Assembly: GCF_005869845.1 (NCBI RefSeq) | Contig: NZ_VAWF01000005.1 | Location: 62,001 to 126,000, forward strand | Direction: 5' to 3' | DNA: 64,000 nt | Source of the DNA: Fodinibius saliphilus | GTDB taxonomy: Bacteria; Bacteroidota; Rhodothermia; Balneolales; Balneolaceae | Shown: positions 1 to 64,000 of the stretch, piece after piece | Position numbering within the stretch: position 1 is the first letter of the stretch | Layout of the letters: each line of letters begins with the position of its first letter | The notes under the pieces: model-generated | The model's input: only the letters and a program-made list of their open reading frames with translations | Database searches by the model: none | What the model was told of the DNA's origin: nothing | Made by a program: the position numbers and the translations under genes

Positions 1-1280
1 TTGACCGATACCAAGCTCCTTTTATTGTGGTATCAGCTACTGCTCGAACAACTCGCGAACTATTATCAGCCGCAAATAAGGCTATTGAAAGCCTTTCTGA
101 AGCACAAACAAAAGCAAAAAGTATTCAACAACGACACCAAAAAATAATCTCTAAATTTACAGATGATTACCCTAAAAAAGGAGATCAGTGTCAAAACATT
201 TGCGGTCAGTGGATTGATGAACAGATTAGAGAGCTTAAACAAGCCCTTATTAATATCCAGGAAGCCAAAGAGTTAACGCCTAAAACAAAAGACGCTATTC
301 TCTCGATCGGTGAACAGCTATCCTCTTATCTTTTTGTGCAGTGCGGTTCTCTTTTTGGGATACCAATGCAATGGGTAGATGCAGCAGATATCATTCGTAC
401 AGACTCTGATTTCGGACAGGCCAACCCAGACACTGATTATCTAAAGCAAAAAGCTCCTGAACTTCAAGAGCTTGTACATTCCAATCGGATTCCTGTAATG
501 GGCGGGTTTTACGGGCACGATGCAAACAACACCACTACAACTCTCGGCTTCGAAGGTTCGGATTATACTGCCAGCTTAATTGGCGCTACTCTTAATGCAG
601 AAGTAATTGAAATATGGACCGACGTCAGCGGTATCTATACCTGTGATCCTCGTGTTATTGACGATGCTAAACCTATTTCTCACCTTAGTTTCCAAGAAGC
701 TACAGAACTTGCGTATTTTGGGGCAAAGGTATTACACCCCTCTACTACCAAACCGGCATCTCAAAAACAAATTCCCATTTCTGTTAAAAATATATTTGCC
801 CCTAATGAACCCGGAACTTGTATCTCCCATGAGATACAGGAAACGGAAGGGGTAAAAGCAATGACCTTTAAAAAAGACTGTGTAGTTATCACAGTAACAT
901 CATCAAATACGGTGATGGGGTATGAGTTCTTGGCCAATGTTTTCGATATCCTGCGCTGGCACCATCTCCCTGTTGATGCAGTTACTACTACGGAAGCTTC
1001 GGTCTCTATTGCTATCGAAAATGGAAATCGCATTGATGATGCGATAGAACAGTTACAATCCTACGGGTCCGTTGAATTAGATTCCAGCCAAGGCATTATT
1101 AGCTTGGTAGGTTGTGCTACAAAAAAAGCACAATTGTTGGTTAATGATATACTGCTATACCTGAAAGATACCCCTGTAAATATGATCTCTTTTAGTCAGC
1201 CTAAAGGTAATTTAAATATTGTAGTGCCGAAGGAATATGTCATCCCATCTATAAAAGAGATACACCAGCAGCTGTTTTAA
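1..1280 (+). CDS. aspartate kinase, 5' end cut off by the window edge
   Basis: Phosphorylates aspartate in the first step of lysine, threonine, methionine and diaminopimelate synthesis. The reading frame is open from base 3 and already inside the protein (DRYQAPFIVVSA), so the N-terminal KFGGTS lysine region lies outside the window. Visible kinase motifs are the glycine-rich GFEGSDYTASLIGA segment near base 550, the WTDVSGIYTCDPR nucleotide-site motif near 615, and ELAYFGAKVLHP near 705. Two C-terminal ACT-type regulatory segments follow, which fits feedback control by an amino acid. A helical insertion of about 80 residues after VVSA resembles ThrA/long-form enzymes, but the protein stops after the ACT region, so no homoserine dehydrogenase is fused. 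The gene converges on the next one with a 4-base overlap. The lysC or thrA subclass cannot be fixed from this part. Confidence 0.93.
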   Translation, partial: DRYQAPFIVVSATARTTRELLSAANKAIESLSEAQTKAKSIQQRHQKIISKFTDDYPKKGDQCQNICGQWIDEQIRELKQALINIQEAKELTPKTKDAILSIGEQLSSYLFVQCGSLFGIPMQWVDAADIIRTDSDFGQANPDTDYLKQKAPELQELVHSNRIPVMGGFYGHDANNTTTTLGFEGSDYTASLIGATLNAEVIEIWTDVSGIYTCDPRVIDDAKPISHLSFQEATELAYFGAKVLHPSTTKPASQKQIPISVKNIFAPNEPGTCISHEIQETEGVKAMTFKKDCVVITVTSSNTVMGYEFLANVFDILRWHHLPVDAVTTTEASVSIAIENGNRIDDAIEQLQSYGSVELDSSQGIISLVGCATKKAQLLVNDILLYLKDTPVNMISFSQPKGNLNIVVPKEYVIPSIKEIHQQLF

Positions 1281-2368
1281 CTAGTTTTGGATGAGGAGTC
1301 GATTGACGTCGGCTCCTCTTTCTCTTCCGGTACGATGCCTAATCTTTTAGCACGTTCCATCCATTTTTTGCGCGCCATCTTCTGCATATCTTCAATATTA
1401 TCGACCTCATCTATAATTTCCATACCCAGTAAGGTCTCAACGAGATCTTCCATTGTAACAACTCCGGCGAACCCCCCATACTCATCTACAACAATAGCAA
1501 TGTGCTCTTGCTTTTTCATCAAGCGCTCAAAGAAATCCTGCAGAGGCATCATCTCGGGTACAATTAAAATATCACGCTTCAACTCTTTTAATTTCTGATC
1601 AGTCTCACCGCGAGCCATCATCAGAAGTAGATCATTCTTAAGAACATAACCCGTAATTTCATCCCGCTCTTTTCCATACACCGGCAGACGTGAAAAATGC
1701 AACTGTTCTACATTATCGCTCACATCTCCAATTTCAAGATCTTCTTCAAATCCTACAACTACGGTGCGAGGTGTCATTATATCTTTAACCCGTAATGAAT
1801 TAAAACGAATTAAATTTTTAAAAATACGGGATTCTTCCTCTTCAAAAACGCCTTCTTCAACCCCAAGGTCTGCCAGTGCACCAAATTCTTCTCTACTAAA
1901 ACTGGGCAGGTTATTATCATCGGAAAGCCAACGGGTAATGGCCTGAGACATAACAACTAACGGATATAGAGAAACCATAAGAATGCGAAGCGTGCGCGCT
2001 GCAAAGGGGGCTAAATTTCTCCAGTAGGTTGCCCCAATAGTTTTAGGGATGATTTCGGAAAGTACCAATATCAGAAATGTAAGCACCGCCGAAGATATCG
2101 CTACATAGGAATCCCCAAAAACAATTTGTGCCTGAGCCCCAACTCCTGCAGCACCTACGGTATGGGCTATAGTGTTAAGACTAAGTATAGCAGAAAGCGG
2201 GCGATCGATATCCTCTTTATAGCGACGCAGCAATTTACCTGTTCGCACACCCTTTCGCTCCATTATAGCAATATAGGAATGACTTACCGAAAGGAGTGTC
2301 GCTTCTAATAAAGAACACAGAAATGAAACCCCGATAGCAAGTGACAAATAAAAAATCAGTAAATACAT
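1277..2368 (-). CDS. CNNM-domain (DUF21) membrane protein with CBS pair
   Basis: Putative hemolysin/CorC-like membrane protein, a family tied to Mg2+/Co2+ or Na+ export. The N-terminal half is a DUF21/CNNM membrane domain with hydrophobic segments and the conserved SEIIPKTIGA motif. The second half is a CBS pair (from FNSLRVKDIMTPRTVVVGF to EYGGFAGVVTMEDLVETLLG), which usually binds adenine nucleotides. The usual C-terminal CorC_HlyC domain is absent: after the CBS pair only about 45 charged residues follow, giving 363 residues against roughly 420-450 in full-length relatives. I prefer the start at 2368 (MYLLIFYLSL), which puts the first membrane helix at the N-terminus. An in-frame start at 2416 would add 16 residues. 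Its tail overlaps the end of aspartate kinase at a shared TTAA. Confidence 0.87.
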   Translation of the reverse strand: MYLLIFYLSLAIGVSFLCSLLEATLLSVSHSYIAIMERKGVRTGKLLRRYKEDIDRPLSAILSLNTIAHTVGAAGVGAQAQIVFGDSYVAISSAVLTFLILVLSEIIPKTIGATYWRNLAPFAARTLRILMVSLYPLVVMSQAITRWLSDDNNLPSFSREEFGALADLGVEEGVFEEEESRIFKNLIRFNSLRVKDIMTPRTVVVGFEEDLEIGDVSDNVEQLHFSRLPVYGKERDEITGYVLKNDLLLMMARGETDQKLKELKRDILIVPEMMPLQDFFERLMKKQEHIAIVVDEYGGFAGVVTMEDLVETLLGMEIIDEVDNIEDMQKMARKKWMERAKRLGIVPEEKEEPTSIDSSSKTS

Positions 2369-2452
2369 AGGCGAAAAATAGTAGAAATGCAGGTTATTTG
2401 AAAAAAGCAATACCAATAACTTTTTCTCAAAAAATCGTTTAGCTCTACCTCT

Positions 2453-4447
2453 GTGATGGTTATATTAAATGCCAATTTTAAAAAACCCATTTTATTGCTT
2501 CAACTAGAAAATATATCGCTTACGTTCGGTGATGATACCCTGCTCGACGGAATCAGCACAATCATTAATCCCGGAGAACGGGTAGGACTGGTAGGCCCCA
2601 ATGGTGCAGGTAAATCTACTTTACTTAAAATTATAGCCGGTGAAATTAATCAAGATGCCGGAACTATTAATATGTCTAAGGCCGCCACGGTAGGATACCT
2701 TCCCCAGGATGGTGTGGACCCGGACCCGGACCTCTCTGTGTACGAAGAGATGGAAAGTGCTTTCAAAGGAATCCAAAAATTAGAAAAAGAGGTACAGCGT
2801 GCCCGCGAAAAACTTGCTGTTCTTGAAGAAGGAACACCCCAATATAAAAAAGCAATGGAACGGGTAGGACGTCTGCAAAGTAAAATCGAGCAATCGGGTG
2901 CCTACTCCCTGGAATCAAATATTGAGAAGATATTAATGGGACTTGGTTTTACCCCGGAAGACTTCAATCGCTCTACGACAGAGTTTAGCGGTGGCTGGCT
3001 GATGCGAATTGCCCTCGGTAAGCTGCTACTTAAACGACCGATGTATCTACTGCTTGATGAACCCACTAACCATTTGGATATCGAATCCCTACGCTGGATT
3101 GAACAGTTCCTAAGCAGTTATGATGGTGCCGTTATTATCGTATCGCACGACAAAGCTTTTCTGAATAAAATCACAAGTAGAACACTCGCCCTTGAGAATG
3201 GTGATCTTTTCGACTATGCCGGCAATTTCAATTATTATCAAGAGAAACATGCTGATTATAAAGAGCACCTCCGGAAAGCATATGAAAACCAGCAGAAAGA
3301 AATTAAAGAGATACAGGAGTTTATAGACAAGTTCCGGTATAATGCCAGTAAAGCGGCCCAGGTTCAGAGTCGTATCAAACAACTGGAAAAAATGGACATC
3401 ATCGAACTCGATGAACGAGAAGAGGAGATCTTTTTTGAGTTCCCACCGCCAGAACGCAGTGGTGCCGTAGTTATGGAACTTAAGAATGTGCGCAAACAAT
3501 ATGATAATAATGTTGTTTTTGAAAACCTCTCCTATACTATTGACCGAGGAGATAAAATAGCAGTCGTTGGACCCAATGGAGCCGGTAAATCTACGCTTAT
3601 CCGTATTATCGCCAGTATGGAAGATATCGACGGCGGCCAGCGGGAACCGGGCCATAACGTAACTACCTCCTATTTTGCCCAGCACCAGGCCGATGAGCTG
3701 GATCTTGATAAAACAGTGTTTGAAATTATGCGCGATGCCGCCCCCAAGGCTACCGAAACCAGACTCCGTACCCTTTTGGGATGTTTCCTATTCCAGGGCG
3801 AAGATGTATTTAAAAAGGTATCCGTACTGTCAGGAGGTGAAAAAAGCAGGCTGGCCCTGGCCCGTATGCTATTAATGCCAGCAAATTTTCTAATCTTTGA
3901 TGAGCCTACCAATCACCTTGATATGCAATCGAAAAATATTTTACAGCAGGCACTTCAGCAATATGAAGGGGCCTTTATGATTGTATCACACGACCGAGAC
4001 TTCCTTGATCCTATTGTTGACAAAACACTGGAAGTTCGTCCTGATACTACTAATACTTATGTGGGTAATGTCTCTTATTATCTAGAAAAGGTTGAAGAAC
4101 GGGAAAACAACGAGGAAACTGACTCTAAATCTTCTAACAATAACAACAATGGACTTTCCCGTAAAGAAGAGCGACGTATTGCTGCTCAAAAACGTCAGAG
4201 GAAGAATAAAAAATTAAAACCTCTAAAAAAGAAGTTAGATCCGCTGGAACAAGAAATTGAGCTGAAAGAAGAGCGAAAACAAGAAATTGAGGACCTCATG
4301 GCTCAGTCCGACTTTTATGATGACGAAGAACGGGTAAAAGAGATCTCGATGGAGTATGAAAAATTGAAAGGAGAGCTTGTTGAGATCTATGCAGAGTGGG
4401 AGGAGTTGGCTATGAAAATGAGTGAAATTGAAGAAGATTTTAGTTAA
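2453..4447 (+). CDS. ABC-F family ATPase (ribosome-associated type)
   Basis: Soluble tandem ATPase of the ABC-F group, whose studied members act on the ribosome E site rather than in transport. There are no membrane segments. First ATPase domain: Walker A GPNGAGKST at residues 48-56, signature FSGGW near 178, Walker B LLLDEPTNHLD near 202. Second domain: Walker A near 373, signature VLSGGEKSR near 459, DEPTNHLDMQS after it. The linker between the domains carries the charged helical arm typical of ABC-F. The last 90 residues are a lysine/glutamate-rich coiled coil, as in Uup/YdiF-type proteins. The first in-frame start is GTG at 2453, followed by ATG at 2456. A TTG at 2495 (giving MLQLENISLTFG) would match the usual N-terminus better, so the true start is open. 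Divergent from the CNNM gene. Confidence 0.92.
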   Translation: MMVILNANFKKPILLLQLENISLTFGDDTLLDGISTIINPGERVGLVGPNGAGKSTLLKIIAGEINQDAGTINMSKAATVGYLPQDGVDPDPDLSVYEEMESAFKGIQKLEKEVQRAREKLAVLEEGTPQYKKAMERVGRLQSKIEQSGAYSLESNIEKILMGLGFTPEDFNRSTTEFSGGWLMRIALGKLLLKRPMYLLLDEPTNHLDIESLRWIEQFLSSYDGAVIIVSHDKAFLNKITSRTLALENGDLFDYAGNFNYYQEKHADYKEHLRKAYENQQKEIKEIQEFIDKFRYNASKAAQVQSRIKQLEKMDIIELDEREEEIFFEFPPPERSGAVVMELKNVRKQYDNNVVFENLSYTIDRGDKIAVVGPNGAGKSTLIRIIASMEDIDGGQREPGHNVTTSYFAQHQADELDLDKTVFEIMRDAAPKATETRLRTLLGCFLFQGEDVFKKVSVLSGGEKSRLALARMLLMPANFLIFDEPTNHLDMQSKNILQQALQQYEGAFMIVSHDRDFLDPIVDKTLEVRPDTTNTYVGNVSYYLEKVEERENNEETDSKSSNNNNNGLSRKEERRIAAQKRQRKNKKLKPLKKKLDPLEQEIELKEERKQEIEDLMAQSDFYDDEERVKEISMEYEKLKGELVEIYAEWEELAMKMSEIEEDFS

Positions 4448-4486
4448 TGGTTATTAGTTAATTGGATCATCCTAATAACCATTAAC
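4443..4486. repeat. 15-bp perfect inverted repeat between convergent genes
   Basis: GTTAATGGTTATTAG at 4443-4457 is exactly complementary to 4472-4486, with a 14-base loop. The left arm includes the ABC-F stop codon. It is A+T-rich and lacks a run of T on either strand, so it is a weak terminator candidate shared by the convergent ABC-F and VOC genes. It could equally be a degraded intergenic repeat. Confidence 0.6.
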
Positions 4487-4499
4487 CAATAACTAGAAC

Positions 4500-4928
4500 C
4501 TATGTAGCGAATATCTGCTCTTTATTACGAAAGGCTTTGAATTCGAGAGCATTACCGCTGGGATCTTTGAAAAACATTGTAGCCTGTTCACCGGGCTCCC
4601 CTTCAAAACGAACATAGGGCTCAATAACGAACTCGACCTTTTTCTCCTGTAGACGTTCGGCCAGCTGTTCCCACTGCTCCCATTCAAGAATTAATCCAAA
4701 ATGTTTTGCCGGTACCTCATGCCCATCTACCTCGTTTGTGCTTGATCTTCCGGCTTCTTCAGGGCTTAAGTGCGCCACAACTTGATGTCCCCAAAAATCA
4801 AAATCGATCCATTTATCAGAACTTCTCCCAGTTTCACATCCCAAAACATCCCGGTAAAAAGTAAGCGTGTCCTCTAAGTTAGAAACCGGAAAAGCTAAAT
4901 GAAATAGTGGTTTCGGTTGATCAGCCAT
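4500..4928 (-). CDS. VOC family (glyoxalase/bleomycin-resistance fold) protein
   Basis: Small vicinal-oxygen-chelate fold protein of unknown substrate. The N-terminal half has the family opening [24 protein letters not shown], and the C-terminal half has [16 protein letters not shown]. Histidine and glutamate residues in these segments (FHLAF, ALEFKAF) are in the usual metal-ligand positions. [13 protein letters not shown] is typical of a subgroup annotated as glyoxalase-like. From the start at 4928 ([13 protein letters not shown]) it has 142 residues. An upstream in-frame start at 4988 adds 20 residues that do not look like part of the fold ([10 protein letters not shown]...), so I use 4928. 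No operon partner: it faces the ABC-F gene and is divergent from the sodC-type gene. Confidence 0.82.
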
Positions 4929-5115
4929 CAGTAATAAACTTTTATTTTTTTTATTAAAATGAGAAGGAAAATATAAATCATCTGCCATTGATGCGATTCA
5001 TCAATTAATATATACCATTTTTTACAGACATTTATTTTTAACTCTGGCTGAATGTCTACAACTTAACCATTGTTAAAAGACAGGATTGAAATTAAAATAA
5101 AACCTAAAAGTACTT

Positions 5116-5688
5116 ATGAAATTATTAAAGAGTATTTTCGTAGCGTTTGTATTAACTATCATAGCCATGGGCTGTGCCCAACAAGAAACTAAAGAAATAG
5201 AGATAAAAGAGAATACAGAATCTGCTACCAGCTACACAGAAGCGGTAGCTGTTGTTCATGCCACTTCAGACAATGAAGTATCAGGAACTGTGACATTTAC
5301 ACAAGAAGAGAATGGCGTTCGTGTACAGGCAGAGCTAAGTGGACTAAGTGAAGGAATGCACGGTTTTCACATTCATCAATATGGTGATTGCCGGGCTAAT
5401 GACGGCACTTCTGCCGGAGGCCATTACAATCCCGCAGATAATAAACATGCCGGTCCTGATGCTGAAAGTCGTCACGTCGGAGACATGGGCAATATTGAGG
5501 CAGATGCCGACGGTAATGCCACTATAAATTATGTTGATTCTACTATCGAACTCAATGGGGCTGATAGTATTATTGGACGCGGCGTGGTACTGCATGGTGG
5601 AGCCGACGACCTTGAATCACAACCTTCGGGCGCTGCTGGTCCCCGTGTAGGGTGCGGAGTTATCGGTATTGCTAATACCAGTATGTAA
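5116..5688 (+). CDS. sodC: Cu/Zn superoxide dismutase family lipoprotein
   Basis: Converts superoxide to oxygen and peroxide outside the cytoplasm. An N-terminal lipoprotein signal ends in AMGC with the lipidated cysteine at residue 20. Copper and zinc ligands are visible in order: HGFHIHQYGDC, GGHYNP, HAGPDAESRHVGDMGN and the late VVLHGG histidine. The disulfide pair is the cysteine of GDC and the one in RVGCGVIG, and the conserved arginine of GPRVGCG is present. At 190 residues it has the normal length for a bacterial SodC with a lipid anchor. No clear ribosome-binding site precedes the ATG. A strong hairpin terminator follows, so it is a single-gene unit. Confidence 0.95.
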   Translation: MKLLKSIFVAFVLTIIAMGCAQQETKEIEIKENTESATSYTEAVAVVHATSDNEVSGTVTFTQEENGVRVQAELSGLSEGMHGFHIHQYGDCRANDGTSAGGHYNPADNKHAGPDAESRHVGDMGNIEADADGNATINYVDSTIELNGADSIIGRGVVLHGGADDLESQPSGAAGPRVGCGVIGIANTSM

Positions 5689-5714
5689 CCAAAAAAGCTA
5701 GTCATTTAGTATGG

Positions 5715-5748
5715 GCTTGTCAGGTGTTATGACCTGACAAGCTTTTTT
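5715..5748 (+). terminator. Rho-independent terminator after sodC
   Basis: An 11-bp perfect stem (GCTTGTCAGGT at 5715-5725 with 5732-5742), a 6-base loop and then six T residues. It lies 26 bases after the sodC stop. Confidence 0.9.
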
Positions 5749-5771
5749 ATTATTACTCTACCTGCCTTTTT

Positions 5772-5823
5772 AAGGAATATAAGTTGATATTCCTTATTTA
5801 GATAGTTATCTAAATATCTAAAT
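5772..5823. promoter_or_regulatory. two adjacent perfect palindromes, probable operator of the sdpR-like gene
   Basis: Two different inverted repeats sit side by side just before the ArsR-type regulator gene. The first pairs AAGGAATAT (5772-5780) with ATATTCCTT (5787-5795). The second pairs ATTTAGATA (5796-5804) with TATCTAAAT (5807-5815). A further direct copy of TATCTAAAT at 5815-5823 runs into the ATG start codon at 5822. ArsR/SdpR proteins bind short A+T-rich palindromes and repress their own promoter, so self-repression is the natural reading. Binding itself is inferred. Confidence 0.65.
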
Positions 5824-6091
5824 GAATACACTATTTAAAGCTTTAAACGATGCTACGCGCCGTAAAATCCTGCAGATGCTGCAGGACAAGGATATGACTG
5901 CCGGTGAAATAGCTAATGAGTTTGATATCAGCAAGCCCAGTATTTCACATCACCTTGACATCCTGAAACAAGCAAAACTGATTAGCAGTGAACGAGACGG
6001 GCAGTTTATTCGGTATGCTATTAATACCACCGTAGTAGAAGAAGTAGCCAATTGGTTTCTGGAAATTCTAAATAAATCTGATTCATCATGA
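5822..6091 (+). CDS. ArsR/SdpR-type transcriptional autorepressor
   Basis: Winged-helix DNA-binding protein of 89 residues, opening MNTLFKALNDATRRKILQML as in the SdpR branch of ArsR regulators. The recognition helix lies in FDISKPSISHHLDILKQAKL (about residues 37-56), followed by the wing SERDGQFIRYAI. It has no cysteine pair of the metal-sensing ArsR type, which fits SdpR, a regulator sequestered by its membrane partner. Its stop overlaps the start of the SdpI-like gene by 4 bases (ATGA), a sign of coupled translation. Two palindromes overlap its 5' end. Known: in Bacillus SdpI and SdpR form a toxin-immunity circuit. Inferred: a similar membrane-sensing role here. Confidence 0.88.
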   Translation: MNTLFKALNDATRRKILQMLQDKDMTAGEIANEFDISKPSISHHLDILKQAKLISSERDGQFIRYAINTTVVEEVANWFLEILNKSDSS

Positions 6092-6741
6092 AATCGCTCA
6101 TATATGCTATTAAAAAAGAGTGGTACAATATCTTTCTATTGTTCCTGCCCATTGTAGTTATTCCATTTATCTGGGATTTATTGCCGGAACGCATTCCATC
6201 TCACTGGAACTTTGAAGGAGAAGTTGATGAGTACAGTAACAAAATATTCGGGGTATTCTTTCTTCCACTACTTAACATTATCATATATCTAATTCTTCTT
6301 TATCTCCCCAAAATAGATCCCAAACAGCGTATTTCAATCGACCAAAAACCGATACCGGTATTACGGACTTTAACAGTAGTATTAATATTGGGTATCCACA
6401 TTTTTATTATGAGTAATGCGATGGGTTATAATATCCTAACTCAAGGTGGTCTGTTTCTTGGGTTATCCCTTTTCTTTGTAGTCATGGGTAATTATCTACG
6501 AACGATAAAACCCAATTATTTTATAGGAATTCGAGTACCTTGGGCTCTAGAGGATGATGATAATTGGCGAAAAACTCATAAGGTGGGTTCATACCTTTGG
6601 GTTGCAGGTGGGCTTCTGCTTCTTTTACTCTATCCGCTTCTTGATCTCAAAACATACAGCACCCTTTTTGGTGTTGTTGCTATGCTATTAGCACTTATTC
6701 CTACGGTGTACTCATTTTACCTCTATCAGAAACAACCCTAA
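6088..6741 (+). CDS. SdpI family membrane protein (DUF1648)
   Basis: Integral membrane protein of 217 residues with about six hydrophobic segments. The N-terminal DUF1648 signature is clear: LLPERIPSHWNFEGEVDEYSNK, around residues 30-51. A second SdpI-type segment follows (NYLRTIKPNYFIGIRVPWALEDDDNWRKTHKVGSYLW). In Bacillus subtilis SdpI protects against the SdpC toxin and also captures the repressor SdpR at the membrane. No SdpC-like toxin gene is visible near here. It is translationally coupled to the regulator (ATGA overlap) and followed 4 bases later by the hydrolase gene. Toxin immunity is only one possibility, since many SdpI homologues have no known toxin. Confidence 0.88.
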   Translation: MKSLIYAIKKEWYNIFLLFLPIVVIPFIWDLLPERIPSHWNFEGEVDEYSNKIFGVFFLPLLNIIIYLILLYLPKIDPKQRISIDQKPIPVLRTLTVVLILGIHIFIMSNAMGYNILTQGGLFLGLSLFFVVMGNYLRTIKPNYFIGIRVPWALEDDDNWRKTHKVGSYLWVAGGLLLLLLYPLLDLKTYSTLFGVVAMLLALIPTVYSFYLYQKQP

Positions 6742-6745
6742 AGCT

Positions 6746-7807
6746 ATGAAAAAAGTAACCTTAATAATTATATCTCTCTTATTTAGCTGGACAGCCGTAG
6801 CCCAATATCCAGAAAGTTTCAACCAAAAAGAGTTGATTATCAAAGATAACTCTACAAAAATTGGGGGAACTCTTACATGGCCAAAAAATAGTTCCCCGAA
6901 TGCAATAGTTATTATGATTTCTGGTAGTGGAGCCCAAGACCGTGATGAAACGATGAACCCCATAAGTAATTTTAAGCCTTTCGCCCTTTTGGCAGATTCT
7001 CTCACCTCGGGTGGTCTTGCTACTTTTCGGTATGATGATCGTGGCATTGGGGCTTCTACTGGTAGTTTTTCGGATGCAACGCTAGATACACTTGCCTCTG
7101 ATGTGGAGACAATAATAAAGTATTTTCACAAAAAGGATACTCCATCTTTTTCTGAAATTATTTTACTGGGACACAGTCAGGGAGGCCTTGTCGGAGAAAA
7201 GGTAGCCGTTAAAAACCGATCCGTAAATAAACTCATCTTAATGGCCTCTGCCGGTATTCCTCTTCAAAAAATTTTGCGCCATCAAGTACAACGTGCCTTT
7301 TCCCGTGCCTTTATTGATTCGGTTCTTGCCGCAAAAGAGATTAATGCTCGCGAACAACTAATGGATGCAACCAAAAACGATACAAACATTGACGAGGCCC
7401 AGAAAAGATACCGTACCCAATTTGCTGCAATACAACGCAGTGTTGGAATAGATTCTAGCCGGGCATCTCAAATAGCTCAAAAGCAAGCCCGACAGCTCAC
7501 AAAAGTTTACCGGTCTCCTCAATTACAATCCCTGCTCTATTATGATCCAGTCATTGACCTTAAAAAACTCGATATTCCTGTGCTCATACTCTTCGGTGGT
7601 AAAGATACTCAAGTAACGGTAGAAATGAATAAGCCCCCCATGAAAGAGGCTATGGAATCAACAGGAGTACCTTACCAAATTGAAGTGTTTCCAAATGCAA
7701 ATCACCCATTCCAAAAAGCCAAAACGGGTGATCTACAAGAATACGGTCAACTTAAACATCACTTCGTAGATGGCTTCACTTCTACAATAATAGAGTGGAT
7801 TAAATAA
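6746..7807 (+). CDS. exported alpha/beta hydrolase, third gene of the sdpRI-like operon
   Basis: Serine hydrolase of 353 residues with an N-terminal secretion signal (MKKVTLIIISLLFSWTAVAQ, cleavage after AVAQ). The catalytic triad is readable: nucleophile serine in GHSQGG (about residue 145), aspartate in LFGGKDTQV (about 287) and histidine in FPNANHPFQ (about 323). An MISGSGAQDRDE oxyanion-hole region precedes them. A helical lid of about 90 residues separates the nucleophile from the acid. This layout is like periplasmic acyl-peptide/prolyl-oligopeptidase-like esterases of unknown substrate. It starts 4 bases after the SdpI-like gene, so the three genes are very probably one transcript. Confidence 0.85.
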   Translation: MKKVTLIIISLLFSWTAVAQYPESFNQKELIIKDNSTKIGGTLTWPKNSSPNAIVIMISGSGAQDRDETMNPISNFKPFALLADSLTSGGLATFRYDDRGIGASTGSFSDATLDTLASDVETIIKYFHKKDTPSFSEIILLGHSQGGLVGEKVAVKNRSVNKLILMASAGIPLQKILRHQVQRAFSRAFIDSVLAAKEINAREQLMDATKNDTNIDEAQKRYRTQFAAIQRSVGIDSSRASQIAQKQARQLTKVYRSPQLQSLLYYDPVIDLKKLDIPVLILFGGKDTQVTVEMNKPPMKEAMESTGVPYQIEVFPNANHPFQKAKTGDLQEYGQLKHHFVDGFTSTIIEWIK

Positions 7808-7811
7808 CCGT

Positions 7812-7853
7812 CAAATAAAAAGGCTTCCCAGGCTGCTAGCACCCAGAAAGCCT
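7812..7853 (-). terminator. probable terminator of glyS
   Basis: Read on the minus strand, AGGCTT (7853-7848) pairs with AAGCCT (7826-7821) around a loop that itself contains TGCTAGCA, followed by TTTTTATTT. On the plus strand no T-run follows, so it mainly serves glyS. The six-pair outer stem is short, hence moderate confidence. Confidence 0.55.
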
Positions 7854-7878
7854 CATTTAAAACTGAATATCAGCCTAA

Positions 7879-9351
7879 TTACTCCGGCTGCCAGCTACTC
7901 ATTTTGTCATCAATCACCTCTTTAAGGCGGCTTACTGGCACCCTATCCTGTGTCATATCATCACGATATCGGATAGTTACCGTATCTTCTCCTTCTGACT
8001 CTACCCCATCAAAATCGACGGTCACACAGAAAGGTGTTCCTGCTTCATCTTGCCGACGATAGCGCTTACCTATTGATCCGGATTCATCATACAAAACATT
8101 ATAATTTTCACGCAGATCGTCTGTTATCTTGTGCGCCAGATCCTGCAATTTATCCTTTTTAATTAGTGGAAATATACCCACCTTAGTTGGAGCCAGCTGT
8201 GGATTCAACTTTAATACAGTTCGTGTGTCACCATCCACTTCTTCTTCGCGGTAGGCATCACAGAGTACCATCATTACCGTACGATCAAGTCCGATAGAAG
8301 TCTCGATAACATACGGGATATAACGCTTTTGTTGCTGCTGATCGTAATACTCAAGCTTCTTGCCCGAAAACTCTTTATGTTGACTCAAATCAAAGTCAGT
8401 ACGATTATGAACTCCTTCTACCTCTTGCCAACCAATAGGGTATTCATACTGAATATCGGCAGCAGCTTCGGCATAGTGTGCCAGTTTATCTTCGGGATGC
8501 GGATGGGTACGCAGCTTGTGCTCACGAATACCCAGTGCTTTATGCCAGTCCAGACGTTTATTTAACCAGTTTTCATAACTTTCACCGTCCGTACCCGGTT
8601 CTACAAAATACTGCATTTCCATCTGTTCAAATTCCCGCATGCGAAATACAAACTGCCGTGCTACCACCTCATTTCGGAAAGCTTTACCAACCTGAGCAAT
8701 ACCAAAGGGTACCTTCTGGCGTGCAGTATCCATCACATTCTTAAAGTTTACAAAAATTCCCTGTGCGGTCTCGGGACGCAGGTACACCGCATCATCTCCT
8801 TCATCACCGGAAGAGGTAGCCCCAAACTGGGTCTTAAACATCAGATTAAATTGGCGTACTTCCGTCCAGTCAAAGGCACCCGATTCAGGCGCACGAATTT
8901 CATTATCCATGATAATTTCATAGAGGTCCTCACAGACGCCATTCCGCGAACCTGCCGTATCTAATAGTTCTTGCAGTTCATCAGCTTTATCGACCTTACC
9001 CTTACTGCGAAGCTTTGCAATCTCATTCTCAATAAGCATATCGGCCCGGTACCGTTTATTCGATTGCTTATCATCAATCATCGGATCATTAAAACCATCA
9101 AGGTGACCGCTGGCTTCCCAGACTTTGGGATGCATAAAGATGGAAGAGTCCAACCCAACGATATTATCGTGGCGTTGAGTCATCTCTTTCCACCAGAAAT
9201 CACGAATATTTCGTTTGAGCTCTACGCCCAAAGGACCATAATCGTAGACGGCTCCGAGCCCCCCATAAATCTCTGATGATTGATAAATCATACCGCGGGC
9301 TTTCGCCAACGAAACGAGTGTATCTAAACTATCGAGTTCAGTAACTGACAT
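7879..9351 (-). CDS. glyS: glycyl-tRNA synthetase, single-chain dimeric type
   Basis: Charges tRNA-Gly with glycine. It is the class II, single-polypeptide (archaeal/eukaryote-like, alpha2) form, not the bacterial two-subunit GlyQ/GlyS type. At 490 residues it has the usual length. It opens with LVSLAKARGMIYQSSEIYGGLGAVYDYGPLG, followed by the class II motif 2 region GKAFRNEVVARQFVFRMREFEQMEMQYF and motif 3 SIGLDRTVMMVLCDAY. A C-terminal anticodon-binding domain starts at APTKVGIFPL and ends in VTIRYRDDMTQDRVPVSRL. It is transcribed alone, with a candidate promoter box about 45 bases upstream and a terminator downstream. Confidence 0.96.
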   Translation of the reverse strand: MSVTELDSLDTLVSLAKARGMIYQSSEIYGGLGAVYDYGPLGVELKRNIRDFWWKEMTQRHDNIVGLDSSIFMHPKVWEASGHLDGFNDPMIDDKQSNKRYRADMLIENEIAKLRSKGKVDKADELQELLDTAGSRNGVCEDLYEIIMDNEIRAPESGAFDWTEVRQFNLMFKTQFGATSSGDEGDDAVYLRPETAQGIFVNFKNVMDTARQKVPFGIAQVGKAFRNEVVARQFVFRMREFEQMEMQYFVEPGTDGESYENWLNKRLDWHKALGIREHKLRTHPHPEDKLAHYAEAAADIQYEYPIGWQEVEGVHNRTDFDLSQHKEFSGKKLEYYDQQQQKRYIPYVIETSIGLDRTVMMVLCDAYREEEVDGDTRTVLKLNPQLAPTKVGIFPLIKKDKLQDLAHKITDDLRENYNVLYDESGSIGKRYRRQDEAGTPFCVTVDFDGVESEGEDTVTIRYRDDMTQDRVPVSRLKEVIDDKMSSWQPE

Positions 9352-9395
9352 GTACCTGCTGTTATTTTTAGTGAATAATGAATTTTAAAGATGAC

Positions 9396-9403
9396 CAAAG
9401 ATA
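9396..9403 (-). promoter_or_regulatory. candidate Bacteroidota-type -7 box for glyS
   Basis: On the minus strand the site reads TATCTTTG, an exact match to TAnnTTTG, 45 bases upstream of the glyS start. That is a plausible leader length. No convincing -33 TTG partner at the standard spacing is claimed. A match of this length can arise by chance in A+T-rich DNA. Confidence 0.35.
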
Positions 9404-9532
9404 GCAAAAAATACCGCTTTAATTAATTATCCTTTTATACGTATTTTAAGTGCGTTTTGTATGAGTCCAAACATTTAACAATGGCATTCATACATATCAA
9501 AATAATTAAAAGTTAATCTCTTAAAATACTTA

Positions 9533-10594
9533 ATGCTTATGTATTCTTTCCAGGTTGGCGTTCTCGGTGCCACCGGTGCTGTAGGACAAAAATTCATCCG
9601 TCTCTTAGAAGATCATCCATGGTTCACCATCAAAACCCTTGGTGCATCTAAACGCTCTGCCGGAAAGAAATATAAACACGCTGCTCACTGGATTGAGAAA
9701 ACCGAGATGCCAGCTAAAGCAGCAAATATGACCGTTCAGGAGTGCAGAACCGAGCAGTTTTCTGAAGTTGACTTCGTATTTTCTGGCCTTGATTCTTCCG
9801 TAGCCGAAGAAATAGAACGTAACTTTGCCGAAACAGGTATCCCGGTAATCTCCAATGCCAAGAACTATCGCATGCATGAACAGGTGCCTCTGCTGGTACC
9901 AGAAGTCAACCCTGACCATGCTGCCCTCATTAAGAAACAGTCCTTCACGGATAATGGAAGCGGATGGATAGTTACCAATCCCAATTGCGTATCCGTCCCC
10001 CTTTCGATGTCACTTAAGCCACTGCACGATGCATTTGGTATAGATTCACTTGTGGTAACTTCTATTCAATCCGTTTCCGGAGCCGGTTATCCCGGAGTGC
10101 CCAGTATGGATATTGTTGCTAATGTGGTGCCCTATATTGGCGGTGAGGAACCCAAAGTTGAAACAGAATCAACAAAACTGCTGGGTACTTTGGCTGAAGA
10201 TAGTGTTACCTTTGAGCATTTCACTATACAGGCAACAGCTGTTCGCGTACCTACCATTGAAGGACACTTGCTTTCGGTAGCTGCAAAACTGAAAGGCAGT
10301 CCTTCTCTGGAAGAAGTAAAATTGGCCTTCACCGATTGGGATAACCCCATTGCAGAACTGGATCTTCCCTCTTCGCCTTCCACTCCTATTCGGTTGTATG
10401 AAGAGAATCGTTATCCACAACCCCGTATTCATGCCGAACGTGAAGGAGGTATGCAAACGGCCGTAGGTCGACTGCGTGAGGGTACCGTAATGGATATCGG
10501 TTATGTAACGATGGCTCATAACACCATTCGCGGTGCAGCAGGCGGTGCTATTTTGAATGCTGAACTCTTGGCGGCCAAAGGCTATATCAGCTAA
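9533..10594 (+). CDS. asd: aspartate-semialdehyde dehydrogenase
   Basis: Reduces aspartyl phosphate to aspartate semialdehyde with NADPH, the step after aspartate kinase (whose gene is also in this window). The N-terminal Rossmann motif VGVLGATGAVGQ covers residues 8-19. The catalytic cysteine is C152 in NPNCVSVPL, and the substrate-binding histidine is H245 in IEGHLLSVAA. Length (353) and the motif spacing match the archaeal/fungal branch of the family rather than the enterobacterial one. Start at 9533; an in-frame ATG at 9539 is possible. It stands alone between glyS (divergent) and a terminator. Confidence 0.95.
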   Translation: MLMYSFQVGVLGATGAVGQKFIRLLEDHPWFTIKTLGASKRSAGKKYKHAAHWIEKTEMPAKAANMTVQECRTEQFSEVDFVFSGLDSSVAEEIERNFAETGIPVISNAKNYRMHEQVPLLVPEVNPDHAALIKKQSFTDNGSGWIVTNPNCVSVPLSMSLKPLHDAFGIDSLVVTSIQSVSGAGYPGVPSMDIVANVVPYIGGEEPKVETESTKLLGTLAEDSVTFEHFTIQATAVRVPTIEGHLLSVAAKLKGSPSLEEVKLAFTDWDNPIAELDLPSSPSTPIRLYEENRYPQPRIHAEREGGMQTAVGRLREGTVMDIGYVTMAHNTIRGAAGGAILNAELLAAKGYIS

Positions 10595-10622
10595 TAAAAA
10601 TTGTTCATTATATCTTATATAT

Positions 10623-10659
10623 CCTCTCTTGGAGCAATGTACTCTGAGAGAGGTTTTTT
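10623..10659 (+). terminator. Rho-independent terminator after asd
   Basis: CCTCTCT (10623-10629) pairs with AGAGAGG (10647-10653) across a 17-base loop, followed by TTTTTT. It lies 29 bases past the asd stop. Confidence 0.8.
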
Positions 10660-10753
10660 ATTAATAGTGAGCTTTAAACTTTCAAGGTGATTTATTACTG
10701 AAGGCTATACTCTTTTGAAGCTACTGCTCAACAGCTTTTGCGAAGCTTCCCCA

Positions 10754-11161
10754 TCAATAATCAGCGTTATCTTCATTCAATCTATCTAACTTTTGTTCAG
10801 ATAGCTTTACCCGTGCTGTTGAAATAATATTTTCTGCCTCATCCCGATGCTTGCGCTTTATTTTAAGAGTAACGGAAGCATGCTCTGCTTGTGGAATCTC
10901 TTTTACATCCTTCATACTGTTCGCCTCAATAATAATCTTGGCACTAAACCATCCTCTTTTAAAAGATATCTCTTGTATTTTTTCATAGGATAAAAGAACC
11001 GTCTGTACACCAGTAGTAGTAATTCCGAAAAAAGCATCCTGAATCTCATACTCTAATTCAATACCCTCTTTCTTTACTTTTAATAATCCTTTAGCCAAAT
11101 GTAATCCATGCGTAACATTAGGTATTTCAAAAGGTATCGAACGGCTGCTTGAATAAGGCAT
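10754..11161 (-). CDS. hypothetical protein, possible PH-like beta fold
   Basis: A 135-residue soluble protein I do not recognise. It has no signal peptide, no membrane segment and no cysteine. The middle alternates short beta-prone segments (GLLKVKKEGIELEYEI, VQTVLLSYEKIQEISFKRG, FSAKIIIEAN, ASVTLKIKRK) and ends in a charged helix (HRDEAENIISTARVKLSEQKLDRL). That strand-strand-helix order is what a small pleckstrin-homology-like or bPH domain would give, but this is inference from pattern only. It is transcribed alone and converges on the asd terminator region. Confidence 0.65.
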   Translation of the reverse strand: MPYSSSRSIPFEIPNVTHGLHLAKGLLKVKKEGIELEYEIQDAFFGITTTGVQTVLLSYEKIQEISFKRGWFSAKIIIEANSMKDVKEIPQAEHASVTLKIKRKHRDEAENIISTARVKLSEQKLDRLNEDNADY

Positions 11162-11241
11162 TGTTGGATTTATTAAAAGATTTATAACAATCGAGAATGG
11201 AGTATATAAAAAAAATTAAAAAATTATGTAAGGATTCCCCT

Positions 11242-11291
11242 TTTCAATGGTCTTACTTATGTAACGCTGATAAAGCGTAAAGCCGTTGAAA
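11242..11291 (+). other. structured leader RNA candidate upstream of the giant surface-protein gene
   Basis: TTTCAATGG (11242-11250) pairs with CCGTTGAAA (11283-11291; one G-U pair). Nested inside is ACGCT (11264-11268) with AGCGT (11274-11278) on a GATAA loop. About 29 bases later comes a strong terminator, and 85 bases after that the start of the 2396-residue gene. A long leader with folded RNA followed by an early terminator is the layout of a riboswitch, attenuator or small RNA. I tried to match it to known classes (c-di-GMP-I, cobalamin, SAM, glycine, preQ1) and could not. Confidence 0.4.
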
Positions 11292-11319
11292 TAGAGAGCA
11301 ATATCAAATGTCCTTCCGG

Positions 11320-11356
11320 GGTGAAACTGTTGAAAGCAGTTTCACCTCTTTTTTTT
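11320..11356 (+). terminator. strong terminator ahead of the giant ORF
   Basis: GGTGAAACTG (11320-11329) pairs perfectly with CAGTTTCACC (11337-11346) on a 7-base loop, followed by TC and eight T residues. It points with the downstream gene and lies 84 bases before its start codon. It must therefore either end a short upstream transcript or act as a regulated (attenuating) terminator in the leader. Confidence 0.85.
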
Positions 11357-11440
11357 AAGATTTTATAACTTCCTCTCCTTTTCTTGCCATTTACTCCCTT
11401 CACTATTATTCTTGCTTTCAAGTTAAATTCTTTTCTTCCC

Positions 11441-14400
11441 ATGAGACACCTATTATTACCGCTTATCCTGGCGCCAGTCCTTTTAGTACCAACCCTCGCA
11501 TTCTCACAAACCGTCACTATTGACGATGATTTTAGTGATGGCGATCACACTACCAATCCCGGCTGGACAGATAGTGAATCGAAATATATCGTCAACGGAT
11601 CAAACCAGCTTCAACTTGATGCTCCATCCGAAACAAGTGAAGCCGTCATCTCTACTTCTTCATCCGCCGCTTATGGAGCATGGGAAACGCTCATTGAGTT
11701 AGACTTTAACCCCTCAGGTAGCAATTTATCAAGATTTTATATCATCTCTGATACCCAAAGCATGATGGGAGATGTCAATGGATACTTTGTTGAAATTGGG
11801 GATACCGATGATGAAATAAGCCTATATCGCCAAGATGGAAGTACAACTACAAAAATTATTGACGGCACTAATGATATTATCGATACAAATCCCGTTACTG
11901 TTCGGGTAAAGGTGACCCGAAACTTAAATGGAAATTGGGAATTATTGGTAGATACCAACGGTGGGATGTCCTATACTTCCCAAGGTACTGTAACCGATAA
12001 TACCCACAACAGTAGCAGCTATATTGGGTTATTTGGGGATTATACCAGTACCAGATCTGACAAGTTTTTTTATGATGACGTGAAGGTTACCAAAATAAAT
12101 CCCCCACTCGATATTACCGGGGCTACAATAATCGACAACCAAACCATTGACTTACAATTTAATCTTGATATTGATGGTGCCACCGTCTCCCCTTCTGACT
12201 TCTCTCTTAACAACGGTATCAACAATCCGGATGGCACAACCCTCCCCTCTACAGATCTAGTGCGACTCACATTTAATACCGTCTTAGTCAGCAGTCGCTA
12301 CACCCTTACGGTCAATGACATTGATGATACCGACGGTAATACGATTGCTCCCAACACCACCGAGAAATTTATTTTATATGGAAATTATGAAGATGGAGAT
12401 GTTAAAATAAATGAGTTCACCTTTGACCCTCCCGGATCGCCTTCAACAATACAAGAAGAATATGTGGAACTCATAAATACCAGCAGTAAAATATTAAACC
12501 TTGCTAACTGGGAACTTGGAGATGATGGCGGCACCGATCCGTTTACTACAAGCCCGGTTGTATTAGAACCGGACAGCTTCTTGGTTATTTCCGGAGATAC
12601 CTCTGCACTACCTTCGGGGCGTGCTTATTATGAACTAAGTGGAATGGCCGCTCTAAATAATAATACCGATGCTATTCAACTCGTCACCGATACAGGCACA
12701 CAAGCAGATTCCTTAACGTACACTTCTGACTGGGGTGGAACAGATATAGCACTAGAACGGTTATCTACCTCAACAGCAAGTACCTATCAAGAAAACTGGA
12801 GCAACTCTCCCAGTTCTGAAGACGGTACACCGGGCCTCCCCAATGAGGTTCAAAATGATAATACTGCTCCCGATCTTACCAGCCTGAATATTGCTACTAA
12901 CCAAAAGCTAGAGGTTAGCTTTGATGAGCGACTGAATTCTTCAACAGCAACAGATCCATCGAATTATAATATTACCGGCATTAATATCAGCTCAGCTACT
13001 CAAACAAGTGCTAACCAAGTGGAAATAGCTCTCGCCTCGGCACTGCAAAACAATACCGAATATGTCTTTTCAATTTCCGGGGTTGAGGATATATTCAATA
13101 ATACTGTTATAAATGCCGACACTACCTTCATACACTATGAGATCTCACCCTCTGACTCTGGCGATGTTGTTATCAATGAATTTATGTCGGCTCCGCCTTC
13201 AAACAGCTCTGAGTACATTGAAGTATATAATCATTCCTCAAAATCATTGAACTTGGCTGATTGGACACTCAGTGACGCCAATAATAATCAAGCATCAATA
13301 ACCGACAGCCAATTTATTGTTCCACCCGATAGCTTTGTTGTAATTGCCCCCGATAATACACTCGAAGCCGGCTATCCGAATATAGCATTCGTTGTAATGA
13401 GCAGTTTCCCTTCATTAAATAATGGGGGAGATACGATATTGATTCGTAACAGTAGTGGCACCTTGCTGGATTCTTTAACCTATAATTCTGATTGGGGCAA
13501 CGATGAGGTAGCCTTAGAACGCCGGTCAATAGCGGTGGCCGGAGCCTATAAAAATAACTGGGGTAATGCTCCTAACGGTTTTGGAACCCCCGGCACAGCC
13601 AATGAAATTGATCCTGACACTACACCTCCAATCCTTGAATCACTGACTGTAAATTCCAGATCCCAACTTGCACTTATGTTTTCTGAACAGCTGGACAAGA
13701 CCACCGCAGAAAATGTTTCAAACTACTCTTTGAATGGTGGAGCCACTATTTCAAACGTGAACTATGCCCCATCTGACAGTGTATTCTTACAGCTCGGGAG
13801 CCAACTGCAAAATGCAGTGGAATATACGCTGACTATTAAGAACGTTGATGACTTATTTTCAAATCCTATTACCTCTACCGATACCTCCTTAACGTACTAC
13901 CAGATATCAGCTGCAGATTCCAGCGAGGTTTTTGTCAATGAGTTTAATTATGAACCAACTACCGGTGCTACGGAGTTTATTGAACTTTATAACCCCACCT
14001 CAAAATCTTTTGATCTCCAAAACTGGAAACTGAGTGATAGTCGCGGAAACAAAAGTTCTATCAGCAACTCACTATTTGTTATACCGCCCGACAGCTTTGC
14101 TGTTATAGCTCCCGATAATACTATACTGAAAGACTTCCCAGGTATCAATTTAGTTGTGATGGGTAATTTCCCTTCCCTGAATAACAGCGGCGATGCTATT
14201 GTTATTCATAAAAATGATGGCACGCTTTTAGATTCTCTAGAATATCAGTCAGAGTGGGGTAGCAGTGAAGTTTCTCTGGAAAGACGATCAACATCTGTTT
14301 CAGCTATCTATGCAGAAAACTGGGGCGATGCACCCAATGGCAAGGGGAGTCCGGGTTCAGCTAATGAAATTGCTCCTGACACTTCCCCTCCTACCCTTAC

Positions 14401-17400
14401 ATCACTGACCATCAAATCTGGTTCACAAATTGCACTTACCTTTTCAGAACAGCTGAATATGACCACAGTAGAAAATATGTCGAATTACTCATTAAATGGG
14501 GGTCCCACTATTTCAAGTGTAAACTATGCCCCATCTGACAGTGTATTCTTACAGCTTAGAAGCCAACTGCAAAATGCAGCGGAATATACACTCTCCATAG
14601 AGAACATCAACGACTTTTTTGCAAACACCATTGTTACAACCGATACCACATTTACTTATTATGAGATATCAGCTGCAGATTCCGAAAATATTTATATCAA
14701 TGAATTCAACTACGAACCTGCTTCCGGAACAACAGAGTTCATTGAACTTTATAATCCTACTTTAAAATCATTCGACCTTCAAAACTGGACACTGAGTGAT
14801 AGTCGCGAAAACAAAAGTCCTATCAGCAACTCACCATTTGTTATACCGCCCGACAGCTTTGCTGTTATAGCTCCAGATAATACTTTGCTGAAAGACTTCC
14901 CGGATATCAATTTAGTTGTAATGGGTGATTTCCCGTCTCTTAATAACAGCGGAGATGATATAGTTATTCATAAAACCGATGGTACGCTCTTAGATTCTCT
15001 GCGATATCAATCAGAATGGGGAGGCGATGAAATACCTATGGAACGTCGAACCACTGCTGTATCAGGGTTTCATAAAGAAAATTGGGGAGATGCCTCCAAT
15101 GAAAAAGGAACACCCGGTACCCCAAATACCATTGCTCCTGATACAGATGCTCCACAACTGCAAGACTTCGTAATTCAAGACAGTAGAACACTGGTATTAC
15201 AGTTTACAGAGCAACTCAAACAACCTACTGTTACCAATACGGGCAATTTCAACCTTACAAACACCCCTTCCGTCAGTGCTGTTCAGTTTACTGCGCCCGA
15301 TAGCGTATTCTTAACTCTTGACAGTAGTTTGCAAAATGCAACAACCTATACCCTGTCTGCGTCTGGCATTACCGATATTTTTGACAATGCCATTAATTCT
15401 ATTGACACCACCTTTACCTTTTATGAGGTATCTGCCGTTGACTCTGGTGATGTACATATCACCGAGTTCAGTGCCTTACCAAATTCAGGCAATACCGAAT
15501 TTATTGAACTTTATAATTCCACATCAAAGTCATTTAATCTCCAAAATTGGACCATAAGTGATAGCCGCAAGGCACCCGCTACAATCACTACATCCCAGTT
15601 TGTTCTTCCCCCCGATAGCTTTGTAGTTATTGCCCCTGATAACACGCTATTGGCCAACAATCCAAATATTTCTCTCATCCCTTTGGGTTCAGGCTTCCCC
15701 TCCCTAAACAACAGTGATGATCAAATCATCCTACGGGGTGACAACCAGCTACTATTGGATTCACTGCAATATAATAACTCTTGGAACCTCTCTGAGGGTT
15801 CAATGGAACGGAGGAAGTCTATGATTCCAGCTTATTATAAAGAAAATTGGGAATACTCAGAGGCTACTGCCAGCAGTACGACCGGCCAAGCCAATACCAT
15901 TACTCAAGACAACACTGCTCCTAAATTTAAGGGGCTTGAAATTTTATCAAATAAAACTCTTAAAATAAGCTTTAGTGAAAGGTTGACGCCGGCTACTGCC
16001 ACTGATACAGATTCCTACACCCTATCTGGAGTAGTAATAAACTCAGCAACTGCTATTGGTGCTGATGCGGTGGAACTTAGCTTGCAATCTGCTTTACAAA
16101 ATGCACAAGAATATACCCTCTCCATCACTGGTCTGGAAGACATCTTTGGCAACGCTTTAGCAAATGAAGACAGCACTTTTACTTATTATGAACTTTCGCC
16201 TGTGACCGCCAGTGATATCTTTATCAATGAGTTTAGCTACAACTCGGCCTCGGGAGAAACTGAGTATATCGAAATTACAAATACCTCTTCTCATTCTTTT
16301 GATCTTCAAGGCTGGACCTTGAATGATAACTCCGGCTCTCCGGAAACTGTTACTGATGCCCCTTTTGTTATTCCACCCGATAGCTTTGCGGTTATAGCTC
16401 CAGATAATACCCTACGCAACAACTATCCCGATATTGCACTGCTTGCCATGGGAAATTCTTTTCCATCTTTGAACAATAGTGGTGATGATATAATATTACG
16501 GGATGATAACGGTAACACCTTAGACTCCCTGCGCTACACTTCGGCATGGGGCGGTGATAAGGTTGCCCTGGAACGTCGAACGACCTCAGTAATAGGAATT
16601 TATCATGAAAATTGGGGAGATGCGCCTACTCCTCCCGGTAGCCCTGGACGCACAAATACTATCGCCAAAGATAAATCCGCCCCGGTGCTTCAAAAACTTT
16701 CAATAGAAGATGCTTCTACGATCCAGCTTATCTTTTCGGAGCATCTCAACTCATCATCTGCTGCTACCAAGAGTAACTACCAAATTAGCCCGGCCAAAGA
16801 TATTCAACTGGTAGCAACAAGAGATGATACGGTGACCCTTTACCTGAACAGTAAGATGATATCAGGAACAACCTATACAGTCACTGTTTCAGCTGTTAAA
16901 GATCTATTTGATAACACTCTTTCTCCATTGACGAAACAATTTGAATACCTGCAAACTGATGATGCGCAAACAGGAGATATCGTTGTAAATGAAATTTTAT
17001 ATGATCCGGGCAATACCGGCAAAGCCGACTTTATTGAACTTTATAATACGACCGATAGTAATTTTGACTTAGAAGGCTGGTTTCTGGGCGATGCAAGTAG
17101 AGAAACTTCTATCTCTTCTCGCCTAACCATTAAAAGTGATGAGTACATGGTTCTAACCGGAAACCAAAACTTTGCCGTGACATCCGAAAAAATAAACTAT
17201 ATCAGTGGCTTTCCGTCCTTAAACAATACGACACCTGACATAATATATCTCAGAACGAATGATGGTATAACTATCGATTCCCTTCGGTATTCACAACATT
17301 GGGCCAATCCAATAGACGGGACATCTCTTGAAAGAAAGGATCCACTGGCAGCCTCCAATGATGCCTCCAACTGGGAGGCAAGTTCAACCGAAAGTGGCAG

Positions 17401-18631
17401 CTCAGCCGGAGAACGAAATATAAGCTTCCAGTCTGATGATATGCCTCCCGAAATCATCTTTTCAAAGACACTATCAAAAAATCACTTTGAAGTACGGTTT
17501 AACGAGTTTATTCAACTAACAGATGATCTCACTTTTAGAGTGGATAGTACCCCCTTAGAAATCCATTACTTTGATTCCACTCAAGCAAATGTGATTGTGC
17601 TAACCTCAGCAGAATCAAAAAAGAAAACTACCGAAAGTACTTCTATTACCATACAAAACCTCACGGATATTAAAGGGAATATGACTCCGAACTCAGAACT
17701 GGCCGTGGCCCACCCCTTGAGTCCTGGAAATACCGACTTGGTGATCAATGAAATTATGTTTGATCCCCTTGCCAAAGATGACGATAACCAACCGGATCAA
17801 AGCGAATATATTGAACTTCGTAATACCCAAGATTATGCTATTTCACTAGAAGGGCTGGTGCTACACGATGCCCCAGATGAAAACGGAAAAGTTCGTGAAA
17901 TACAGCCTGTAACAAGCACAGCAAAATGGGTGCCTTCACAAGGAAAAGTCCTTATCCACGCTGATAACACACCTCAATTTGAAAAAAGTAGAGTAGCTTC
18001 ATTTTTTGACCTGGAGAACTCTCACTCCCAATCAATAATGCGAATGGACCGATCAAGTCTCAGCTTAGCCTCATCAAATGATGCTATTTATATTGCTGAC
18101 AGTACAGGAAGCACCATTGACTCAGTTCATTACGATGAAAGTTGGCAGAACCCCAATCTTATTGACACAAAAGGCATTGCCCTGGAACGTATTTCACCAC
18201 AGGGACCGAGTAATAACGATTCAAACTGGGGCTCTAGTGTTAATAAAAAAGGAGGTACACCCAATACTGAAAATTCTATTTATCAGGAAAAAGGGCAAGC
18301 TCTAACTGAGACGGGAATCAGTTTTACCCCCAACCCATTTACTCCCGATAACAACGGAAACAAAGACAACCTCTTTATCAATTATAAGCTTGACCAGCCA
18401 GATTACCTGATAAAAGCCCACATCTATGATCGCTACGGTAGGCTCGTAAGAGAACTGGCTGATGGCAAACAAGCTGGTCTCCAGGGACAACTTATTTGGG
18501 ATGGAAGAAAAGATAACGGGAGTCGCAACCGTATAGGGATTTATATCGTTGTTTTTGAGGCCTTTGACAGCACATCCGGAAGTGACAAAGCCTACAAAAA
18601 AACAGTAGTTTTAGCCCGTCCACTTAAATAA
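11441..18631 (+). CDS. giant exported protein with eight Ig-like plus lamin-tail-domain repeats
   Basis: Secreted or surface protein of 2396 residues, function unknown. I start it at 11441 (MRHLLLPLILAPVLLVPTLAFSQ), a good signal peptide; the frame is open further upstream to 11384 but without a signal. Residues 25-215 look like a concanavalin/laminin-G-like jelly roll. Then come eight units, each an SbsA/Big_5-type Ig-like domain followed by a lamin-tail domain (LTD) opening with INEF...TEFIELYN. The conserved Asn/Thr of that motif falls at residues 324, 579, 833, 1087, 1341, 1596, 1850 and 2103, a spacing of 253-255. The last 100 residues (SFTPNPFTPDNNGNKDN... to YKKTVVLARPLK) are a FlgD-Ig/gliding-type C-terminal module, of the kind used as a type IX secretion signal in Bacteroidota. 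Units 3 and 4 are nearly identical in DNA in places. Adhesion or cell-surface structure is inferred. Confidence 0.9.
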   Translation: MRHLLLPLILAPVLLVPTLAFSQTVTIDDDFSDGDHTTNPGWTDSESKYIVNGSNQLQLDAPSETSEAVISTSSSAAYGAWETLIELDFNPSGSNLSRFYIISDTQSMMGDVNGYFVEIGDTDDEISLYRQDGSTTTKIIDGTNDIIDTNPVTVRVKVTRNLNGNWELLVDTNGGMSYTSQGTVTDNTHNSSSYIGLFGDYTSTRSDKFFYDDVKVTKINPPLDITGATIIDNQTIDLQFNLDIDGATVSPSDFSLNNGINNPDGTTLPSTDLVRLTFNTVLVSSRYTLTVNDIDDTDGNTIAPNTTEKFILYGNYEDGDVKINEFTFDPPGSPSTIQEEYVELINTSSKILNLANWELGDDGGTDPFTTSPVVLEPDSFLVISGDTSALPSGRAYYELSGMAALNNNTDAIQLVTDTGTQADSLTYTSDWGGTDIALERLSTSTASTYQENWSNSPSSEDGTPGLPNEVQNDNTAPDLTSLNIATNQKLEVSFDERLNSSTATDPSNYNITGINISSATQTSANQVEIALASALQNNTEYVFSISGVEDIFNNTVINADTTFIHYEISPSDSGDVVINEFMSAPPSNSSEYIEVYNHSSKSLNLADWTLSDANNNQASITDSQFIVPPDSFVVIAPDNTLEAGYPNIAFVVMSSFPSLNNGGDTILIRNSSGTLLDSLTYNSDWGNDEVALERRSIAVAGAYKNNWGNAPNGFGTPGTANEIDPDTTPPILESLTVNSRSQLALMFSEQLDKTTAENVSNYSLNGGATISNVNYAPSDSVFLQLGSQLQNAVEYTLTIKNVDDLFSNPITSTDTSLTYYQISAADSSEVFVNEFNYEPTTGATEFIELYNPTSKSFDLQNWKLSDSRGNKSSISNSLFVIPPDSFAVIAPDNTILKDFPGINLVVMGNFPSLNNSGDAIVIHKNDGTLLDSLEYQSEWGSSEVSLERRSTSVSAIYAENWGDAPNGKGSPGSANEIAPDTSPPTLTSLTIKSGSQIALTFSEQLNMTTVENMSNYSLNGGPTISSVNYAPSDSVFLQLRSQLQNAAEYTLSIENINDFFANTIVTTDTTFTYYEISAADSENIYINEFNYEPASGTTEFIELYNPTLKSFDLQNWTLSDSRENKSPISNSPFVIPPDSFAVIAPDNTLLKDFPDINLVVMGDFPSLNNSGDDIVIHKTDGTLLDSLRYQSEWGGDEIPMERRTTAVSGFHKENWGDASNEKGTPGTPNTIAPDTDAPQLQDFVIQDSRTLVLQFTEQLKQPTVTNTGNFNLTNTPSVSAVQFTAPDSVFLTLDSSLQNATTYTLSASGITDIFDNAINSIDTTFTFYEVSAVDSGDVHITEFSALPNSGNTEFIELYNSTSKSFNLQNWTISDSRKAPATITTSQFVLPPDSFVVIAPDNTLLANNPNISLIPLGSGFPSLNNSDDQIILRGDNQLLLDSLQYNNSWNLSEGSMERRKSMIPAYYKENWEYSEATASSTTGQANTITQDNTAPKFKGLEILSNKTLKISFSERLTPATATDTDSYTLSGVVINSATAIGADAVELSLQSALQNAQEYTLSITGLEDIFGNALANEDSTFTYYELSPVTASDIFINEFSYNSASGETEYIEITNTSSHSFDLQGWTLNDNSGSPETVTDAPFVIPPDSFAVIAPDNTLRNNYPDIALLAMGNSFPSLNNSGDDIILRDDNGNTLDSLRYTSAWGGDKVALERRTTSVIGIYHENWGDAPTPPGSPGRTNTIAKDKSAPVLQKLSIEDASTIQLIFSEHLNSSSAATKSNYQISPAKDIQLVATRDDTVTLYLNSKMISGTTYTVTVSAVKDLFDNTLSPLTKQFEYLQTDDAQTGDIVVNEILYDPGNTGKADFIELYNTTDSNFDLEGWFLGDASRETSISSRLTIKSDEYMVLTGNQNFAVTSEKINYISGFPSLNNTTPDIIYLRTNDGITIDSLRYSQHWANPIDGTSLERKDPLAASNDASNWEASSTESGSSAGERNISFQSDDMPPEIIFSKTLSKNHFEVRFNEFIQLTDDLTFRVDSTPLEIHYFDSTQANVIVLTSAESKKKTTESTSITIQNLTDIKGNMTPNSELAVAHPLSPGNTDLVINEIMFDPLAKDDDNQPDQSEYIELRNTQDYAISLEGLVLHDAPDENGKVREIQPVTSTAKWVPSQGKVLIHADNTPQFEKSRVASFFDLENSHSQSIMRMDRSSLSLASSNDAIYIADSTGSTIDSVHYDESWQNPNLIDTKGIALERISPQGPSNNDSNWGSSVNKKGGTPNTENSIYQEKGQALTETGISFTPNPFTPDNNGNKDNLFINYKLDQPDYLIKAHIYDRYGRLVRELADGKQAGLQGQLIWDGRKDNGSRNRIGIYIVVFEAFDSTSGSDKAYKKTVVLARPLK
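13658..15150 (+). repeat. recently duplicated 762-bp units inside the giant ORF
   Basis: Units 3 and 4 of the giant protein keep long stretches of the same DNA, not just protein. For example the 28 bases ending in GACAGTGTATTCTTACAGCT recur exactly 762 bases apart (around 13766-13793 and 14528-14555), and the segment around ACCGCCCGACAGCTTTGCTG recurs near 14090 and 14852. Other units are diverged. Boundaries here are approximate. Confidence 0.7.
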
Positions 18632-18730
18632 ACAGTATATTTACTGATTCTTTTTTCAGAAATCTCAGCTTTTAAAAAGCTCAGTTATTACATTGATGTA
18701 GATAAAAAACACTTGGGCAGTGATCGATAT

Positions 18731-18779
18731 AGAAAGATCAATTCCTCTTATAAACAAGATGATCTTTCTTGTTCATAAG
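18731..18779 (+). promoter_or_regulatory. overlapping inverted repeats upstream of murI
   Basis: AGAAAGATCA (18731-18740) is exactly complementary to TGATCTTTCT (18760-18769). CTTATAAACAAGA (18747-18759) pairs with TCTTGTTCATAAG (18767-18779) with one mismatch. The 3' arms share bases 18767-18769, so the full stems cannot both form in one RNA. No T-run follows either. Role unknown; it lies in the 198-base gap between the giant gene and murI. Confidence 0.5.
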
Positions 18780-18829
18780 CTTAGTGTTCAATACCTTTTC
18801 CCATTCCTTGTAACCTTTAAAATATATTG

Positions 18830-19639
18830 ATGGACTGTTCCTCTCCTATTGGTATTTTTGACTCGGGTATCGGCGGCCTAACCGTTGTAAAAGCGGTTCA
18901 GAATGCTCTTCCTAATGAAGATATCATCTATTTTGGCGATACTGCCCGTGTGCCTTACGGGATAAAATCCGAACATACTATCCGCAGCTATGCCCTACAG
19001 ATCACTGAATTTCTGATGGACCGAGATGTAAAGATGATTCTCATTGCCTGCAATACGGTATCCGCATCTGCCCGAGATGGGATCCAAAAAGCCACCGGTG
19101 ATATTCCCGTCCTTGATGTAATCACGGCAGGTAGTAAAGCCGCCATGCAGTTTCCCCATCACAAACATATAGGAGTAATCGGTACCCTGGCTACCATCGG
19201 TTCCAAAGCTTATGAAGAAGCTATTCGGCAATACAACGGGGAGGTTGAAATAACGGCTGAAGCATGTCCTATGCTGGTACCTCTGGCAGAAGAGGGATGG
19301 ACCGACAATGAAATAGCAGAACAGATTGTAAAGAAATACCTCCAAAAGTTTGAAGGTAGTGATATAGACAGCCTCATTTTAGGCTGTACCCATTATCCGC
19401 TCTTTACCAATACCATTCGCAAAGTACTCCACGACCCGGATATCGAAATTGTTGATTCTGCTCTTTCCATTGCTTCTATGGCTAAAAAGAAACTAGGAGA
19501 TCTTCAACTGTTGAACGATGAACAATCAGGAAACTTTAACTGCTATGTCAGCGATCGCCCACAACGCTTTCGGGAACTGGCAGAACGATTCTTGGGACAG
19601 GATATCCCTAATGTACATATAGCTCAACTACAGCAATGA
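18830..19639 (+). CDS. murI: glutamate racemase
   Basis: Interconverts L- and D-glutamate to supply the D-Glu of peptidoglycan. The two catalytic cysteines are in IACNTVSA (about residue 73) and LGCTHYPL (about residue 184). The N-terminal motif IGIFDSGIGGLTV and YFGDTARVPYG are typical. I start it at the ATG at 18830; a TTG directly before it (18827) is in frame but not needed. 269 residues, normal length. Its last 4 bases overlap the start of the next flavoprotein gene (ATGA), so the two are co-translated. Confidence 0.96.
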   Translation: MDCSSPIGIFDSGIGGLTVVKAVQNALPNEDIIYFGDTARVPYGIKSEHTIRSYALQITEFLMDRDVKMILIACNTVSASARDGIQKATGDIPVLDVITAGSKAAMQFPHHKHIGVIGTLATIGSKAYEEAIRQYNGEVEITAEACPMLVPLAEEGWTDNEIAEQIVKKYLQKFEGSDIDSLILGCTHYPLFTNTIRKVLHDPDIEIVDSALSIASMAKKKLGDLQLLNDEQSGNFNCYVSDRPQRFRELAERFLGQDIPNVHIAQLQQ

Positions 19640-20883
19640 ACAACTCATCTCACCAACAGTCGTTGGCCGTTATTGGTGGTGGAGCTGCGGGCTTTTTTGC
19701 CGCCGTAAATGCTGCCCGGCGCTATCCTAGATTAAACGTTACCATTTTTGAAAAAAGCCGTGAAGTGTTGTCTAAAGTTCGAGTTTCGGGCGGCGGACGT
19801 TGTAATGTTACCCACCACTGTTTTGATCCGGAAGTACTTTCCCAATCTTATCCCCGGGGTGCAAAAGAACTGCGATGGGCTTTTGAGCAGTTCCAGGCTA
19901 AGGATACCGTTACTTGGTTCGAAAATCGTGGAATCGATCTCAAAACAGAAAGTGACGGGCGTATGTTCCCGACTACAGATGATTCGGCAACCATCATCAA
20001 CTGCTTGAAACGGGAAGCCACCCAGCATGATGTTACCATACACACTAAGAATCGTGTTGAGGCTATTAAACAGGTAAAACAAGAAAGCAGTAAATATGAG
20101 CTGCACGTTCGCGGGCAGGCCAATCAACTTTTTGATGCTGTTATTGTCGCCACCGGTGGGTCAAATCGTCGAAGCACTTATGAATGGCTCACCGAGCTGG
20201 GCCACAGCATTACAGATCCGGTTCCCTCCTTGTTTACTTTTAATTTCAGAGAAAAAGTATTCAAAGATCTGGCCGGCATTTCTGTTGAAAATGGATCTGT
20301 ATCTATTGAAGGGACTTCCTACCGGCATACGGGTCCCCTATTGATTACCCACTGGGGCTTAAGCGGTCCGGCCGTTCTTAAAACTTCTGCCTGGGCAGCC
20401 CGGTACCTTTATAAAAACGAATACCGATTTACGATACGGGTCAATTGGGTGCATCCCCGAAACGAACAGGAAGTACGAAATACATTAGAGGAGCTTCGGC
20501 ATGAAAACGCTGCAAAGAATGCTGATAAACAAAATCGATTTCCTTTGCCTAACCGTCTCTGGAAACGCCTGCTGAAACTCACTGATATCGCTCCCGACAC
20601 ACGCTGGGCTGAGCTTTCCAACCAGCACCTTCATGAACTTGCCCAAACACTAACCGGTGCAAGCTACGAGATCCAGGGAAAAACCACCTATAAAGATGAG
20701 TTTGTTACCAGTGGCGGTATTCCTCTTAACGAAGTAAACATGGGCACGATGGAGAGCAAAAAATGCCCAAATCTCTATTTTGCCGGGGAAGTACTGAATA
20801 TCGACGGCATCACGGGCGGGTTCAACTTTCAATCGGCGTGGACCACCGGTTGGATCGCCGCCCAACATCTTGATACAGGGTAA
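19636..20883 (+). CDS. HI0933/YhiN-family FAD-dependent oxidoreductase
   Basis: Flavoprotein of unknown substrate, often labelled aminoacetone oxidase family or NAD(P)/FAD-dependent oxidoreductase. The FAD-binding motif LAVIGGGAAGFFAA is at residues 10-23. The family marker SKVRVSGGGRCNVTH follows at about 45-60. The C-terminal FAD contact NLYFAGEVLNIDGITGGFNFQSAWTTG ends the protein. An inserted middle domain (about 190-330) is the usual YhiN feature. 415 residues, typical. Translationally coupled to murI and convergent with the phoH-type gene, 38 bases away. Confidence 0.92.
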   Translation: MNNSSHQQSLAVIGGGAAGFFAAVNAARRYPRLNVTIFEKSREVLSKVRVSGGGRCNVTHHCFDPEVLSQSYPRGAKELRWAFEQFQAKDTVTWFENRGIDLKTESDGRMFPTTDDSATIINCLKREATQHDVTIHTKNRVEAIKQVKQESSKYELHVRGQANQLFDAVIVATGGSNRRSTYEWLTELGHSITDPVPSLFTFNFREKVFKDLAGISVENGSVSIEGTSYRHTGPLLITHWGLSGPAVLKTSAWAARYLYKNEYRFTIRVNWVHPRNEQEVRNTLEELRHENAAKNADKQNRFPLPNRLWKRLLKLTDIAPDTRWAELSNQHLHELAQTLTGASYEIQGKTTYKDEFVTSGGIPLNEVNMGTMESKKCPNLYFAGEVLNIDGITGGFNFQSAWTTGWIAAQHLDTG

Positions 20884-20921
20884 TTGCCCCAGTACGTTTA
20901 GAAAAAGGACTAAATAAACAA

Positions 20922-22250
20922 TTACAGTAGTTTACTTGCCAAATTTGCCAGCTCCGAGCGCTCCCCTTTCTCCAGATTGATGTGAGCATAAAGATCATTG
21001 TCATGCATTCGATCCACCAAAAATGAAAGTCCGTTGCTCTGGGTATCCAGGTAAGGCGTGTCGATCTGGTAGATATCCCCCGTAAAGATAATTTTGGTAT
21101 TCTCGCCGGCACGGGTGATAATGGTTTTTATCTCATGAGGCGTCAGGTTTTGCGCCTCATCCACAATAAAGATAATATTCGACAAGCTGCGACCCCGAAT
21201 ATATGCCAAGGGAACGATCCGCAGCTTATCGGTTTCCAGCATCTTTTCTACATTCTGGTATTTCTTACTAGTCTCCGGAAACTGGTTTTTAATAAATGAC
21301 AGATTATCCCAAAGTGGCTGCATGTAGGGATCGATTTTAGCAGTTATATCCCCCGGCAGAAAACCGATATCATTATTGCTTAATGGCACAATAGGTCGGG
21401 CCAGGTAGATCTGCTGAAAATTTCGCCGCTGTTCCAACGCCCCGGCCAGGGCCAACAGCGTTTTACCGGTACCGGCTGCCCCCGTGATGGTGACCAACAG
21501 ATTATTGGGATTCATAATAGCCTGTAAGGCAAATGTCTGCTCGGCATTGCGCGGGGTCACACCATAAGCAGTACTGCGGTGTACCGGTTCTATAAGATCT
21601 TTTTGGGGATTGTAGTAGCCCAGCGCTGAGCTTGAGTGGTTCTTTAAAATATAAAAATGATTGCTGGTTGGTTTCTTATCGGTTATTTCGCTTGGTTCCA
21701 GCTTACCTTCTTCATAAAGACGATCAATAAATTCAGAATTTTCATACTTAATTTCCGTCTTTCCTTTGTAGAGGTGATCAATATCTTTGATGCGCATCGT
21801 TTCATAATCTTCGGCCTCGATATTTAATGCCCGTGCTTTAATACGCAGGTTAATATCCTTGGAAACCAAGATGACCTTGCGATCGGTCTCTTCTCTCAAC
21901 TTGAGAACCGAGTTCAATATTCGATGATCATTTTTCTTTTTCCCGAAGATATCGGATGAGTCTACCTCACTATCCTCATCGTTAAGTACCCGGATTTTTC
22001 CGTGGGTATTTCCATTTAACGGTATCCATTTCTGAAGCATGTTCTTATCAGAAATTTTATCAAGATAGCGACTGAACTCCCGAGCATGTAGGTTGATTAC
22101 ATCATTCCCCTTTTTAAAGGTATCGATCTCTTCCAATACCGTAATAGGAATGCCGATATCGTTTTTCTGGAAATTTTTTACTGCATCGGAATCGTACAGC
22201 AGAACAGAAGTATCAAGAACAAAGATCTTATTTTGCTTAGCTTCGGCCAT
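20922..22250 (-). CDS. PIN-PhoH fusion ATPase (PhoH2/YlaK type)
   Basis: Two-domain protein of 442 residues. The N-terminal PIN ribonuclease domain begins IFVLDTSVLLYD with the acidic metal ligands D13 and further acidic residues (VLEEID, VILVSKDINLR). The C-terminal PhoH P-loop ATPase has Walker A TGAAGTGKTLLA (about residues 258-269) and Walker B NIIFIVDEAQNL (about 355-366). PhoH2 proteins in mycobacteria unwind and cut RNA in an ATP-dependent way, and a similar RNA role is inferred. No adjacent antitoxin gene is visible, so it is not an obvious toxin-antitoxin pair here. Transcribed alone on the minus strand. Confidence 0.92.
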   Translation of the reverse strand: MAEAKQNKIFVLDTSVLLYDSDAVKNFQKNDIGIPITVLEEIDTFKKGNDVINLHAREFSRYLDKISDKNMLQKWIPLNGNTHGKIRVLNDEDSEVDSSDIFGKKKNDHRILNSVLKLREETDRKVILVSKDINLRIKARALNIEAEDYETMRIKDIDHLYKGKTEIKYENSEFIDRLYEEGKLEPSEITDKKPTSNHFYILKNHSSSALGYYNPQKDLIEPVHRSTAYGVTPRNAEQTFALQAIMNPNNLLVTITGAAGTGKTLLALAGALEQRRNFQQIYLARPIVPLSNNDIGFLPGDITAKIDPYMQPLWDNLSFIKNQFPETSKKYQNVEKMLETDKLRIVPLAYIRGRSLSNIIFIVDEAQNLTPHEIKTIITRAGENTKIIFTGDIYQIDTPYLDTQSNGLSFLVDRMHDNDLYAHINLEKGERSELANLASKLL

Positions 22251-22382
22251 AAAGCATCAATTTAGATTTTAAGAACATCTCATTTCTAAAACCCTGTATT
22301 TCAACGTTATTGAATAGCCTGCCCAGAAGCAATTTTAAAATGGAAATATTTACAAGAAAAGCCCGTAAATTTTCAAAAATTA

Positions 22383-23177
22383 TTATAGGTTTTCATTTAG
22401 TCCATATAATACGATTGAAGTTGCTATTGCTGCATTTAAGCTCTCCACCTTACGGTCCGTCCCTGCAGAGGGGATTTTCACTGTTTGTCTGTGACCGTTA
22501 ATGAGCTCCGGGCTTACCCCGTGGGCCTCATTTCCCACTGTAATAACTGCCTTCCCCTGCAGATTAACGTCTTTCAACGGTATGGCTTCGGGTCCGGCAT
22601 CTAACAAATAGATAGGCCAACCGTGTTCTTCTAATGTTCCAAAGATATCGGGCAACGATCCGTTCAAAAAAGGTATGCTACCTGTAGCGCCCGCTGTTGC
22701 TCGTACCACCTTGGGATGAAAGAGATCAACCGTTCCCTTTCCCGAGATAATACCACCCGCTCCAAACCATGATGCTGTTCGTATGATTGTACCTAGATTT
22801 CCAGGGTCCTGCACCGCATCAAGAGCCACAATGGTTCCCTCCTGTGATGCTAAACGTTTTGCGGATGTTTCCTGTGGCATTTGGCACATAGCCAGCACCC
22901 CTTGCGGGTTATCAGTATCGGAGACCTCTGCAAAAAGTTTTTCATCCAACACGGCGCCCTTTACCTTCGTCATCGCCTCTTGCCAAAATTGCTGATTCCA
23001 ATACTGCTGGGATTCATCAAAAAAAAGATGCTGGACGGATACTGAACTATTTGCCAGTATTTGCTCTATCGCTCGCGCACCCTCAATCAAAAAAAGTTGC
23101 TCTTTAGCACGATACTTTTTCTTATTCAATTTGCGTAAAAGAGTGGCCTGTCGGTTCGAGACGGGTCTTGGATTCAT
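22383..23177 (-). CDS. SpoU/TrmH-type RNA 2'-O-methyltransferase
   Basis: Uses S-adenosylmethionine to methylate a ribose of rRNA or tRNA. The SPOUT knot motifs are clear: motif 1 ALDAVQDPGNLGTIIRTASWFG, motif 2 AVITVGNEAHGVSPEL, motif 3 IPSAGTDRKVESLNAAIATSIVLYGL. The N-terminal substrate-binding domain (KKYRAKEQLFLIEGARAIEQIL) resembles the RlmB/TsnR branch. The preferred start is 23177 (MNPRPVSNRQ), 264 residues. An upstream start at 23207 would add 10 residues. The exact RNA target cannot be read from sequence. Divergent from the aldehyde dehydrogenase. Confidence 0.93.
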   Translation of the reverse strand: MNPRPVSNRQATLLRKLNKKKYRAKEQLFLIEGARAIEQILANSSVSVQHLFFDESQQYWNQQFWQEAMTKVKGAVLDEKLFAEVSDTDNPQGVLAMCQMPQETSAKRLASQEGTIVALDAVQDPGNLGTIIRTASWFGAGGIISGKGTVDLFHPKVVRATAGATGSIPFLNGSLPDIFGTLEEHGWPIYLLDAGPEAIPLKDVNLQGKAVITVGNEAHGVSPELINGHRQTVKIPSAGTDRKVESLNAAIATSIVLYGLNENL

Positions 23178-23297
23178 ACTTTTTACCTCTTTAATTGCAC
23201 AGCGCATATTTTTACATTAATCAGATACACACTGCGGAAAACTCATTAACAATACTTATTTTACGACCAAAATTTAACGAATCAACGAACCAATTTT

Positions 23298-24827
23298 ATG
23301 GATTTTCTTAAGAAATTAGGTATTGAAGGAACAAACCTCGGTACCAGTACCGGACAACAATTTTTAGGTGATGAAGGAGCAGAAACTATTTCGAGTCATA
23401 CACCTATTGATGGCTCTCAAATTGCTGACACCACTGTAACCACTCGCGAAGAGTACGACAAGGTGGTGGTACAAGCACAAGAGGCATTTAAGGAATGGCG
23501 AATGGTTCCAGCTCCAAAACGCGGAGAAATTGTGCGGCAGATCGGGCTGGAGCTACGTAAACATAAAGAAGATCTGGGGCGCCTGGTAACCTATGAAATG
23601 GGTAAAATATACCAAGAAGGCCTGGGTGAAGTTCAAGAAATGATTGACATCTGTGACTTTGCAGTTGGACAATCCCGAATGCTTTATGGAAAAACGATGC
23701 AGTCTGAGCGCCCTGAGCACCGTATGTACGAACAGTGGCAGCCTCTGGGTATCACAGGTATTATCTCTGCATTCAACTTTCCAGTAGCCGTCTATAGCTG
23801 GAATGCTATGATAGCCGCTATATGCGGTAATGTGATGATCTGGAAAGGATCTGAGAAAACGCCTTTATGCGGTATCGCTGTACAAAACATCACTGCCAAA
23901 GTTTTAAAGCGAAATGATCTGCCCGAGGGCATTTTCAATCTCGTGACCGGAGGGCGTGAAGTTGGTGAATGGATGACGGAAGATGAACGACTCCCCCTAA
24001 TTTCTGCAACGGGCTCTATCCGTATGGGTAAAGAAGTTGCAAAAACAGTAGGTGCGCGTTTAGGCAAGACCATCCTTGAACTCGGCGGTAATAATGCCAT
24101 CATCGTGTCAGAAAATGCTGACCTTGAAATGGCTGCCCGAGCTACCGTATTTGGTTCGGTAGGCACCTGTGGTCAACGTTGTACTTCCACCCGTCGTCTG
24201 ATCATTCATGAAGAGGTATTTGATGAATTCAAAAACCGTCTCATTGAAATTTATGAAGATGTCAATATTGGGAACCCTCTGGATGAAGATACTCTGGTTG
24301 GTCCGCTGATTGATGAACAGGCCACAGAAAATATGCAAAAAGCACTACAAGAAGTTGAAGAAGCCGGTGGTGAAGTGATTTACGGAGGCGAGAAGCTGAA
24401 TTATACTAAACTCAAAGATGGCCAGTATGTACGACCTGCTATTGCAGTTGCAGAGAATGAATTTGATATCGTACAAGAAGAGACCTTTGCCCCCATCTTG
24501 TATCTCTTAAAGTACAGCGATCTGGACGAAGCTATTGCCAAGCACAATGGCGTAAAACAGGGACTCAGCTCTTCGATCTTTACTCTCAACATTCGCGAAG
24601 CCGAAACATTTTTAAGTGCCCGCGGCTCTGATTGTGGTATTGCAAACGTTAACGTTGGTACCAGTGGCGCCGAAATCGGTGGGGCTTTCGGCGGTGAAAA
24701 AGAAACCGGTGGTGGCCGCGAATCAGGATCTGATGCATGGAAAGCCTATATGCGTCGTCAGACTAATACCATCAACTGGAGTGATGAAATGCCTTTAGCC
24801 CAAGGTATTGAGTTTGATGTAGACTAA
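23298..24827 (+). CDS. ALDH7-type aldehyde dehydrogenase (probable L-piperidine-6-carboxylate dehydrogenase)
   Basis: NAD(P)-dependent aldehyde dehydrogenase of the antiquitin (ALDH7A1/AmaB) branch, which oxidises alpha-aminoadipate semialdehyde from lysine breakdown. Catalytic cysteine C295 is in GQRCTSTRRL, and general base E261 is in ILELGGNNA. Family-specific segments are ITGIISAFNFPVAVYSWN and the C-terminal GAEIGGAFGGEKETGGGRESGSDAWKAYMRRQT. 509 residues, normal. It is not part of a visible lysine-degradation operon, so the substrate is assigned from family resemblance only. A strong hairpin terminator follows. Confidence 0.9.
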   Translation: MDFLKKLGIEGTNLGTSTGQQFLGDEGAETISSHTPIDGSQIADTTVTTREEYDKVVVQAQEAFKEWRMVPAPKRGEIVRQIGLELRKHKEDLGRLVTYEMGKIYQEGLGEVQEMIDICDFAVGQSRMLYGKTMQSERPEHRMYEQWQPLGITGIISAFNFPVAVYSWNAMIAAICGNVMIWKGSEKTPLCGIAVQNITAKVLKRNDLPEGIFNLVTGGREVGEWMTEDERLPLISATGSIRMGKEVAKTVGARLGKTILELGGNNAIIVSENADLEMAARATVFGSVGTCGQRCTSTRRLIIHEEVFDEFKNRLIEIYEDVNIGNPLDEDTLVGPLIDEQATENMQKALQEVEEAGGEVIYGGEKLNYTKLKDGQYVRPAIAVAENEFDIVQEETFAPILYLLKYSDLDEAIAKHNGVKQGLSSSIFTLNIREAETFLSARGSDCGIANVNVGTSGAEIGGAFGGEKETGGGRESGSDAWKAYMRRQTNTINWSDEMPLAQGIEFDVD

Positions 24828-24856
24828 CCTTATTTCCAAAACAATAAAAAAGAAAC

Positions 24857-24885
24857 AAAAAAGCCCCGGTTTCCGGGGCTTTTTT
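24857..24885. terminator. bidirectional terminator between ALDH and DUF3078 genes
   Basis: AAAAGCCCCGG pairs with CCGGGGCTTTT on a 3-base loop, with A-runs on the left and T-runs on the right. It therefore works for both converging genes. Confidence 0.92.
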
Positions 24886-24909
24886 ATTTTCGTAATTACA
24901 TCGTGATAT

Positions 24910-25857
24910 TTATAAAATACTGTACGATATACCGGCCGAGAGCACTTGTTTAATTTGCACCTCGCGCGAAAAGTCACTGTCATAGATCATCACAAACTGA
25001 AGTGACATATTCATCACATCGTTAATTTTACCGATCAGCTCATTTGAGAAATTCACATCCGTGTTATCAATATGCCGCTGGAGATTTGTAAAAGTCTCAA
25101 CAGAACTAATTAAACGAACATTGGAAAAAACTTTGCGTTCGAAATTAAGGGCAATCGAATAACCCGGCTCAAAACGAAATTTTTCTCCTGCATCCAACCC
25201 ATAGCGGGTAGACAAGGTGGTATCAGAAACAATTGTTTCCTTTAATGCCATACCGGCTTCGGCTGTAAAATAATCTGCTGGGTTATAAGCGATACCCGCA
25301 ATTTGCGTAAAGTAAGCCGGGGCAAAGAACTTTGATATAAGCTTGGGGGCCTCCCCGTCGGGTACATTATAGTCAAAGCCCTGATCAAACTGGGTACTAA
25401 AATTAATATTCGCAAAAGCACTCCACTGGTTATCTTCAAAGAGGTAACTAAACTTATTATTAATGGCAATACGATCATCGGTTTTACGAGTTCCTTCTCC
25501 TTCTAGCCGGGCTTTACCATATTTTAAGTTTGTTGCCAATGCATAGGCAAAACGGTTCTTACGAAATTTAGCATTAAAAACAGTAGAAGCCGTTACACTG
25601 ATTGTATTCACCCCACCCTGACTCCAATTATCGTAAGAAGCTTGTGCACCGTTAAGTCCACTAACCCAATCCAGCTCCCAACCTTCAAGGGAATCAGCTA
25701 CAATAATTTTTCGATTAATCCGTGACATATCCCGTACCGAGATATCACTTTTATCTTCGATCAGGTCACTGATTTCTATAGCTTCTTGGCCAGCAGATTG
25801 AAAAGTTGCAACAAAAAGAAACAAAGAAAGGAATAAAATGGGGGATATACGTGGCAT
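24910..25857 (-). CDS. DUF3078 outer-membrane beta-barrel-like protein
   Basis: Exported protein of 315 residues with a clear signal peptide (MPRISPILFLSLFLFVATFQSAGQ). The mature part carries the DUF3078 pattern: WELDWVSGLNGAQASYDNWSQGGVNTISVTAS, then many alternating hydrophobic/aromatic strands (RFAYALATNLKYGKARL, NQWSAFANINFSTQFD, SYSIL at the C-terminus). Such proteins are common in Bacteroidota-type bacteria and predicted to sit in the outer membrane. Function unknown. It follows the phosphoribosyltransferase gene on the same strand with a gap of 86 bases, so co-transcription is possible but not shown. Confidence 0.85.
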   Translation of the reverse strand: MPRISPILFLSLFLFVATFQSAGQEAIEISDLIEDKSDISVRDMSRINRKIIVADSLEGWELDWVSGLNGAQASYDNWSQGGVNTISVTASTVFNAKFRKNRFAYALATNLKYGKARLEGEGTRKTDDRIAINNKFSYLFEDNQWSAFANINFSTQFDQGFDYNVPDGEAPKLISKFFAPAYFTQIAGIAYNPADYFTAEAGMALKETIVSDTTLSTRYGLDAGEKFRFEPGYSIALNFERKVFSNVRLISSVETFTNLQRHIDNTDVNFSNELIGKINDVMNMSLQFVMIYDSDFSREVQIKQVLSAGISYSIL

Positions 25858-25943
25858 TATTTTTTAACCAGTTTACGTCAATAATTTTAAGGAGATTAAA
25901 AATAGTATAAAATAACTAAATAATAAACTAACTTAGATTAGGA

Positions 25944-26453
25944 CTAGACCTTTTCCAAAACCACTTTTAGTACATCCATACCATTTACTACAACAGAAAC
26001 ATGCTCATTAACTTTGGTAGGTAGCTCCATTCCACAAAACTCAGCCTGGACAGGAAATTTTCGATGGCCCCGGTCTATCATTACAGCGGTGTGTACTTCT
26101 GAGAGCTCTAATCCATTTACCACTGTAGTAAGGGCTTGAAACATCGTCTGCCCAGAAAATATAACATCATCAACAATGAGTACTAGATTTTTTTGCATCT
26201 CGGCAGAATCCAATTCATTAATCACTGTATAGGGATCTCCTTTCTTAAGTGGTAATTGTGCCGAATCTATCTCTACCTCCGCAATATCAGATAACACTTC
26301 TACAAGCTTTTGGGCAACGGCATATCCCCTTTCATCAATACCAAACAAAAAAATATCACTATTATCTGTATTGCGTTCTAAAATTTCATAAGCCATTCTT
26401 TTGGCCGAACGGTTAATGCGCGGACTATCCATTAATACCAATGGGCTGTTCAT
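25944..26453 (-). CDS. PyrR-like phosphoribosyltransferase
   Basis: Type I phosphoribosyltransferase fold, 169 residues. The PRPP-binding loop is LVLIVDDVIFSGQTMFQAL (about residues 90-108). The late motif IDRGHRKFPVQAEFCGMELPTK matches PyrR, the pyrimidine attenuation regulator/uracil phosphoribosyltransferase. In this lineage such proteins often stand apart from pyr operons, and no PyrR-binding leader is evident near pyrF in this window. Either an RNA-binding regulator or simply a UPRT-like enzyme is possible. I therefore leave the symbol empty. Confidence 0.82.
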   Translation of the reverse strand: MNSPLVLMDSPRINRSAKRMAYEILERNTDNSDIFLFGIDERGYAVAQKLVEVLSDIAEVEIDSAQLPLKKGDPYTVINELDSAEMQKNLVLIVDDVIFSGQTMFQALTTVVNGLELSEVHTAVMIDRGHRKFPVQAEFCGMELPTKVNEHVSVVVNGMDVLKVVLEKV

Positions 26454-26609
26454 ATACTTATTCTATTCTTATTAACGTTTTAACGTTGTTTTAATGATCA
26501 ATTAAAGCTAAACTTATTTATAATCTGGCAAAGGCTTTGTACCTTAATAAAGGTATTATAATAAAGACTGTAACTTACAAATCTTTAAATAAAAAAAGAG
26601 AGAACAGCT

Positions 26610-26912
26610 ATGGCACAAAAAAAGACGAAGAATTCTTTTTTAGTTTTAACAACCTCCTTTGTTGGCGGTTTGGCTGCAGGCCTATTACTAGCTCCCAAAA
26701 ATGGAGCCCGGAATCGAGCGTGGTTAGCTGAGCGTATTGGAGAACTCTCAAACTGGGTCGATGATCAACGTAAATCAGTTCAGCATTTAGGTAAACAAGA
26801 GGTACATAAATTTCATCAACATATACAACAGGGGATTCACCAGAACGTACCTGACCTCTACCATGCAACAGCAAAAATTGACCTAAGTGATCAGAAGCTC
26901 AACGGTGAATAA
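26610..26912 (+). CDS. YtxH-domain small membrane protein
   Basis: 100-residue protein with one N-terminal membrane helix (LVLTTSFVGGLAAGLLLAP, residues 11-29) followed at once by KNGARNR, the usual YtxH/gas-vesicle GvpT-like arrangement GLLLAPKxGxxxR. The rest is a charged amphipathic helix rich in histidine and glutamine. Function unknown; relatives are linked to stress response. A purine-rich stretch (AAAGAGAGAAC) lies just before the ATG and is a fair ribosome-binding site. Its 3' end overlaps the start of the DUF2851 gene. Confidence 0.82.
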   Translation: MAQKKTKNSFLVLTTSFVGGLAAGLLLAPKNGARNRAWLAERIGELSNWVDDQRKSVQHLGKQEVHKFHQHIQQGIHQNVPDLYHATAKIDLSDQKLNGE

Positions 26913-28092
26913 TAACCAACGTTCATATCACGAAGAACTGCTACACTGGATCTGGGAAACAAAAAACTTTGTCCACCAAGAAAAGTATACCACAAATGGA
27001 AAAAATATCATTATCCATGATACCGGGCACCTTAACAGATCTGATGGTCCTGATTTTTTAAATGCTGAAGTAACCATTGGTAACTTGCGCTGGTTCGGAG
27101 ATATCGAGATCCATTGGGTACCTTCCGACTGGAAAACCCACGGGCATCATAAAGACCCAAACTATGAACAGGTTATTCTTCATGTCATCTTTAAGGATAC
27201 CTGCGAAAAGATTCAGCACAGTAATGGCTCTCCAATTCCTACTTTCTGTTTATCATCTCATTTACGAAAACCGTTACAATCGTTTTTAGAGCAATATCGC
27301 CAACAACCTAAACTGCCTTGCTCGGGTCAGTTTTCTTTTATTTCTGAGGAAGCGTTTGAAAAACAACTGGAACAAGCCCACAAAGAATACTTTGAACAAA
27401 AGGTAAACGATATCTTAGCATTTTATGATTCAACATTAGTTCCCTCCAAAGCATGGCAGAAAATGTTAGCCATTGCACTTTTTGACGGTTTGGGGATATC
27501 TCATAATCGTCGCCCCATGCAGAAACTTGCCGAAAAGTTATTTCCAATTGCTCAGAATTATAATTCCTCGCAACAGCTCAAAGATAGAGCCCTTCAACTT
27601 TCCGATATTAATTCTTCTGATACCTCTGCAGACACTTTTAACTGGAATCATCGTGGCGTGCGACCTGGCAACCATCCCACTGCCCGCATTAAGCAAGGGG
27701 CCGAATGCCTGTGGTTTATCTTAGACCTACCTTTCCAGTCATGGTTACGTAATAACCCCCAATCACTTTGGGCGGATATGTGTAATAGCATCACTACCAC
27801 CCCTTCGTTAGGTTCCGAACGTTCTGACATCCTCTTTGGCACTGTATTTTTACCGGCCCTATATTCTTTGGGGAATCTCTTTTTCTGTGAACGACTAAAA
27901 ACCGATAGCTGGGAACTTTGGAAAAGCCACAAGGTAGCTATTCCACCCTCGCTTTTGAGGCTCCTCGAACAAACTGAGCTTCCCCCCTCTCTTTATGCCC
28001 ATCGGTTAGGTACCATTCATCAGCTTCGGAGTTACTGCAGACCCAGGAAATGCCAAAATTGCAAAGTATTTAAAATTGCAATTTCTTCTTGA
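26905..28092 (+). CDS. DUF2851 family protein
   Basis: Conserved Bacteroidota-type protein of unknown function, 395 residues, no signal or membrane segments. The family opening is readable: SYHEELLHWIWETKNF, then HLNRSDGPDFLNAEVTIGNLRWFGDIEIHWVPSDWKTHGHHKDPNYEQVILHVIF. The HxDPNY..VILHV pattern with several histidines and acids suggests a metal site, but this is inference. A C-terminal CRPRKCQNC cluster (about 20 residues from the end) could bind zinc. No ATG is available: I use GTG at 26905, which overlaps the previous gene by 8 bases; GTG at 26887 is the alternative. It ends 52 bases before tRNA-Gln. Confidence 0.85.
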   Translation: MNNNQRSYHEELLHWIWETKNFVHQEKYTTNGKNIIIHDTGHLNRSDGPDFLNAEVTIGNLRWFGDIEIHWVPSDWKTHGHHKDPNYEQVILHVIFKDTCEKIQHSNGSPIPTFCLSSHLRKPLQSFLEQYRQQPKLPCSGQFSFISEEAFEKQLEQAHKEYFEQKVNDILAFYDSTLVPSKAWQKMLAIALFDGLGISHNRRPMQKLAEKLFPIAQNYNSSQQLKDRALQLSDINSSDTSADTFNWNHRGVRPGNHPTARIKQGAECLWFILDLPFQSWLRNNPQSLWADMCNSITTTPSLGSERSDILFGTVFLPALYSLGNLFFCERLKTDSWELWKSHKVAIPPSLLRLLEQTELPPSLYAHRLGTIHQLRSYCRPRKCQNCKVFKIAISS

Positions 28093-28117
28093 TTCGCATT
28101 GTGGAAATCCCTATTAT
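28089..28117 (+). promoter_or_regulatory. candidate promoter for tRNA-Gln
   Basis: TTGATT at 28089-28094 and TATTAT at 28112-28117 with a 17-base spacer give a classical sigma-70-like layout, ending 27 bases before the tRNA. The -35 element overlaps the stop codon of the DUF2851 gene. Confidence 0.4.
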
Positions 28118-28144
28118 CTGAATCTGTTAAAAACGGGACAACAT

Positions 28145-28214
28145 TGCCCGGTCGTCTAATGGCAGGACAGCGGTTTTTGGTACCGTCAGTGGGGGTTCGA
28201 GTCCTCCCCGGGCA
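28145..28214 (+). tRNA. tRNA-Gln (anticodon TTG)
   Basis: A 70-base cloverleaf. Acceptor TGCCCGG pairs with CCGGGCA. The D arm is GTCT...GGAC. Anticodon stem GCGGT/ACCGT encloses the loop TTTTGGT, whose positions 34-36 are TTG (reads CAA). The T arm is GGGGG TTCGAGT CCTCC. CCA is not encoded. The D loop is short, giving a length slightly under the usual 71-72. Confidence 0.96.
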
Positions 28215-28234
28215 ACACTTGATAAATTAACCAT

Positions 28235-28275
28235 AAAAGGATGACTGCAAAGCCATCCTTTTCTTTTATTTTTAA
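28235..28275 (+). terminator. terminator between tRNA-Gln and prs
   Basis: AAAAGGATG (28235-28243) pairs with CATCCTTTT (28254-28262), followed by a T-rich tract. It separates the tRNA transcript from prs, whose TTG start is only 20 bases further. Confidence 0.8.
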
Positions 28276-28295
28276 ATTCCTGAATCTTCGCTTCG

Positions 28296-29228
28296 TTGGA
28301 TACTCCCTTAGCCATATTTGCCGGACGCAGCAATCTCGCTCTTTCACGTGCAATTGCAGAAAAGTATGGTACCACTCTTGGAGAGGTTACCATTAAGCCA
28401 TTTTCGGATGGCGAACTTTATGCCAAATATGAACAAAGTATTCGCGGTGAAGACGTTTTTGTCGTTCAATCGACACCGCCACCCGGTGATAACATTATGG
28501 AGCTGCTTCTATTATTAGATGCAGCCAAGCGGGCTTCTGCCAAACGCGTTACGGCAGTAATGCCCTACTTTGGTTACGCACGCCAAGATCGCAAAGATCA
28601 GCCCCGGGTTTCTATTGCTTCAAAGTTGATGGCGAACTTATTGACCGAAGCCGGAGCAGATCGAATTTTGACAATGGATCTGCATGCCGCACAGATACAG
28701 GGATTTTTTGATATACCGCTGGACCATTTATATGCCAGTCGGTTATTTATTGATCATTTTAGTGAAAACCCAATTGAAAACCTGGTCGTAGTTTCTCCTG
28801 ATGTGGGTAGTTTGAAGATGGCGCGATCGTATGCCAAACGACTAGGTGCAAGACTTGCTTTTATCGACAAACGGAGGCCCAAGCAAAATGTGGCTGAAGT
28901 CATGAATATTGTCGGAGAAGTTGAAGGTAAGAATGTGCTGATCGTTGATGATCTCATTGATACGGCTGGCACACTTACGAATGCAGCCTCTGCCCTTAAA
29001 GAACGCGGAGCGCTTAACATTACAGCAACATGTACCCACCCGATATTATCCGGGCCGGCGTACCAACGCATTGAAGATTCACCCATTGATCAATTACTGG
29101 TGACTGATACGGTACCGCTTCGTAAACCGTCAAGTAAAATTAAGGTTTTGAGCGTAGCAGGTATTTTTGCTGAAGCAATACAGCGTATCCACACCAATGA
29201 TACTATAAGTGCACTTTTTGACGACTAA
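28296..29228 (+). CDS. prs: ribose-phosphate pyrophosphokinase
   Basis: Makes PRPP from ribose 5-phosphate and ATP, feeding purine, pyrimidine, NAD, histidine and tryptophan synthesis. Motifs: FAGRSNLALSRAIAEKYG at the N-terminus, AVMPYFGYARQDRKDQPR (ATP loop, about residues 88-105), LDHLYASRLF, VVSPDVGSLKMARSYAKRLG, and the PRPP loop VLIVDDLIDTAGTL (about 213-226). 310 residues, normal. The only possible start is TTG at 28296, because a stop codon lies 15 bases upstream in frame. No good Shine-Dalgarno is seen. It heads a same-strand run prs-rplY-pth-hppA. Confidence 0.96.
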   Translation: MDTPLAIFAGRSNLALSRAIAEKYGTTLGEVTIKPFSDGELYAKYEQSIRGEDVFVVQSTPPPGDNIMELLLLLDAAKRASAKRVTAVMPYFGYARQDRKDQPRVSIASKLMANLLTEAGADRILTMDLHAAQIQGFFDIPLDHLYASRLFIDHFSENPIENLVVVSPDVGSLKMARSYAKRLGARLAFIDKRRPKQNVAEVMNIVGEVEGKNVLIVDDLIDTAGTLTNAASALKERGALNITATCTHPILSGPAYQRIEDSPIDQLLVTDTVPLRKPSSKIKVLSVAGIFAEAIQRIHTNDTISALFDD

Positions 29229-29235
29229 ATTAGTA

Positions 29236-29307
29236 ACCACAGAAACACGAACACACTGAAGTTTATTACCACACTCTTTGCATCTAAATGTTTTGTGCTT
29301 TCGTGGT
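29236..29307. repeat. imperfect inverted repeat between prs and rplY
   Basis: ACCACAGAAACACGAA (29236-29251) and the reverse complement of 29292-29307 (ACCACGAAAGCACAAA) agree at 12 of 16 positions. This is the look of the small CACGAA/CACAGAAACAC-type intergenic repeats seen in many genomes. It fills most of the gap and could fold in the prs-rplY transcript. Confidence 0.5.
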
Positions 29308-29330
29308 AAAAAAATCAACAACATAGAATT

Positions 29331-30044
29331 ATGACTACTCCAGAAGTTGTAGAGCTTGAAGGAAAAATTAGAGAAACAGGACGCAATGCCGCAAAAACGC
29401 TTCGGGATGCCATGCGCGTACCCGCTGTTTTATACGGTCCTAAAATAGATGAGAACGTTCACTTTTCTATTGATGAGCTTGAACTTGAAAAAATATTATC
29501 GGTAAGCAAGCGTCAAATCATCGAAATTACTATTGATGGTGAAACGTATGATACCCTGCTCAAAGAAGTAGAATTTCATCCACTAACTGATCGTCCGGTA
29601 CATGTAGACTTTTATGGACTGGCAGAAGATCATGAAGTGACATTGAGTGTCCCTATTAAACTTGAAGGAACACCTGTTGGTGTTACTGAAGGTGGTGGAC
29701 GTATCTTCCAACCTATGCATATTCTACGCATCCGTGTTACTCCTGACCTTATTCCGGGTGAATATTCTGTGGATGTTAGTGAGCTGGAAATTGGTGATAA
29801 CCTCCACGTTCGTGACCTGGAGCTTGAAGGGATTATCCCGCTCGACGATCTCAGCAGAACGCTAGTTACCATTCGTCCTCCAAAATCCGAAGCTCTGCTT
29901 ACCTCTTCTCTTATTTCCGAAGAGCCAAGCGAAGAAGAGCTCGAAGAAGGAGAATTGCCAGAAGGCGAAGAAGGAGAACTTGCAGAAGGCGAAGAAGCCG
30001 AAGGCGAGGAAGGCGAAGAAGGAGAAGAAGAAGCAACCGAATAA
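29331..30044 (+). CDS. rplY: 50S ribosomal protein L25, long Ctc form with acidic tail
   Basis: Binds 5S rRNA in the large subunit. It is the two-domain Ctc form: an N-terminal L25 domain (about 1-95, with RDAMRVPAVLYGP and the EVEFHPLTDRPVHVDFYGL motif) and a C-terminal TL5/CTC beta domain (about 96-190, PIKLEGTPVGVTEGG, NLHVRDLELE). A tail of about 45 residues is almost pure glutamate with glycine, built of GEE/AEGEE repeats. The tail is low-complexity and its length is likely to vary between strains. 237 residues. It sits 102 bases after prs and 39 before pth, a common rplY-pth order. Confidence 0.95.
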   Translation: MTTPEVVELEGKIRETGRNAAKTLRDAMRVPAVLYGPKIDENVHFSIDELELEKILSVSKRQIIEITIDGETYDTLLKEVEFHPLTDRPVHVDFYGLAEDHEVTLSVPIKLEGTPVGVTEGGGRIFQPMHILRIRVTPDLIPGEYSVDVSELEIGDNLHVRDLELEGIIPLDDLSRTLVTIRPPKSEALLTSSLISEEPSEEELEEGELPEGEEGELAEGEEAEGEEGEEGEEEATE

Positions 30045-30083
30045 CTTGCATAAAAACACTGACTTAACCAGCGTATCTGCTTT

Positions 30084-30641
30084 ATGCCGTTAATTATTGG
30101 CTTGGGTAATCCCGGAAGTAAATACGCTGGCACTCGTCATAATATCGGATTTGAACTAATTGATACACTGGCACAATCGCTGTCAGTACGACTAGGGCCC
30201 GGCAAGGGCCCTTTTCATGTGGGAAAAGGAAATCATGCAGGGCAGCCCCTTTACCTCATTAAACCCACAACATACATGAACAACAGTGGCAAAGCCGTAC
30301 AACAAGCAATTAACTGGTATAAAGAAGATATTGACCTCTGTTTGGTATGCTATGATGATTTGGCTTTAGATGTGGGAACGATACGTTTGCGTCCAAGTGG
30401 TGGCGCAGGCGGGCACAACGGAATAAAAGATATTATTCAACAACTGGGTACGAACGCTTTTCCGCGCTTACGAATCGGGATTGGAAATGACTTTCCAAAG
30501 GGACAACAAGTACAACATGTACTATCCTCTTTTACGGATGAGGAGCGCACCGTTCTTAACCCTACTTTGGATAAAGCTGTCGATGCAACCTTTTGTTTTA
30601 TTCGAGAGGGCATCGAAGAGGCAATGAATAAGTTTAATTGA
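30084..30641 (+). CDS. pth: peptidyl-tRNA hydrolase
   Basis: Releases peptides from peptidyl-tRNA that falls off the ribosome. The signature is at the N-terminus: IIGLGNPGSKYAGTRHNIGFE, with N9 and catalytic H19. The conserved aspartate lies in CYDDLALDVGTIRLRPSGGAGGHNGIKDI. KPTTYMNNSGKAV is also standard. 185 residues, normal. Same strand and close to rplY, the usual pairing. Confidence 0.96.
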   Translation: MPLIIGLGNPGSKYAGTRHNIGFELIDTLAQSLSVRLGPGKGPFHVGKGNHAGQPLYLIKPTTYMNNSGKAVQQAINWYKEDIDLCLVCYDDLALDVGTIRLRPSGGAGGHNGIKDIIQQLGTNAFPRLRIGIGNDFPKGQQVQHVLSSFTDEERTVLNPTLDKAVDATFCFIREGIEEAMNKFN

Positions 30642-30677
30642 TCAATTAATAACGCTTACAACTAACCAATAATTAAT

Positions 30678-32864
30678 ATGGATACCTTAATAACCTACTT
30701 AGTCCCCATAGCGGGAGTTCTGGGCTTATTATACACCCTTATAAAATCTTCATGGGTTTCTAAGCAAGATACCGGAACCGAAAAAATGGCCGAAATAAGC
30801 AGACACATTCAACGTGGTGCTATGGCTTTTCTTAAAGCAGAGTACAAAGTGCTTTCTATTTTTGTAATTTCTGTTGCTATTCTTCTCGGTGTCACTGCAA
30901 ATGCTCAGACCTCTCACTGGCTCGTTTCTGTTTCATTTATTATTGGAGCCTTCTGTTCTGGTTTAGCAGGCTTTATTGGAATGCGTGTTGCTACTAAAGC
31001 AAATGTTCGCACTACCAACGCCGCTCGCGAAGGCCTCGGCAAAGGATTAAATATTGCTTTTGCCGGTGGTTCTGTAATGGGACTCGGCGTAGTTGGACTA
31101 GGTGTACTCGGACTTGGAGCCCTGTTTCTTTTCTTTGGAGATATGTTTGGAACAGGAACAGCTGCTGAAGTAAATAAAGTTTTAGCTGTTGTTACGGGCT
31201 TCTCTTTTGGTGCTTCTTCTATTGCACTTTTTGCACGTGTAGGTGGAGGTATTTATACCAAAGCAGCTGATGTAGGTGCTGACCTGGTAGGTAAAGTTGA
31301 AGCAGGGATTCCTGAAGATCACCCACTAAACCCTGCAACTATTGCAGACAATGTTGGTGATAATGTTGGTGATGTCGCCGGTATGGGAGCTGATCTTTTT
31401 GAATCATATGTCGGTTCTATTATTGGTTCTATGGTACTGGGCGCAGCATTTATGACAAATCCCGAATGGGCAGATAACTTCAATGGCCTATCTGCAGTAC
31501 TGCTTCCCCTTGTATTAGCAGGCACCGGAATTATTACATCCATTATCGGTACATTCTTTGTACGCGTTAAAGAAGGCGGAAACCCACAAACTGCTCTTAA
31601 TATTGGCGAGTTTGTTTCTGCCGTTATCATGCTAATTGCATCTTATATTCTTATCCACTGGATGCTACCTGCAAGCTGGACATTTAATGGTATTGAATAC
31701 ACTCCAAGCGGCGTATTCTGGGCTACAATCTTTGGACTTGCGGCAGGCCTGTTGATCGGACTTATTACCGAACATTACACAGGCACAGGTACAAGTCCTG
31801 TCAAATCTATTGTACGCCAGTCTTCTACCGGGGCTGCTACAAATATTATCGCCGGTTTAGGTGTGGGAATGATCTCTACTGCTATCCCCATCGTAATTAT
31901 TGCTACTGCAATTATTGGCGCATATGAATTAGCCGGTCTATACGGTATTGCTATTGCTGCTGTTGGTATGCTTTCCAACACAGGTATTCAGCTGGCTGTT
32001 GATGCTTACGGTCCTATTTCAGATAACGCCGGCGGTATTGCCGAGATGTCTGAGCTTCCAAGTGAAGTTCGTGACCGCACTGATAAACTTGATGCCGTAG
32101 GAAATACTACTGCTGCTATCGGTAAAGGTTTTGCTATCGGTTCTGCTGCTCTTACTGCCCTGGCACTCTTTGCGGCTTTTATCACTTCATATAATGCTAC
32201 GCACGAAGTAAGCCTTACAGGGATTGATATTACACAACCTACAGTAATGGCTGCACTCTTTATTGGAGCTATGCTTCCCTTCTTGTTCTCTGCGCTCTCT
32301 ATGAACGCCGTAGGACGTGCTGCAATGTCAATGATTGAAGAAGTTCGTCGTCAGTTCAATGATATACCTGAACTGCGCGCCGGCCTTGATGCGATGAGCC
32401 GTAACGAAGGCGAGAAGCTTGAAAATTGGTCTGAAGAAGATCAAAAGATTTTCGAAACTGCCACTGGAAAAGCGGAATATGAAAAGTGTGTAGAAATCTC
32501 TACCACTGCATCGCTTCGAGAAATGGTTGCTCCGGGTCTATTAGCAGTAATTGTACCCGTCGCATTTGGCTTTATAGGTGGTCCTGAAATGCTTGGCGGC
32601 CTGCTTGCAGGTGTTACTGCATCAGGTGTACTAATGGCGCTCTTCCAGTCTAATGCTGGTGGTGCCTGGGACAATGCCAAGAAAATGATTGAAGAAGGTT
32701 TTGAACATAATGGAGAAACATTGTCCAAAGGGTCTGAAGCCCATAAAGCTGCTGTTGTAGGCGATACTGTGGGTGATCCTTTCAAGGATACCTCTGGACC
32801 TTCACTTAATATACTTATTAAGCTGATGTCCGTTGTTGCACTTGTTATTGCAACAATGATCTAA
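30678..32864 (+). CDS. hppA: membrane-bound pyrophosphatase, K+-dependent, Na+ or H+ pumping
   Basis: Integral membrane pyrophosphatase of 728 residues with about 16 helices, coupling PPi hydrolysis to ion export. The substrate site is [44 protein letters not shown], and [28 protein letters not shown] is near the C-terminus. [18 protein letters not shown] carries alanine at the position that is lysine in K+-independent enzymes, so it should need K+. K+-dependent enzymes include Na+ pumps, and I cannot settle Na+ versus H+ from motifs alone. It follows pth by 36 bases and ends at a strong terminator; PPi use links loosely to prs and tRNA metabolism upstream. Confidence 0.95.
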
Positions 32865-32890
32865 GCTTATACTTAAGACATTATTCCTCA

Positions 32891-32922
32891 AGCCCTGCAC
32901 TTAATACTGCAGGGCTTTTTTT
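32891..32922 (+). terminator. terminator after hppA
   Basis: AGCCCTGCA (32891-32899) pairs with TGCAGGGCT (32908-32916), followed by a run of T. It closes the prs-rplY-pth-hppA run. Confidence 0.92.
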
Positions 32923-32934
32923 ATAACCTTTTCA

Positions 32935-32965
32935 CTTGTCATCCTGAACTCCATTCAAGATCTTT
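32935..32965. repeat. degenerate copy of a dispersed intergenic repeat
   Basis: CTTGTCATCCTGAA followed by a CATTCAAGATCTT half. It shares the CTTGTCAT-CTGAA core with the two-hairpin element at 45603-45651 (read on the opposite strand). Probably a decayed member of the same repeat family. Confidence 0.45.
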
Positions 32966-33015
32966 CTGTTTGTCAACAGTAATTGCAACCTCCCATTAGC
33001 TGTAGCTTTACCACC

Positions 33016-33678
33016 ATGGATATTTTTAAACTATTCTTTAATCATGACCAACGACTTGATAAATTAGCTAAACGCAACGCCAACAAGTCGAAAGAAGAAG
33101 TTGAGGCTACGTTATCAGATTTTATGAAGCCTGACCTTACTTATTCCAAATTCTACCTTACCGGTACAAAACTCGAAGAGGAGCAGTTTGGGCTAAACAA
33201 AATCGAAAAATATCAAGACGTCCTTCAACAGTTGGATAACGCTTTTATCAACCGTTCTATTCATACTGCCGAAGGGAACTACCAGCGACTATCAGAAGCT
33301 ATTGATAGTACAACAATTGGACAGGTTTTAATTATCAGTAGCAATCCTCAAAAAGAATACAACTTCGAGCTACTACAGCTTGATGAGGAATCAAACGTAG
33401 GCCATAAAAAAGAAGAGCTCAGCGAGATATTAAAAGATGAAGACTACGTAATCTATAAAGAACAAGCACATCATGGATTCGACTTACACCTGTTTTCTCT
33501 GGAAAATATATATCCCCTCCTGTTTACCCACTTAAAACCATTAGTAGATAACGCTTTCCGTTTTTTCAGTATCAATAGTAAAAGAATGGGATCAGAACGG
33601 CATTTCTACTTTGAGACCTGGACCTTAGGCAACCCACCGCATGGGGCTGAAGAAGTTTTCACAGATACTACAATTTAA
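33016..33678 (+). CDS. hypothetical soluble protein
   Basis: A 220-residue protein I do not recognise. From MDIFKLFFNHDQ it has no signal peptide or membrane segment and is rich in charged residues (KEEVEATLSDFMK, LEEEQFGLNKIEKYQDVLQQLDN). The middle reads like an alpha/beta domain (TIGQVLIISSNPQKEYNFELLQLDEE). The end, ERHFYFETWTLGNPPHGAEE, has several aromatic residues and histidines. An in-frame start 11 codons upstream (32983) exists, but those residues look non-coding. Single gene after the hppA terminator, convergent with the methyltransferase. Confidence 0.7.
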   Translation: MDIFKLFFNHDQRLDKLAKRNANKSKEEVEATLSDFMKPDLTYSKFYLTGTKLEEEQFGLNKIEKYQDVLQQLDNAFINRSIHTAEGNYQRLSEAIDSTTIGQVLIISSNPQKEYNFELLQLDEESNVGHKKEELSEILKDEDYVIYKEQAHHGFDLHLFSLENIYPLLFTHLKPLVDNAFRFFSINSKRMGSERHFYFETWTLGNPPHGAEEVFTDTTI

Positions 33679-33737
33679 ACAGCTGAATCCTACCGTGTGC
33701 AAAGAAAAATTTAAACCCTCTGAAGGTCAGTTTACAA

Positions 33738-34484
33738 TTAATCATTCTCCATTCTGCAAATAATGAGAAGCCTTGGGCTACTCTTGGGGTCAAAATCACT
33801 TCCCCGGTAATCCCCTTTTACATCTAAGATCTCTAGATCTCTTTTATTCATTTCACTTTTAAACCAGGGTAATCCATATAATTTTACTCGTTCAGAATAG
33901 GAACGCGGTTCATCAAGTCCCTGTCCTTCAAAAATAATATCTTTGTGGATAGCCCCATCCTCCACATATCGCTGGATACTATAATGAATATTATGAAACT
34001 CTCCCTGATCTTCAGGCCTATATTCCCGTTTTACTTTTTCTGCATTCAAATAGTCTAAAACAAACAGACCATCCGGGTTCAGCATTTTCACAACACTATC
34101 TAGAACTGATGCATTTTCATCATCATGCTCAAAATAACCGAAAGTGGTAAAAAGGTTCACAACGGCATCAAAAGTTTGATCCAGTGGCTCACGCATATCC
34201 CCCACTTCAAAAGAAACATTATCAAGTTCCAACTCTTCGGCTTTTTCCATAGCTGTTTCAATCGCTTGGGGAGACAGATCAATCCCCTTCACTCTATATC
34301 CTTTTTGAGCCAGATCTATTGAATGGCGACCGCGCCCACATCCCAAATCAAGAATAGTAGAACATTCATTATGCAAAAATTTTTCTTCTAAAAAACTGAT
34401 TAGCTGTCGTGCTTCCTCTTCATCACGATTAGCATATAACTTTTCATATAATGGACTATCAAACCACTCTTCGAACCAACCCAT
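33738..34484 (-). CDS. class I SAM-dependent methyltransferase
   Basis: Rossmann-fold methyltransferase of 248 residues, target unknown. Motif I ILDLGCGRGRHSIDLA is at about residues 44-59, the acidic loop after strand 2 is VKGIDLSPQAIETA, and motif II is SFEVGDMREPL. VVNLFTTFGYFEHDDEN and MLNPDGLFVLDYLNAEKV complete the fold. The opening MGWFEEWFDSPLYEKLY is shared by a group of small-molecule or cyclopropane-synthase-like methyltransferases. No neighbour hints at the substrate. Divergent from the FadL-type gene across 243 bases. Confidence 0.85.
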   Translation of the reverse strand: MGWFEEWFDSPLYEKLYANRDEEEARQLISFLEEKFLHNECSTILDLGCGRGRHSIDLAQKGYRVKGIDLSPQAIETAMEKAEELELDNVSFEVGDMREPLDQTFDAVVNLFTTFGYFEHDDENASVLDSVVKMLNPDGLFVLDYLNAEKVKREYRPEDQGEFHNIHYSIQRYVEDGAIHKDIIFEGQGLDEPRSYSERVKLYGLPWFKSEMNKRDLEILDVKGDYRGSDFDPKSSPRLLIICRMEND

Positions 34485-34727
34485 GTAAATCTATTTCTAT
34501 ATTGAGCATTTACTGCACGGAATGAATCAAAATTACAGGATTATTGCAAACTTTTGCTTTTATCTTTCCTTAGGTTTTAATTATTTGTTCCTTAACAGTG
34601 TTAACCGATACAACCATATGGGATAACAAAATTAACCAAATCAACTACTATCAATACACATCAGAGCATCTTGCAAATACTCAGCAATTTCTGCTCTACT
34701 AAATTAATAACCAAATCTGGAGAATTT
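34485..34727. other. 243-base gap between divergent methyltransferase and porin genes
   Basis: A+T-rich, should hold both promoters. The only ordered element I see is TTAACA-G-TGTTAA at 34592-34604, a 13-base palindrome about 124 bases before the porin start. No TAnnTTTG match is seen in front of the porin gene. Confidence 0.4.
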
Positions 34728-35981
34728 ATGCGAAGATTCATAGCTACAATCTGTTTAATATTCTTATGTTCGGGATCTGCTCTCGCCAGCGGATTCTCAA
34801 TATATGAAGCAAGTGTCCGTGCCAATGGTATGCTCGGCGCTTTTTCTGCTTACGCAGATCACGTTTCAACTATTTATTATAACCCAGCCGGTTTGGGTGG
34901 GATGGACGGCATACGGGTTAGCGGTGGAGCTACCATTATTGCTCCACGTTCAACGTTCCGTAACCTTTCTTCGCTGGCTCCCCGTGGAGAAAAAACCGTT
35001 ATGGAAAAACAAAATTTCCTGGTTCCTAACTTTTACGGTTCTTACCAAATAACTGATAATCTTACGGCTGGTATCGGAGTTTATGCTCCTTTTGGACTGG
35101 GAACCAAATGGCCCTCTGACTGGGTTGGTCGCGGATCTGCTATTGAAACAAGTATTGAAACGCTTTTTATAAATCCATCTATCGGATATCAGTTGCCCGA
35201 TTTCGGTATCGGAAAAATTAAAATCGGTGCTGGTTTACAGATCGCTGCACATGGAGAAGTAAAGCTGAAACGTGCCGTTACCTCTTTTACGCCCGAAGGA
35301 ACCTTTATTTTAAATGGTGAACTCGAAAAGCCTGCATATGGCTTCAATGCTGGTCTTTTGTATGAACCGGTAGAAGATATAACCATCGGCTTTACCTATC
35401 GAAGTGAAGTCACTACAAAGTTCGAAGGAGATGCGACCTTTGAAAACCTTAATGTTGGATTCCCATCCGAGGCAAAAGGCGGTGCAGAAATCACCATGCC
35501 TTCCAGCTATGTTATTGCCCTCAATGTGAAGCCAATAGAGGGGCTTACCACTGAACTGGACTATGTTTGGTGGGGTTGGTCTAGCTATGATGAGTTAGCT
35601 ATTAACTTTGACCAAAATATCCCTGCATTAGGCGGTAGTACCATTGTTAGTGAACGAAACTACAACGATTCATGGCAGCTTCGCTTTGGTGCAGAATATA
35701 CGAAAGTAGGTATTGAAGGTCTTACCTTGAGAGGAGGAATTGCATACGATGAAAACCCCATTAAAGATCGCTATGTAGATCCCACTCTACCTGACTCTGA
35801 CCGCTGGTTGTTTTCCGGTGGTGTGACATATAGCCTCACGGATTACCTGGCTATTGATGCCGCATATATCTTTATCCGTGCCAAACAGCGCGAGGTTACC
35901 AATACCCATGAAGGCGGTATTGATGGCGTTTATACAACCTATGCTAACCTGCCGAGTTTAGGCTTCACTCTGAATTTATAA
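34728..35981 (+). CDS. OmpP1/FadL/TodX-type outer membrane transporter
   Basis: Outer-membrane beta-barrel channel of 417 residues for hydrophobic compounds such as fatty acids or hydrocarbons. The signal peptide is MRRFIATICLIFLCSGSALA, followed at once by SGFSIYEASVRANGMLGAFSAYADHVSTIYYNPAGL, the typical hatch-domain start with the NPAGL motif. Alternating strands follow and the chain ends in SLGFTLNL, a barrel-type C-terminus. The start at 34728 has a GGAG 8 bases upstream, so the longer frame from 34671 is unlikely. It is followed 4 bases later by the SGNH lipoprotein gene; a transporter-esterase pair for lipid use is inferred. Confidence 0.92.
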   Translation: MRRFIATICLIFLCSGSALASGFSIYEASVRANGMLGAFSAYADHVSTIYYNPAGLGGMDGIRVSGGATIIAPRSTFRNLSSLAPRGEKTVMEKQNFLVPNFYGSYQITDNLTAGIGVYAPFGLGTKWPSDWVGRGSAIETSIETLFINPSIGYQLPDFGIGKIKIGAGLQIAAHGEVKLKRAVTSFTPEGTFILNGELEKPAYGFNAGLLYEPVEDITIGFTYRSEVTTKFEGDATFENLNVGFPSEAKGGAEITMPSSYVIALNVKPIEGLTTELDYVWWGWSSYDELAINFDQNIPALGGSTIVSERNYNDSWQLRFGAEYTKVGIEGLTLRGGIAYDENPIKDRYVDPTLPDSDRWLFSGGVTYSLTDYLAIDAAYIFIRAKQREVTNTHEGGIDGVYTTYANLPSLGFTLNL

Positions 35982-35985
35982 TAAA

Positions 35986-37380
35986 ATGGGAATTCACGTC
36001 ATGAATTATTTGATAACACATACCAAAAAACTATTATCGCTGGTTATACTACTGGCACTTCTCTCAAATTGTAAAGATTACAACGACCTCGACCCTGCTA
36101 CTGATGATTCCGGAGATGCTGACTTTACCTCTTATGTAGCAGTAGGAAATAGTCTGACAGCGGGTTTTCAAAATAACGCGTTATATGAGTCCGCACAGAA
36201 ATACTCTTTTCCCAACCTACTTGCTCGTCAGATGAATAAATCTGAAAGCTTTGAACAACCGTTGATTAGTAATCCGGGTATCGGTTCTGGGGGGCGAATA
36301 GAGTTAACGAGTCTCGATCCAGTAGCAACAACTCGTAATTCTAACCAGGGTGCTCCTATTAACCAAGATGACAAACCCTTTTCAAACCTTGGAGTTCCGG
36401 GAGCTGTTTTGGTTGACTACATGAATCCAAAAAATGCTGGAAATTTAAAAGAACGGGCTACCGATCAAACGAATCCGGCTTTTAATCCTTTCTATAGTCT
36501 TGTAATGGAACAAGCCGAACTTTCAAAGTCAGCTCCAAATCTCCATAACCAAGTGGCTAAGCAGAATCCAACCTTTATCACATTCTGGCTGGGTAATAAC
36601 GATGTGCTTGGCTTTGTTACATCAGGAGGAGAAGGGCAATCGATTACACCAGCAGCCAACTTCACTAACCTGTATCAGGCCTCTGCTCAAGGCTTAGCAG
36701 CAACAGGCGCCAGTGTGATGGTATACACTATTCCGGATGTAACCAATATTCCTTTTGTCTTCTACCTCCGAACACAGCTAGAACAACAAGGAGCTATAAC
36801 TTTTAACTCCAGTAGTCAAAGTTATCAGCTTGTCACCGAAAATGGTAATTTTGACATCTATATAGATGTAGACGGGAATGCTGAAGTAATGCGTAAAGAC
36901 GATTTTCCACTTCTGAGTGCACAGTCATACTTTGCCAAAGTGCAAGCAGGCGAAGTACAACCTCCGGTTCAGCCGAGTACTGCTATCCCTGATGAATTGG
37001 TACTGGATGGCAATTTGGCGACTCAGGATCCCTCCGATTCTGAACTTGAACGAGCAGCAGCTGCTGTTGCCCAATACAATGGGACTATTGCTTCAGTTGC
37101 TTCAAACAATAACTTTGCGGTAGTTGATATAAACAAAATATTCAGTGATATCTTTACCACCTTTCAAAGCTCCCAAGGACAAATGGGATATCAGACAGAT
37201 GGTTTAAATCTCCGGCCGGTCCCGGGTGAACTGTTCAGCTTTGATGGTATCCATCCAACAAATAGGGGAGCAGCTGTTATTGCCAACCAGTCAATTGAAG
37301 TTCTAAATAATGCGTACAACGCAAATTTGGATAAGATTGACGTAGCCAAAACTCCTGAAGGATTCCCAGTAGCAAACTAA
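35986..37380 (+). CDS. SGNH/GDSL-like hydrolase lipoprotein
   Basis: Exported lipase/esterase-like protein of about 460 residues. The N-terminus ends in a lipobox-like LLSNC around residue 29. The block I nucleophile serine is in YVAVGNSLTAGFQ (about residue 56), block III is WLGNNDVLGF (about 203), and the catalytic Asp/His pair is in SFDGIHPTNRG (about 424). A stretch of about 100 residues before the last block is an insertion relative to minimal SGNH proteins. Starts at 35986 or 36001 (MNYLITH) are both possible. It lies directly after the FadL-type gene, and the hydrolase may release fatty acids for that channel (inference). Confidence 0.87.
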   Translation: MGIHVMNYLITHTKKLLSLVILLALLSNCKDYNDLDPATDDSGDADFTSYVAVGNSLTAGFQNNALYESAQKYSFPNLLARQMNKSESFEQPLISNPGIGSGGRIELTSLDPVATTRNSNQGAPINQDDKPFSNLGVPGAVLVDYMNPKNAGNLKERATDQTNPAFNPFYSLVMEQAELSKSAPNLHNQVAKQNPTFITFWLGNNDVLGFVTSGGEGQSITPAANFTNLYQASAQGLAATGASVMVYTIPDVTNIPFVFYLRTQLEQQGAITFNSSSQSYQLVTENGNFDIYIDVDGNAEVMRKDDFPLLSAQSYFAKVQAGEVQPPVQPSTAIPDELVLDGNLATQDPSDSELERAAAAVAQYNGTIASVASNNNFAVVDINKIFSDIFTTFQSSQGQMGYQTDGLNLRPVPGELFSFDGIHPTNRGAAVIANQSIEVLNNAYNANLDKIDVAKTPEGFPVAN

Positions 37381-37405
37381 CCGCATATCTTCAGCTGACG
37401 ACAAA

Positions 37406-37437
37406 AGCGGAGGGGGGTTATCCTCTCCGCTTTTTTT
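37406..37437 (+). terminator. terminator after the SGNH lipoprotein gene
   Basis: AGCGGAG (37406-37412) pairs with CTCCGCT (37425-37431), followed by a T-run. It ends the FadL-SGNH unit before pyrF. Confidence 0.85.
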
Positions 37438-37504
37438 ATGGGATAATGATTTCGAATCACACGAGGCAGTTTGTATCTTTTGCTGAAATTAAAATAACGT
37501 AAGC

Positions 37505-38341
37505 ATGGATTTTAAGACGAAATTAAATAAGGCGGTAAACAGTAATAACTCCACGGTTTGTGTAGGGCTTGATCCCAATTTGGACCTACTTCCGGCTGAG
37601 TTAAATGGCATAATTGATCCGGCCGAAAGAGTTACTCAATTCTTAAAAACTGTAATTGATGTGACCCATGAGCACTGTGCGGCTTATAAACCAAATCTCG
37701 GTTTCTTTGAAGCACTCGGCGCTGATGGATGGGATACTTTTGAAGAAATAATAAACAATATTCCCGAAGACAAAGTCATTATTGCCGATGCCAAACGAGG
37801 CGATATAAGCTCTACAGCCGAACACTATTCAAAAGCATTTTTTGAGACCCTGGAGGTAGACGCTATTACTCTAAATCCCTTAATGGGCTTTGAAACCCTT
37901 GAACCTTTTCTGGATTACCCCAAAAAAGGCATCTATGTTCTAACGCTTACCTCGAATCCCGGGGCAAAAGATATTCTCTTACAACAACTGGACAGTGGCC
38001 AAACGCTATCCACTTTTATTGCCAAGAACCTTCATAAAAAACAACAAAACCATACCACTGCTGTCGGTATGGTGGTAGGAGCAACAAAGGCTACAGAACT
38101 GGATCCTGTGATCTCCCATTTCCAACAATCTCCATTACTTATTCCGGGGGTTGGTAAACAGGGCGGTTCTGTCAATGAACTTGCCAACGCCCTTGAAGCC
38201 CATACCGGAACTCCCCTGGTTAACTCAAGCAGAAGCATCATCTATGCCCGAAATGATTCAGAGGACTGGAAAAATGCCATAGGCAACGCTGCCTCAAACC
38301 TTAAAAAACGTTTAGCTCCAATAACCAACCGATATGTCTGA
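37505..38341 (+). CDS. pyrF: orotidine 5'-phosphate decarboxylase
   Basis: Last step of UMP synthesis. It is the longer type 2 form (278 residues), common in actinobacteria, myxobacteria and Bacteroidota. The catalytic Lys-Asp array is IIADAKRGDISSTAEHY (about residues 93-109). The N-terminal VCVGLDPNLDLLP and the phosphate-gripper VVGATKATEL and LLIPGVGKQGG segments are standard. It overlaps rnhA by 8 bases, so the two genes are coupled. Confidence 0.96.
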   Translation: MDFKTKLNKAVNSNNSTVCVGLDPNLDLLPAELNGIIDPAERVTQFLKTVIDVTHEHCAAYKPNLGFFEALGADGWDTFEEIINNIPEDKVIIADAKRGDISSTAEHYSKAFFETLEVDAITLNPLMGFETLEPFLDYPKKGIYVLTLTSNPGAKDILLQQLDSGQTLSTFIAKNLHKKQQNHTTAVGMVVGATKATELDPVISHFQQSPLLIPGVGKQGGSVNELANALEAHTGTPLVNSSRSIIYARNDSEDWKNAIGNAASNLKKRLAPITNRYV

Positions 38342-38786
38342 AAAGAGTAAAAAAACTGTAATTGTATATACCGATGGAGCATGCAGCGGAAACCCGGGAC
38401 CAGGAGGCTGGGGTGCATTACTGCAATGGAATGGCGTTGAAAAAGAACTTACCGGCGGGGCTTCTAACACTACCAATAACCGAATGGAGATGCGCGCCGT
38501 TATTGAAGCACTTAAAGCGATTAACCAGCCATGCCATATAAAAATCCACAGTGACAGTGCTCTTATCGTAAATGCCTTTAAGAAGGGATGGATTGACAAT
38601 TGGCAAAAAAGAGGATGGAAAACAGCCAGTAAAAAACCGGTGAAGAACAAAGATCTTTGGAAAAAAATGTTGGCAGCGATGAAACCTCACAAAGTAGAGT
38701 GGATTAAAGTAAAAGGGCATTCAGATAATGTTCGGAATAACCGTGTTGACCGTCTGGCGGTTGAGGCTTCTAAAAAATATCAATAA
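38334..38786 (+). CDS. rnhA: ribonuclease HI
   Basis: Cuts the RNA strand of RNA-DNA hybrids. The catalytic acids are readable: D in VYTDGACSGNPGPGGWGALL (residue 13), E in NRMEMRAVIEAL (about 51), D in IHSDSALI (about 73) and D in NNRVDRLAVEA (about 139). KVKGHSDN supplies the conserved histidine. 150 residues, a typical full-length type 1 enzyme. Starts inside the end of pyrF. Confidence 0.96.
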   Translation: MSEKSKKTVIVYTDGACSGNPGPGGWGALLQWNGVEKELTGGASNTTNNRMEMRAVIEALKAINQPCHIKIHSDSALIVNAFKKGWIDNWQKRGWKTASKKPVKNKDLWKKMLAAMKPHKVEWIKVKGHSDNVRNNRVDRLAVEASKKYQ

Positions 38787-38876
38787 CAGAGCTATATATT
38801 GTTAGGCAGTGCTAAATTATAATACTTTGGAAGATCAGTGCAGGGTTCAGCAAGAGATGGAGAACCTAGCTTTTAT

Positions 38877-39878
38877 CTACTTCCTGTTACTCAAACTGGC
38901 AAACGGTTTTAACTCCATATCAGCATACATATTCCGCTCGGCCATCATAGCACCTGTTATGGCTATCATTGCTGCATTATCAGTACAATAAGCTAATTTC
39001 GGAATATACAAATCACATTCCACATCGTTGGCAAGTTTTTTTGCTTTTCGACGCAGCATCGAATTTGCAGAAACACCTCCCGCCAATACCACGCTATCGA
39101 CACTGGTATTCTTAATAGCATTATCTAATTTTTTTACCAATACTTCGGTAATAGCATATGAAACGCTGGCACAAACATCGTCTAGGTGATCAGCTAAAAA
39201 CTGCTCCCTATTCTCTTGATCTTCCAAGAAATATTTGACGGAGGTTTTTAAGCCAGAAAAACTAAACTCAAAATTATTATCTAACATCGCCTGCGGGAAA
39301 TCATGAAAGCGCGGGTCCCCATTTTTCGACCGTTCATCAATCACCGGTCCCCCAGGGTATGGAAGACCAAGAATTTTACCGATCTTATCAAAAGCCTCGC
39401 CTGCAGCATCGTCCCTCGTTTCACCAAGTAGCTCATGTTCGAATGGACCTGACACATGAACAAGCTGAGTATGCCCTCCAGATACAGTAAGAGCTACAAA
39501 GGGATACTCTGGCTCCTCATCGATAAAATTAGCATAGATATGAGCATCCATATGGTTAACACCAACAAGCGGAATATCCTTTGAAAGGGATAATCCCTTT
39601 GCAAAACAGAGTCCTACCAGCAGCGATCCCATAAGGCCGGGCCCCTGAGTAACAGCAATTGCATCAACCTCCTCTATCTCTACGTTTGCCTCCTCCAGCG
39701 ACTGCTGTACCGTTCGCCAAATCGTCTTGTGATGGGCGCGAGAAGCTAACTCCGGTACTACCCCGCCATACTGTTCGTGCACAGACTGAGAGGCAATAAC
39801 ATTCGATCTCATGCCCCCACCAGTGTAGACAGCAGCAGCGGTTTCATCACAAGAGGATTCAATACCTAGTATGGTCAT
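38877..39878 (-). CDS. tsaD: tRNA N6-threonylcarbamoyladenosine transferase TsaD
   Basis: Transfers the threonylcarbamoyl group to A37 of tRNAs that read ANN codons, with TsaB and TsaE (not in the window). The ASKHA fold opens ILGIESSCDETAAAVY. The metal-site histidines are in ELASRAHHKTI (about residues 109-116), with SGGHTQLVHV following. FDKIGKILGLPYPGGP and VVLAGGVSANSMLRRK are standard, and the last metal ligand is D in YCTDNAAMIA. 333 residues, normal. Fourth gene of the nadB-nadC-nadA run, 50 bases after nadA. Confidence 0.97.
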   Translation of the reverse strand: MTILGIESSCDETAAAVYTGGGMRSNVIASQSVHEQYGGVVPELASRAHHKTIWRTVQQSLEEANVEIEEVDAIAVTQGPGLMGSLLVGLCFAKGLSLSKDIPLVGVNHMDAHIYANFIDEEPEYPFVALTVSGGHTQLVHVSGPFEHELLGETRDDAAGEAFDKIGKILGLPYPGGPVIDERSKNGDPRFHDFPQAMLDNNFEFSFSGLKTSVKYFLEDQENREQFLADHLDDVCASVSYAITEVLVKKLDNAIKNTSVDSVVLAGGVSANSMLRRKAKKLANDVECDLYIPKLAYCTDNAAMIAITGAMMAERNMYADMELKPFASLSNRK

Positions 39879-39928
39879 CGTATTCTAATCTAACAAGGCT
39901 ATCGTTAAAACAACTTTTAAAACTGATA

Positions 39929-40870
39929 TCAGGCAATGTTTAACATGCGTTCGATCGGCAAGTGAGCCCGCTCGGCCAATTCTGCTTCAACTTTCACCTC
40001 ATACTGCTCGTATTTCAGTGAGTCGTATAACTTCTCAAGCGTAATCATCTTCATGTATTCACATACCGCATTTTCATTGGCTGGATGGAATGTTTTACCT
40101 GGATTTTCTTTACGCATGCGATGTAAAATTCCGGTTTCGGTAGCAACCACAAACTCATCGGCATCCGACTCCTGGGCCCGATTTAGCATACCGCTTGTGG
40201 AATGAATATGACCATCTTCGCAATCAAAATACATTGCCGACTTCATCATGCAGGAAGTTGAGCAACCACATTCTGGATGAATCAACATCTCAGCTTCGGG
40301 ATACTCTTCCTGCTTTTCAGAAAGATTCAACTCCCCGATCTTTTCGTGCACATGGCAAGCACCATCCCAAATATTGAGTTCCCGACCCGTAACCATCTCA
40401 ATATATCCACCTAAAAACTTGTCGGGCAAGAATAAAATCTCTTTCTCTTCCGGTATGGTGTTAATCACATCTACCGCATTTGAAGAAGTACAACAATAGT
40501 CACACTCTGCTTTTACAGCAGCGGTTGTATTGATATAAGTAACCGTAACAGCATCGGGATGCTCTGCTTTCCAGGCACGCAACTGTTCCACTGTAATACT
40601 ATCAGCGAGCGAACAACCCGCATCTAAATCCGGAATAAGCACCTGCTTATCCGGAGAAATAATGGATGCAGTTTCTGCCATAAAATGAACGCCACAAAAG
40701 ACGATCATTTCAGCATCGGTATCTGCTGCCTGGTGAGAAAGTCCCAGAGAATCACCAATATAATCAGCGATATCCTGCACTTCGGGTACCATATAGTTAT
40801 GGCCTAAAATTACAGCGTTCTTTTCTTCTTTCAGTTCTTTTATCCCATCAATTAACTCTTGGGTATTCAT
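39929..40870 (-). CDS. nadA: quinolinate synthase A
   Basis: 4Fe-4S enzyme that condenses iminoaspartate (from NadB) with dihydroxyacetone phosphate to quinolinate. The three cluster cysteines are in IVFCGVHFMAETA (about residue 79), CDYCCTSSNA (about 123-125) and HPECGCSTSCM (about 208). AVILGHNYMVPEVQDIADYIGDSLGLS opens the first domain. 313 residues, normal for the bacterial form. It lies 21 bases after nadC. Confidence 0.96.
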   Translation of the reverse strand: MNTQELIDGIKELKEEKNAVILGHNYMVPEVQDIADYIGDSLGLSHQAADTDAEMIVFCGVHFMAETASIISPDKQVLIPDLDAGCSLADSITVEQLRAWKAEHPDAVTVTYINTTAAVKAECDYCCTSSNAVDVINTIPEEKEILFLPDKFLGGYIEMVTGRELNIWDGACHVHEKIGELNLSEKQEEYPEAEMLIHPECGCSTSCMMKSAMYFDCEDGHIHSTSGMLNRAQESDADEFVVATETGILHRMRKENPGKTFHPANENAVCEYMKMITLEKLYDSLKYEQYEVKVEAELAERAHLPIERMLNIA

Positions 40871-40891
40871 AATAACTATTCCGTTTTCATT

Positions 40892-41755
40892 CTATTTATA
40901 AATTTCTTGTATCTGCTGGCTTATATCAAAAGCGGAAACCGAATGGGTAAGAGCCCCAACAGAAACAAAATCAACGCCTGTAGAGGCTACCTCTTTAATA
41001 GTTTTTAGGGTAATATTACCGGACGCTTCGGTTGCTCCTTTTCCATCCACAAATTCCACTGCCTTTTTCATTGTAGCTATACTCATATTATCTAGCATAA
41101 TGATATCTGCCCCAGCTGCTATTGCTTCTTCGACCTGTTCCAATGTCGTTGTTTCAACTTCAATACGTGCGTTAGAAACATTCTGTCGCACATTTTGAAC
41201 GGCCTTTGTAATACTGCCGGCAGCAACTATATGATTATCTTTTATCATTGCTAAGTCAAAAAGTCCCATACGATGATTGGCACCACCCCCCGCAGTAACG
41301 GCCTCTTTATCTAACAAGCGTAGCCCCGGAACGGTTTTTCGTGTATCTAATACTTGCGTATCCAGATCAGCGATGGCCTCCACATATTTACGAGTCGTAG
41401 TGGCAATGCCCGACATTCTCTGGGCTATATTCAAGGCGATGCGTTCGGCGGTCAAAATAGCGCGGGCATTCCCCTTTATCGTCACAATAGACGTTTTCTT
41501 AGGTACTTTTTCGCCTTCATTGACATGGGAATTCCATTTAATATCAGGGTCCAACTTTTCAAATACGCGCCGGCCAACCTCAATACCGGCAACAACTCCT
41601 TCCTCTTTGGTGAACCAAATTGCCTCGGCTTTATAATCCTCATCAACAATAGAATCTGTAGTTATATCACCGCTGCGAATATCTTCTTCAAAAGCACGAT
41701 CGATCAGCGCTTCTATCAACGCATGTTTAGTTTCAGCTTGTTCTTTATTCTTCAT
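40892..41755 (-). CDS. nadC: nicotinate-nucleotide pyrophosphorylase (quinolinate phosphoribosyltransferase)
   Basis: Converts quinolinate and PRPP into nicotinic acid mononucleotide. Motifs: EDIRSGDITTDSI at the N-terminus, ERIALNIAQRMSGIATTTRKYVEAI, DTRKTVPGLRLLDKEAVTAGGGANHRMGLFD (substrate-binding Arg, Lys, His), MIKDNHI, EVETTTLEQVEEAI, IIMLDNMS and VDFVSVGALTHS. 287 residues, normal. Its start lies 1 base after the nadB stop, so the two are almost certainly coupled. Confidence 0.97.
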   Translation of the reverse strand: MKNKEQAETKHALIEALIDRAFEEDIRSGDITTDSIVDEDYKAEAIWFTKEEGVVAGIEVGRRVFEKLDPDIKWNSHVNEGEKVPKKTSIVTIKGNARAILTAERIALNIAQRMSGIATTTRKYVEAIADLDTQVLDTRKTVPGLRLLDKEAVTAGGGANHRMGLFDLAMIKDNHIVAAGSITKAVQNVRQNVSNARIEVETTTLEQVEEAIAAGADIIMLDNMSIATMKKAVEFVDGKGATEASGNITLKTIKEVASTGVDFVSVGALTHSVSAFDISQQIQEIYK

Positions 41756-41756
41756 C

Positions 41757-43322
41757 TTATACCGAAAGGGATTTCATATTTTCTTTTTGATAGCGAATAG
41801 GAGATGAAGAAGATTGCATAGCCGGAAAATCACTCCGGGTATGAACGCCTCTGCTTTCTTCTCTTTCCAATGCAGAACGACTGATCAATTGGGCAAGTTT
41901 TATCATTCCCTTAGAACGCAAGGAGTAATACTCCTTATCATTTTCCAAGAGCTGATTTTCAAAAACTTTCAATTGGTCCAACGCCTCTTTTAACCCTTCT
42001 CTACTTCTTTCAATGCCAACATAGTTACTCAACAGTCCCGCAACATTTTGCTGTAATGCGGTAAACAATTCTTTGTTTTTGTCTTCTATCTCAAATTTTG
42101 ACGACAGGGTCCCTTTATCACCTATAGTAATATCACTATCCTGTGAAGTTTCTACTGCTCGTTTACTAAATACCAAGCATTCCAGTAACGAATTACTGGC
42201 CAGTCTGTTAGCTCCATGTATACCTGTTGCCGCTACTTCACCACAAGCAAATAACCCTCCTACTGATGTGCGTGCATGTAAGTCTGTAGCGATACCTCCA
42301 ATACAATAGTGGGCAGCAGGCGCCACCGGAATCCCTTCCGTACACAGATCAATGCCCTGCTCCTCAATGCGTTGTATCAAAGTTGGAAAATGAGTACCCA
42401 GTTCACCAATATCCAAATGGCGAACATCCAGGTATACATAATCGGATTCCTGCGCTTGTATCTGCTTTAAAATCTCTTGGGATACCACATCCCGTGGAGC
42501 TAATTCTTGTTGGGGATATGATGCCATGAAACGCTCACCCGATTTATTGTACAACCGGGCTCCTTCTCCGCGCACTGCTTCGCTAATTAAAAAGGTAGAT
42601 CCGTCTCCGGCATAAAAAGCGGTAGGATGAAACTGCACGAATTCAAGATCGCGTAAGCTCGTTCCAGCATTATACCCCAGCCACAAACCATCGCCCGTTG
42701 AGGTATGAGGATTTGTGCTTCGCTGATAGAGCCCCGAATAGCCTCCGGTTGCTAATATTGTTACCGGACTTTCTATCGTTAACAGTTGATCTTGTTTATA
42801 CAGATAAGCTTTTGCTCCCAAGCATTGGCTATTTCTGGTACACAATTCATAAGCAAAGGCGTGCTCAACAATCTCAATATTTGCCTGCTGCTTAACCAGC
42901 TCAGTAAAGAATTCCACCAACGCTTTGCCCGTAGCAGCTCCATTAGCGTGCAGTACCCGTCGATTTGAATGACCGCCCTCAAGTCCAAGTTCGATATTGC
43001 CATTTTCAGTATCAAAGGGCATTCCGAGATCTATAATCTCCTGTACCCGTTTGGCTCCCTCTTGGACAAGTATATCAACGGCTTGAGGATTACAGGTACC
43101 TCTGCCCGCCTCAAGCGTATCCTCTTTATGACTTTGATAGCTATCTTCATCGTTTAAGACAGCGGCAATCCCCCCTTGGGCCCAGTAACTGCTGCTGGCT
43201 TCAAGACTGGACTTTGTAATGAGAGTTACATTACCGTATTGACTGGCATGCCAGGCCGCATGTAGGCCGGCTGCACCACTGCCAATGATGAGGAAATCGG
43301 TTTTTGAGGTGTAACTGTTCAC
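41757..43322 (-). CDS. nadB: L-aspartate oxidase
   Basis: FAD enzyme that oxidises aspartate to iminoaspartate, the first step of NAD synthesis. The FAD motif is FLIIGSGAAGLHAAWHA (residues 10-26). SSSYWAQGGIAAVLNDEDSYQSH is the flavin-contact loop, and GGYSGLYQRSTNPHTSTGDG and the HPTAF active-site segment follow. The C-terminal helical domain includes MIKLAQLISRSALEREESRGVHTRSDFP. 521 residues, normal. First gene of nadB-nadC-nadA-tsaD. A candidate promoter box is 25 bases upstream. Confidence 0.96.
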   Translation of the reverse strand: MNSYTSKTDFLIIGSGAAGLHAAWHASQYGNVTLITKSSLEASSSYWAQGGIAAVLNDEDSYQSHKEDTLEAGRGTCNPQAVDILVQEGAKRVQEIIDLGMPFDTENGNIELGLEGGHSNRRVLHANGAATGKALVEFFTELVKQQANIEIVEHAFAYELCTRNSQCLGAKAYLYKQDQLLTIESPVTILATGGYSGLYQRSTNPHTSTGDGLWLGYNAGTSLRDLEFVQFHPTAFYAGDGSTFLISEAVRGEGARLYNKSGERFMASYPQQELAPRDVVSQEILKQIQAQESDYVYLDVRHLDIGELGTHFPTLIQRIEEQGIDLCTEGIPVAPAAHYCIGGIATDLHARTSVGGLFACGEVAATGIHGANRLASNSLLECLVFSKRAVETSQDSDITIGDKGTLSSKFEIEDKNKELFTALQQNVAGLLSNYVGIERSREGLKEALDQLKVFENQLLENDKEYYSLRSKGMIKLAQLISRSALEREESRGVHTRSDFPAMQSSSSPIRYQKENMKSLSV

Positions 43323-43346
43323 TGCTTGGGATAACTAAAATTCATT

Positions 43347-43354
43347 CAAATATA
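43347..43354 (-). promoter_or_regulatory. candidate -7 box for the nad operon
   Basis: On the minus strand the site reads TATATTTG, an exact match to the Bacteroidota TAnnTTTG box, 25 bases before the nadB start. I do not see a clear NadR/NrtR-type operator or a clear -33 element. Confidence 0.38.
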
Positions 43355-43503
43355 AGGCATTATATCCATCTCCCCTAACCTCCTTACTGGTTTAGTCTGC
43401 GGAGTGAAAAAATAACCGTAGCTATAGTTTTTTTAGTCGTTTTATTCAAAATATAACGACACAATAAGTCTGACTTAGCTAGCGACAATTAAAAAACAAT
43501 GTC

Positions 43504-43539
43504 ATAAAAAAAGCCCTCCATCATTCAGATGGAGGGCTT
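43504..43539 (-). terminator. terminator after dnaK
   Basis: A 12-bp perfect stem (43511-43522 with 43528-43539) on a 5-base loop. On the minus strand it is followed by seven T residues. It lies 30 bases past the dnaK stop. Confidence 0.95.
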
Positions 43540-43568
43540 AATCCTAATTAGAAATCATTAGCAAATGA

Positions 43569-45539
43569 TCACTCTTTATCTTCATCATCAACAACTTCGA
43601 AGTCTGCATCTACAGCATCTTCATCGTCGTCTTGCTCAGCACCAGCTTCGGCTGCCCCATTTGGAGCTCCCGCTCCGGCAGCGGCTCCAGCGGCAGCACC
43701 ACCAGGTCCGGCAGCACCGGGTCCGGGTTGACCATCAGCAGCAGATTGATAGATCTCTTGTGAAGCTTCAGACCATGCATTATTGAGTTCTTCCATTGCA
43801 TCATCCAGCTCATCTACCTTCTCTTGGTCGTGAAGCTCTTTCACTTTCTCAAGAGCTTCTTCGATCTTCTCTTTATTCTCATCAGAGATCTTGTCTTCAT
43901 GTTCATCTAGCTGCTTGCGTGTTGAGAATACGAGGCTGTCCGCTTTGTTGAGCTTCTCTGCTCGCTTACGGATACGTTCGTCCTCTTCAGCATGCTCTTC
44001 AGCCGCTTCTTTCATTTTTTCGATCTCTTCTTCGGACAGTCCAGAAGAAGACTCAATGCGGATACTCTGTTCTTTTCCGGTTCCCTTATCTTTGGCACTA
44101 ACATTCAGAACACCATCAGCATCAATATCAAAGCTTACCTCAATCTGAGGAACTCCGCGTGGTGCTGGTGGAATACCATCCAAGTGAAAACGTCCCAAGG
44201 TGCGGTTATCTTGTGCTTTCGCACGCTCACCCTGCAGTACGTGAATTTCTACACTGGTCTGGTTATCAGCAGCGGTAGAAAAGGTCTCGGTCTTACTTGT
44301 TGGGATAGTAGTATTTGCTTCGATAAGCTGTGTTGATACACCGCCCAAAGTTTCAATACCGAGAGACAGTGGCGTAACATCGAGTAGTACTACATCATCA
44401 ACATCACCAGACATTACACCACCCTGTATCGCAGCTCCAACAGCAACTACTTCATCAGGGTTAACACCTTTACTAGGATCTTTGCCAAAGAATTCTTTTA
44501 CAACTTCCTGAATTTTTGGAATTCGTGTAGATCCACCGACCAAGATAACCTGATCAATATCATTCTTGGTCATTTCAGCATCGCCCAATGCTTTCTTGCA
44601 TGGATCGATAGTTTTCTGAACCAAGTCATCAATCAGCTTTTCAAATTGCGAACGGCTGACATCAATGTTCAAATGCTTAGGTCCAGAATCAGTAGCTGTA
44701 ATAAATGGCAGATTCACATTCGTTTTCTGCGAACTGGACAGCTCAATTTTTGCCTTTTCAGCAGCATCTTTCAAGCGCTGCATTGCCATTGGGTCTTCAC
44801 GAAGATCAATACCTTCATCTTTTTTGAACTCTTTTGCCAGGTGATCAATCAATCGAGAGTCAAAGTCATCACCACCGAGGTGGGTATCACCGCTTGTGGA
44901 TCGTACTTCAAATACACCATCACCAAGCTCAAGAATAGAAATATCAAATGTACCGCCACCAAGGTCATACACTGCTATCGTTTGGTCTTGGTCTTTCTTA
45001 TCAAGACCATATGCCAGAGAAGCAGCAGTTGGCTCGTTTATAATACGTTTAACATCAATCCCTGCAATTTCACCAGCTTCTTGTGTTGCTTTACGCTGTG
45101 CATCATTAAAGTATGCAGGTACGGTAATTACTGCTTCTTCAACATCTTCGCCCAAATACTCTTCGGCGGTTTGCTTCATCTTTTGAAGCACCATCGCAGA
45201 AATTTCCTGAGGGGCATATTTACGATCTTCTATCTGAACACGAGCAGTATCATCATCGCCTTTTACAATCTCATAAGAAGCCTGGTGCGTCTCTTCTTCA
45301 ACCTCATTATACAGACGCCCCATAAAACGCTTAATAGATGAAATCGTTTTTTCAGGATTCGTTATTGCTTGTCGTTTCGCGGGTGCCCCAACAAGGCGTT
45401 CACCGTCTTTAGAAAAAGCCACAACCGATGGGGTTGTTCGGCCTCCTTCAGAGTTCTGAATCACCGTAGGCTCATTACCTTCCATAACGGCAACGCAGGA
45501 GTTGGTAGTACCCAAGTCAATTCCTATAATCTTTCCCAT
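43569..45539 (-). CDS. dnaK: chaperone protein DnaK (Hsp70)
   Basis: ATP-dependent protein-folding chaperone of 656 residues. The nucleotide-binding domain opens [20 protein letters not shown], with [14 protein letters not shown] (about 196-209) and [22 protein letters not shown]. The substrate domain follows the linker [14 protein letters not shown]. The lid is a long charged helix, then a Gly/Ala/Pro-rich linker ([17 protein letters not shown]) and the acidic end [13 protein letters not shown], the usual co-chaperone-contact tail. The glycine/alanine part is longer than in E. coli. It is downstream of hsp20, with a hairpin repeat in the 125-base gap. grpE and dnaJ are not adjacent, an operon break common in this lineage. 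Confidence 0.97.
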
Positions 45540-45602
45540 AGTAGTTATTTGTTCTTTTTTATTAGTTATTTAATTCTTTGTGCAATTTCTTACAAACCTG
45601 CC

Positions 45603-45651
45603 ATCCCGAACTTGTTTCGGGATCTATCAGATGCTGAAACAATTTCAGCAT
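45603..45651. repeat. two-hairpin dispersed repeat between hsp20 and dnaK
   Basis: Two perfect inverted repeats in a row: ATCCCGAA (45603-45610) with TTCGGGAT (45616-45623), and ATGCTGAAA (45631-45639) with TTTCAGCAT (45643-45651). This CCCGAA..TTCGGG plus CTGAAA..TTTCAG design matches short palindromic repeats common between genes in Bacteroidota-type genomes. It lies inside the hsp20-dnaK gap and may shape the transcript. Confidence 0.75.
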
Positions 45652-45664
45652 GACAAGTAATTAA

Positions 45665-46090
45665 TTATTTAATTGGTATCGATTGTGCATCGTTAAGCAC
45701 TTCTGATTTAGGCATTGTTATTGTCAATACGCCATTACGAAACAGGGCATCTGTTTCGGCAGCATTAACATTTTCCGGCAGAGCAAATGAGCGAGAAAAA
45801 ACACCCGTCGAGCGCTCTTGGCGACGAAACACCTCTTCATCATCTAATTCAGTGACTCGTTCACCTTTCACCGTCAAAACATGCTCTTTCAGTGCGATAT
45901 TAATTTCTTTCTTTGACAGACCCGGAAGATCTAGCTTAATGACAAACTCTTCATCGCTTTCAATGATATCACATGCCGGAGCAAAATCATGGCCTTTATC
46001 TTCTAAAGGCACAATTCGTTCTACAAAGTCTTGTATATCTTTACCCAGCTTTGTTAACTGTTTTTCAATATCAATTGCGAAATCATTCAT
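45665..46090 (-). CDS. Hsp20/alpha-crystallin family small heat-shock protein
   Basis: ATP-independent holdase of 141 residues. The alpha-crystallin domain covers about residues 40-130, with the hallmark ACDIIESDEEFVIKLDLPGLSKKEINIALKEHVLTVKGER and the strand-9 motif NGVLTITMPKSE near the C-terminus (usually A-x-x-x-N-G-V-L). The IxI tail tripeptide is IPI in the last four residues (IPIK), used for assembly. Lies directly upstream of dnaK on the same strand, so a shared heat-stress transcript is likely but interrupted by the hairpin repeat. Confidence 0.94.
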   Translation of the reverse strand: MNDFAIDIEKQLTKLGKDIQDFVERIVPLEDKGHDFAPACDIIESDEEFVIKLDLPGLSKKEINIALKEHVLTVKGERVTELDDEEVFRRQERSTGVFSRSFALPENVNAAETDALFRNGVLTITMPKSEVLNDAQSIPIK

Positions 46091-46166
46091 AGATCCACTG
46101 GTCTAATTCAAGTTCACTATTGTATGAGCAATGACAATGCCAAGTTTTAAAGGTGGGATATATTTA

Positions 46167-46190
46167 TGACGTATTGGCATTAATACGTCA
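46167..46190. promoter_or_regulatory. perfect palindrome upstream of hsp20
   Basis: TGACGTATT (46167-46175) is exactly complementary to AATACGTCA (46182-46190), with a 6-base centre. It lies about 77 bases before the hsp20 start, in the gap after aroA. It is not a CIRCE element (TTAGCACTC-N9-GAGTGCTAA). A stress-regulator operator is a guess from position. It lacks a T-run on either side, so it is not a terminator. Confidence 0.45.
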
Positions 46191-46228
46191 GTACCGAATA
46201 GTAATTGTCAGATTTGCGTAACCAGAGA

Positions 46229-47518
46229 TCAATTCGTCAGTGTTCCGAGGTCTTCCCAAAAGGCAGGGTACGAAATGGCAGTACAACCGGCATCCAAAAC
46301 TTGGGATTTATCCTCTGCCATCATACTCAATACGGCTGCAGACATTGCAATCCGGTGATCATCAAAACTGCTATATAACGAAGCCTTCGGCACAAAATCG
46401 GGATCCCCTTTTATCTGCAGCCCATCCTCATATTCCGTAAAATCAGCCCCGGCTTTCCCCAACACATCTGCCATAGCTGTAAGGCGATCAGTTTCTTTAT
46501 GTCGTAATTCACCGGCTCCTGAAATACGAGATACACCATCAGCAAATACCATAGCAACCGCTAAAATAGGTATCTCATCGATACAGTTGGGCACCACCTC
46601 TTCAGTAATATGAATCGGTTCTAGCTTTGAACTCGAGATCGACAAATCTCCTACGGGTTCTGCTCCCTCACTACTCTCATTCGTAATCGTGACAGTAGCT
46701 CCCATACTTTTTAAGATATCCAGCGCTCCCGTCCGGCTGGGATTGAGCCCAACTTTGGGCAAGTTTATTTCTGAGTCCGGATGTATGGCGGCAGCTACCA
46801 TCCAGAAGGCAGCTGCTGAAAAATCGTTCGGGATACGATAAGACTGCTCAGGAATCACAGCCTCACGGGAAGAACGGATAATCTTATTTTCATCTCTTTC
46901 TTCAATATTCAAATTTAACAGGCGCTCGGTATGGTCGCGACTGGGCAATGTTTCTATTACTTCGGTCTCACCATCTCCAAATAGGCCGGCCAGTAACACG
47001 CATGATTTAAGCTGGGCACTGGCAATAGGTAGCGGAAAATGCAACGGCTTTATAGGTCCATTCCGATGAATTTCCAAAGGCGCATAGTCACCATCACGCG
47101 CTTCAATAGTTATACCCATTTTAGTGAGCGGGTCTATTATGCGTTTCATAGTGCGGGCAGACAGGGATTCATCACCGATAAGGCGCGCTGATACTCCCGA
47201 TCCCCCAATAATACCACTTAACAAACGCATTGTAGTACCCGAATTCCCACAATCCAGCTCCTTTGCAGAAGCTTGCAACCCCTCGCGACCTACTCCTTTT
47301 ATCTCAATAGTGTTATCCTCCTGCTCACGAATAGATACCCCCAATTTCCTCATACAATCCAGCGTACTATGTGGATCGGCAGCAGTCGAAAAGTTACTTA
47401 TCGTAGAAATTCCCTCATACAAAGCGGCAAACATCGCAGAACGATGGGAAATTGATTTATCAGCTGGTAAGTTAAGTGTTCCTTTTAATACTTTCGCAGG
47501 TGTAACGTCTTGCTTCAT
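46229..47518 (-). CDS. aroA: 3-phosphoshikimate 1-carboxyvinyltransferase (EPSP synthase)
   Basis: Sixth step of the shikimate pathway. Motifs: LPADKSISHRSAMFAALYEG (residues 17-36, the conserved Lys-Ser-Arg), LDCGNSGTTMRLLSGIIGG (about 91-109, the class-type GNSGTT), SAQLKSCVLLAGLFGDGETEV, and RHKETDRLTAMADVLGKAGADF. 429 residues, normal. Its start lies 3 bases after the stop of the TPR gene, so the two share a transcript. Confidence 0.96.
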   Translation of the reverse strand: MKQDVTPAKVLKGTLNLPADKSISHRSAMFAALYEGISTISNFSTAADPHSTLDCMRKLGVSIREQEDNTIEIKGVGREGLQASAKELDCGNSGTTMRLLSGIIGGSGVSARLIGDESLSARTMKRIIDPLTKMGITIEARDGDYAPLEIHRNGPIKPLHFPLPIASAQLKSCVLLAGLFGDGETEVIETLPSRDHTERLLNLNIEERDENKIIRSSREAVIPEQSYRIPNDFSAAAFWMVAAAIHPDSEINLPKVGLNPSRTGALDILKSMGATVTITNESSEGAEPVGDLSISSSKLEPIHITEEVVPNCIDEIPILAVAMVFADGVSRISGAGELRHKETDRLTAMADVLGKAGADFTEYEDGLQIKGDPDFVPKASLYSSFDDHRIAMSAAVLSMMAEDKSQVLDAGCTAISYPAFWEDLGTLTN

Positions 47519-47521
47519 TGC

Positions 47522-50512
47522 TTAAGATCGATCCAGTAAACGTTGAGCTTCTTGTGATTGTGGGGTATCAGGATAATCTTCAACCAGTTTTTGGAGTGCT
47601 GATCGGGCCTCACCGCGCTGCCCCAGCTGAATATAACATTTTGCTTTACCAAGTAACGACTTCGCTACCCAGCCATCAAAAGCCTGGTACAAAACATTAA
47701 CATTAGAATACGCTTTTATTGCGGCTTCATAGGACTTTTGCAGATGGTTTACCCGTCCTAATAGGTATTGGGCTTCTGCTCCAACTTCCGTTGTATTTGA
47801 CTCCGCAACCAGACTTAAAAGATCTTTGGCCTGCTCATAGTTTTCTTTTTGTAATGCCACCTTTGCCATCCCCACTTTGGCCGGAGCATATTCTGGGTTA
47901 TTATTCAGCGCCACCTGGTAGTGCTTCCCTGCTTGATCAATATTATTCATGACAAGCTGAGCGTTGCCCATGCCGATTAAGGCTTCTTGGCGATACTGGC
48001 TACCTTCTTTGGCAAGCTGCTCAAAATAATCAACCGATTCTTGGTAATTCCCCTGGCTGTAGGCAATTCGTCCCAAAGAAGCTAGCGATGGGGCCGCACG
48101 TTCTGAATTGGGAAAATCTGAGACAATCGTACGATATTCCTGAACTGCTTTTTCAACTTTATTGGTCTGCTCATAAGCATTTGCCAGGTTAAAGTGAGCA
48201 TCCGGCTGCAATTCTCTATTATTGGTAATACGTAAGTACTGCTGAAACTCTTTAATTGCTCCTCTATAATCCCCCGTTTGCATACGGTTATCAGCTTGCC
48301 TGAAACGCAAACGGTCGGCCATTGAAGTTTGGGGATGTTCTGCCAGGAAATCTTCCAGTACTGCAGAGCTGGAATCTGCTTTTCCGCTCGACATCTGTGC
48401 ATACTGAATACCGTTTACAGCCTCAATGATATACTCACTCCGGGGATATTTTTCCATCACTTTTTTATAAGCATCGATAGCTTTTTCGTATTCTCCGGCA
48501 TTATAGTATGTGTCTCCGATATTATACTGCGAGCGAGCGGCCCAACTCGTATTGGGGTATTTGTTTATTACGGTCTGAAATTCTTCTACTGCTTGGGTAT
48601 AGTTACCGGTATTCAGATATATATAAGCAATATTATATTGGGCTTGCTCTCGTAAACGACTATAGGGATAAATTCGAAGAAAACGGCGAAAAGTCGTTAC
48701 AGCCTCATATGTTTGTTCATTACGGTAATGACTATTGGCAATTTGGAACATCGCGTAATCTCCACCGGGCTCGGCTCCTATGGCTTGCTGGTAATATTGG
48801 ATAGCATTCTCATAATCACTAATGGCGTAGTAGGAGTCTCCAACACGTAGTTGCGTATCGGTATCATAGGGATACAGGGCTACTTCCGGTGCTTCATACT
48901 TATTTTTGAACCGAACAAATGGTTCTATCGCCTTTTCGTAACTCCCCATCTTAAAGTAGCTCCATCCCAAGGAGTAGTTTGCCGGACCAACAAGCTTATG
49001 GTTGGGATAACGTTGAATAAATTTCGCAAATTGTGCGCTGGCAGGCCCATAATCATCCAAGTGATAATAAGCATCAGCACTCCAAAAAAGAGCTTCTTTC
49101 CCTAATTTTGATTCCGGATATTTTTCATTTATTGATTGAAAAACAGGTTGTGCCTGCTTGTAAGCCTGGTTGCTATATTGGACCCAAGCTTTTTGAAATT
49201 GGGCTTGTCGCTTTACAACGGGAGATACGTCGGTCACCTTTTCAGCTTCGTTAAAAGCCTGTATCGCTCGTGTATATTCTTGGTTAGCAAAATAGGCTTC
49301 TCCCAACAGGGTATAAACTTTTCCCTTCCACTCCAGTTTTCCATCACTGCGAACCAACGGTAATAACACCTCAATAGCTTCACTGTAACGCCCTACTTCA
49401 TACGCTGTAATGGCCCATTCGTAATAAGCTTCTTCGACCCACAACCCTTTTTCAAACCGTTCACCGAAAGAACGAAAAGTCTCAATCGCTTCGCGGTAAC
49501 GAGAACCTAATTTTTCATTTACAGCTTTATAGTACAGTCCTTTGCGTGCAAGTTCATCATTTCCTTTTGCAGCTTTCCCAAACTCTTCTGCTGCCCAGTG
49601 ATAGATCTCTTGTTTATGATAAACCCAGCCTAAACCATAATGTGCCGCTCGTACTTTATCAGTCCCCTTTGTTCGATTGATATACTGTTTATAATAGGTA
49701 GATGCATTATCAAATTGATTCAAATAATTATAACTTTCTGCTATTAATAAAACAGCCTTTGTTTCCCGTTCTTCATCCAAGTGGGGAATAGCATTTTTAA
49801 AGGCTTCAATAGCTTCTTGATAACGTCCCTGCTGGTAGTACGACTCACCAAGAGCGGTACCTATACGGCGTGTCATCTCATCACGAGGATATCGCTCTTT
49901 AAGTAACTCAAATGCTACCGTTGAGGAATCATATTTATTTTCACTCAGATATAATCTGCCACGTGAATACAAAGCTTTGGGAGCCCAGTCAGAGTCAGGA
50001 TATTTATCTGCCAATGTGAGAAAGTAGGCTCGGGCCTGACTATTATCATTATTGGCGGCAGCAGCTTCTCCCATCCAATAGTAAGTGCGGGGCGCATTCT
50101 TATTATTTAATCCAAGCTGTACAGCCCGATCATAAAAGTGTATTGCTTCATTATACTTTTTCTGTTCTTCTGCGCGCTGTGCCATTTCAAATAATAGCTT
50201 TGACGAGAATAGGCTATAGGGATAACGATCAATATAAGTCTCATAATATGAGAGCGTATTGACCGAATCAATTTTTGACTTGGCTCGAGCTAAATAAAAA
50301 CCAGCGGAGGCTTGCAGACTATGTTGAGAGTGATTAGCAATAAAATGATTTAATTCCTCAATGGCCTCCTCATATAATCCCTTATCAAAAAGGGTAATAC
50401 CTTGTTGGTAGTTTTCAGTATCGGGAGATTGAATCTCCTGAGCCTGTAATGGGATAACAGTGAAAACGAAGACAAATAGGAGCAGACAAAGAGTGACACG
50501 CTTATGTAACAT
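47522..50512 (-). CDS. large exported TPR-repeat protein
   Basis: A 996-residue protein with a signal peptide (MLHKRVTLCLLLFVFVFTVIPLQAQ, cleaved near residue 25) followed by roughly 25 consecutive 33-40-residue tetratricopeptide repeats to the very end. Examples are GITLFDKGLYEEAIEELNHFIANH, AIHFYDRAVQLGLNNKNAPRTYYWMGEAAA and ALNNNPEYAPAKVGMAKVALQKENYEQA. YbgF/BamD-like units (PYSRLREQAQYNIAYIYLNTGNYTQAVEEFQTVINKYP) recur, as in Bacteroidota periplasmic TPR proteins. Function unknown; probably a periplasmic scaffold. 101 bases after the CBS-ACT gene and 3 bases before aroA. Confidence 0.93.
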   Translation of the reverse strand: MLHKRVTLCLLLFVFVFTVIPLQAQEIQSPDTENYQQGITLFDKGLYEEAIEELNHFIANHSQHSLQASAGFYLARAKSKIDSVNTLSYYETYIDRYPYSLFSSKLLFEMAQRAEEQKKYNEAIHFYDRAVQLGLNNKNAPRTYYWMGEAAAANNDNSQARAYFLTLADKYPDSDWAPKALYSRGRLYLSENKYDSSTVAFELLKERYPRDEMTRRIGTALGESYYQQGRYQEAIEAFKNAIPHLDEERETKAVLLIAESYNYLNQFDNASTYYKQYINRTKGTDKVRAAHYGLGWVYHKQEIYHWAAEEFGKAAKGNDELARKGLYYKAVNEKLGSRYREAIETFRSFGERFEKGLWVEEAYYEWAITAYEVGRYSEAIEVLLPLVRSDGKLEWKGKVYTLLGEAYFANQEYTRAIQAFNEAEKVTDVSPVVKRQAQFQKAWVQYSNQAYKQAQPVFQSINEKYPESKLGKEALFWSADAYYHLDDYGPASAQFAKFIQRYPNHKLVGPANYSLGWSYFKMGSYEKAIEPFVRFKNKYEAPEVALYPYDTDTQLRVGDSYYAISDYENAIQYYQQAIGAEPGGDYAMFQIANSHYRNEQTYEAVTTFRRFLRIYPYSRLREQAQYNIAYIYLNTGNYTQAVEEFQTVINKYPNTSWAARSQYNIGDTYYNAGEYEKAIDAYKKVMEKYPRSEYIIEAVNGIQYAQMSSGKADSSSAVLEDFLAEHPQTSMADRLRFRQADNRMQTGDYRGAIKEFQQYLRITNNRELQPDAHFNLANAYEQTNKVEKAVQEYRTIVSDFPNSERAAPSLASLGRIAYSQGNYQESVDYFEQLAKEGSQYRQEALIGMGNAQLVMNNIDQAGKHYQVALNNNPEYAPAKVGMAKVALQKENYEQAKDLLSLVAESNTTEVGAEAQYLLGRVNHLQKSYEAAIKAYSNVNVLYQAFDGWVAKSLLGKAKCYIQLGQRGEARSALQKLVEDYPDTPQSQEAQRLLDRS

Positions 50513-50613
50513 CAGGTAGAAAAACAGTTTGCATTTCAGTTATTACTGAATATATCAAGAATTGTCTTTTTGTTCCGAAAAAAAAGAAAGGATACGGTTA
50601 TAATCAGCACTCT

Positions 50614-51282
50614 TTACATATCGATATACTTAAGTAATTCATCAGCCCGGTTCTCCAGATCTTCGCCAAAAACAGTACTTTTTGATTCAGCAAGTACAGT
50701 ATACTCATATCGACGAAGAGCTGCCACAACACGAGACACATCTTTAATATTTAACTTGAAGGAGACTTCAAAATTTTGATCTCCTTTGCTAGGGGTTTCC
50801 ACTGTTACCCCCAAGATCTTAGCACCCTCAGTCTCTATAATTTGCACAATTTCAGAAATAGAAAAGTTAATTCTGCTAAGTTCAACAGTAATAACAGATC
50901 CAAAAGAAGCAAGATTAAGCATTCGAGAGAGTGACTCAAGAACTTGATCTTTGGTAAGAACTCCCAGATATGTCCATTCCTCATCAACAACAGGTAACAG
51001 GCGGAGTTCATGTTGCAACATTAACCGAGCTGCCTCAAAAATATGCTGTCCCTGATATATTTTTACCGCCTCATCTAACTCCAAATCCGAAACAAGCGTT
51101 TTATCTGAGGCCTTCTCAATCTGTCTGCGATCTACTTGTCCAATCAGTTTTTGGGTAACTTGGTTAACAACAGGCAGCATATCGTAATGCTCCTGATCCA
51201 AACGCTTCTTTACCGTGATAACATGATCACCGCCTTCTAGCGGTTTAAACTCTTGTTCTACTATGGATTTATTAGCCAACAT
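50614..51282 (-). CDS. CBS-pair protein with C-terminal ACT-like domain
   Basis: 222-residue soluble protein. A CBS pair covers about residues 1-125 (HYDMLPVVNQVTQKLIGQVDRRQIEKA and LPVVDEEWTYLGVLTKDQVLESLSRM). A ferredoxin-fold ACT-like domain covers about 130-205 (SVITVELSRINFSISEIVQIIETEGAKILGVTVETP, FEVSFKLNIKDVSRVVAALRRYEYTVLAE). The order CBS then ACT is the AcuB-like layout, typical of ligand-sensing regulators that bind adenosine and an amino acid. No catalytic residues seen. Sits between hflX and the TPR gene on the same strand. Confidence 0.88.
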   Translation of the reverse strand: MLANKSIVEQEFKPLEGGDHVITVKKRLDQEHYDMLPVVNQVTQKLIGQVDRRQIEKASDKTLVSDLELDEAVKIYQGQHIFEAARLMLQHELRLLPVVDEEWTYLGVLTKDQVLESLSRMLNLASFGSVITVELSRINFSISEIVQIIETEGAKILGVTVETPSKGDQNFEVSFKLNIKDVSRVVAALRRYEYTVLAESKSTVFGEDLENRADELLKYIDM

Positions 51283-51305
51283 AGTTTTATTCTTTAAGGA
51301 TTCAC

Positions 51306-52595
51306 CTATATAACTGACTCTGCTGTATCAATATTATCCAGCAACGTTTCCAGGCGCATTAGATCAGGCTTAGCAATACTAAAAGTAAGTTCAACATCTG
51401 ACCCTACATACTTTTTCTCCATAATATTAGCTTCACGATGTAAAAATGCGACTCCTTCATACTTGGCCACCGGAATCTTCATAGTCTTTGTAACGAAATC
51501 TTCTTCAATAAGTTCCTTGATTTCGTTTTCAAGCTTACCCAAACCAATACTCCGTTCTGCAGAAACAAAAACTGCATCGGGATATGCGTGTCGAAGTTCT
51601 GCTATCTGGTGCGAATCCAATAGGTCAACCTTGTTAAAAACCAATAAATTCTTCTTGTCGTCTACCTCCATATCTTCCAGTGTTTCTTCTACTACATCGA
51701 TATAATCTTGAATCATCCTGGCAGAAGCATCTACTACATGAAGTAAGATATCGCATTCACGAACTTCATCAAGCGTAGATTTAAAGCTTTCGATAAGATC
51801 GTGAGGTAACTTTCGTATAAAACCTACTGTATCTGATAACAAGATATCATGATTTCCAATCTCATATTGACGAACAGTAGAGTCAAGCGTAGCAAACAAT
51901 CTATTTTCAGCTAACACTTCAGTCTCTGTAAGTGCATTCATCAGCGTAGACTTACCAGCGTTGGTGTACCCAACCAAAGAGACGCGATTTTTATCAGAAC
52001 GTCCCTTCCGTTGCGTCTGACGCTGTTGGTCAATTTTTTCTAACTTTTCTTTCAGTGTAGCAATCCGTTTATCAATCATACGACGGTCCATCTCGATCTG
52101 TGATTCACCAGGACCTCGTGTCCCAATACCACCTTGCTGACGGGATAAGTGAGTCCAAAAGCGGGTTAGTCGTGGTAATAAATATTGTAATTGTGCCAGC
52201 TCGACCTGTGTTTTAGCCGCTGCTGTTTTAGCACGTGAGGCAAAAATATCCAAAATAAGACCGCTACGATCCAGCACTTTGGCCTTGGTTCCCTTTTCAA
52301 TATTACGAATCTGTGTAGGCGAAAGATCATCATCAAAAATGAGGGTCTCGATATTTTTTTCGCCTGCCATTCGTTTGAGCTCCCGCAGTTTACCCGAACC
52401 AACGTAGGTCGAAGCATCAGGATGCATCCTATTCTGTAGTACTTTATCTACGGTAATACCACCAGCTGTATAAGTTAACAGTTCAAGTTCATCTAAATAT
52501 TCTTCAGCCAATACTCGTGGTGTATCAGGACCATAAACTGTTACTAGTAATGCCCGCTCTTGGGCTATATCTGAATTTTGTATCTCTTCGAACAA
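51306..52595 (-). CDS. hflX: GTPase HflX
   Basis: Ribosome-splitting/rescue GTPase of 429 residues. The N-terminal HflX domain begins RALLVTVYGPDTPRVLAEEYLDELELL and contains DASTYVGSGKLRELK and DDDLSPTQIRNIE. A coiled linker (SHLSRQQGGIGTRGPGESQIEMDRRMIDKRIATLKEKLE) precedes the G domain: G1 GYTNAGKSTLMNAL (about residues 214-227), G3 DTVGFIRKLP, G4 FNKVD. The start codon appears to be TTG at 52595: a stop codon lies upstream in frame and no ATG is available before the conserved part. 41 bases after the membrane protein gene. Confidence 0.95.
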   Translation of the reverse strand: MFEEIQNSDIAQERALLVTVYGPDTPRVLAEEYLDELELLTYTAGGITVDKVLQNRMHPDASTYVGSGKLRELKRMAGEKNIETLIFDDDLSPTQIRNIEKGTKAKVLDRSGLILDIFASRAKTAAAKTQVELAQLQYLLPRLTRFWTHLSRQQGGIGTRGPGESQIEMDRRMIDKRIATLKEKLEKIDQQRQTQRKGRSDKNRVSLVGYTNAGKSTLMNALTETEVLAENRLFATLDSTVRQYEIGNHDILLSDTVGFIRKLPHDLIESFKSTLDEVRECDILLHVVDASARMIQDYIDVVEETLEDMEVDDKKNLLVFNKVDLLDSHQIAELRHAYPDAVFVSAERSIGLGKLENEIKELIEEDFVTKTMKIPVAKYEGVAFLHREANIMEKKYVGSDVELTFSIAKPDLMRLETLLDNIDTAESVI

Positions 52596-52636
52596 ATGAC
52601 TACTGGTAAAAAATTAAAATTATTCGATCACAACAG

Positions 52637-53218
52637 CTATTCGAACTGCTCTACGTTAATATCTCCTTTCATATAACAACGAATACGTCGTCCGAGTTTA
52701 TGAGAAATCAATTTTTGGAAAGATTCTCTTTTGTTATGCGGTACATCAAGCTCTAAACGGATCAGATTATATTGATCATCCTTTTCTTGGTGACCATAAA
52801 TGAAGATATATCGTGTTTTATCCTCAATTTCTTTTTCTACAAAATCTCTGATCTGATGCCATGCTACCGTTTGAGAGGGTCTATTTACGTTTTTAACAAT
52901 GCCGTGATCCGTAATAAATCGCTTTGTTACCAGGTAGCTGGTTGTAAACCAACAAAGGCCCAGCCACATATAAAAGCCTGCTGCAATCATTTCTGGTAGT
53001 TCAGCTCGGTATGCCGCAATACTACCTACCATGAGACCTGATATCAAAAACAAGGTTGAAAATAAGGGAAAACCGTACATTTTGCCAGTCTTCCAACTTA
53101 ACCTCACATTACGTAATCGTAATACATTAACTAAGGCAGATGTCGCTAATACTGCTGACCCAAAAGTAATGGGAACCAGTATAAACCAAAGTACGATATT
53201 TTCGCTGAGTTGTATCAT
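52637..53218 (-). CDS. hypothetical membrane protein with C-terminal soluble domain
   Basis: 193 residues, not recognised. It has about four membrane helices: 8-30 (VLWFILVPITFGSAVLATSAL), 50-70 (FPLFSTLFLISGLMVGSIAAY) and a hairpin near 77-97 (IAAGFYMWLGLCWFTTSYLV). Residues 100-193 are soluble and strand-rich (VKNVNRPSQTVAWHQIRDFVEKE, TRYIFIYG, YNLIRLELDVP, ending LGRRIRCYMKG), as in bacterial PH-domain (YdbS/YdbT-like) proteins. That last point is an inference from pattern. It follows the vWA gene with a 6-base gap and precedes hflX, same strand. Confidence 0.72.
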   Translation of the reverse strand: MIQLSENIVLWFILVPITFGSAVLATSALVNVLRLRNVRLSWKTGKMYGFPLFSTLFLISGLMVGSIAAYRAELPEMIAAGFYMWLGLCWFTTSYLVTKRFITDHGIVKNVNRPSQTVAWHQIRDFVEKEIEDKTRYIFIYGHQEKDDQYNLIRLELDVPHNKRESFQKLISHKLGRRIRCYMKGDINVEQFE

Positions 53219-53224
53219 ATAATC

Positions 53225-55360
53225 TTAAGATACGGATTCTGCTTTATATATCCGCGAGACAACTGTCTCTGTAATTAAAAAAAGCAAAGCTAGCCAAATA
53301 AACCAGTTCCATATTTCTTTACCGAACATACTGGCACTCAACTTTTCATCGAGCTCTTCTGCCGACCACTGCCCGGCTTCAATTCCTTTATTGACACTCA
53401 AGGCATTAGCAGCAAACATTTCTTGCCACGCCGTGTTTTCTAACGAACCAAAACGTGATTCAAGTATACTTTGATTTACTGCAATTTTAAATATATCCTC
53501 ACCTGCTTCCACTGTAAGTATTCCGGGCTCCCATTCTTCGGCGCTGTATAAAATATGCAGCCCGGAAGCAGACTGCTCTACCTCCGGTTTATATTCCGAC
53601 TTGTTAAGTACCAATCGAACATCCGCAGTTGGTAGTAGCTGTTTCCATTGAAACTTTTTTCCCAACTCATGTCTTTGTAAACCAGCCTTTTCTGATGAAG
53701 AGGCATAGAGTACTGTTCGGTAGTAAAAAGGTGCAAAAAATGGATTAACCGACAAATTTGACCAGCCGGCATCGGTTCCCAATGCTGATACCAGGAATAC
53801 CCCTTCTCCAAACGGCTGCTCTGTTAACAAAGGATCATTATTTTTTGCTTCCAGAATATCGATAGAAGCTGTATTAGCAGGGTTTCGATAGCGATAATAG
53901 TAATAAAGAGAGGGCAGCTTAATATTTATATCCTCTTCCTCTTTTGTAGCGAAAATATTCTCTAGTACGGGATGCCCCTTTTCAATCTCACCCATCTTTA
54001 TAACTTGTTCAAATGAACCATACTCACCAATAATATTCGTGAACTTTCCGGCATTAAAAATAGATAAAAAGCGATTGTAGTTCTCAAGAGCTCCTTTCTC
54101 AGATGGAAAAAATAACATTCCATTTCCCTCCTGTACATAGCGCTGCATACCCTGAAACCAGTAGTCTGGCACTTCTTCTACACCATCTAAAATTATGGCA
54201 TCATAAGAAGACCACTCAGAAGGATTAACGTCACTCGGTTGTTGTTCATTAAATGAAATTTGCGCACGAGACTCTTGGGCGGCTTCCAATACAGATCGTA
54301 TTTGAGAAGTATAGGCCGCAGCTTTGTTTTTATCTTTGATAATTAAGACTGAACGTTCTTTAGGAATTCTGACTGCAAAATATCGACGATTATCATAATC
54401 AACCTCATCCCCTTCAATGATAATACGACCAGTTAAACTGCCTGTTTTTTCAGGAACTGTTTGAAATAGAAATTCTTTCACCTCTCCCGGCTTCAGCGTC
54501 ACTTCATACTGTCCCAAAAAATCTCCTTCTACTTCAAGAGAAACAAATTGGTTAGCTACTGCTGCATCACCTACATTTTCTACATCTACAGCAAGTGTGA
54601 TGGGCGTATCACGACTGATCATTTGATTTTTTAATGATATAGAAGAAACAGCTAAATTTTGTTGCTTCCCTTGATCTAAATTAATGGGTTGTACCGTTAC
54701 CTGCTTCCGAGCATTCTCTGTACTTTCGATGTCGAGATCTTTCAAATCATTGAGCTGACTTTTTTGCCCATCAGATATCACATACATTATTGCCTGTTGC
54801 TGCGGTGCACCCTGCAACTGCTGATAGGCTTTTAAAAAACGTTCTTTCGTATAATGTCCGGTATTTCGAACTTTAATATCAGTAATCTTCTCAGCTGCGT
54901 TATTGGATCCTAATAAACGTTCTTGTGTAGTAGCGTCACCATTAGTAGTAACAATATAAAATTTATCATCAGAGTTTGCGTTTTGTATAATACGTGTAGC
55001 TACCTTTTTTGCTTGTTCAATAAGTGGTCCACTACTACCGATTCGATTCATACTGGCACTATTATCTATCATAATAGCTACTACTTTGGGCTCAACGGAA
55101 CTAGTTGGGCCTAATAGTGTTGGAGGAACAAAGGGACGTGCTAAAGCAATTGCTAAAAATAGTAGTGCAAGTACCCTTAGGGCCATTAACAGATACTGCT
55201 TAATGCGTATTCGACGGATGGTGGTCTTACGGAGTTCATTAAAAAAAGAAAGCGTCGAAAATGAGACCTTCTGCGGACGCCGAAGATTAATTAGATGAAT
55301 GATAACCGGTATGGCAACAGCTAATAATCCGAATAAGAAAAATGGACTTAAAAAGTTCAT
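53225..55360 (-). CDS. BatA-type von Willebrand factor A membrane protein
   Basis: 711-residue protein anchored at both ends. The N-terminal BatA domain (residues 1-78) begins FLSPFFLFGLLAVAIPVIIHLINLRRPQ and has a second helix at about 57-76. The vWA domain has the metal site DNSAS at residues 99-103. A CARDB-like beta domain follows (AVSSISLKNQMISRDTPITLAVDVENVGDAAVANQF), then a glutamine-amidotransferase-like region containing MLFFPSEKGALENY. A C-terminal helix (IWNWFIWLALLFLITETVV) is near 680-700. Such proteins are known in Bacteroidota next to BatB/BatD and MoxR genes, but none is adjacent here. Confidence 0.9.
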   Translation of the reverse strand: MNFLSPFFLFGLLAVAIPVIIHLINLRRPQKVSFSTLSFFNELRKTTIRRIRIKQYLLMALRVLALLFLAIALARPFVPPTLLGPTSSVEPKVVAIMIDNSASMNRIGSSGPLIEQAKKVATRIIQNANSDDKFYIVTTNGDATTQERLLGSNNAAEKITDIKVRNTGHYTKERFLKAYQQLQGAPQQQAIMYVISDGQKSQLNDLKDLDIESTENARKQVTVQPINLDQGKQQNLAVSSISLKNQMISRDTPITLAVDVENVGDAAVANQFVSLEVEGDFLGQYEVTLKPGEVKEFLFQTVPEKTGSLTGRIIIEGDEVDYDNRRYFAVRIPKERSVLIIKDKNKAAAYTSQIRSVLEAAQESRAQISFNEQQPSDVNPSEWSSYDAIILDGVEEVPDYWFQGMQRYVQEGNGMLFFPSEKGALENYNRFLSIFNAGKFTNIIGEYGSFEQVIKMGEIEKGHPVLENIFATKEEEDINIKLPSLYYYYRYRNPANTASIDILEAKNNDPLLTEQPFGEGVFLVSALGTDAGWSNLSVNPFFAPFYYRTVLYASSSEKAGLQRHELGKKFQWKQLLPTADVRLVLNKSEYKPEVEQSASGLHILYSAEEWEPGILTVEAGEDIFKIAVNQSILESRFGSLENTAWQEMFAANALSVNKGIEAGQWSAEELDEKLSASMFGKEIWNWFIWLALLFLITETVVSRIYKAESVS

Positions 55361-55474
55361 TTACATCAAAAATTGTTACTTTTGGGCGGGTTGTTCCCAA
55401 CTTTATTTAAACACCTTTAAGCTATAAAATTAACAGCGATTAAGTAATAATATTACTGAGAAATTCACCTATTC

Positions 55475-58114
55475 ATGAAACACTTGAAATTTTCGGGCCT
55501 TATACTGCTCCTGATCACCTTATTATCAGCATGTTCTTCTATTCCAGATCAGCCTTGGTCTGATGCGGTCCCCCAAAAGACCCCCTTTGTTATTATGCCG
55601 GCTGAAGGTGCTACTCTTAATTCAGTCTTAGCCTCCTCCTATACCCCTTTCTTGGATGATATAACTTCTTCCGCAAATCAACTATTATCTCGGATAGATT
55701 CTACTGCTGCTCAATCGATCCCTCTACAAGCCATCTTACTTTATACAGGCACAAGCAATCAGCTTGAAACTGTCTGGATGGCCAAGACTTCACCCAATGT
55801 TTTAAACAAACTAACAGATCATTTCCACGAGCGTTTTTCACAAAATGAATATTATTTTCAGGGTGTCACCATCCATAAACTTAACTTGCAGGAACGTATC
55901 CTCTTTGCAGCTCAAATGCATGAACACCTGTTGATTTCAGAGTCAAGCCTTGGTATTGAAGATGCTATTCGTGCATACCTGGGCAACATACCACGTGCTG
56001 ATTTATCAGGCCTATCCCTATCTCCGGGTAATATTATAATGAATACCCCATCACTGGATCAGTGGATTAAACAGCTTACTTCAGTTACCTATCGGCCTCA
56101 AATCAAAAATGCATTAAAAGGCACTAAACCCTCTATACTTTCTGTAAATAATCAGAACGATGGAACAAAAGAAGTTGACTTTTCTGGAGCAATTCCTCTA
56201 TCTGAAAATATGCCAACAGATCTGGTGGCCTCATTTTCCAGTGTCAATGCTCCTATTTCTCTTGACCGCTATATTTCAACTAATGCCGCAGCATTTGGTC
56301 TTTTTCGCCTCACGCCCAGAATAGTACCTCCCTCCAGCATAACAAACCCAACGAAAACGGATTCCGTCTTGCTGGCTGATCAATACCGGTATACAGACCT
56401 AGCTCAAACGCTCAATCCTGAGTTTGCTTTGGTAACGTATGCACAATCGGGCTTCTTATCTACCGGGGAACACCTTTTTATACGCAGAGTATCAGACTCA
56501 AAAAAACTACGAAACCAACTGCAAAAACTAGCTGCAGATAACCTTATTCAACGAAGAGATAACACCTTTTTTGTTCAGAGCTCAACGATAGCAAAGCTCA
56601 TTGGTAGTAATCTCTGTTCTTTTAGTGATTTTTACTTAGATGTCACAGGGAACGCTGTTGTAATTTCCAAGCGAAAGGGATTGGTGGAGATGGTATCATC
56701 AGACCGAAACCGTCGCAGGACCATGTATTATGAACAACAGTTCCGAGATATAAAGGATGAATTACCAAAAGAAATAAGCGGGTTATTTGTTGCTGGCCAA
56801 GATTTCTACCCATTTATAGAGCCCTTTTTAGCTCCTGATAATTACGTAGATGCAATGACTTCAAAATTTGATCTTCTTACGGCTTCTACTACACTCGATA
56901 AAAATAACAGGAAACTCTCTTTTAATGTAAAGACCTATCAAACGGAGGACCGAAGTGCGCCCTACCGTGAAAAATGGATTTTCCCAACCGGGGCTGAGCT
57001 TTCGGGAAATCCTATAATGGCTGATATCGGGGGAAGCAGCCAAGAGGAGATTATTTTCGCTACAAAGTCAGGTAACCTTTATGCCCTTGCTGCCGATGGC
57101 ACAGTAGTCATGCAGGCAAATACAGATTCTGATGAACCTTTGGGCTCTCCGGTTGTCTACGACTGGTATTCGACCAACCAAAACGTAATTCTTATTGCAG
57201 CAGGCGATAAGGTATATGGATGGAATGATAATGGCCAACCATTGCCTAAATTCCCATTTAAGCTCAGTGAGCCAATCACCTCTCCTTTACAGGTAGAAGA
57301 TATAGATCGTAATGGCTTGCCAAATGCTGTTGTCGCCACTGCTGATCGTAAGCTTCATGCGCTAAACGGTCGCGGCAAAAATCTTAGTGGATGGCCTGTA
57401 ACCGCTAATGCAAAAATCCATAGTAAACCAATTGTTAAAGAATATCGCGGAACGCTCTCCACATTAGCATTTTCAGAAAATGCGATTCATGTTTGGACGG
57501 CAGACGGAAATCAACGGTCTGGATTTCCCAAATTTATTAATGCTTCACTCAACGGTTCGCCTCTGATCCATAAAAACCACATTCTTGCCAATGCAGCCGA
57601 TGGATACCTATATGCTGTTGGTCCCAACAAGTTATTTGCCGATTCATTGAATGTACTCGAGACTAACTCGGAATCTTCAGATATCGAAGCTGTTTATGCA
57701 TCAAACGGTGCCCTTGTGGGTACACCATCTGTTCATAACCTAACAGTGAACACCCAAAACCAGAAGTATCGAGAAAACATGATACTAACAATGAGTAAAA
57801 ATGGATCTGTTTTCTTACTTAACACCAATGGACAGCTCCGATTTACTCAAAATATGGGCCAACCGGCCGCCCCATCCTTTTCTCCTTCTGTCACTGATTT
57901 AAACAATGATAATCTTGATGAGATTATAGCTCTGGCTAATTTCGGAAGATTGTATGTTTGGGAAACGTATAGCGGAGAACGGATCTACTCTGTTCCAACA
58001 TCAGCCATGTCTAATCCTATAATAACTGATATCGATGGCGACGGTTATAAGGAGCTCATCGCCCAAACCCGGGAAGGACTCCGATGTTGGACTATATTTG
58101 GCAAGGAACAGTAA
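55475..58114 (+). CDS. large lipoprotein with C-terminal beta-propeller
   Basis: 879-residue exported lipoprotein: the signal ends in LLSAC with the lipid cysteine at residue 20. Residues 30-490 form an unrecognised alpha/beta part (VLYTGTSNQLETVWMAKTSPN, YFQGVTIHKLN). Residues 505-879 are a repeat region like PQQ/FG-GAP propellers: units such as GNLYALAADGTVVMQAN, DKVYGWNDNGQPLPKFPF, RKLHALNGRGKNLSGWPV, HVWTADGNQRSGFPKF and the calcium-type loops DLNNDNLDEI and DIDGDGYKEL. No catalytic motif seen. Divergent from the vWA gene across 114 bases. Function unknown. Confidence 0.85.
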   Translation: MKHLKFSGLILLLITLLSACSSIPDQPWSDAVPQKTPFVIMPAEGATLNSVLASSYTPFLDDITSSANQLLSRIDSTAAQSIPLQAILLYTGTSNQLETVWMAKTSPNVLNKLTDHFHERFSQNEYYFQGVTIHKLNLQERILFAAQMHEHLLISESSLGIEDAIRAYLGNIPRADLSGLSLSPGNIIMNTPSLDQWIKQLTSVTYRPQIKNALKGTKPSILSVNNQNDGTKEVDFSGAIPLSENMPTDLVASFSSVNAPISLDRYISTNAAAFGLFRLTPRIVPPSSITNPTKTDSVLLADQYRYTDLAQTLNPEFALVTYAQSGFLSTGEHLFIRRVSDSKKLRNQLQKLAADNLIQRRDNTFFVQSSTIAKLIGSNLCSFSDFYLDVTGNAVVISKRKGLVEMVSSDRNRRRTMYYEQQFRDIKDELPKEISGLFVAGQDFYPFIEPFLAPDNYVDAMTSKFDLLTASTTLDKNNRKLSFNVKTYQTEDRSAPYREKWIFPTGAELSGNPIMADIGGSSQEEIIFATKSGNLYALAADGTVVMQANTDSDEPLGSPVVYDWYSTNQNVILIAAGDKVYGWNDNGQPLPKFPFKLSEPITSPLQVEDIDRNGLPNAVVATADRKLHALNGRGKNLSGWPVTANAKIHSKPIVKEYRGTLSTLAFSENAIHVWTADGNQRSGFPKFINASLNGSPLIHKNHILANAADGYLYAVGPNKLFADSLNVLETNSESSDIEAVYASNGALVGTPSVHNLTVNTQNQKYRENMILTMSKNGSVFLLNTNGQLRFTQNMGQPAAPSFSPSVTDLNNDNLDEIIALANFGRLYVWETYSGERIYSVPTSAMSNPIITDIDGDGYKELIAQTREGLRCWTIFGKEQ

Positions 58115-58301
58115 TCATTTCACCAAATTGATATAACTAACAGTCTTCAAAAGTCAATTAAAAAGATGCTCACCAAAGCTGGCATCCTATTTCATTATGA
58201 ATAGGTGTTGATTGAGACGAACTACCGTTTATTCTGATATCCGACTCAGGATAAAAATAGCAGTGTGGATATCTCTCCCAAATAATTAGGTCGCAACCAT
58301 T

Positions 58302-59198
58302 TTATAATACATCAGCCAGGGCTTCCTGTAGATGGGAAAACCGAAACTCAAAACCATGTTGCTGCAACTTTTTAGGTTGCAGGCGTTTACTCGTTAAAAT
58401 CGGTTCTGCTGCCTCACCCAGTACCAGTTTTAATACTGATCCCGGCACTCTAAATAGTGATGGGCGATTGAGTTGGGCAGCTAATTCATTGGCAAATGTT
58501 CGCATTGTAACCGGATTGGGACTCGATAAATTATAAGGGCCGGCAAAATCTTCGTTATGAATTGCAAAAACGATCCCTCTGCATAAATCATACATATGAA
58601 CCCAGGGGAAAAATTGGCTTCCACTACCAATAGGACCACCAACAAATAGTTTAAAGGGAAGTAACATCTGCTCCAAGGCTCCTCCATCCTTTTCAAGGAC
58701 TACCGCTATGCGTGGAATAGCCAACCGAACATTTAAAGCCGTAACCGGTTCTGCAGCTTTTTCCCAATCCACACAAACATTGGCTAAAAAACTGTCTCCC
58801 GGCTCCTCGGTTTCATCCAAGACGTTGTTTCCACGTCCCCCATAAAAATCTGCACCTGAAGCAGAAATCATCACAGAAGGACGATTATTGGCTTGTTCTA
58901 TAGCACTTACAATTTGAGTGGTCGTATCAATTCTACTGGAGTATATTTTTTCTTTTACTTCCTTGGTCCACCGCTGTCCAAATATTGAGGAACCCGCCAG
59001 GTTCACCACCGCATCAGCCTTTTCCATTTCAGCTGCAAGGTTGTCATCCCAAGAGACAAATCGCTGGTTTTTCGCCTTTTCCTGTTCATACTCCTCCGGC
59101 CTGCGCGTAACTATTGTCAGCAGATGTCCTTCTCGAAGGAGCATATCCCGCAGGTAACTTCCTATAAAGCCAGTAGCACCGGATAAAAATATGTTCAT
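58302..59198 (-). CDS. TIGR01777/YfcH-type SDR epimerase
   Basis: NAD(P)-binding protein of 298 residues in the YfcH (TIGR01777) branch of atypical SDRs, function not established. The N-terminal motif IFLSGATGFIGSYL (GxxGxxG) is at residues 3-16, with VNLAGSSIFGQRWTKEVKEKIYSSRI (family hallmark, about 66-91) after it. The active-site tyrosine seems to be in SASGADFYGGRGN. PWVHMYDLCRGIVFAI and YNLSSPNPVTMRTFANELAAQLNRP complete the domain. It faces the lipoprotein gene and is divergent from the MauE-like gene. Confidence 0.92.
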   Translation of the reverse strand: MNIFLSGATGFIGSYLRDMLLREGHLLTIVTRRPEEYEQEKAKNQRFVSWDDNLAAEMEKADAVVNLAGSSIFGQRWTKEVKEKIYSSRIDTTTQIVSAIEQANNRPSVMISASGADFYGGRGNNVLDETEEPGDSFLANVCVDWEKAAEPVTALNVRLAIPRIAVVLEKDGGALEQMLLPFKLFVGGPIGSGSQFFPWVHMYDLCRGIVFAIHNEDFAGPYNLSSPNPVTMRTFANELAAQLNRPSLFRVPGSVLKLVLGEAAEPILTSKRLQPKKLQQHGFEFRFSHLQEALADVL

Positions 59199-59271
59199 AA
59201 ATTTTATTCCTTTTTTTGGTAGCTATCAATTACATTAATAAGCGACTAATCATTCCAGAGTAAAGGTAATA

Positions 59272-59715
59272 ATGATGAACCAAAAATATCGACGTTATTC
59301 CATATTAACCATAAGAATTATTTTAGGATTACTATTCCTGATTTCGGGGGTGGGCAAACTCATCAATGGGGCCGACGCACGATACCTTGTAGAACTGCTG
59401 GCTACAGAATATTTTTGGCTTATCGAATATGCATCAATAATAGTAATAGGAACTTCAATATTGGAATTGATTCTCGCAATTTTTTTACTCTGGGGAAAAT
59501 ACCTGAAGTGGGCTCTTTCGGTTACCCTGCTTATGCTAATCGGCTTTTCTTCGATACTGAGTTACTTTTACCTACAAGGAATGAGTATTGACAGTTGTGG
59601 ATGTTTTGGTGCCTTTGGCTTTGCCTCGGGACTGGAGTTTACGCTAATTCGAAATCTCATACTAGTTTCATTAATTCTAGGGGCTTATCTACTGATGACT
59701 TCAAATAGGGATTAA
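59272..59715 (+). CDS. MauE/DoxX-like membrane protein with CGC motif
   Basis: 147-residue membrane protein with four helices (about residues 12-30, 48-72, 78-100, 122-143). The opening RIILGLLFLISGVGKLINGADA and the late SCGCFGAFG (cysteines near 108 and 110) fit the MauE/DoxX group, which includes proteins that reduce thiols across the membrane or make methylamine dehydrogenase. Likely redox role: it carries a cysteine pair and lies near a C39 exporter and a thioredoxin-fold protein, although it converges on that group and cannot share its transcript. ATG at 59272 or 59275. Confidence 0.82.
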   Translation: MMNQKYRRYSILTIRIILGLLFLISGVGKLINGADARYLVELLATEYFWLIEYASIIVIGTSILELILAIFLLWGKYLKWALSVTLLMLIGFSSILSYFYLQGMSIDSCGCFGAFGFASGLEFTLIRNLILVSLILGAYLLMTSNRD

Positions 59716-59816
59716 GCATCAATAAAAAGAAAAGGCACCTCTAGAAACACACCAATATTCAATATGGCCAATTTACCTTCTGAATATAAAAAACTTTGTG
59801 GCCACTGTTTTGTTCA

Positions 59817-62012
59817 TTAGCTCTTGCTTACAGAGATGTCTGCTAATGATCGTGAAAACAAGTTATCCTGTACAGCAAGCTCTTCCGGTGTTCCTTCCTG
59901 AGTAACATTACCTTCATTAAGAATATAAATTCGATCAACAAGCTTTGTACTTTGTACCCGATGGGTGACGAGAATAATAGCCATCTTATCTTTTAGTGAA
60001 GATAGTAAATCAAATATTTTCTGCTCTGTTTCCCGATCCATGGCCGAGGTCGCTTCATCCAGTAATAACAGATCGGGTTCTTGGTATAAAGCTCGAGCTA
60101 AAGCAACTAACTGCTGTTGACCACCGGAAATATTAGCCCCTTCTTCTCCCAAAATTGTTGCGTACTGTTGAGGAAAATCTTTAAAAAAGAGATGGAATCC
60201 ATAATCTTTACAAAACTGAACCATTTGCTCTGCTTCTTCCTGCACATTCCCCAGGCAAATATTATCTAATAGTGTGCCGTTAAAAATCTTAATCTGCTGC
60301 GGTACAGAAGCTATATGGTTGCGCCAATCCTGAACCATTATCTCCCTTAGTTTACCGTTGCCATTCACAGAAATAGCACCTCCCTCAGCTTCATAAAAAC
60401 GCTGTAAGATCTGTAACATTGTCGTCTTTCCACAGCCACTTTCGCCCAATAAGGCAATCATCTCTCCCTGTTCAACAGAAAAAGAGATATCTTTCAAAAG
60501 CTGACTGCGGCCCGGGAAACGAAATGATAACTCAGACACAGAAAGTTTCTTTATAGCTCCTATTGACTCATCTTTGTCTGAACTCTCAGAATACTCCGGT
60601 TCCAATGATGTAAACTCATACATACGCTCAAAGGCTACTTTGGCCTCTTGTAGTCGTATATTAGTTAGAGCAAGCCGGTTTGCAGAAGGAATAAGCTGGC
60701 TGGTCATCTGGAAGATCGCCACTAATGCACCCAATAGGATCTGTTCCTGTAGCACTAGCATTGAAGCCAATCCCAATACACCAACCATAAAAAACGTGCT
60801 GATCATATTCGCCCAAAAAGAAAATGAAATCCCAATCTTTCCGAGATCAAAAATCTGGTCTTGAAAAAATCCATATACGTTTTTGGTCACCGTCGAAAAG
60901 AACGACTCTCGATTACCGGTTTTAATGGTAGCAATGCCCTGGATAGTATCTACATAATTACTCTCATTGGTTGAGTGGGCAGCCATTACTTTTTTCTGTC
61001 CCTGTAAAATGGCATCATTATATCTCCATGTGAGTAAGAAAAACAGGGGTACACTCAACCAAACGAATAGCCCCAAATAAACTGAATAAGTCATTATAAA
61101 AATACCTGCTGTAAGAACGAGCAATATGTCTATCATAATCTCGCTAAACAGGTAGGTAATTGTTTTCTGTAACCTACGGGTATCATTCATACGTGCAATC
61201 AGATCACCCGTTTTTCGATTAAAGAAAAAAGGAACCGGCAGCTTTAGCAAAGAACTATAAAAGGAATTTATAATGCGATTATTAAAGTCCCTGCTCTGCC
61301 GCACTAAAAAGAGTTGGCGGATATAAGAGAACCCATTTTTTGCTACCAGCAGCACCCCGAGCAATCCCAATCCAACGATTAGCTTTGTTGTATCTTCGGC
61401 CGGCAATATCTCATCAATTAACTTCTGTGAAAATATAGCCGTGGCCAGGCTCAATATGGATACGAAGATCCCCAATGCCAAGGCAAGACTTAATATTGTA
61501 ATATCCTCACGTACCAGTTGCTTAATCCACCGCCAGCGGTCCTCCTTTTTCTCCTCTACTGTAGTGAATTCGGGAGTAGGTTTTAGTAACAACAGAGCTT
61601 TGCTTTCCCAAACTTCTTCTATTTCATTAGCCGTTAACTGCTTAACCCCTTCTGCCGGGTCACTGATAATAAACCGATCATTTTCTATCCCATAAAAAAT
61701 CACGTAATGCTGCAAACGACCATCTTTAACAACATGCAGAATGCATGGATCCGTCTGTTCTTTAAGATTTTCGATATCAGCCTTGTATGCTTCGGCCTCT
61801 AATCCCACTTCTCCGGCTGCCTGGTATAACCCCAACAGTTTTGTTCCCTGTTTGGAAGTACCGCTAAGCTCCCTTAGACGCTCCAGCTTTGACTCTCCAC
61901 CCAAATAGTTGATAACGCTTAAAAGACAAGCTACGCCACAATCAGATTGATCCTGTTGATGAACAAATACTTCTTCTGCTCTCTTTTCCAACTTAGAATT
62001 CTTATTCCACAT
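59817..62012 (-). CDS. C39-peptidase ABC exporter (double-glycine peptide transporter type)
   Basis: 731-residue fused exporter of the PCAT type: it cuts the leader of a small peptide after a double-glycine and moves it across the inner membrane. Domains in order: C39 peptidase (residues 15-140) with the catalytic triad C25 (QDQSDCGVAC), H102 (LQHYVIFYG) and D118 (IISDPAEG); six-helix membrane domain (about 165-450); ABC domain with Walker A GESGCGKTT (about 529), Q-loop, signature ISGGQQQ (about 634) and Walker B LLLLDEATSAMD. The peptidase triad is intact, so it should be active. No precursor peptide with a GG leader is obvious in the window. A 22-base hairpin lies 19 bases upstream of the ATG. 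Confidence 0.93.
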   Translation of the reverse strand: MWNKNSKLEKRAEEVFVHQQDQSDCGVACLLSVINYLGGESKLERLRELSGTSKQGTKLLGLYQAAGEVGLEAEAYKADIENLKEQTDPCILHVVKDGRLQHYVIFYGIENDRFIISDPAEGVKQLTANEIEEVWESKALLLLKPTPEFTTVEEKKEDRWRWIKQLVREDITILSLALALGIFVSILSLATAIFSQKLIDEILPAEDTTKLIVGLGLLGVLLVAKNGFSYIRQLFLVRQSRDFNNRIINSFYSSLLKLPVPFFFNRKTGDLIARMNDTRRLQKTITYLFSEIMIDILLVLTAGIFIMTYSVYLGLFVWLSVPLFFLLTWRYNDAILQGQKKVMAAHSTNESNYVDTIQGIATIKTGNRESFFSTVTKNVYGFFQDQIFDLGKIGISFSFWANMISTFFMVGVLGLASMLVLQEQILLGALVAIFQMTSQLIPSANRLALTNIRLQEAKVAFERMYEFTSLEPEYSESSDKDESIGAIKKLSVSELSFRFPGRSQLLKDISFSVEQGEMIALLGESGCGKTTMLQILQRFYEAEGGAISVNGNGKLREIMVQDWRNHIASVPQQIKIFNGTLLDNICLGNVQEEAEQMVQFCKDYGFHLFFKDFPQQYATILGEEGANISGGQQQLVALARALYQEPDLLLLDEATSAMDRETEQKIFDLLSSLKDKMAIILVTHRVQSTKLVDRIYILNEGNVTQEGTPEELAVQDNLFSRSLADISVSKS

Positions 62013-62030
62013 CTCTGACCCCCTCTGTAT

Positions 62031-62052
62031 CTCCCCCTACAAGCAGGGGGAG
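62031..62052. repeat. short GC-rich palindrome upstream of the C39 exporter
   Basis: CTCCCCCT (62031-62038) pairs with AGGGGGAG (62045-62052) on a 6-base loop. It sits in the 83-base gap between the thioredoxin-fold gene and the exporter gene. Similar CCCCCT..AGGGGG elements are common dispersed repeats between bacterial genes. No T-run follows on either strand, so it is not a clear terminator. Confidence 0.55.
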
Positions 62053-62095
62053 AGTTCTTTCAGGCAAATTGCTATCCGATCAGTTTCTCTCAACT

Positions 62096-62611
62096 TTACC
62101 GAACCGATCCATACAACACCTCAGCCTTCGTTTCTCCTTTAAAGTTTTTAAGCAATTTCCTGTCCTCATCGTACACAAATGTATTAGGCACCCCTTTAAC
62201 CCCAAATAGTTCTTTCACCTCTCCCTGGGTATCCCTCAAAATCTGAATGGCAGATAACGAATCGAGCCCAAAACTACTCGAGAATGCTTCTAATTTTTCG
62301 AGAGGCTCATTTGACACCAGATATATATGAGCCTTCTCTTGTAGCGCCTGATGCCCTTTCATACTGTTGATTTCTGCGCGGCAGTACTCACATTCTGTGT
62401 TGAAGTAGGTGATAATGACAGGAATCTGTCCAGAGTTTTTCTCACTGTGGATAGTTTTTCCGCCGAGGGTTGCCAAAGAAAATGAAGGGAGTTGCGAAAT
62501 ACGTTCTTTGACTCGTTGCTTTTGTTCTAACTCTTCATAGATTGAAAATCCCAAGTAACCAATTGCACCCATGACCAACAACAAAAAGGCTAAAGCAATT
62601 TTCCGTTTCAT
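62096..62611 (-). CDS. membrane-anchored thioredoxin-fold (TlpA/redoxin-like) protein
   Basis: 171-residue protein with one N-terminal membrane helix (IALAFLLLVMGAIGYLGFSIY, residues 5-25) and an outer TlpA-like domain. The active site is C74-E-Y-C77 in ITYFNTECEYCRAEIN, and the cis-proline loop is GVKGVPNTFVYDEDRKLLKNFKG. CEYC differs from the CPHC or CPPC of DsbA/TlpA but is used by AhpC/TSA-redoxin-like proteins. It probably acts in the periplasm as a thiol reductant or disulfide isomerase. Directly upstream of the exporter on the same strand, which suggests the exported peptide contains cysteines (inference). Confidence 0.9.
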   Translation of the reverse strand: MKRKIALAFLLLVMGAIGYLGFSIYEELEQKQRVKERISQLPSFSLATLGGKTIHSEKNSGQIPVIITYFNTECEYCRAEINSMKGHQALQEKAHIYLVSNEPLEKLEAFSSSFGLDSLSAIQILRDTQGEVKELFGVKGVPNTFVYDEDRKLLKNFKGETKAEVLYGSVR

Positions 62612-62945
62612 CTATTTCTTTTTATTGGAAAATGACAAAATATTCAGATGATACAATCTCTGACTATATCCGATATGTTTGCTCTCTCTCCCTTTTGTTT
62701 GATCGTAATGCTTGATGCAGGATAAAAAATGGGGGAAAGCTTAGAATCCTTCTTGGAGCTGCGACCAACTACCGTCTGTAAGAGGAATTTAGCTAAGCTC
62801 TACAAAGGTTTCATCGCAGTAAAAGGAAATTAGAAAGGATATAACCCTCTGTTTTCAACTAGCTAAACCCGTTATGAGATATTGATCCACCCAGATGGCA
62901 AACAGCATGATATAATGCAGGTGGTTCTGCAAAGCCCCCTCATAC
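62612..62945. other. 334-base gap between membrane protein and thioredoxin-fold genes
   Basis: No recognised gene fills this gap. On the minus strand a 23-codon frame (62872-62943) begins 2 bases after the stop of the upstream membrane-protein gene. On the plus strand there are short frames of 27 and 34 codons that look random. No terminator hairpin or strong palindrome was seen. It is the natural place for a small peptide or promoter of the exporter unit, but nothing decisive is visible. Confidence 0.5.
62872..62943 (-). CDS. possible cysteine-rich small peptide (uncertain)
   Basis: A 23-codon frame starting ATG AGG GGG CTT and ending TAA. The peptide opens MRGLCRTTCIISCC and has four cysteines (residues 5, 9, 14, 15). 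Its ATG lies 2 bases after the stop of the preceding membrane-protein gene, as in coupled translation. It precedes a thioredoxin-fold gene and a C39 exporter gene on the same strand. Against it: no double-glycine leader, no clear Shine-Dalgarno, and a frame this short is expected by chance. Confidence 0.2.
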   Translation of the reverse strand: MRGLCRTTCIISCCLPSGWINIS

Positions 62946-63641
62946 TTAACTGATCTGGAGGGTTATGAAAATCACAAACACTAACCATAATAAAAGCCCG
63001 GTTATATAAGAAGGTATAACTACTAACATACTCTCCGAAAAATCTTTCTCCCACTGCCTTGACAGTAACCAACCAATAACTACCATATAAGCAACTTCAA
63101 ACAGATTTAGTGTCTCCAAGGGGTATTGAAGCCATTGTACCACATTTTCGGTTCCGAAAAAGCTTAGCATGGTTAAGGGATAATAACTAGCAGCTGTTTC
63201 TAATGTAAGAGTATCCAGATGAAAAGAAAGATTAATCAAGTATAATACTTGAGCCATGATAAAAACTATTTCTGCTAACAAAGTAGATTTAAACACCAGA
63301 CTAAATGAAAACTTAATATCTGACAAAACTAGCCCTATGCTAATACAAATACTGACAAAACAAAATTTGATTAAAAGTAGTACAGGCTGAAAAACATAGT
63401 CCATCCACCAAATCCTTTCTCTAATATTGAGCAGTCCTTCAATGCTTTGCTGAGTTAGTTGATCAGAATAGCTACGATAAAATATTTGGTCTGTAAAAAT
63501 ATAAGTGTTAGCGACAAGCCTTAAAGCCATATAGGCTAAACAAACAAAAATAAAGATAATCCACTTTTTATCTACCTTTTCCAAAAACGAAACGAAATTT
63601 ATAAAATTAGTACCCCAATTAATTTTAGTAAAGGCTTCCAT
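62946..63641 (-). CDS. unknown multi-pass membrane protein next to the C39 exporter
   Basis: 231-residue protein I do not recognise, with about five membrane helices (near residues 27-46, 80-104, 116-138, 146-165, 180-195 and 205-228). The N-terminal 25 residues are soluble (MEAFTKINWGTNFINFVSFLEKVDKK). There are no obvious catalytic residues and three cysteines, two in FCFVSICISI. General layout resembles Yip1/YIF1-like or exporter-partner membrane proteins, but no family can be named. Its start is 3 bases after the stop of the next upstream gene, so they are one transcript. It could be an immunity or transport partner. Confidence 0.72.
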   Translation of the reverse strand: MEAFTKINWGTNFINFVSFLEKVDKKWIIFIFVCLAYMALRLVANTYIFTDQIFYRSYSDQLTQQSIEGLLNIRERIWWMDYVFQPVLLLIKFCFVSICISIGLVLSDIKFSFSLVFKSTLLAEIVFIMAQVLYLINLSFHLDTLTLETAASYYPLTMLSFFGTENVVQWLQYPLETLNLFEVAYMVVIGWLLSRQWEKDFSESMLVVIPSYITGLLLWLVFVIFITLQIS

Positions 63642-63644
63642 TTG

Positions 63645-64000
63645 TCAAACACCTCTTAATTTTTGGTAAGCATATTTTGAAATAGTAGAAATTTTAATTT
63701 GGGCAAAGTATAGACTTATAACAGATACCAATATTAACAATAGTGAGCCTTCAAGCATATAGGATGTCTGTCGCATTTGATAAACTATAAAAGAAGTAAT
63801 AACTAATGCTGATACCCCCCATGGATTAAAATCGTTTGATCGTTCTTTTAAGAAACTGAAATTAAAAAATAGAAAGTTATCTGTGAATTGAGGTCTATAT
63901 AAAGCAAACCAAAAGCTAACTACAGTTAAAATTATAAAGTTATTAATGTAAAATAATACATTATACCAAGACAAAAACCCTGTTATTATAATGAAGGACC
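63645..64000 (-). CDS. unknown membrane protein, N-terminal part cut off by the window edge
   Basis: Only the C-terminal 118 or so residues are seen. The first visible start is TTG at 63974, but the frame stays open through the right edge (FIIITGFLSWYNVLF), so the real start is likely beyond base 64000. Hydrophobic segments are at about IINNFIILTVVSFWFALY, FNPWGVSALVITSFIVYQM and LEGSLLLILVSVISLYFAQI. The end is KISTISKYAYQKLRGV. Not recognised. It is 3 bases upstream of the 231-residue membrane protein, probably the start of the exporter-linked transcript. Confidence 0.68.
   Translation of the reverse strand, partial: SFIIITGFLSWYNVLFYINNFIILTVVSFWFALYRPQFTDNFLFFNFSFLKERSNDFNPWGVSALVITSFIVYQMRQTSYMLEGSLLLILVSVISLYFAQIKISTISKYAYQKLRGV

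Follow-up and report, generated by a model that had tools for sequence, protein, structure and literature searches.

Locus organization and precursor

The right end of the window, the 64,000-nucleotide stretch of DNA analysed here, carries a C39 exporter beside a redoxin and further membrane proteins, which raises the question of what this exporter transports and what its neighbours contribute. Based on the window, a sequence-only reading had proposed the export of a cysteine-containing peptide whose precursor may lie past the right edge. The following features are located within the window (minus strand unless noted):

59272–59715, plus strand: MauE (Pfam MauE, E 4e-19; motif CGCFG)
59817–62012: C39 peptidase-containing ABC exporter (PCAT), 731 aa, putative function in leader removal and export
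62096–62611: ResA/TlpA-like thiol-disulfide oxidoreductase with an N-terminal hydrophobic anchor and a CEYC motif, 171 aa
62946–63641: 231-aa multi-pass membrane protein of a conserved trio
63645–64000: C-terminal end of a 453-aa polytopic membrane protein, the presumed ABC ATPase partner (putative self-protection pump)

The CEYC redoxin was confirmed to precede the exporter on the same strand. The reported distance of 3 bases between two membrane proteins was also correct (63641/63645), but the outermost of them is the C-terminal end of the 453-aa permease, whose gene continues outside the window and, numbered as in the window, reaches position 65006 (L003 5646–7007). Further features lie beyond the right edge and are numbered according to L003, the extended stretch of this locus (window number = L003 + 57,999):

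L003 7013–7756: ABC ATPase, 247 aa
L003 7794–7833: hairpin, 17 pairs
L003 7861–8022: precursor peptide, 53 aa (leader METLELHQMEQIEGG, core RDVNLEVCQSQDLWAHAVRVIPGVGSFCLGVAIGNYFY)
L003 8314–8721: AraC-type protein, 135 aa, candidate regulator

The order of the operon, read directly, is precursor, ABC ATPase, 453-aa permease, 231-aa membrane protein, redoxin and C39 exporter. The precursor was found by scanning the extended sequence and lies 1,860 bases beyond the window's right edge, so that the earlier statement that no substrate is evident holds for the window only. It comprises a 15-residue double-glycine leader, which agrees with the family consensus MKkLELnQME.I.GG, and a core of 38 residues, of which the two cysteines (C8 and C28) span 20, a share below the family median. 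The scan for GG-pattern reading frames yielded this single credible precursor in L003, rather than the two of class IIb; a second GG-pattern reading frame (L003 7985–8134) overlaps it in another frame and has a core without cysteine. No peptide family of Pfam or NCBIfam reached its cut-off for this precursor, and none of the precursors of ten relatives (0/10) reached any NCBIfam cut-off. The best bacteriocin-like NCBIfam matches, one peptide each, were lactococcin G-beta (18.2 bits, cut-off 37) and TIGR04149 (17 bits, cut-off 25). The suggestion that the product could be new holds for the peptide, but not for its type, which is already known.

The hairpin has a predicted stability of -19.5 kcal/mol (z -4.2; equally stable shuffles 0/200). 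Since 7 terminator-like sites were seen in the region and 5.0 were expected, the scan by itself proves no terminator. The AraC-type protein contains an HTH_18 domain (Pfam, E 6e-12), and AraC-type sequence matches were found near the clusters of three other genomes (G399, G433 and G424) and at the site in G391.

Recurrence of the gene set

Among the 80 nearest PCAT loci (the best 80 of 245 relatives by similarity to this exporter, and related to each other), the trio of membrane protein, redoxin and exporter is complete in 68; in 11 of the 12 incomplete loci, no more than about 1.9 kb separates the start of the exporter from the end of the stretch. Precursors were recognized by a leader pattern (hydrophobic residues at -12, -7 and -4; GG, GA or GS) that misses variants, such as both L028 precursors, and misreads one of L032. 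At the 80 loci (best 80 of 245), this pattern gave 94 GG reading frames in sense and 8 in antisense orientation, with none in 10 of the 68 trio loci and two or more in 26 of the 58 loci having any precursor.

Exactly two cysteines were present in 72 of the 92 distinct cores from these loci (best 80 of 245; only identical cores merged), compared with a binomial expectation of 26.8%. L115, a single locus whose leaders are of another type, accounts for six of the 20 remaining cores. The two cysteines usually lie near both ends of the core, with a median span of 78% of its length versus 30% for random positions, and the 92 cores are rich in Gly and Ala (16.9% G, 16.0% A).

A phylum-wide set of 77 PCAT loci, chosen for open frames of at least about 450 aa with an E of about 1e-17 or lower and supplemented by one split exporter, included 8 that carry the 231-aa protein. 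HlyD was found in none of these 8 loci, whereas it was present in 61 of the 69 others; it was also absent from 18.5 kb of L003 when searched with a purpose-built profile. HlyD-dependent, colicin V-type C39 systems, including the second PCAT locus of the same genome (L004), share GG-leader precursors and the C39 ABC exporter, but their cores differ: 27 of 34 distinct cores, which stem from 18 of the 61 HlyD-type loci, have 0, 4, 6 or 8 cysteines and only 3 have two, as opposed to 10 of the 13 operon-strand GG reading frames at the 8 loci with the 231-aa protein. One of these 8 loci, L035, has no redoxin and encodes a four-cysteine peptide. Redoxin and exporter thus accompany mostly two-cysteine precursors across the phylum, as anticipated for a cysteine-containing peptide with a disulfide-handling partner, although the disulfide itself is inferred. 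The clean contrast between HlyD-type and trio-type exporters makes the role of the 231-aa protein testable.

Comparison with known bacteriocins

The operon most probably (at about 0.78) makes and exports one small unmodified bacteriocin of the bacteroidetocin type, together with a self-protection pump. The precursor would be synthesized with its 15-residue GG leader, after which the C39 exporter would cut behind the GG motif and translocate the 38-residue core through the inner membrane. The bond between C8 and C28 would be formed by the membrane-anchored CEYC redoxin, with the 231-aa protein acting as a partner of the exporter in the adaptor role that HlyD has in other C39 systems, and the ABC ATPase-permease pair would pump the peptide off the producer's membrane. 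The mature peptide would presumably kill related bacteria.

Bacteroidetocins, proposed as class IIf (Coyne 2019, Nat Commun 10:3460, PMC6671954), were described as 19 peptides in Bacteroidetes, with at least two cysteines in the wider set; four genes sufficed for toxin production in E. coli, the peptides kill Bacteroidales/Bacteroidetes, and the target is BamA (PMC8546649). The trio plus a peptide is already published as their architecture (PMC6671954). Shared with the locus studied here are the components of that sufficient four-gene set, namely a peptide with a 15-residue GG leader (class criterion 15–16), a C39 ABC exporter, a thiol oxidoreductase and a multi-pass membrane protein, as well as the order membrane protein-oxidoreductase-exporter and the presence of at least two cysteines (here C8 and C28). 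The 231-aa protein agrees with the five-TM bacteroidetocin protein EH213_01845 in position and helix content, as compared by description rather than sequence. Bacteroidetocins A and B and their three closest relatives have four similarly placed cysteines in a core of 42–48 residues (PMC6671954), and A and B differ from the present peptide (two cysteines, 38 residues) in having four cysteines in 42 residues and a precursor gene placed between those for the membrane protein and the oxidoreductase instead of first. Further differences are the added ABC ATPase-permease pair and the host, which belongs to Balneolota (NCBI taxonomy of a same-genus species). The nearest stand-in for the published loci was L106 (Dysgonamonadaceae), with the A/B gene order and a four-cysteine peptide. 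Membership in the bacteroidetocin kind is probable by gene content, gene order and published description, rather than by sequence homology to the published genes. New here are the Balneolota host, the constant presence of an ABC ATPase in Balneolaceae clusters and the end-to-end two-cysteine pattern; the ABC genes may already be drawn in published maps of other bacteroidetocin regions. Class IIa (pediocin-like) bacteriocins are likewise small unmodified GG-leader peptides with cysteines, but the core lacks YGNGVxC, the host is Gram-negative and the locus contains a thiol oxidoreductase and an extra membrane protein.

ABC ATPase-permease pair

The earlier suggestion of a synteny comparison was taken up. 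An ABC ATPase was present in 7/7 Balneolaceae clusters, and the full order precursor-ATPase-permease-membrane protein-redoxin-exporter recurred in a second Balneolaceae genome as well as in two Mucilaginibacter genomes and one Chitinophagaceae genome. In a wider set of 88 rows (the 80 loci, complete or not, from the best 80 of 245 relatives plus 8 sample loci), an ABC ATPase was nearby in 24, versus 1 of the 69 other PCAT loci. Three pairs of rows (L024/L040, L025/L041 and L026/L043) are near copies or come from one genome, and the last pair counts solely through an exporter half that is detached; with the redundant and half-exporter rows left out, the count is 20/85.

The best NCBIfam match of the ATPase was the lantibiotic-protection ATPase TIGR03740, at 152 bits and below the cut-off of 309.75. 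None of 7 permease relatives matched a Pfam family. Structure prediction, proposed for both membrane proteins, gave a good model of the 231-aa protein (pLDDT 90.7) but a poor one of the permease (pLDDT 58), which was not suitable for a fold search, so that an ABC-2 fold is unsupported by the model. The outermost membrane protein, previously considered as possible immunity protein, is on its own the end of the presumed partner of the ATPase; as a pair, the two may form a putative self-protection pump. Such a pump departs from the bacteroidetocin type, because the studied producers are self-sensitive and their regions have no obvious immunity gene (PMC6671954). This observation, the ATPase score below the cut-off and the occurrence of the ATPase in a minority of the wider set would also fit a second transporter, for instance for outer-leaflet release or an unrelated substrate, instead of immunity. 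We regard this as less likely, since the operon position of the pair is kept in three families, an ABC ATPase of another type occupies the same place in G151, and the corresponding site of G065 holds relatives of ATPase and permease but no exporter, a pattern that resistance genes would be expected to show.

Exporter, redoxin and 231-aa membrane protein

The exporter is intact, and C25, H102 and D118 can be read directly from its sequence. Among five aligned members, H102 and D118 are invariant; C25 is absent from the invariant list because the reading frame taken for L032 begins downstream of the cysteine. The whole-genome search gave Peptidase_C39 a score of 124.2 bits and the protein scan one of 119.7 bits, and ABC_membrane and ABC_tran were both above cut-off (Pfam), so that the earlier description of a PCAT with a complete ABC domain stands. 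Its closest solved relatives were an ABC-type bacteriocin transporter (4ry2) and, lower down, ComA. In the tree, 17 trio-type exporters (6 of the 8 sample loci, two having been removed by a 500-aa filter, and 11 chosen from the 80) form one side of a branch with an SH-aLRT of 99.

The redoxin motif reads ECEYC, with C74, C77 and P142 invariant in 24/24 aligned relatives; a search for VKOR in the same genome found none. ResA/TlpA-like proteins are often reductants, and the redoxin gene directly precedes that of the exporter, as would suit a protein that keeps the C39 catalytic cysteine reduced and serves the exporter rather than the peptide. This is improbable, given that the C39 domain is expected on the cytoplasmic side while the anchored redoxin domain is probably outside, and that such a redoxin occurs in just 4 of 61 HlyD-type C39 loci and accompanies two-cysteine peptides.

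The 231-aa protein appears from its model to have five long helices. For this member, neither Pfam nor NCBIfam gave a family with an E of 1 or lower, 2 of 25 relatives matched Pfam Yip1 (best 2.3e-5), and a PDB fold search with the model returned nothing with an E of 0.001 or lower. In the first phylum sample, it was matched in 13 of 198 genomes at 15 places, 8 of them beside a PCAT (L003, L024, L025, L026, L028, L032, L035 and L037) and 7 without a PCAT in the fetched stretch (L027, L029, L030, L031, L033, L034 and L036); it is thus only partly suitable for marking bacteriocin loci in general. Alignment searches detected it in 0/86 genomes of the family and 0/98 of the order around G028, and in 8/79 and 12/164, respectively, around G074. 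A plasmid search with the L106 protein gave no match, and one with P0004 gave two Flammeovirga records. The immunity role once considered for it is unlikely, because it is a member of the conserved production trio and the bacteroidetocin protein of the same role, whose deletion attenuated the toxin and which was needed for full activity, gave no protection in the published experiments (PMC6671954).

That the peptide is a signal (pheromone), with the ABC pair and the AraC-type protein serving sensing or response, would agree with the export of signals by C39 exporters such as ComA and with the AraC-type gene upstream, but is improbable in view of Gly/Ala-rich cores that diverge strongly between related species, the frequent presence of two or more precursors per locus and the closely similar architecture of a proven toxin locus (PMC6671954).

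As a probable bacteroidetocin-type system, the locus and its relatives provide a testable immunity candidate, a peptide rule (two cysteines near the ends) and dozens of candidate peptides. The route of bacteroidetocins out of the cell was left as an open question in Coyne 2019 (PMC6671954). Tentatively, the trio could be a secretion module in its own right, working without HlyD in Bacteroidota and Balneolota and dedicated to end-to-end disulfide peptides, in which the 231-aa protein stands in for the adaptor, the loop is closed by the redoxin as the peptide is exported, the ABC pair of some lineages represents the first self-immunity known for the bacteroidetocin class and some loci use two peptides together.

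MauE and the insertion site

For the converging MauE/DoxX-like protein with a CGC motif, gene, motif and strand were verified, but it is a core-genome neighbour and not a part of the system: MauE is above cut-off in 82 of 92 Balneolaceae genomes, as opposed to 7/92 for the 231-aa protein. menC directly adjoins MauE in 7 of 10 same-genus genomes, and menC, MauE and SDR lie together without the cluster in 7/10, which represents the empty insertion site. At the distant locus L032, MauE is located inside the operon, and a redox link is possible there.

The operon and its precursor peptide

The cluster at the right edge of the window (G000:C5:62001-126000; 3.6-Mb Balneolaceae genome) is a real operon that looks functional; its kind is known, its peptide new. 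All features listed in the sequence-only reading were found in the window: the C39 peptidase-containing ABC exporter (PCAT) is complete, with C25, H102 and D118 in place, the redoxin carries the CEYC motif, a 3-base gap separates the 231-aa membrane protein from the next ORF, and MauE is convergent with the cluster. The contig continues for 12.5 kb beyond the right edge (stretch L003; window position = L003 position + 57,999), where the substrate had been guessed to lie, and extension into L003 revealed a two-cysteine ORF with a double-glycine (GG) leader. The features at and past the edge, in upstream order, were:

Permease: operon strand; polytopic; 453 aa at full length, ORF cut by the window edge
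ABC ATPase: operon strand; 247 aa; upstream of the permease, 5 bases from it
Hairpin: 17 pairs, between precursor and ATPase
Precursor: operon strand; 53-residue ORF, upstream of the ATPase; leader METLELHQMEQIEGG, core RDVNLEVCQSQDLWAHAVRVIPGVGSFCLGVAIGNYFY
AraC-type protein: 135 aa, upstream of the precursor

Precursor, permease and 231-aa protein matched no Pfam/NCBIfam model at its cut-off; in the same scan, the ATPase was closest to the lantibiotic-protection subfamily, far under that model's cut-off. The predicted structure of the 231-aa protein shows five long helices (counted by eye), and the redoxin has CxxC and a conserved proline in 24/24 aligned sequences. The hairpin folds more stably than 200/200 shuffles and could allow a precursor transcript level above that of the rest of the operon.

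Conservation of the trio and its precursors

Genomes were scanned with an exporter alignment, and the best 80 of 245 relatives were taken as the locus set, in which the 231-aa protein, redoxin and exporter (the trio) were located with profiles built for this analysis. The trio is complete in 68 of these 80 nearest loci, on one strand and in the order 231-aa protein-redoxin-exporter. At 11 of the 12 remaining loci, the exporter starts within ~1.9 kb of the stretch end; the twelfth (L044) is without redoxin. Among loci of the separate phylum sample (below), the exporter reads as two ORFs at L026 and L035 (break before the ABC domain) and at L037 (C39 domain separate). Relatives of the 231-aa protein without PCAT were seen in the stretches fetched for L027, L029-L031, L033, L034 and L036.

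At least one GG-leader ORF was present at 58/68 trio loci (94 ORFs on the operon strand vs 8 on the opposite strand), and 26 of these 58 loci have two or more precursors. The leader consensus is MKkLELnQME.I.GG, to which the window's precursor conforms. Exactly two cysteines occur in 72 of the 92 distinct cores, against 26.8% expected binomially at an equal cysteine frequency; the others have 0 (5 cores), 1 (3), 3 (3), 4 (8) or 5 (1), six of these 20 coming from the single locus L115 with its different leader type. In the 72 two-cysteine cores, the median position of the first cysteine is 5 and that of the last is 5 from the end, and the cysteines span 78% of the core vs 30% for random positions. 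The window's peptide (C8 and C28 of 38) has a shorter loop than this pattern.

L115 (3815-7537) holds eight GG-leader ORFs, six of them with the leader KKL.LKKM..AQL...KGG (and close variants) and 3-5 cysteines. By eye, the same two-cysteine precursor pair is found in Fodinibius salipaludis (G151; L024 2786-3219) and in genome G424 (L222 6906-7326), which suggests a two-peptide bacteriocin with its own bridge in each peptide. In G424, the 231-aa protein is split over two frames (L222 4019-4751), yet the locus has two precursors, the ABC genes, the redoxin and the exporter.

Comparison with HlyD-type loci

As a control, 77 PCAT loci from 198 genomes across the phylum were examined. The 231-aa protein was found at eight, seven of them also with redoxin and none with an HlyD adaptor gene; of the other 69, 61 have HlyD and eight have neither. 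Two cysteines occur in 10/13 operon-strand GG-leader ORFs at the eight loci (L035, without redoxin, has a four-cysteine peptide), but in only 3 of 34 distinct HlyD-type cores (drawn from 18 loci), 27 of which have 0, 4, 6 or 8. A redoxin of the trio profile was found at 4/61 HlyD-type loci. In an 86-exporter tree, built by a quick method without bootstrap and with some of its branches long, the 17 trio-type rows form one side of a branch (SH-aLRT 99); six stem from the phylum sample and 11 were picked from the 80, with L026 and L035 left out for length.

The second PCAT locus of the window's genome (L004 6677-11137; G000:C3) is an HlyD-type C39 locus whose GG-leader precursors (6677-6907 and 7086-7277) are Gly/Ala-rich and without cysteine. 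It is a second, different bacteriocin-like system.

Relation to bacteroidetocins

According to Coyne et al. 2019 (PMC6671954), bacteroidetocin regions encode a five-TM protein, a GG-leader peptide, a thiol oxidoreductase and a C39 exporter. These four genes suffice in E. coli, loss of any of the first three weakens activity, neither accessory protein confers immunity, and producers are self-inhibited. Each of the four has a counterpart in the window's operon, for the five-TM protein a putative one; from this architecture, the five-helix model and the redoxin's CxxC and proline, it is read here as a bacteroidetocin-type locus. The gene order of bacteroidetocins A/B is shared by L106 (Dysgonamonadaceae), which has a four-cysteine peptide and an exporter of the same branch.

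As far as searched, Balneolota is a new phylum for this type. In the accessible portions of the open-licence literature, Balneola or Fodinibius combined with bacteriocin, or wider terms, gave no report of this variant; 'class IIf' bacteriocin returned PMC6671954 only, and PMC10352776 and PMC11195462 treat bacteroidetocins, with this variant absent from the parts available. An IIBacFinder commentary (PMC12648078) describes class II bacteriocins predicted across Bacteroidota, so that list may already include individual members of this peptide family.

The ABC ATPase-permease pair

An ABC ATPase is present at 7/7 Balneolaceae clusters. In the wider set, one lies on the same strand as the exporter, no more than 6 kb away, in 24/88 rows vs 1/69 other PCAT loci (20/85 once duplicates and one detached exporter half are removed). 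In a second Balneolaceae genome (L025), two Mucilaginibacter genomes and one from Chitinophagaceae, members of the permease family are again encoded with their ATPase at this position of the operon. At L046 (Cytophagaceae), they sit between the genes for the membrane protein and the redoxin. The usual operon position of the pair is taken in G151 by a different ABC ATPase and two other ORFs. In genome G065, relatives of ATPase and permease are flanked by menC and the SDR gene, with no exporter, the pattern expected for a resistance gene retained by a non-producer. Given the co-occurrence, the kept operon place and the G065 pair, self-protection is our best guess for its role, somewhat better than an even chance. 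An immunity pair would be a plausible new part relative to the known kind.

Insertion site

Ten genomes of the same genus that lack the 231-aa protein were surveyed at this site. In seven, the run menC-MauE-SDR is uninterrupted; G395 has two other ORFs there, and in G392 a MauE-family ORF adjoins the SDR gene, with menC outside the stretch examined. These comparisons mark the cluster as a variable insert flanked by menC and MauE. In G391 (L216 9431-15388), the site holds ABC genes together with a closely similar AraC-type gene; neither exporter nor precursor was found there. The 231-aa protein occurs in 7/92 Balneolaceae genomes, and MauE, over cut-off in 82/92, is a core neighbour.
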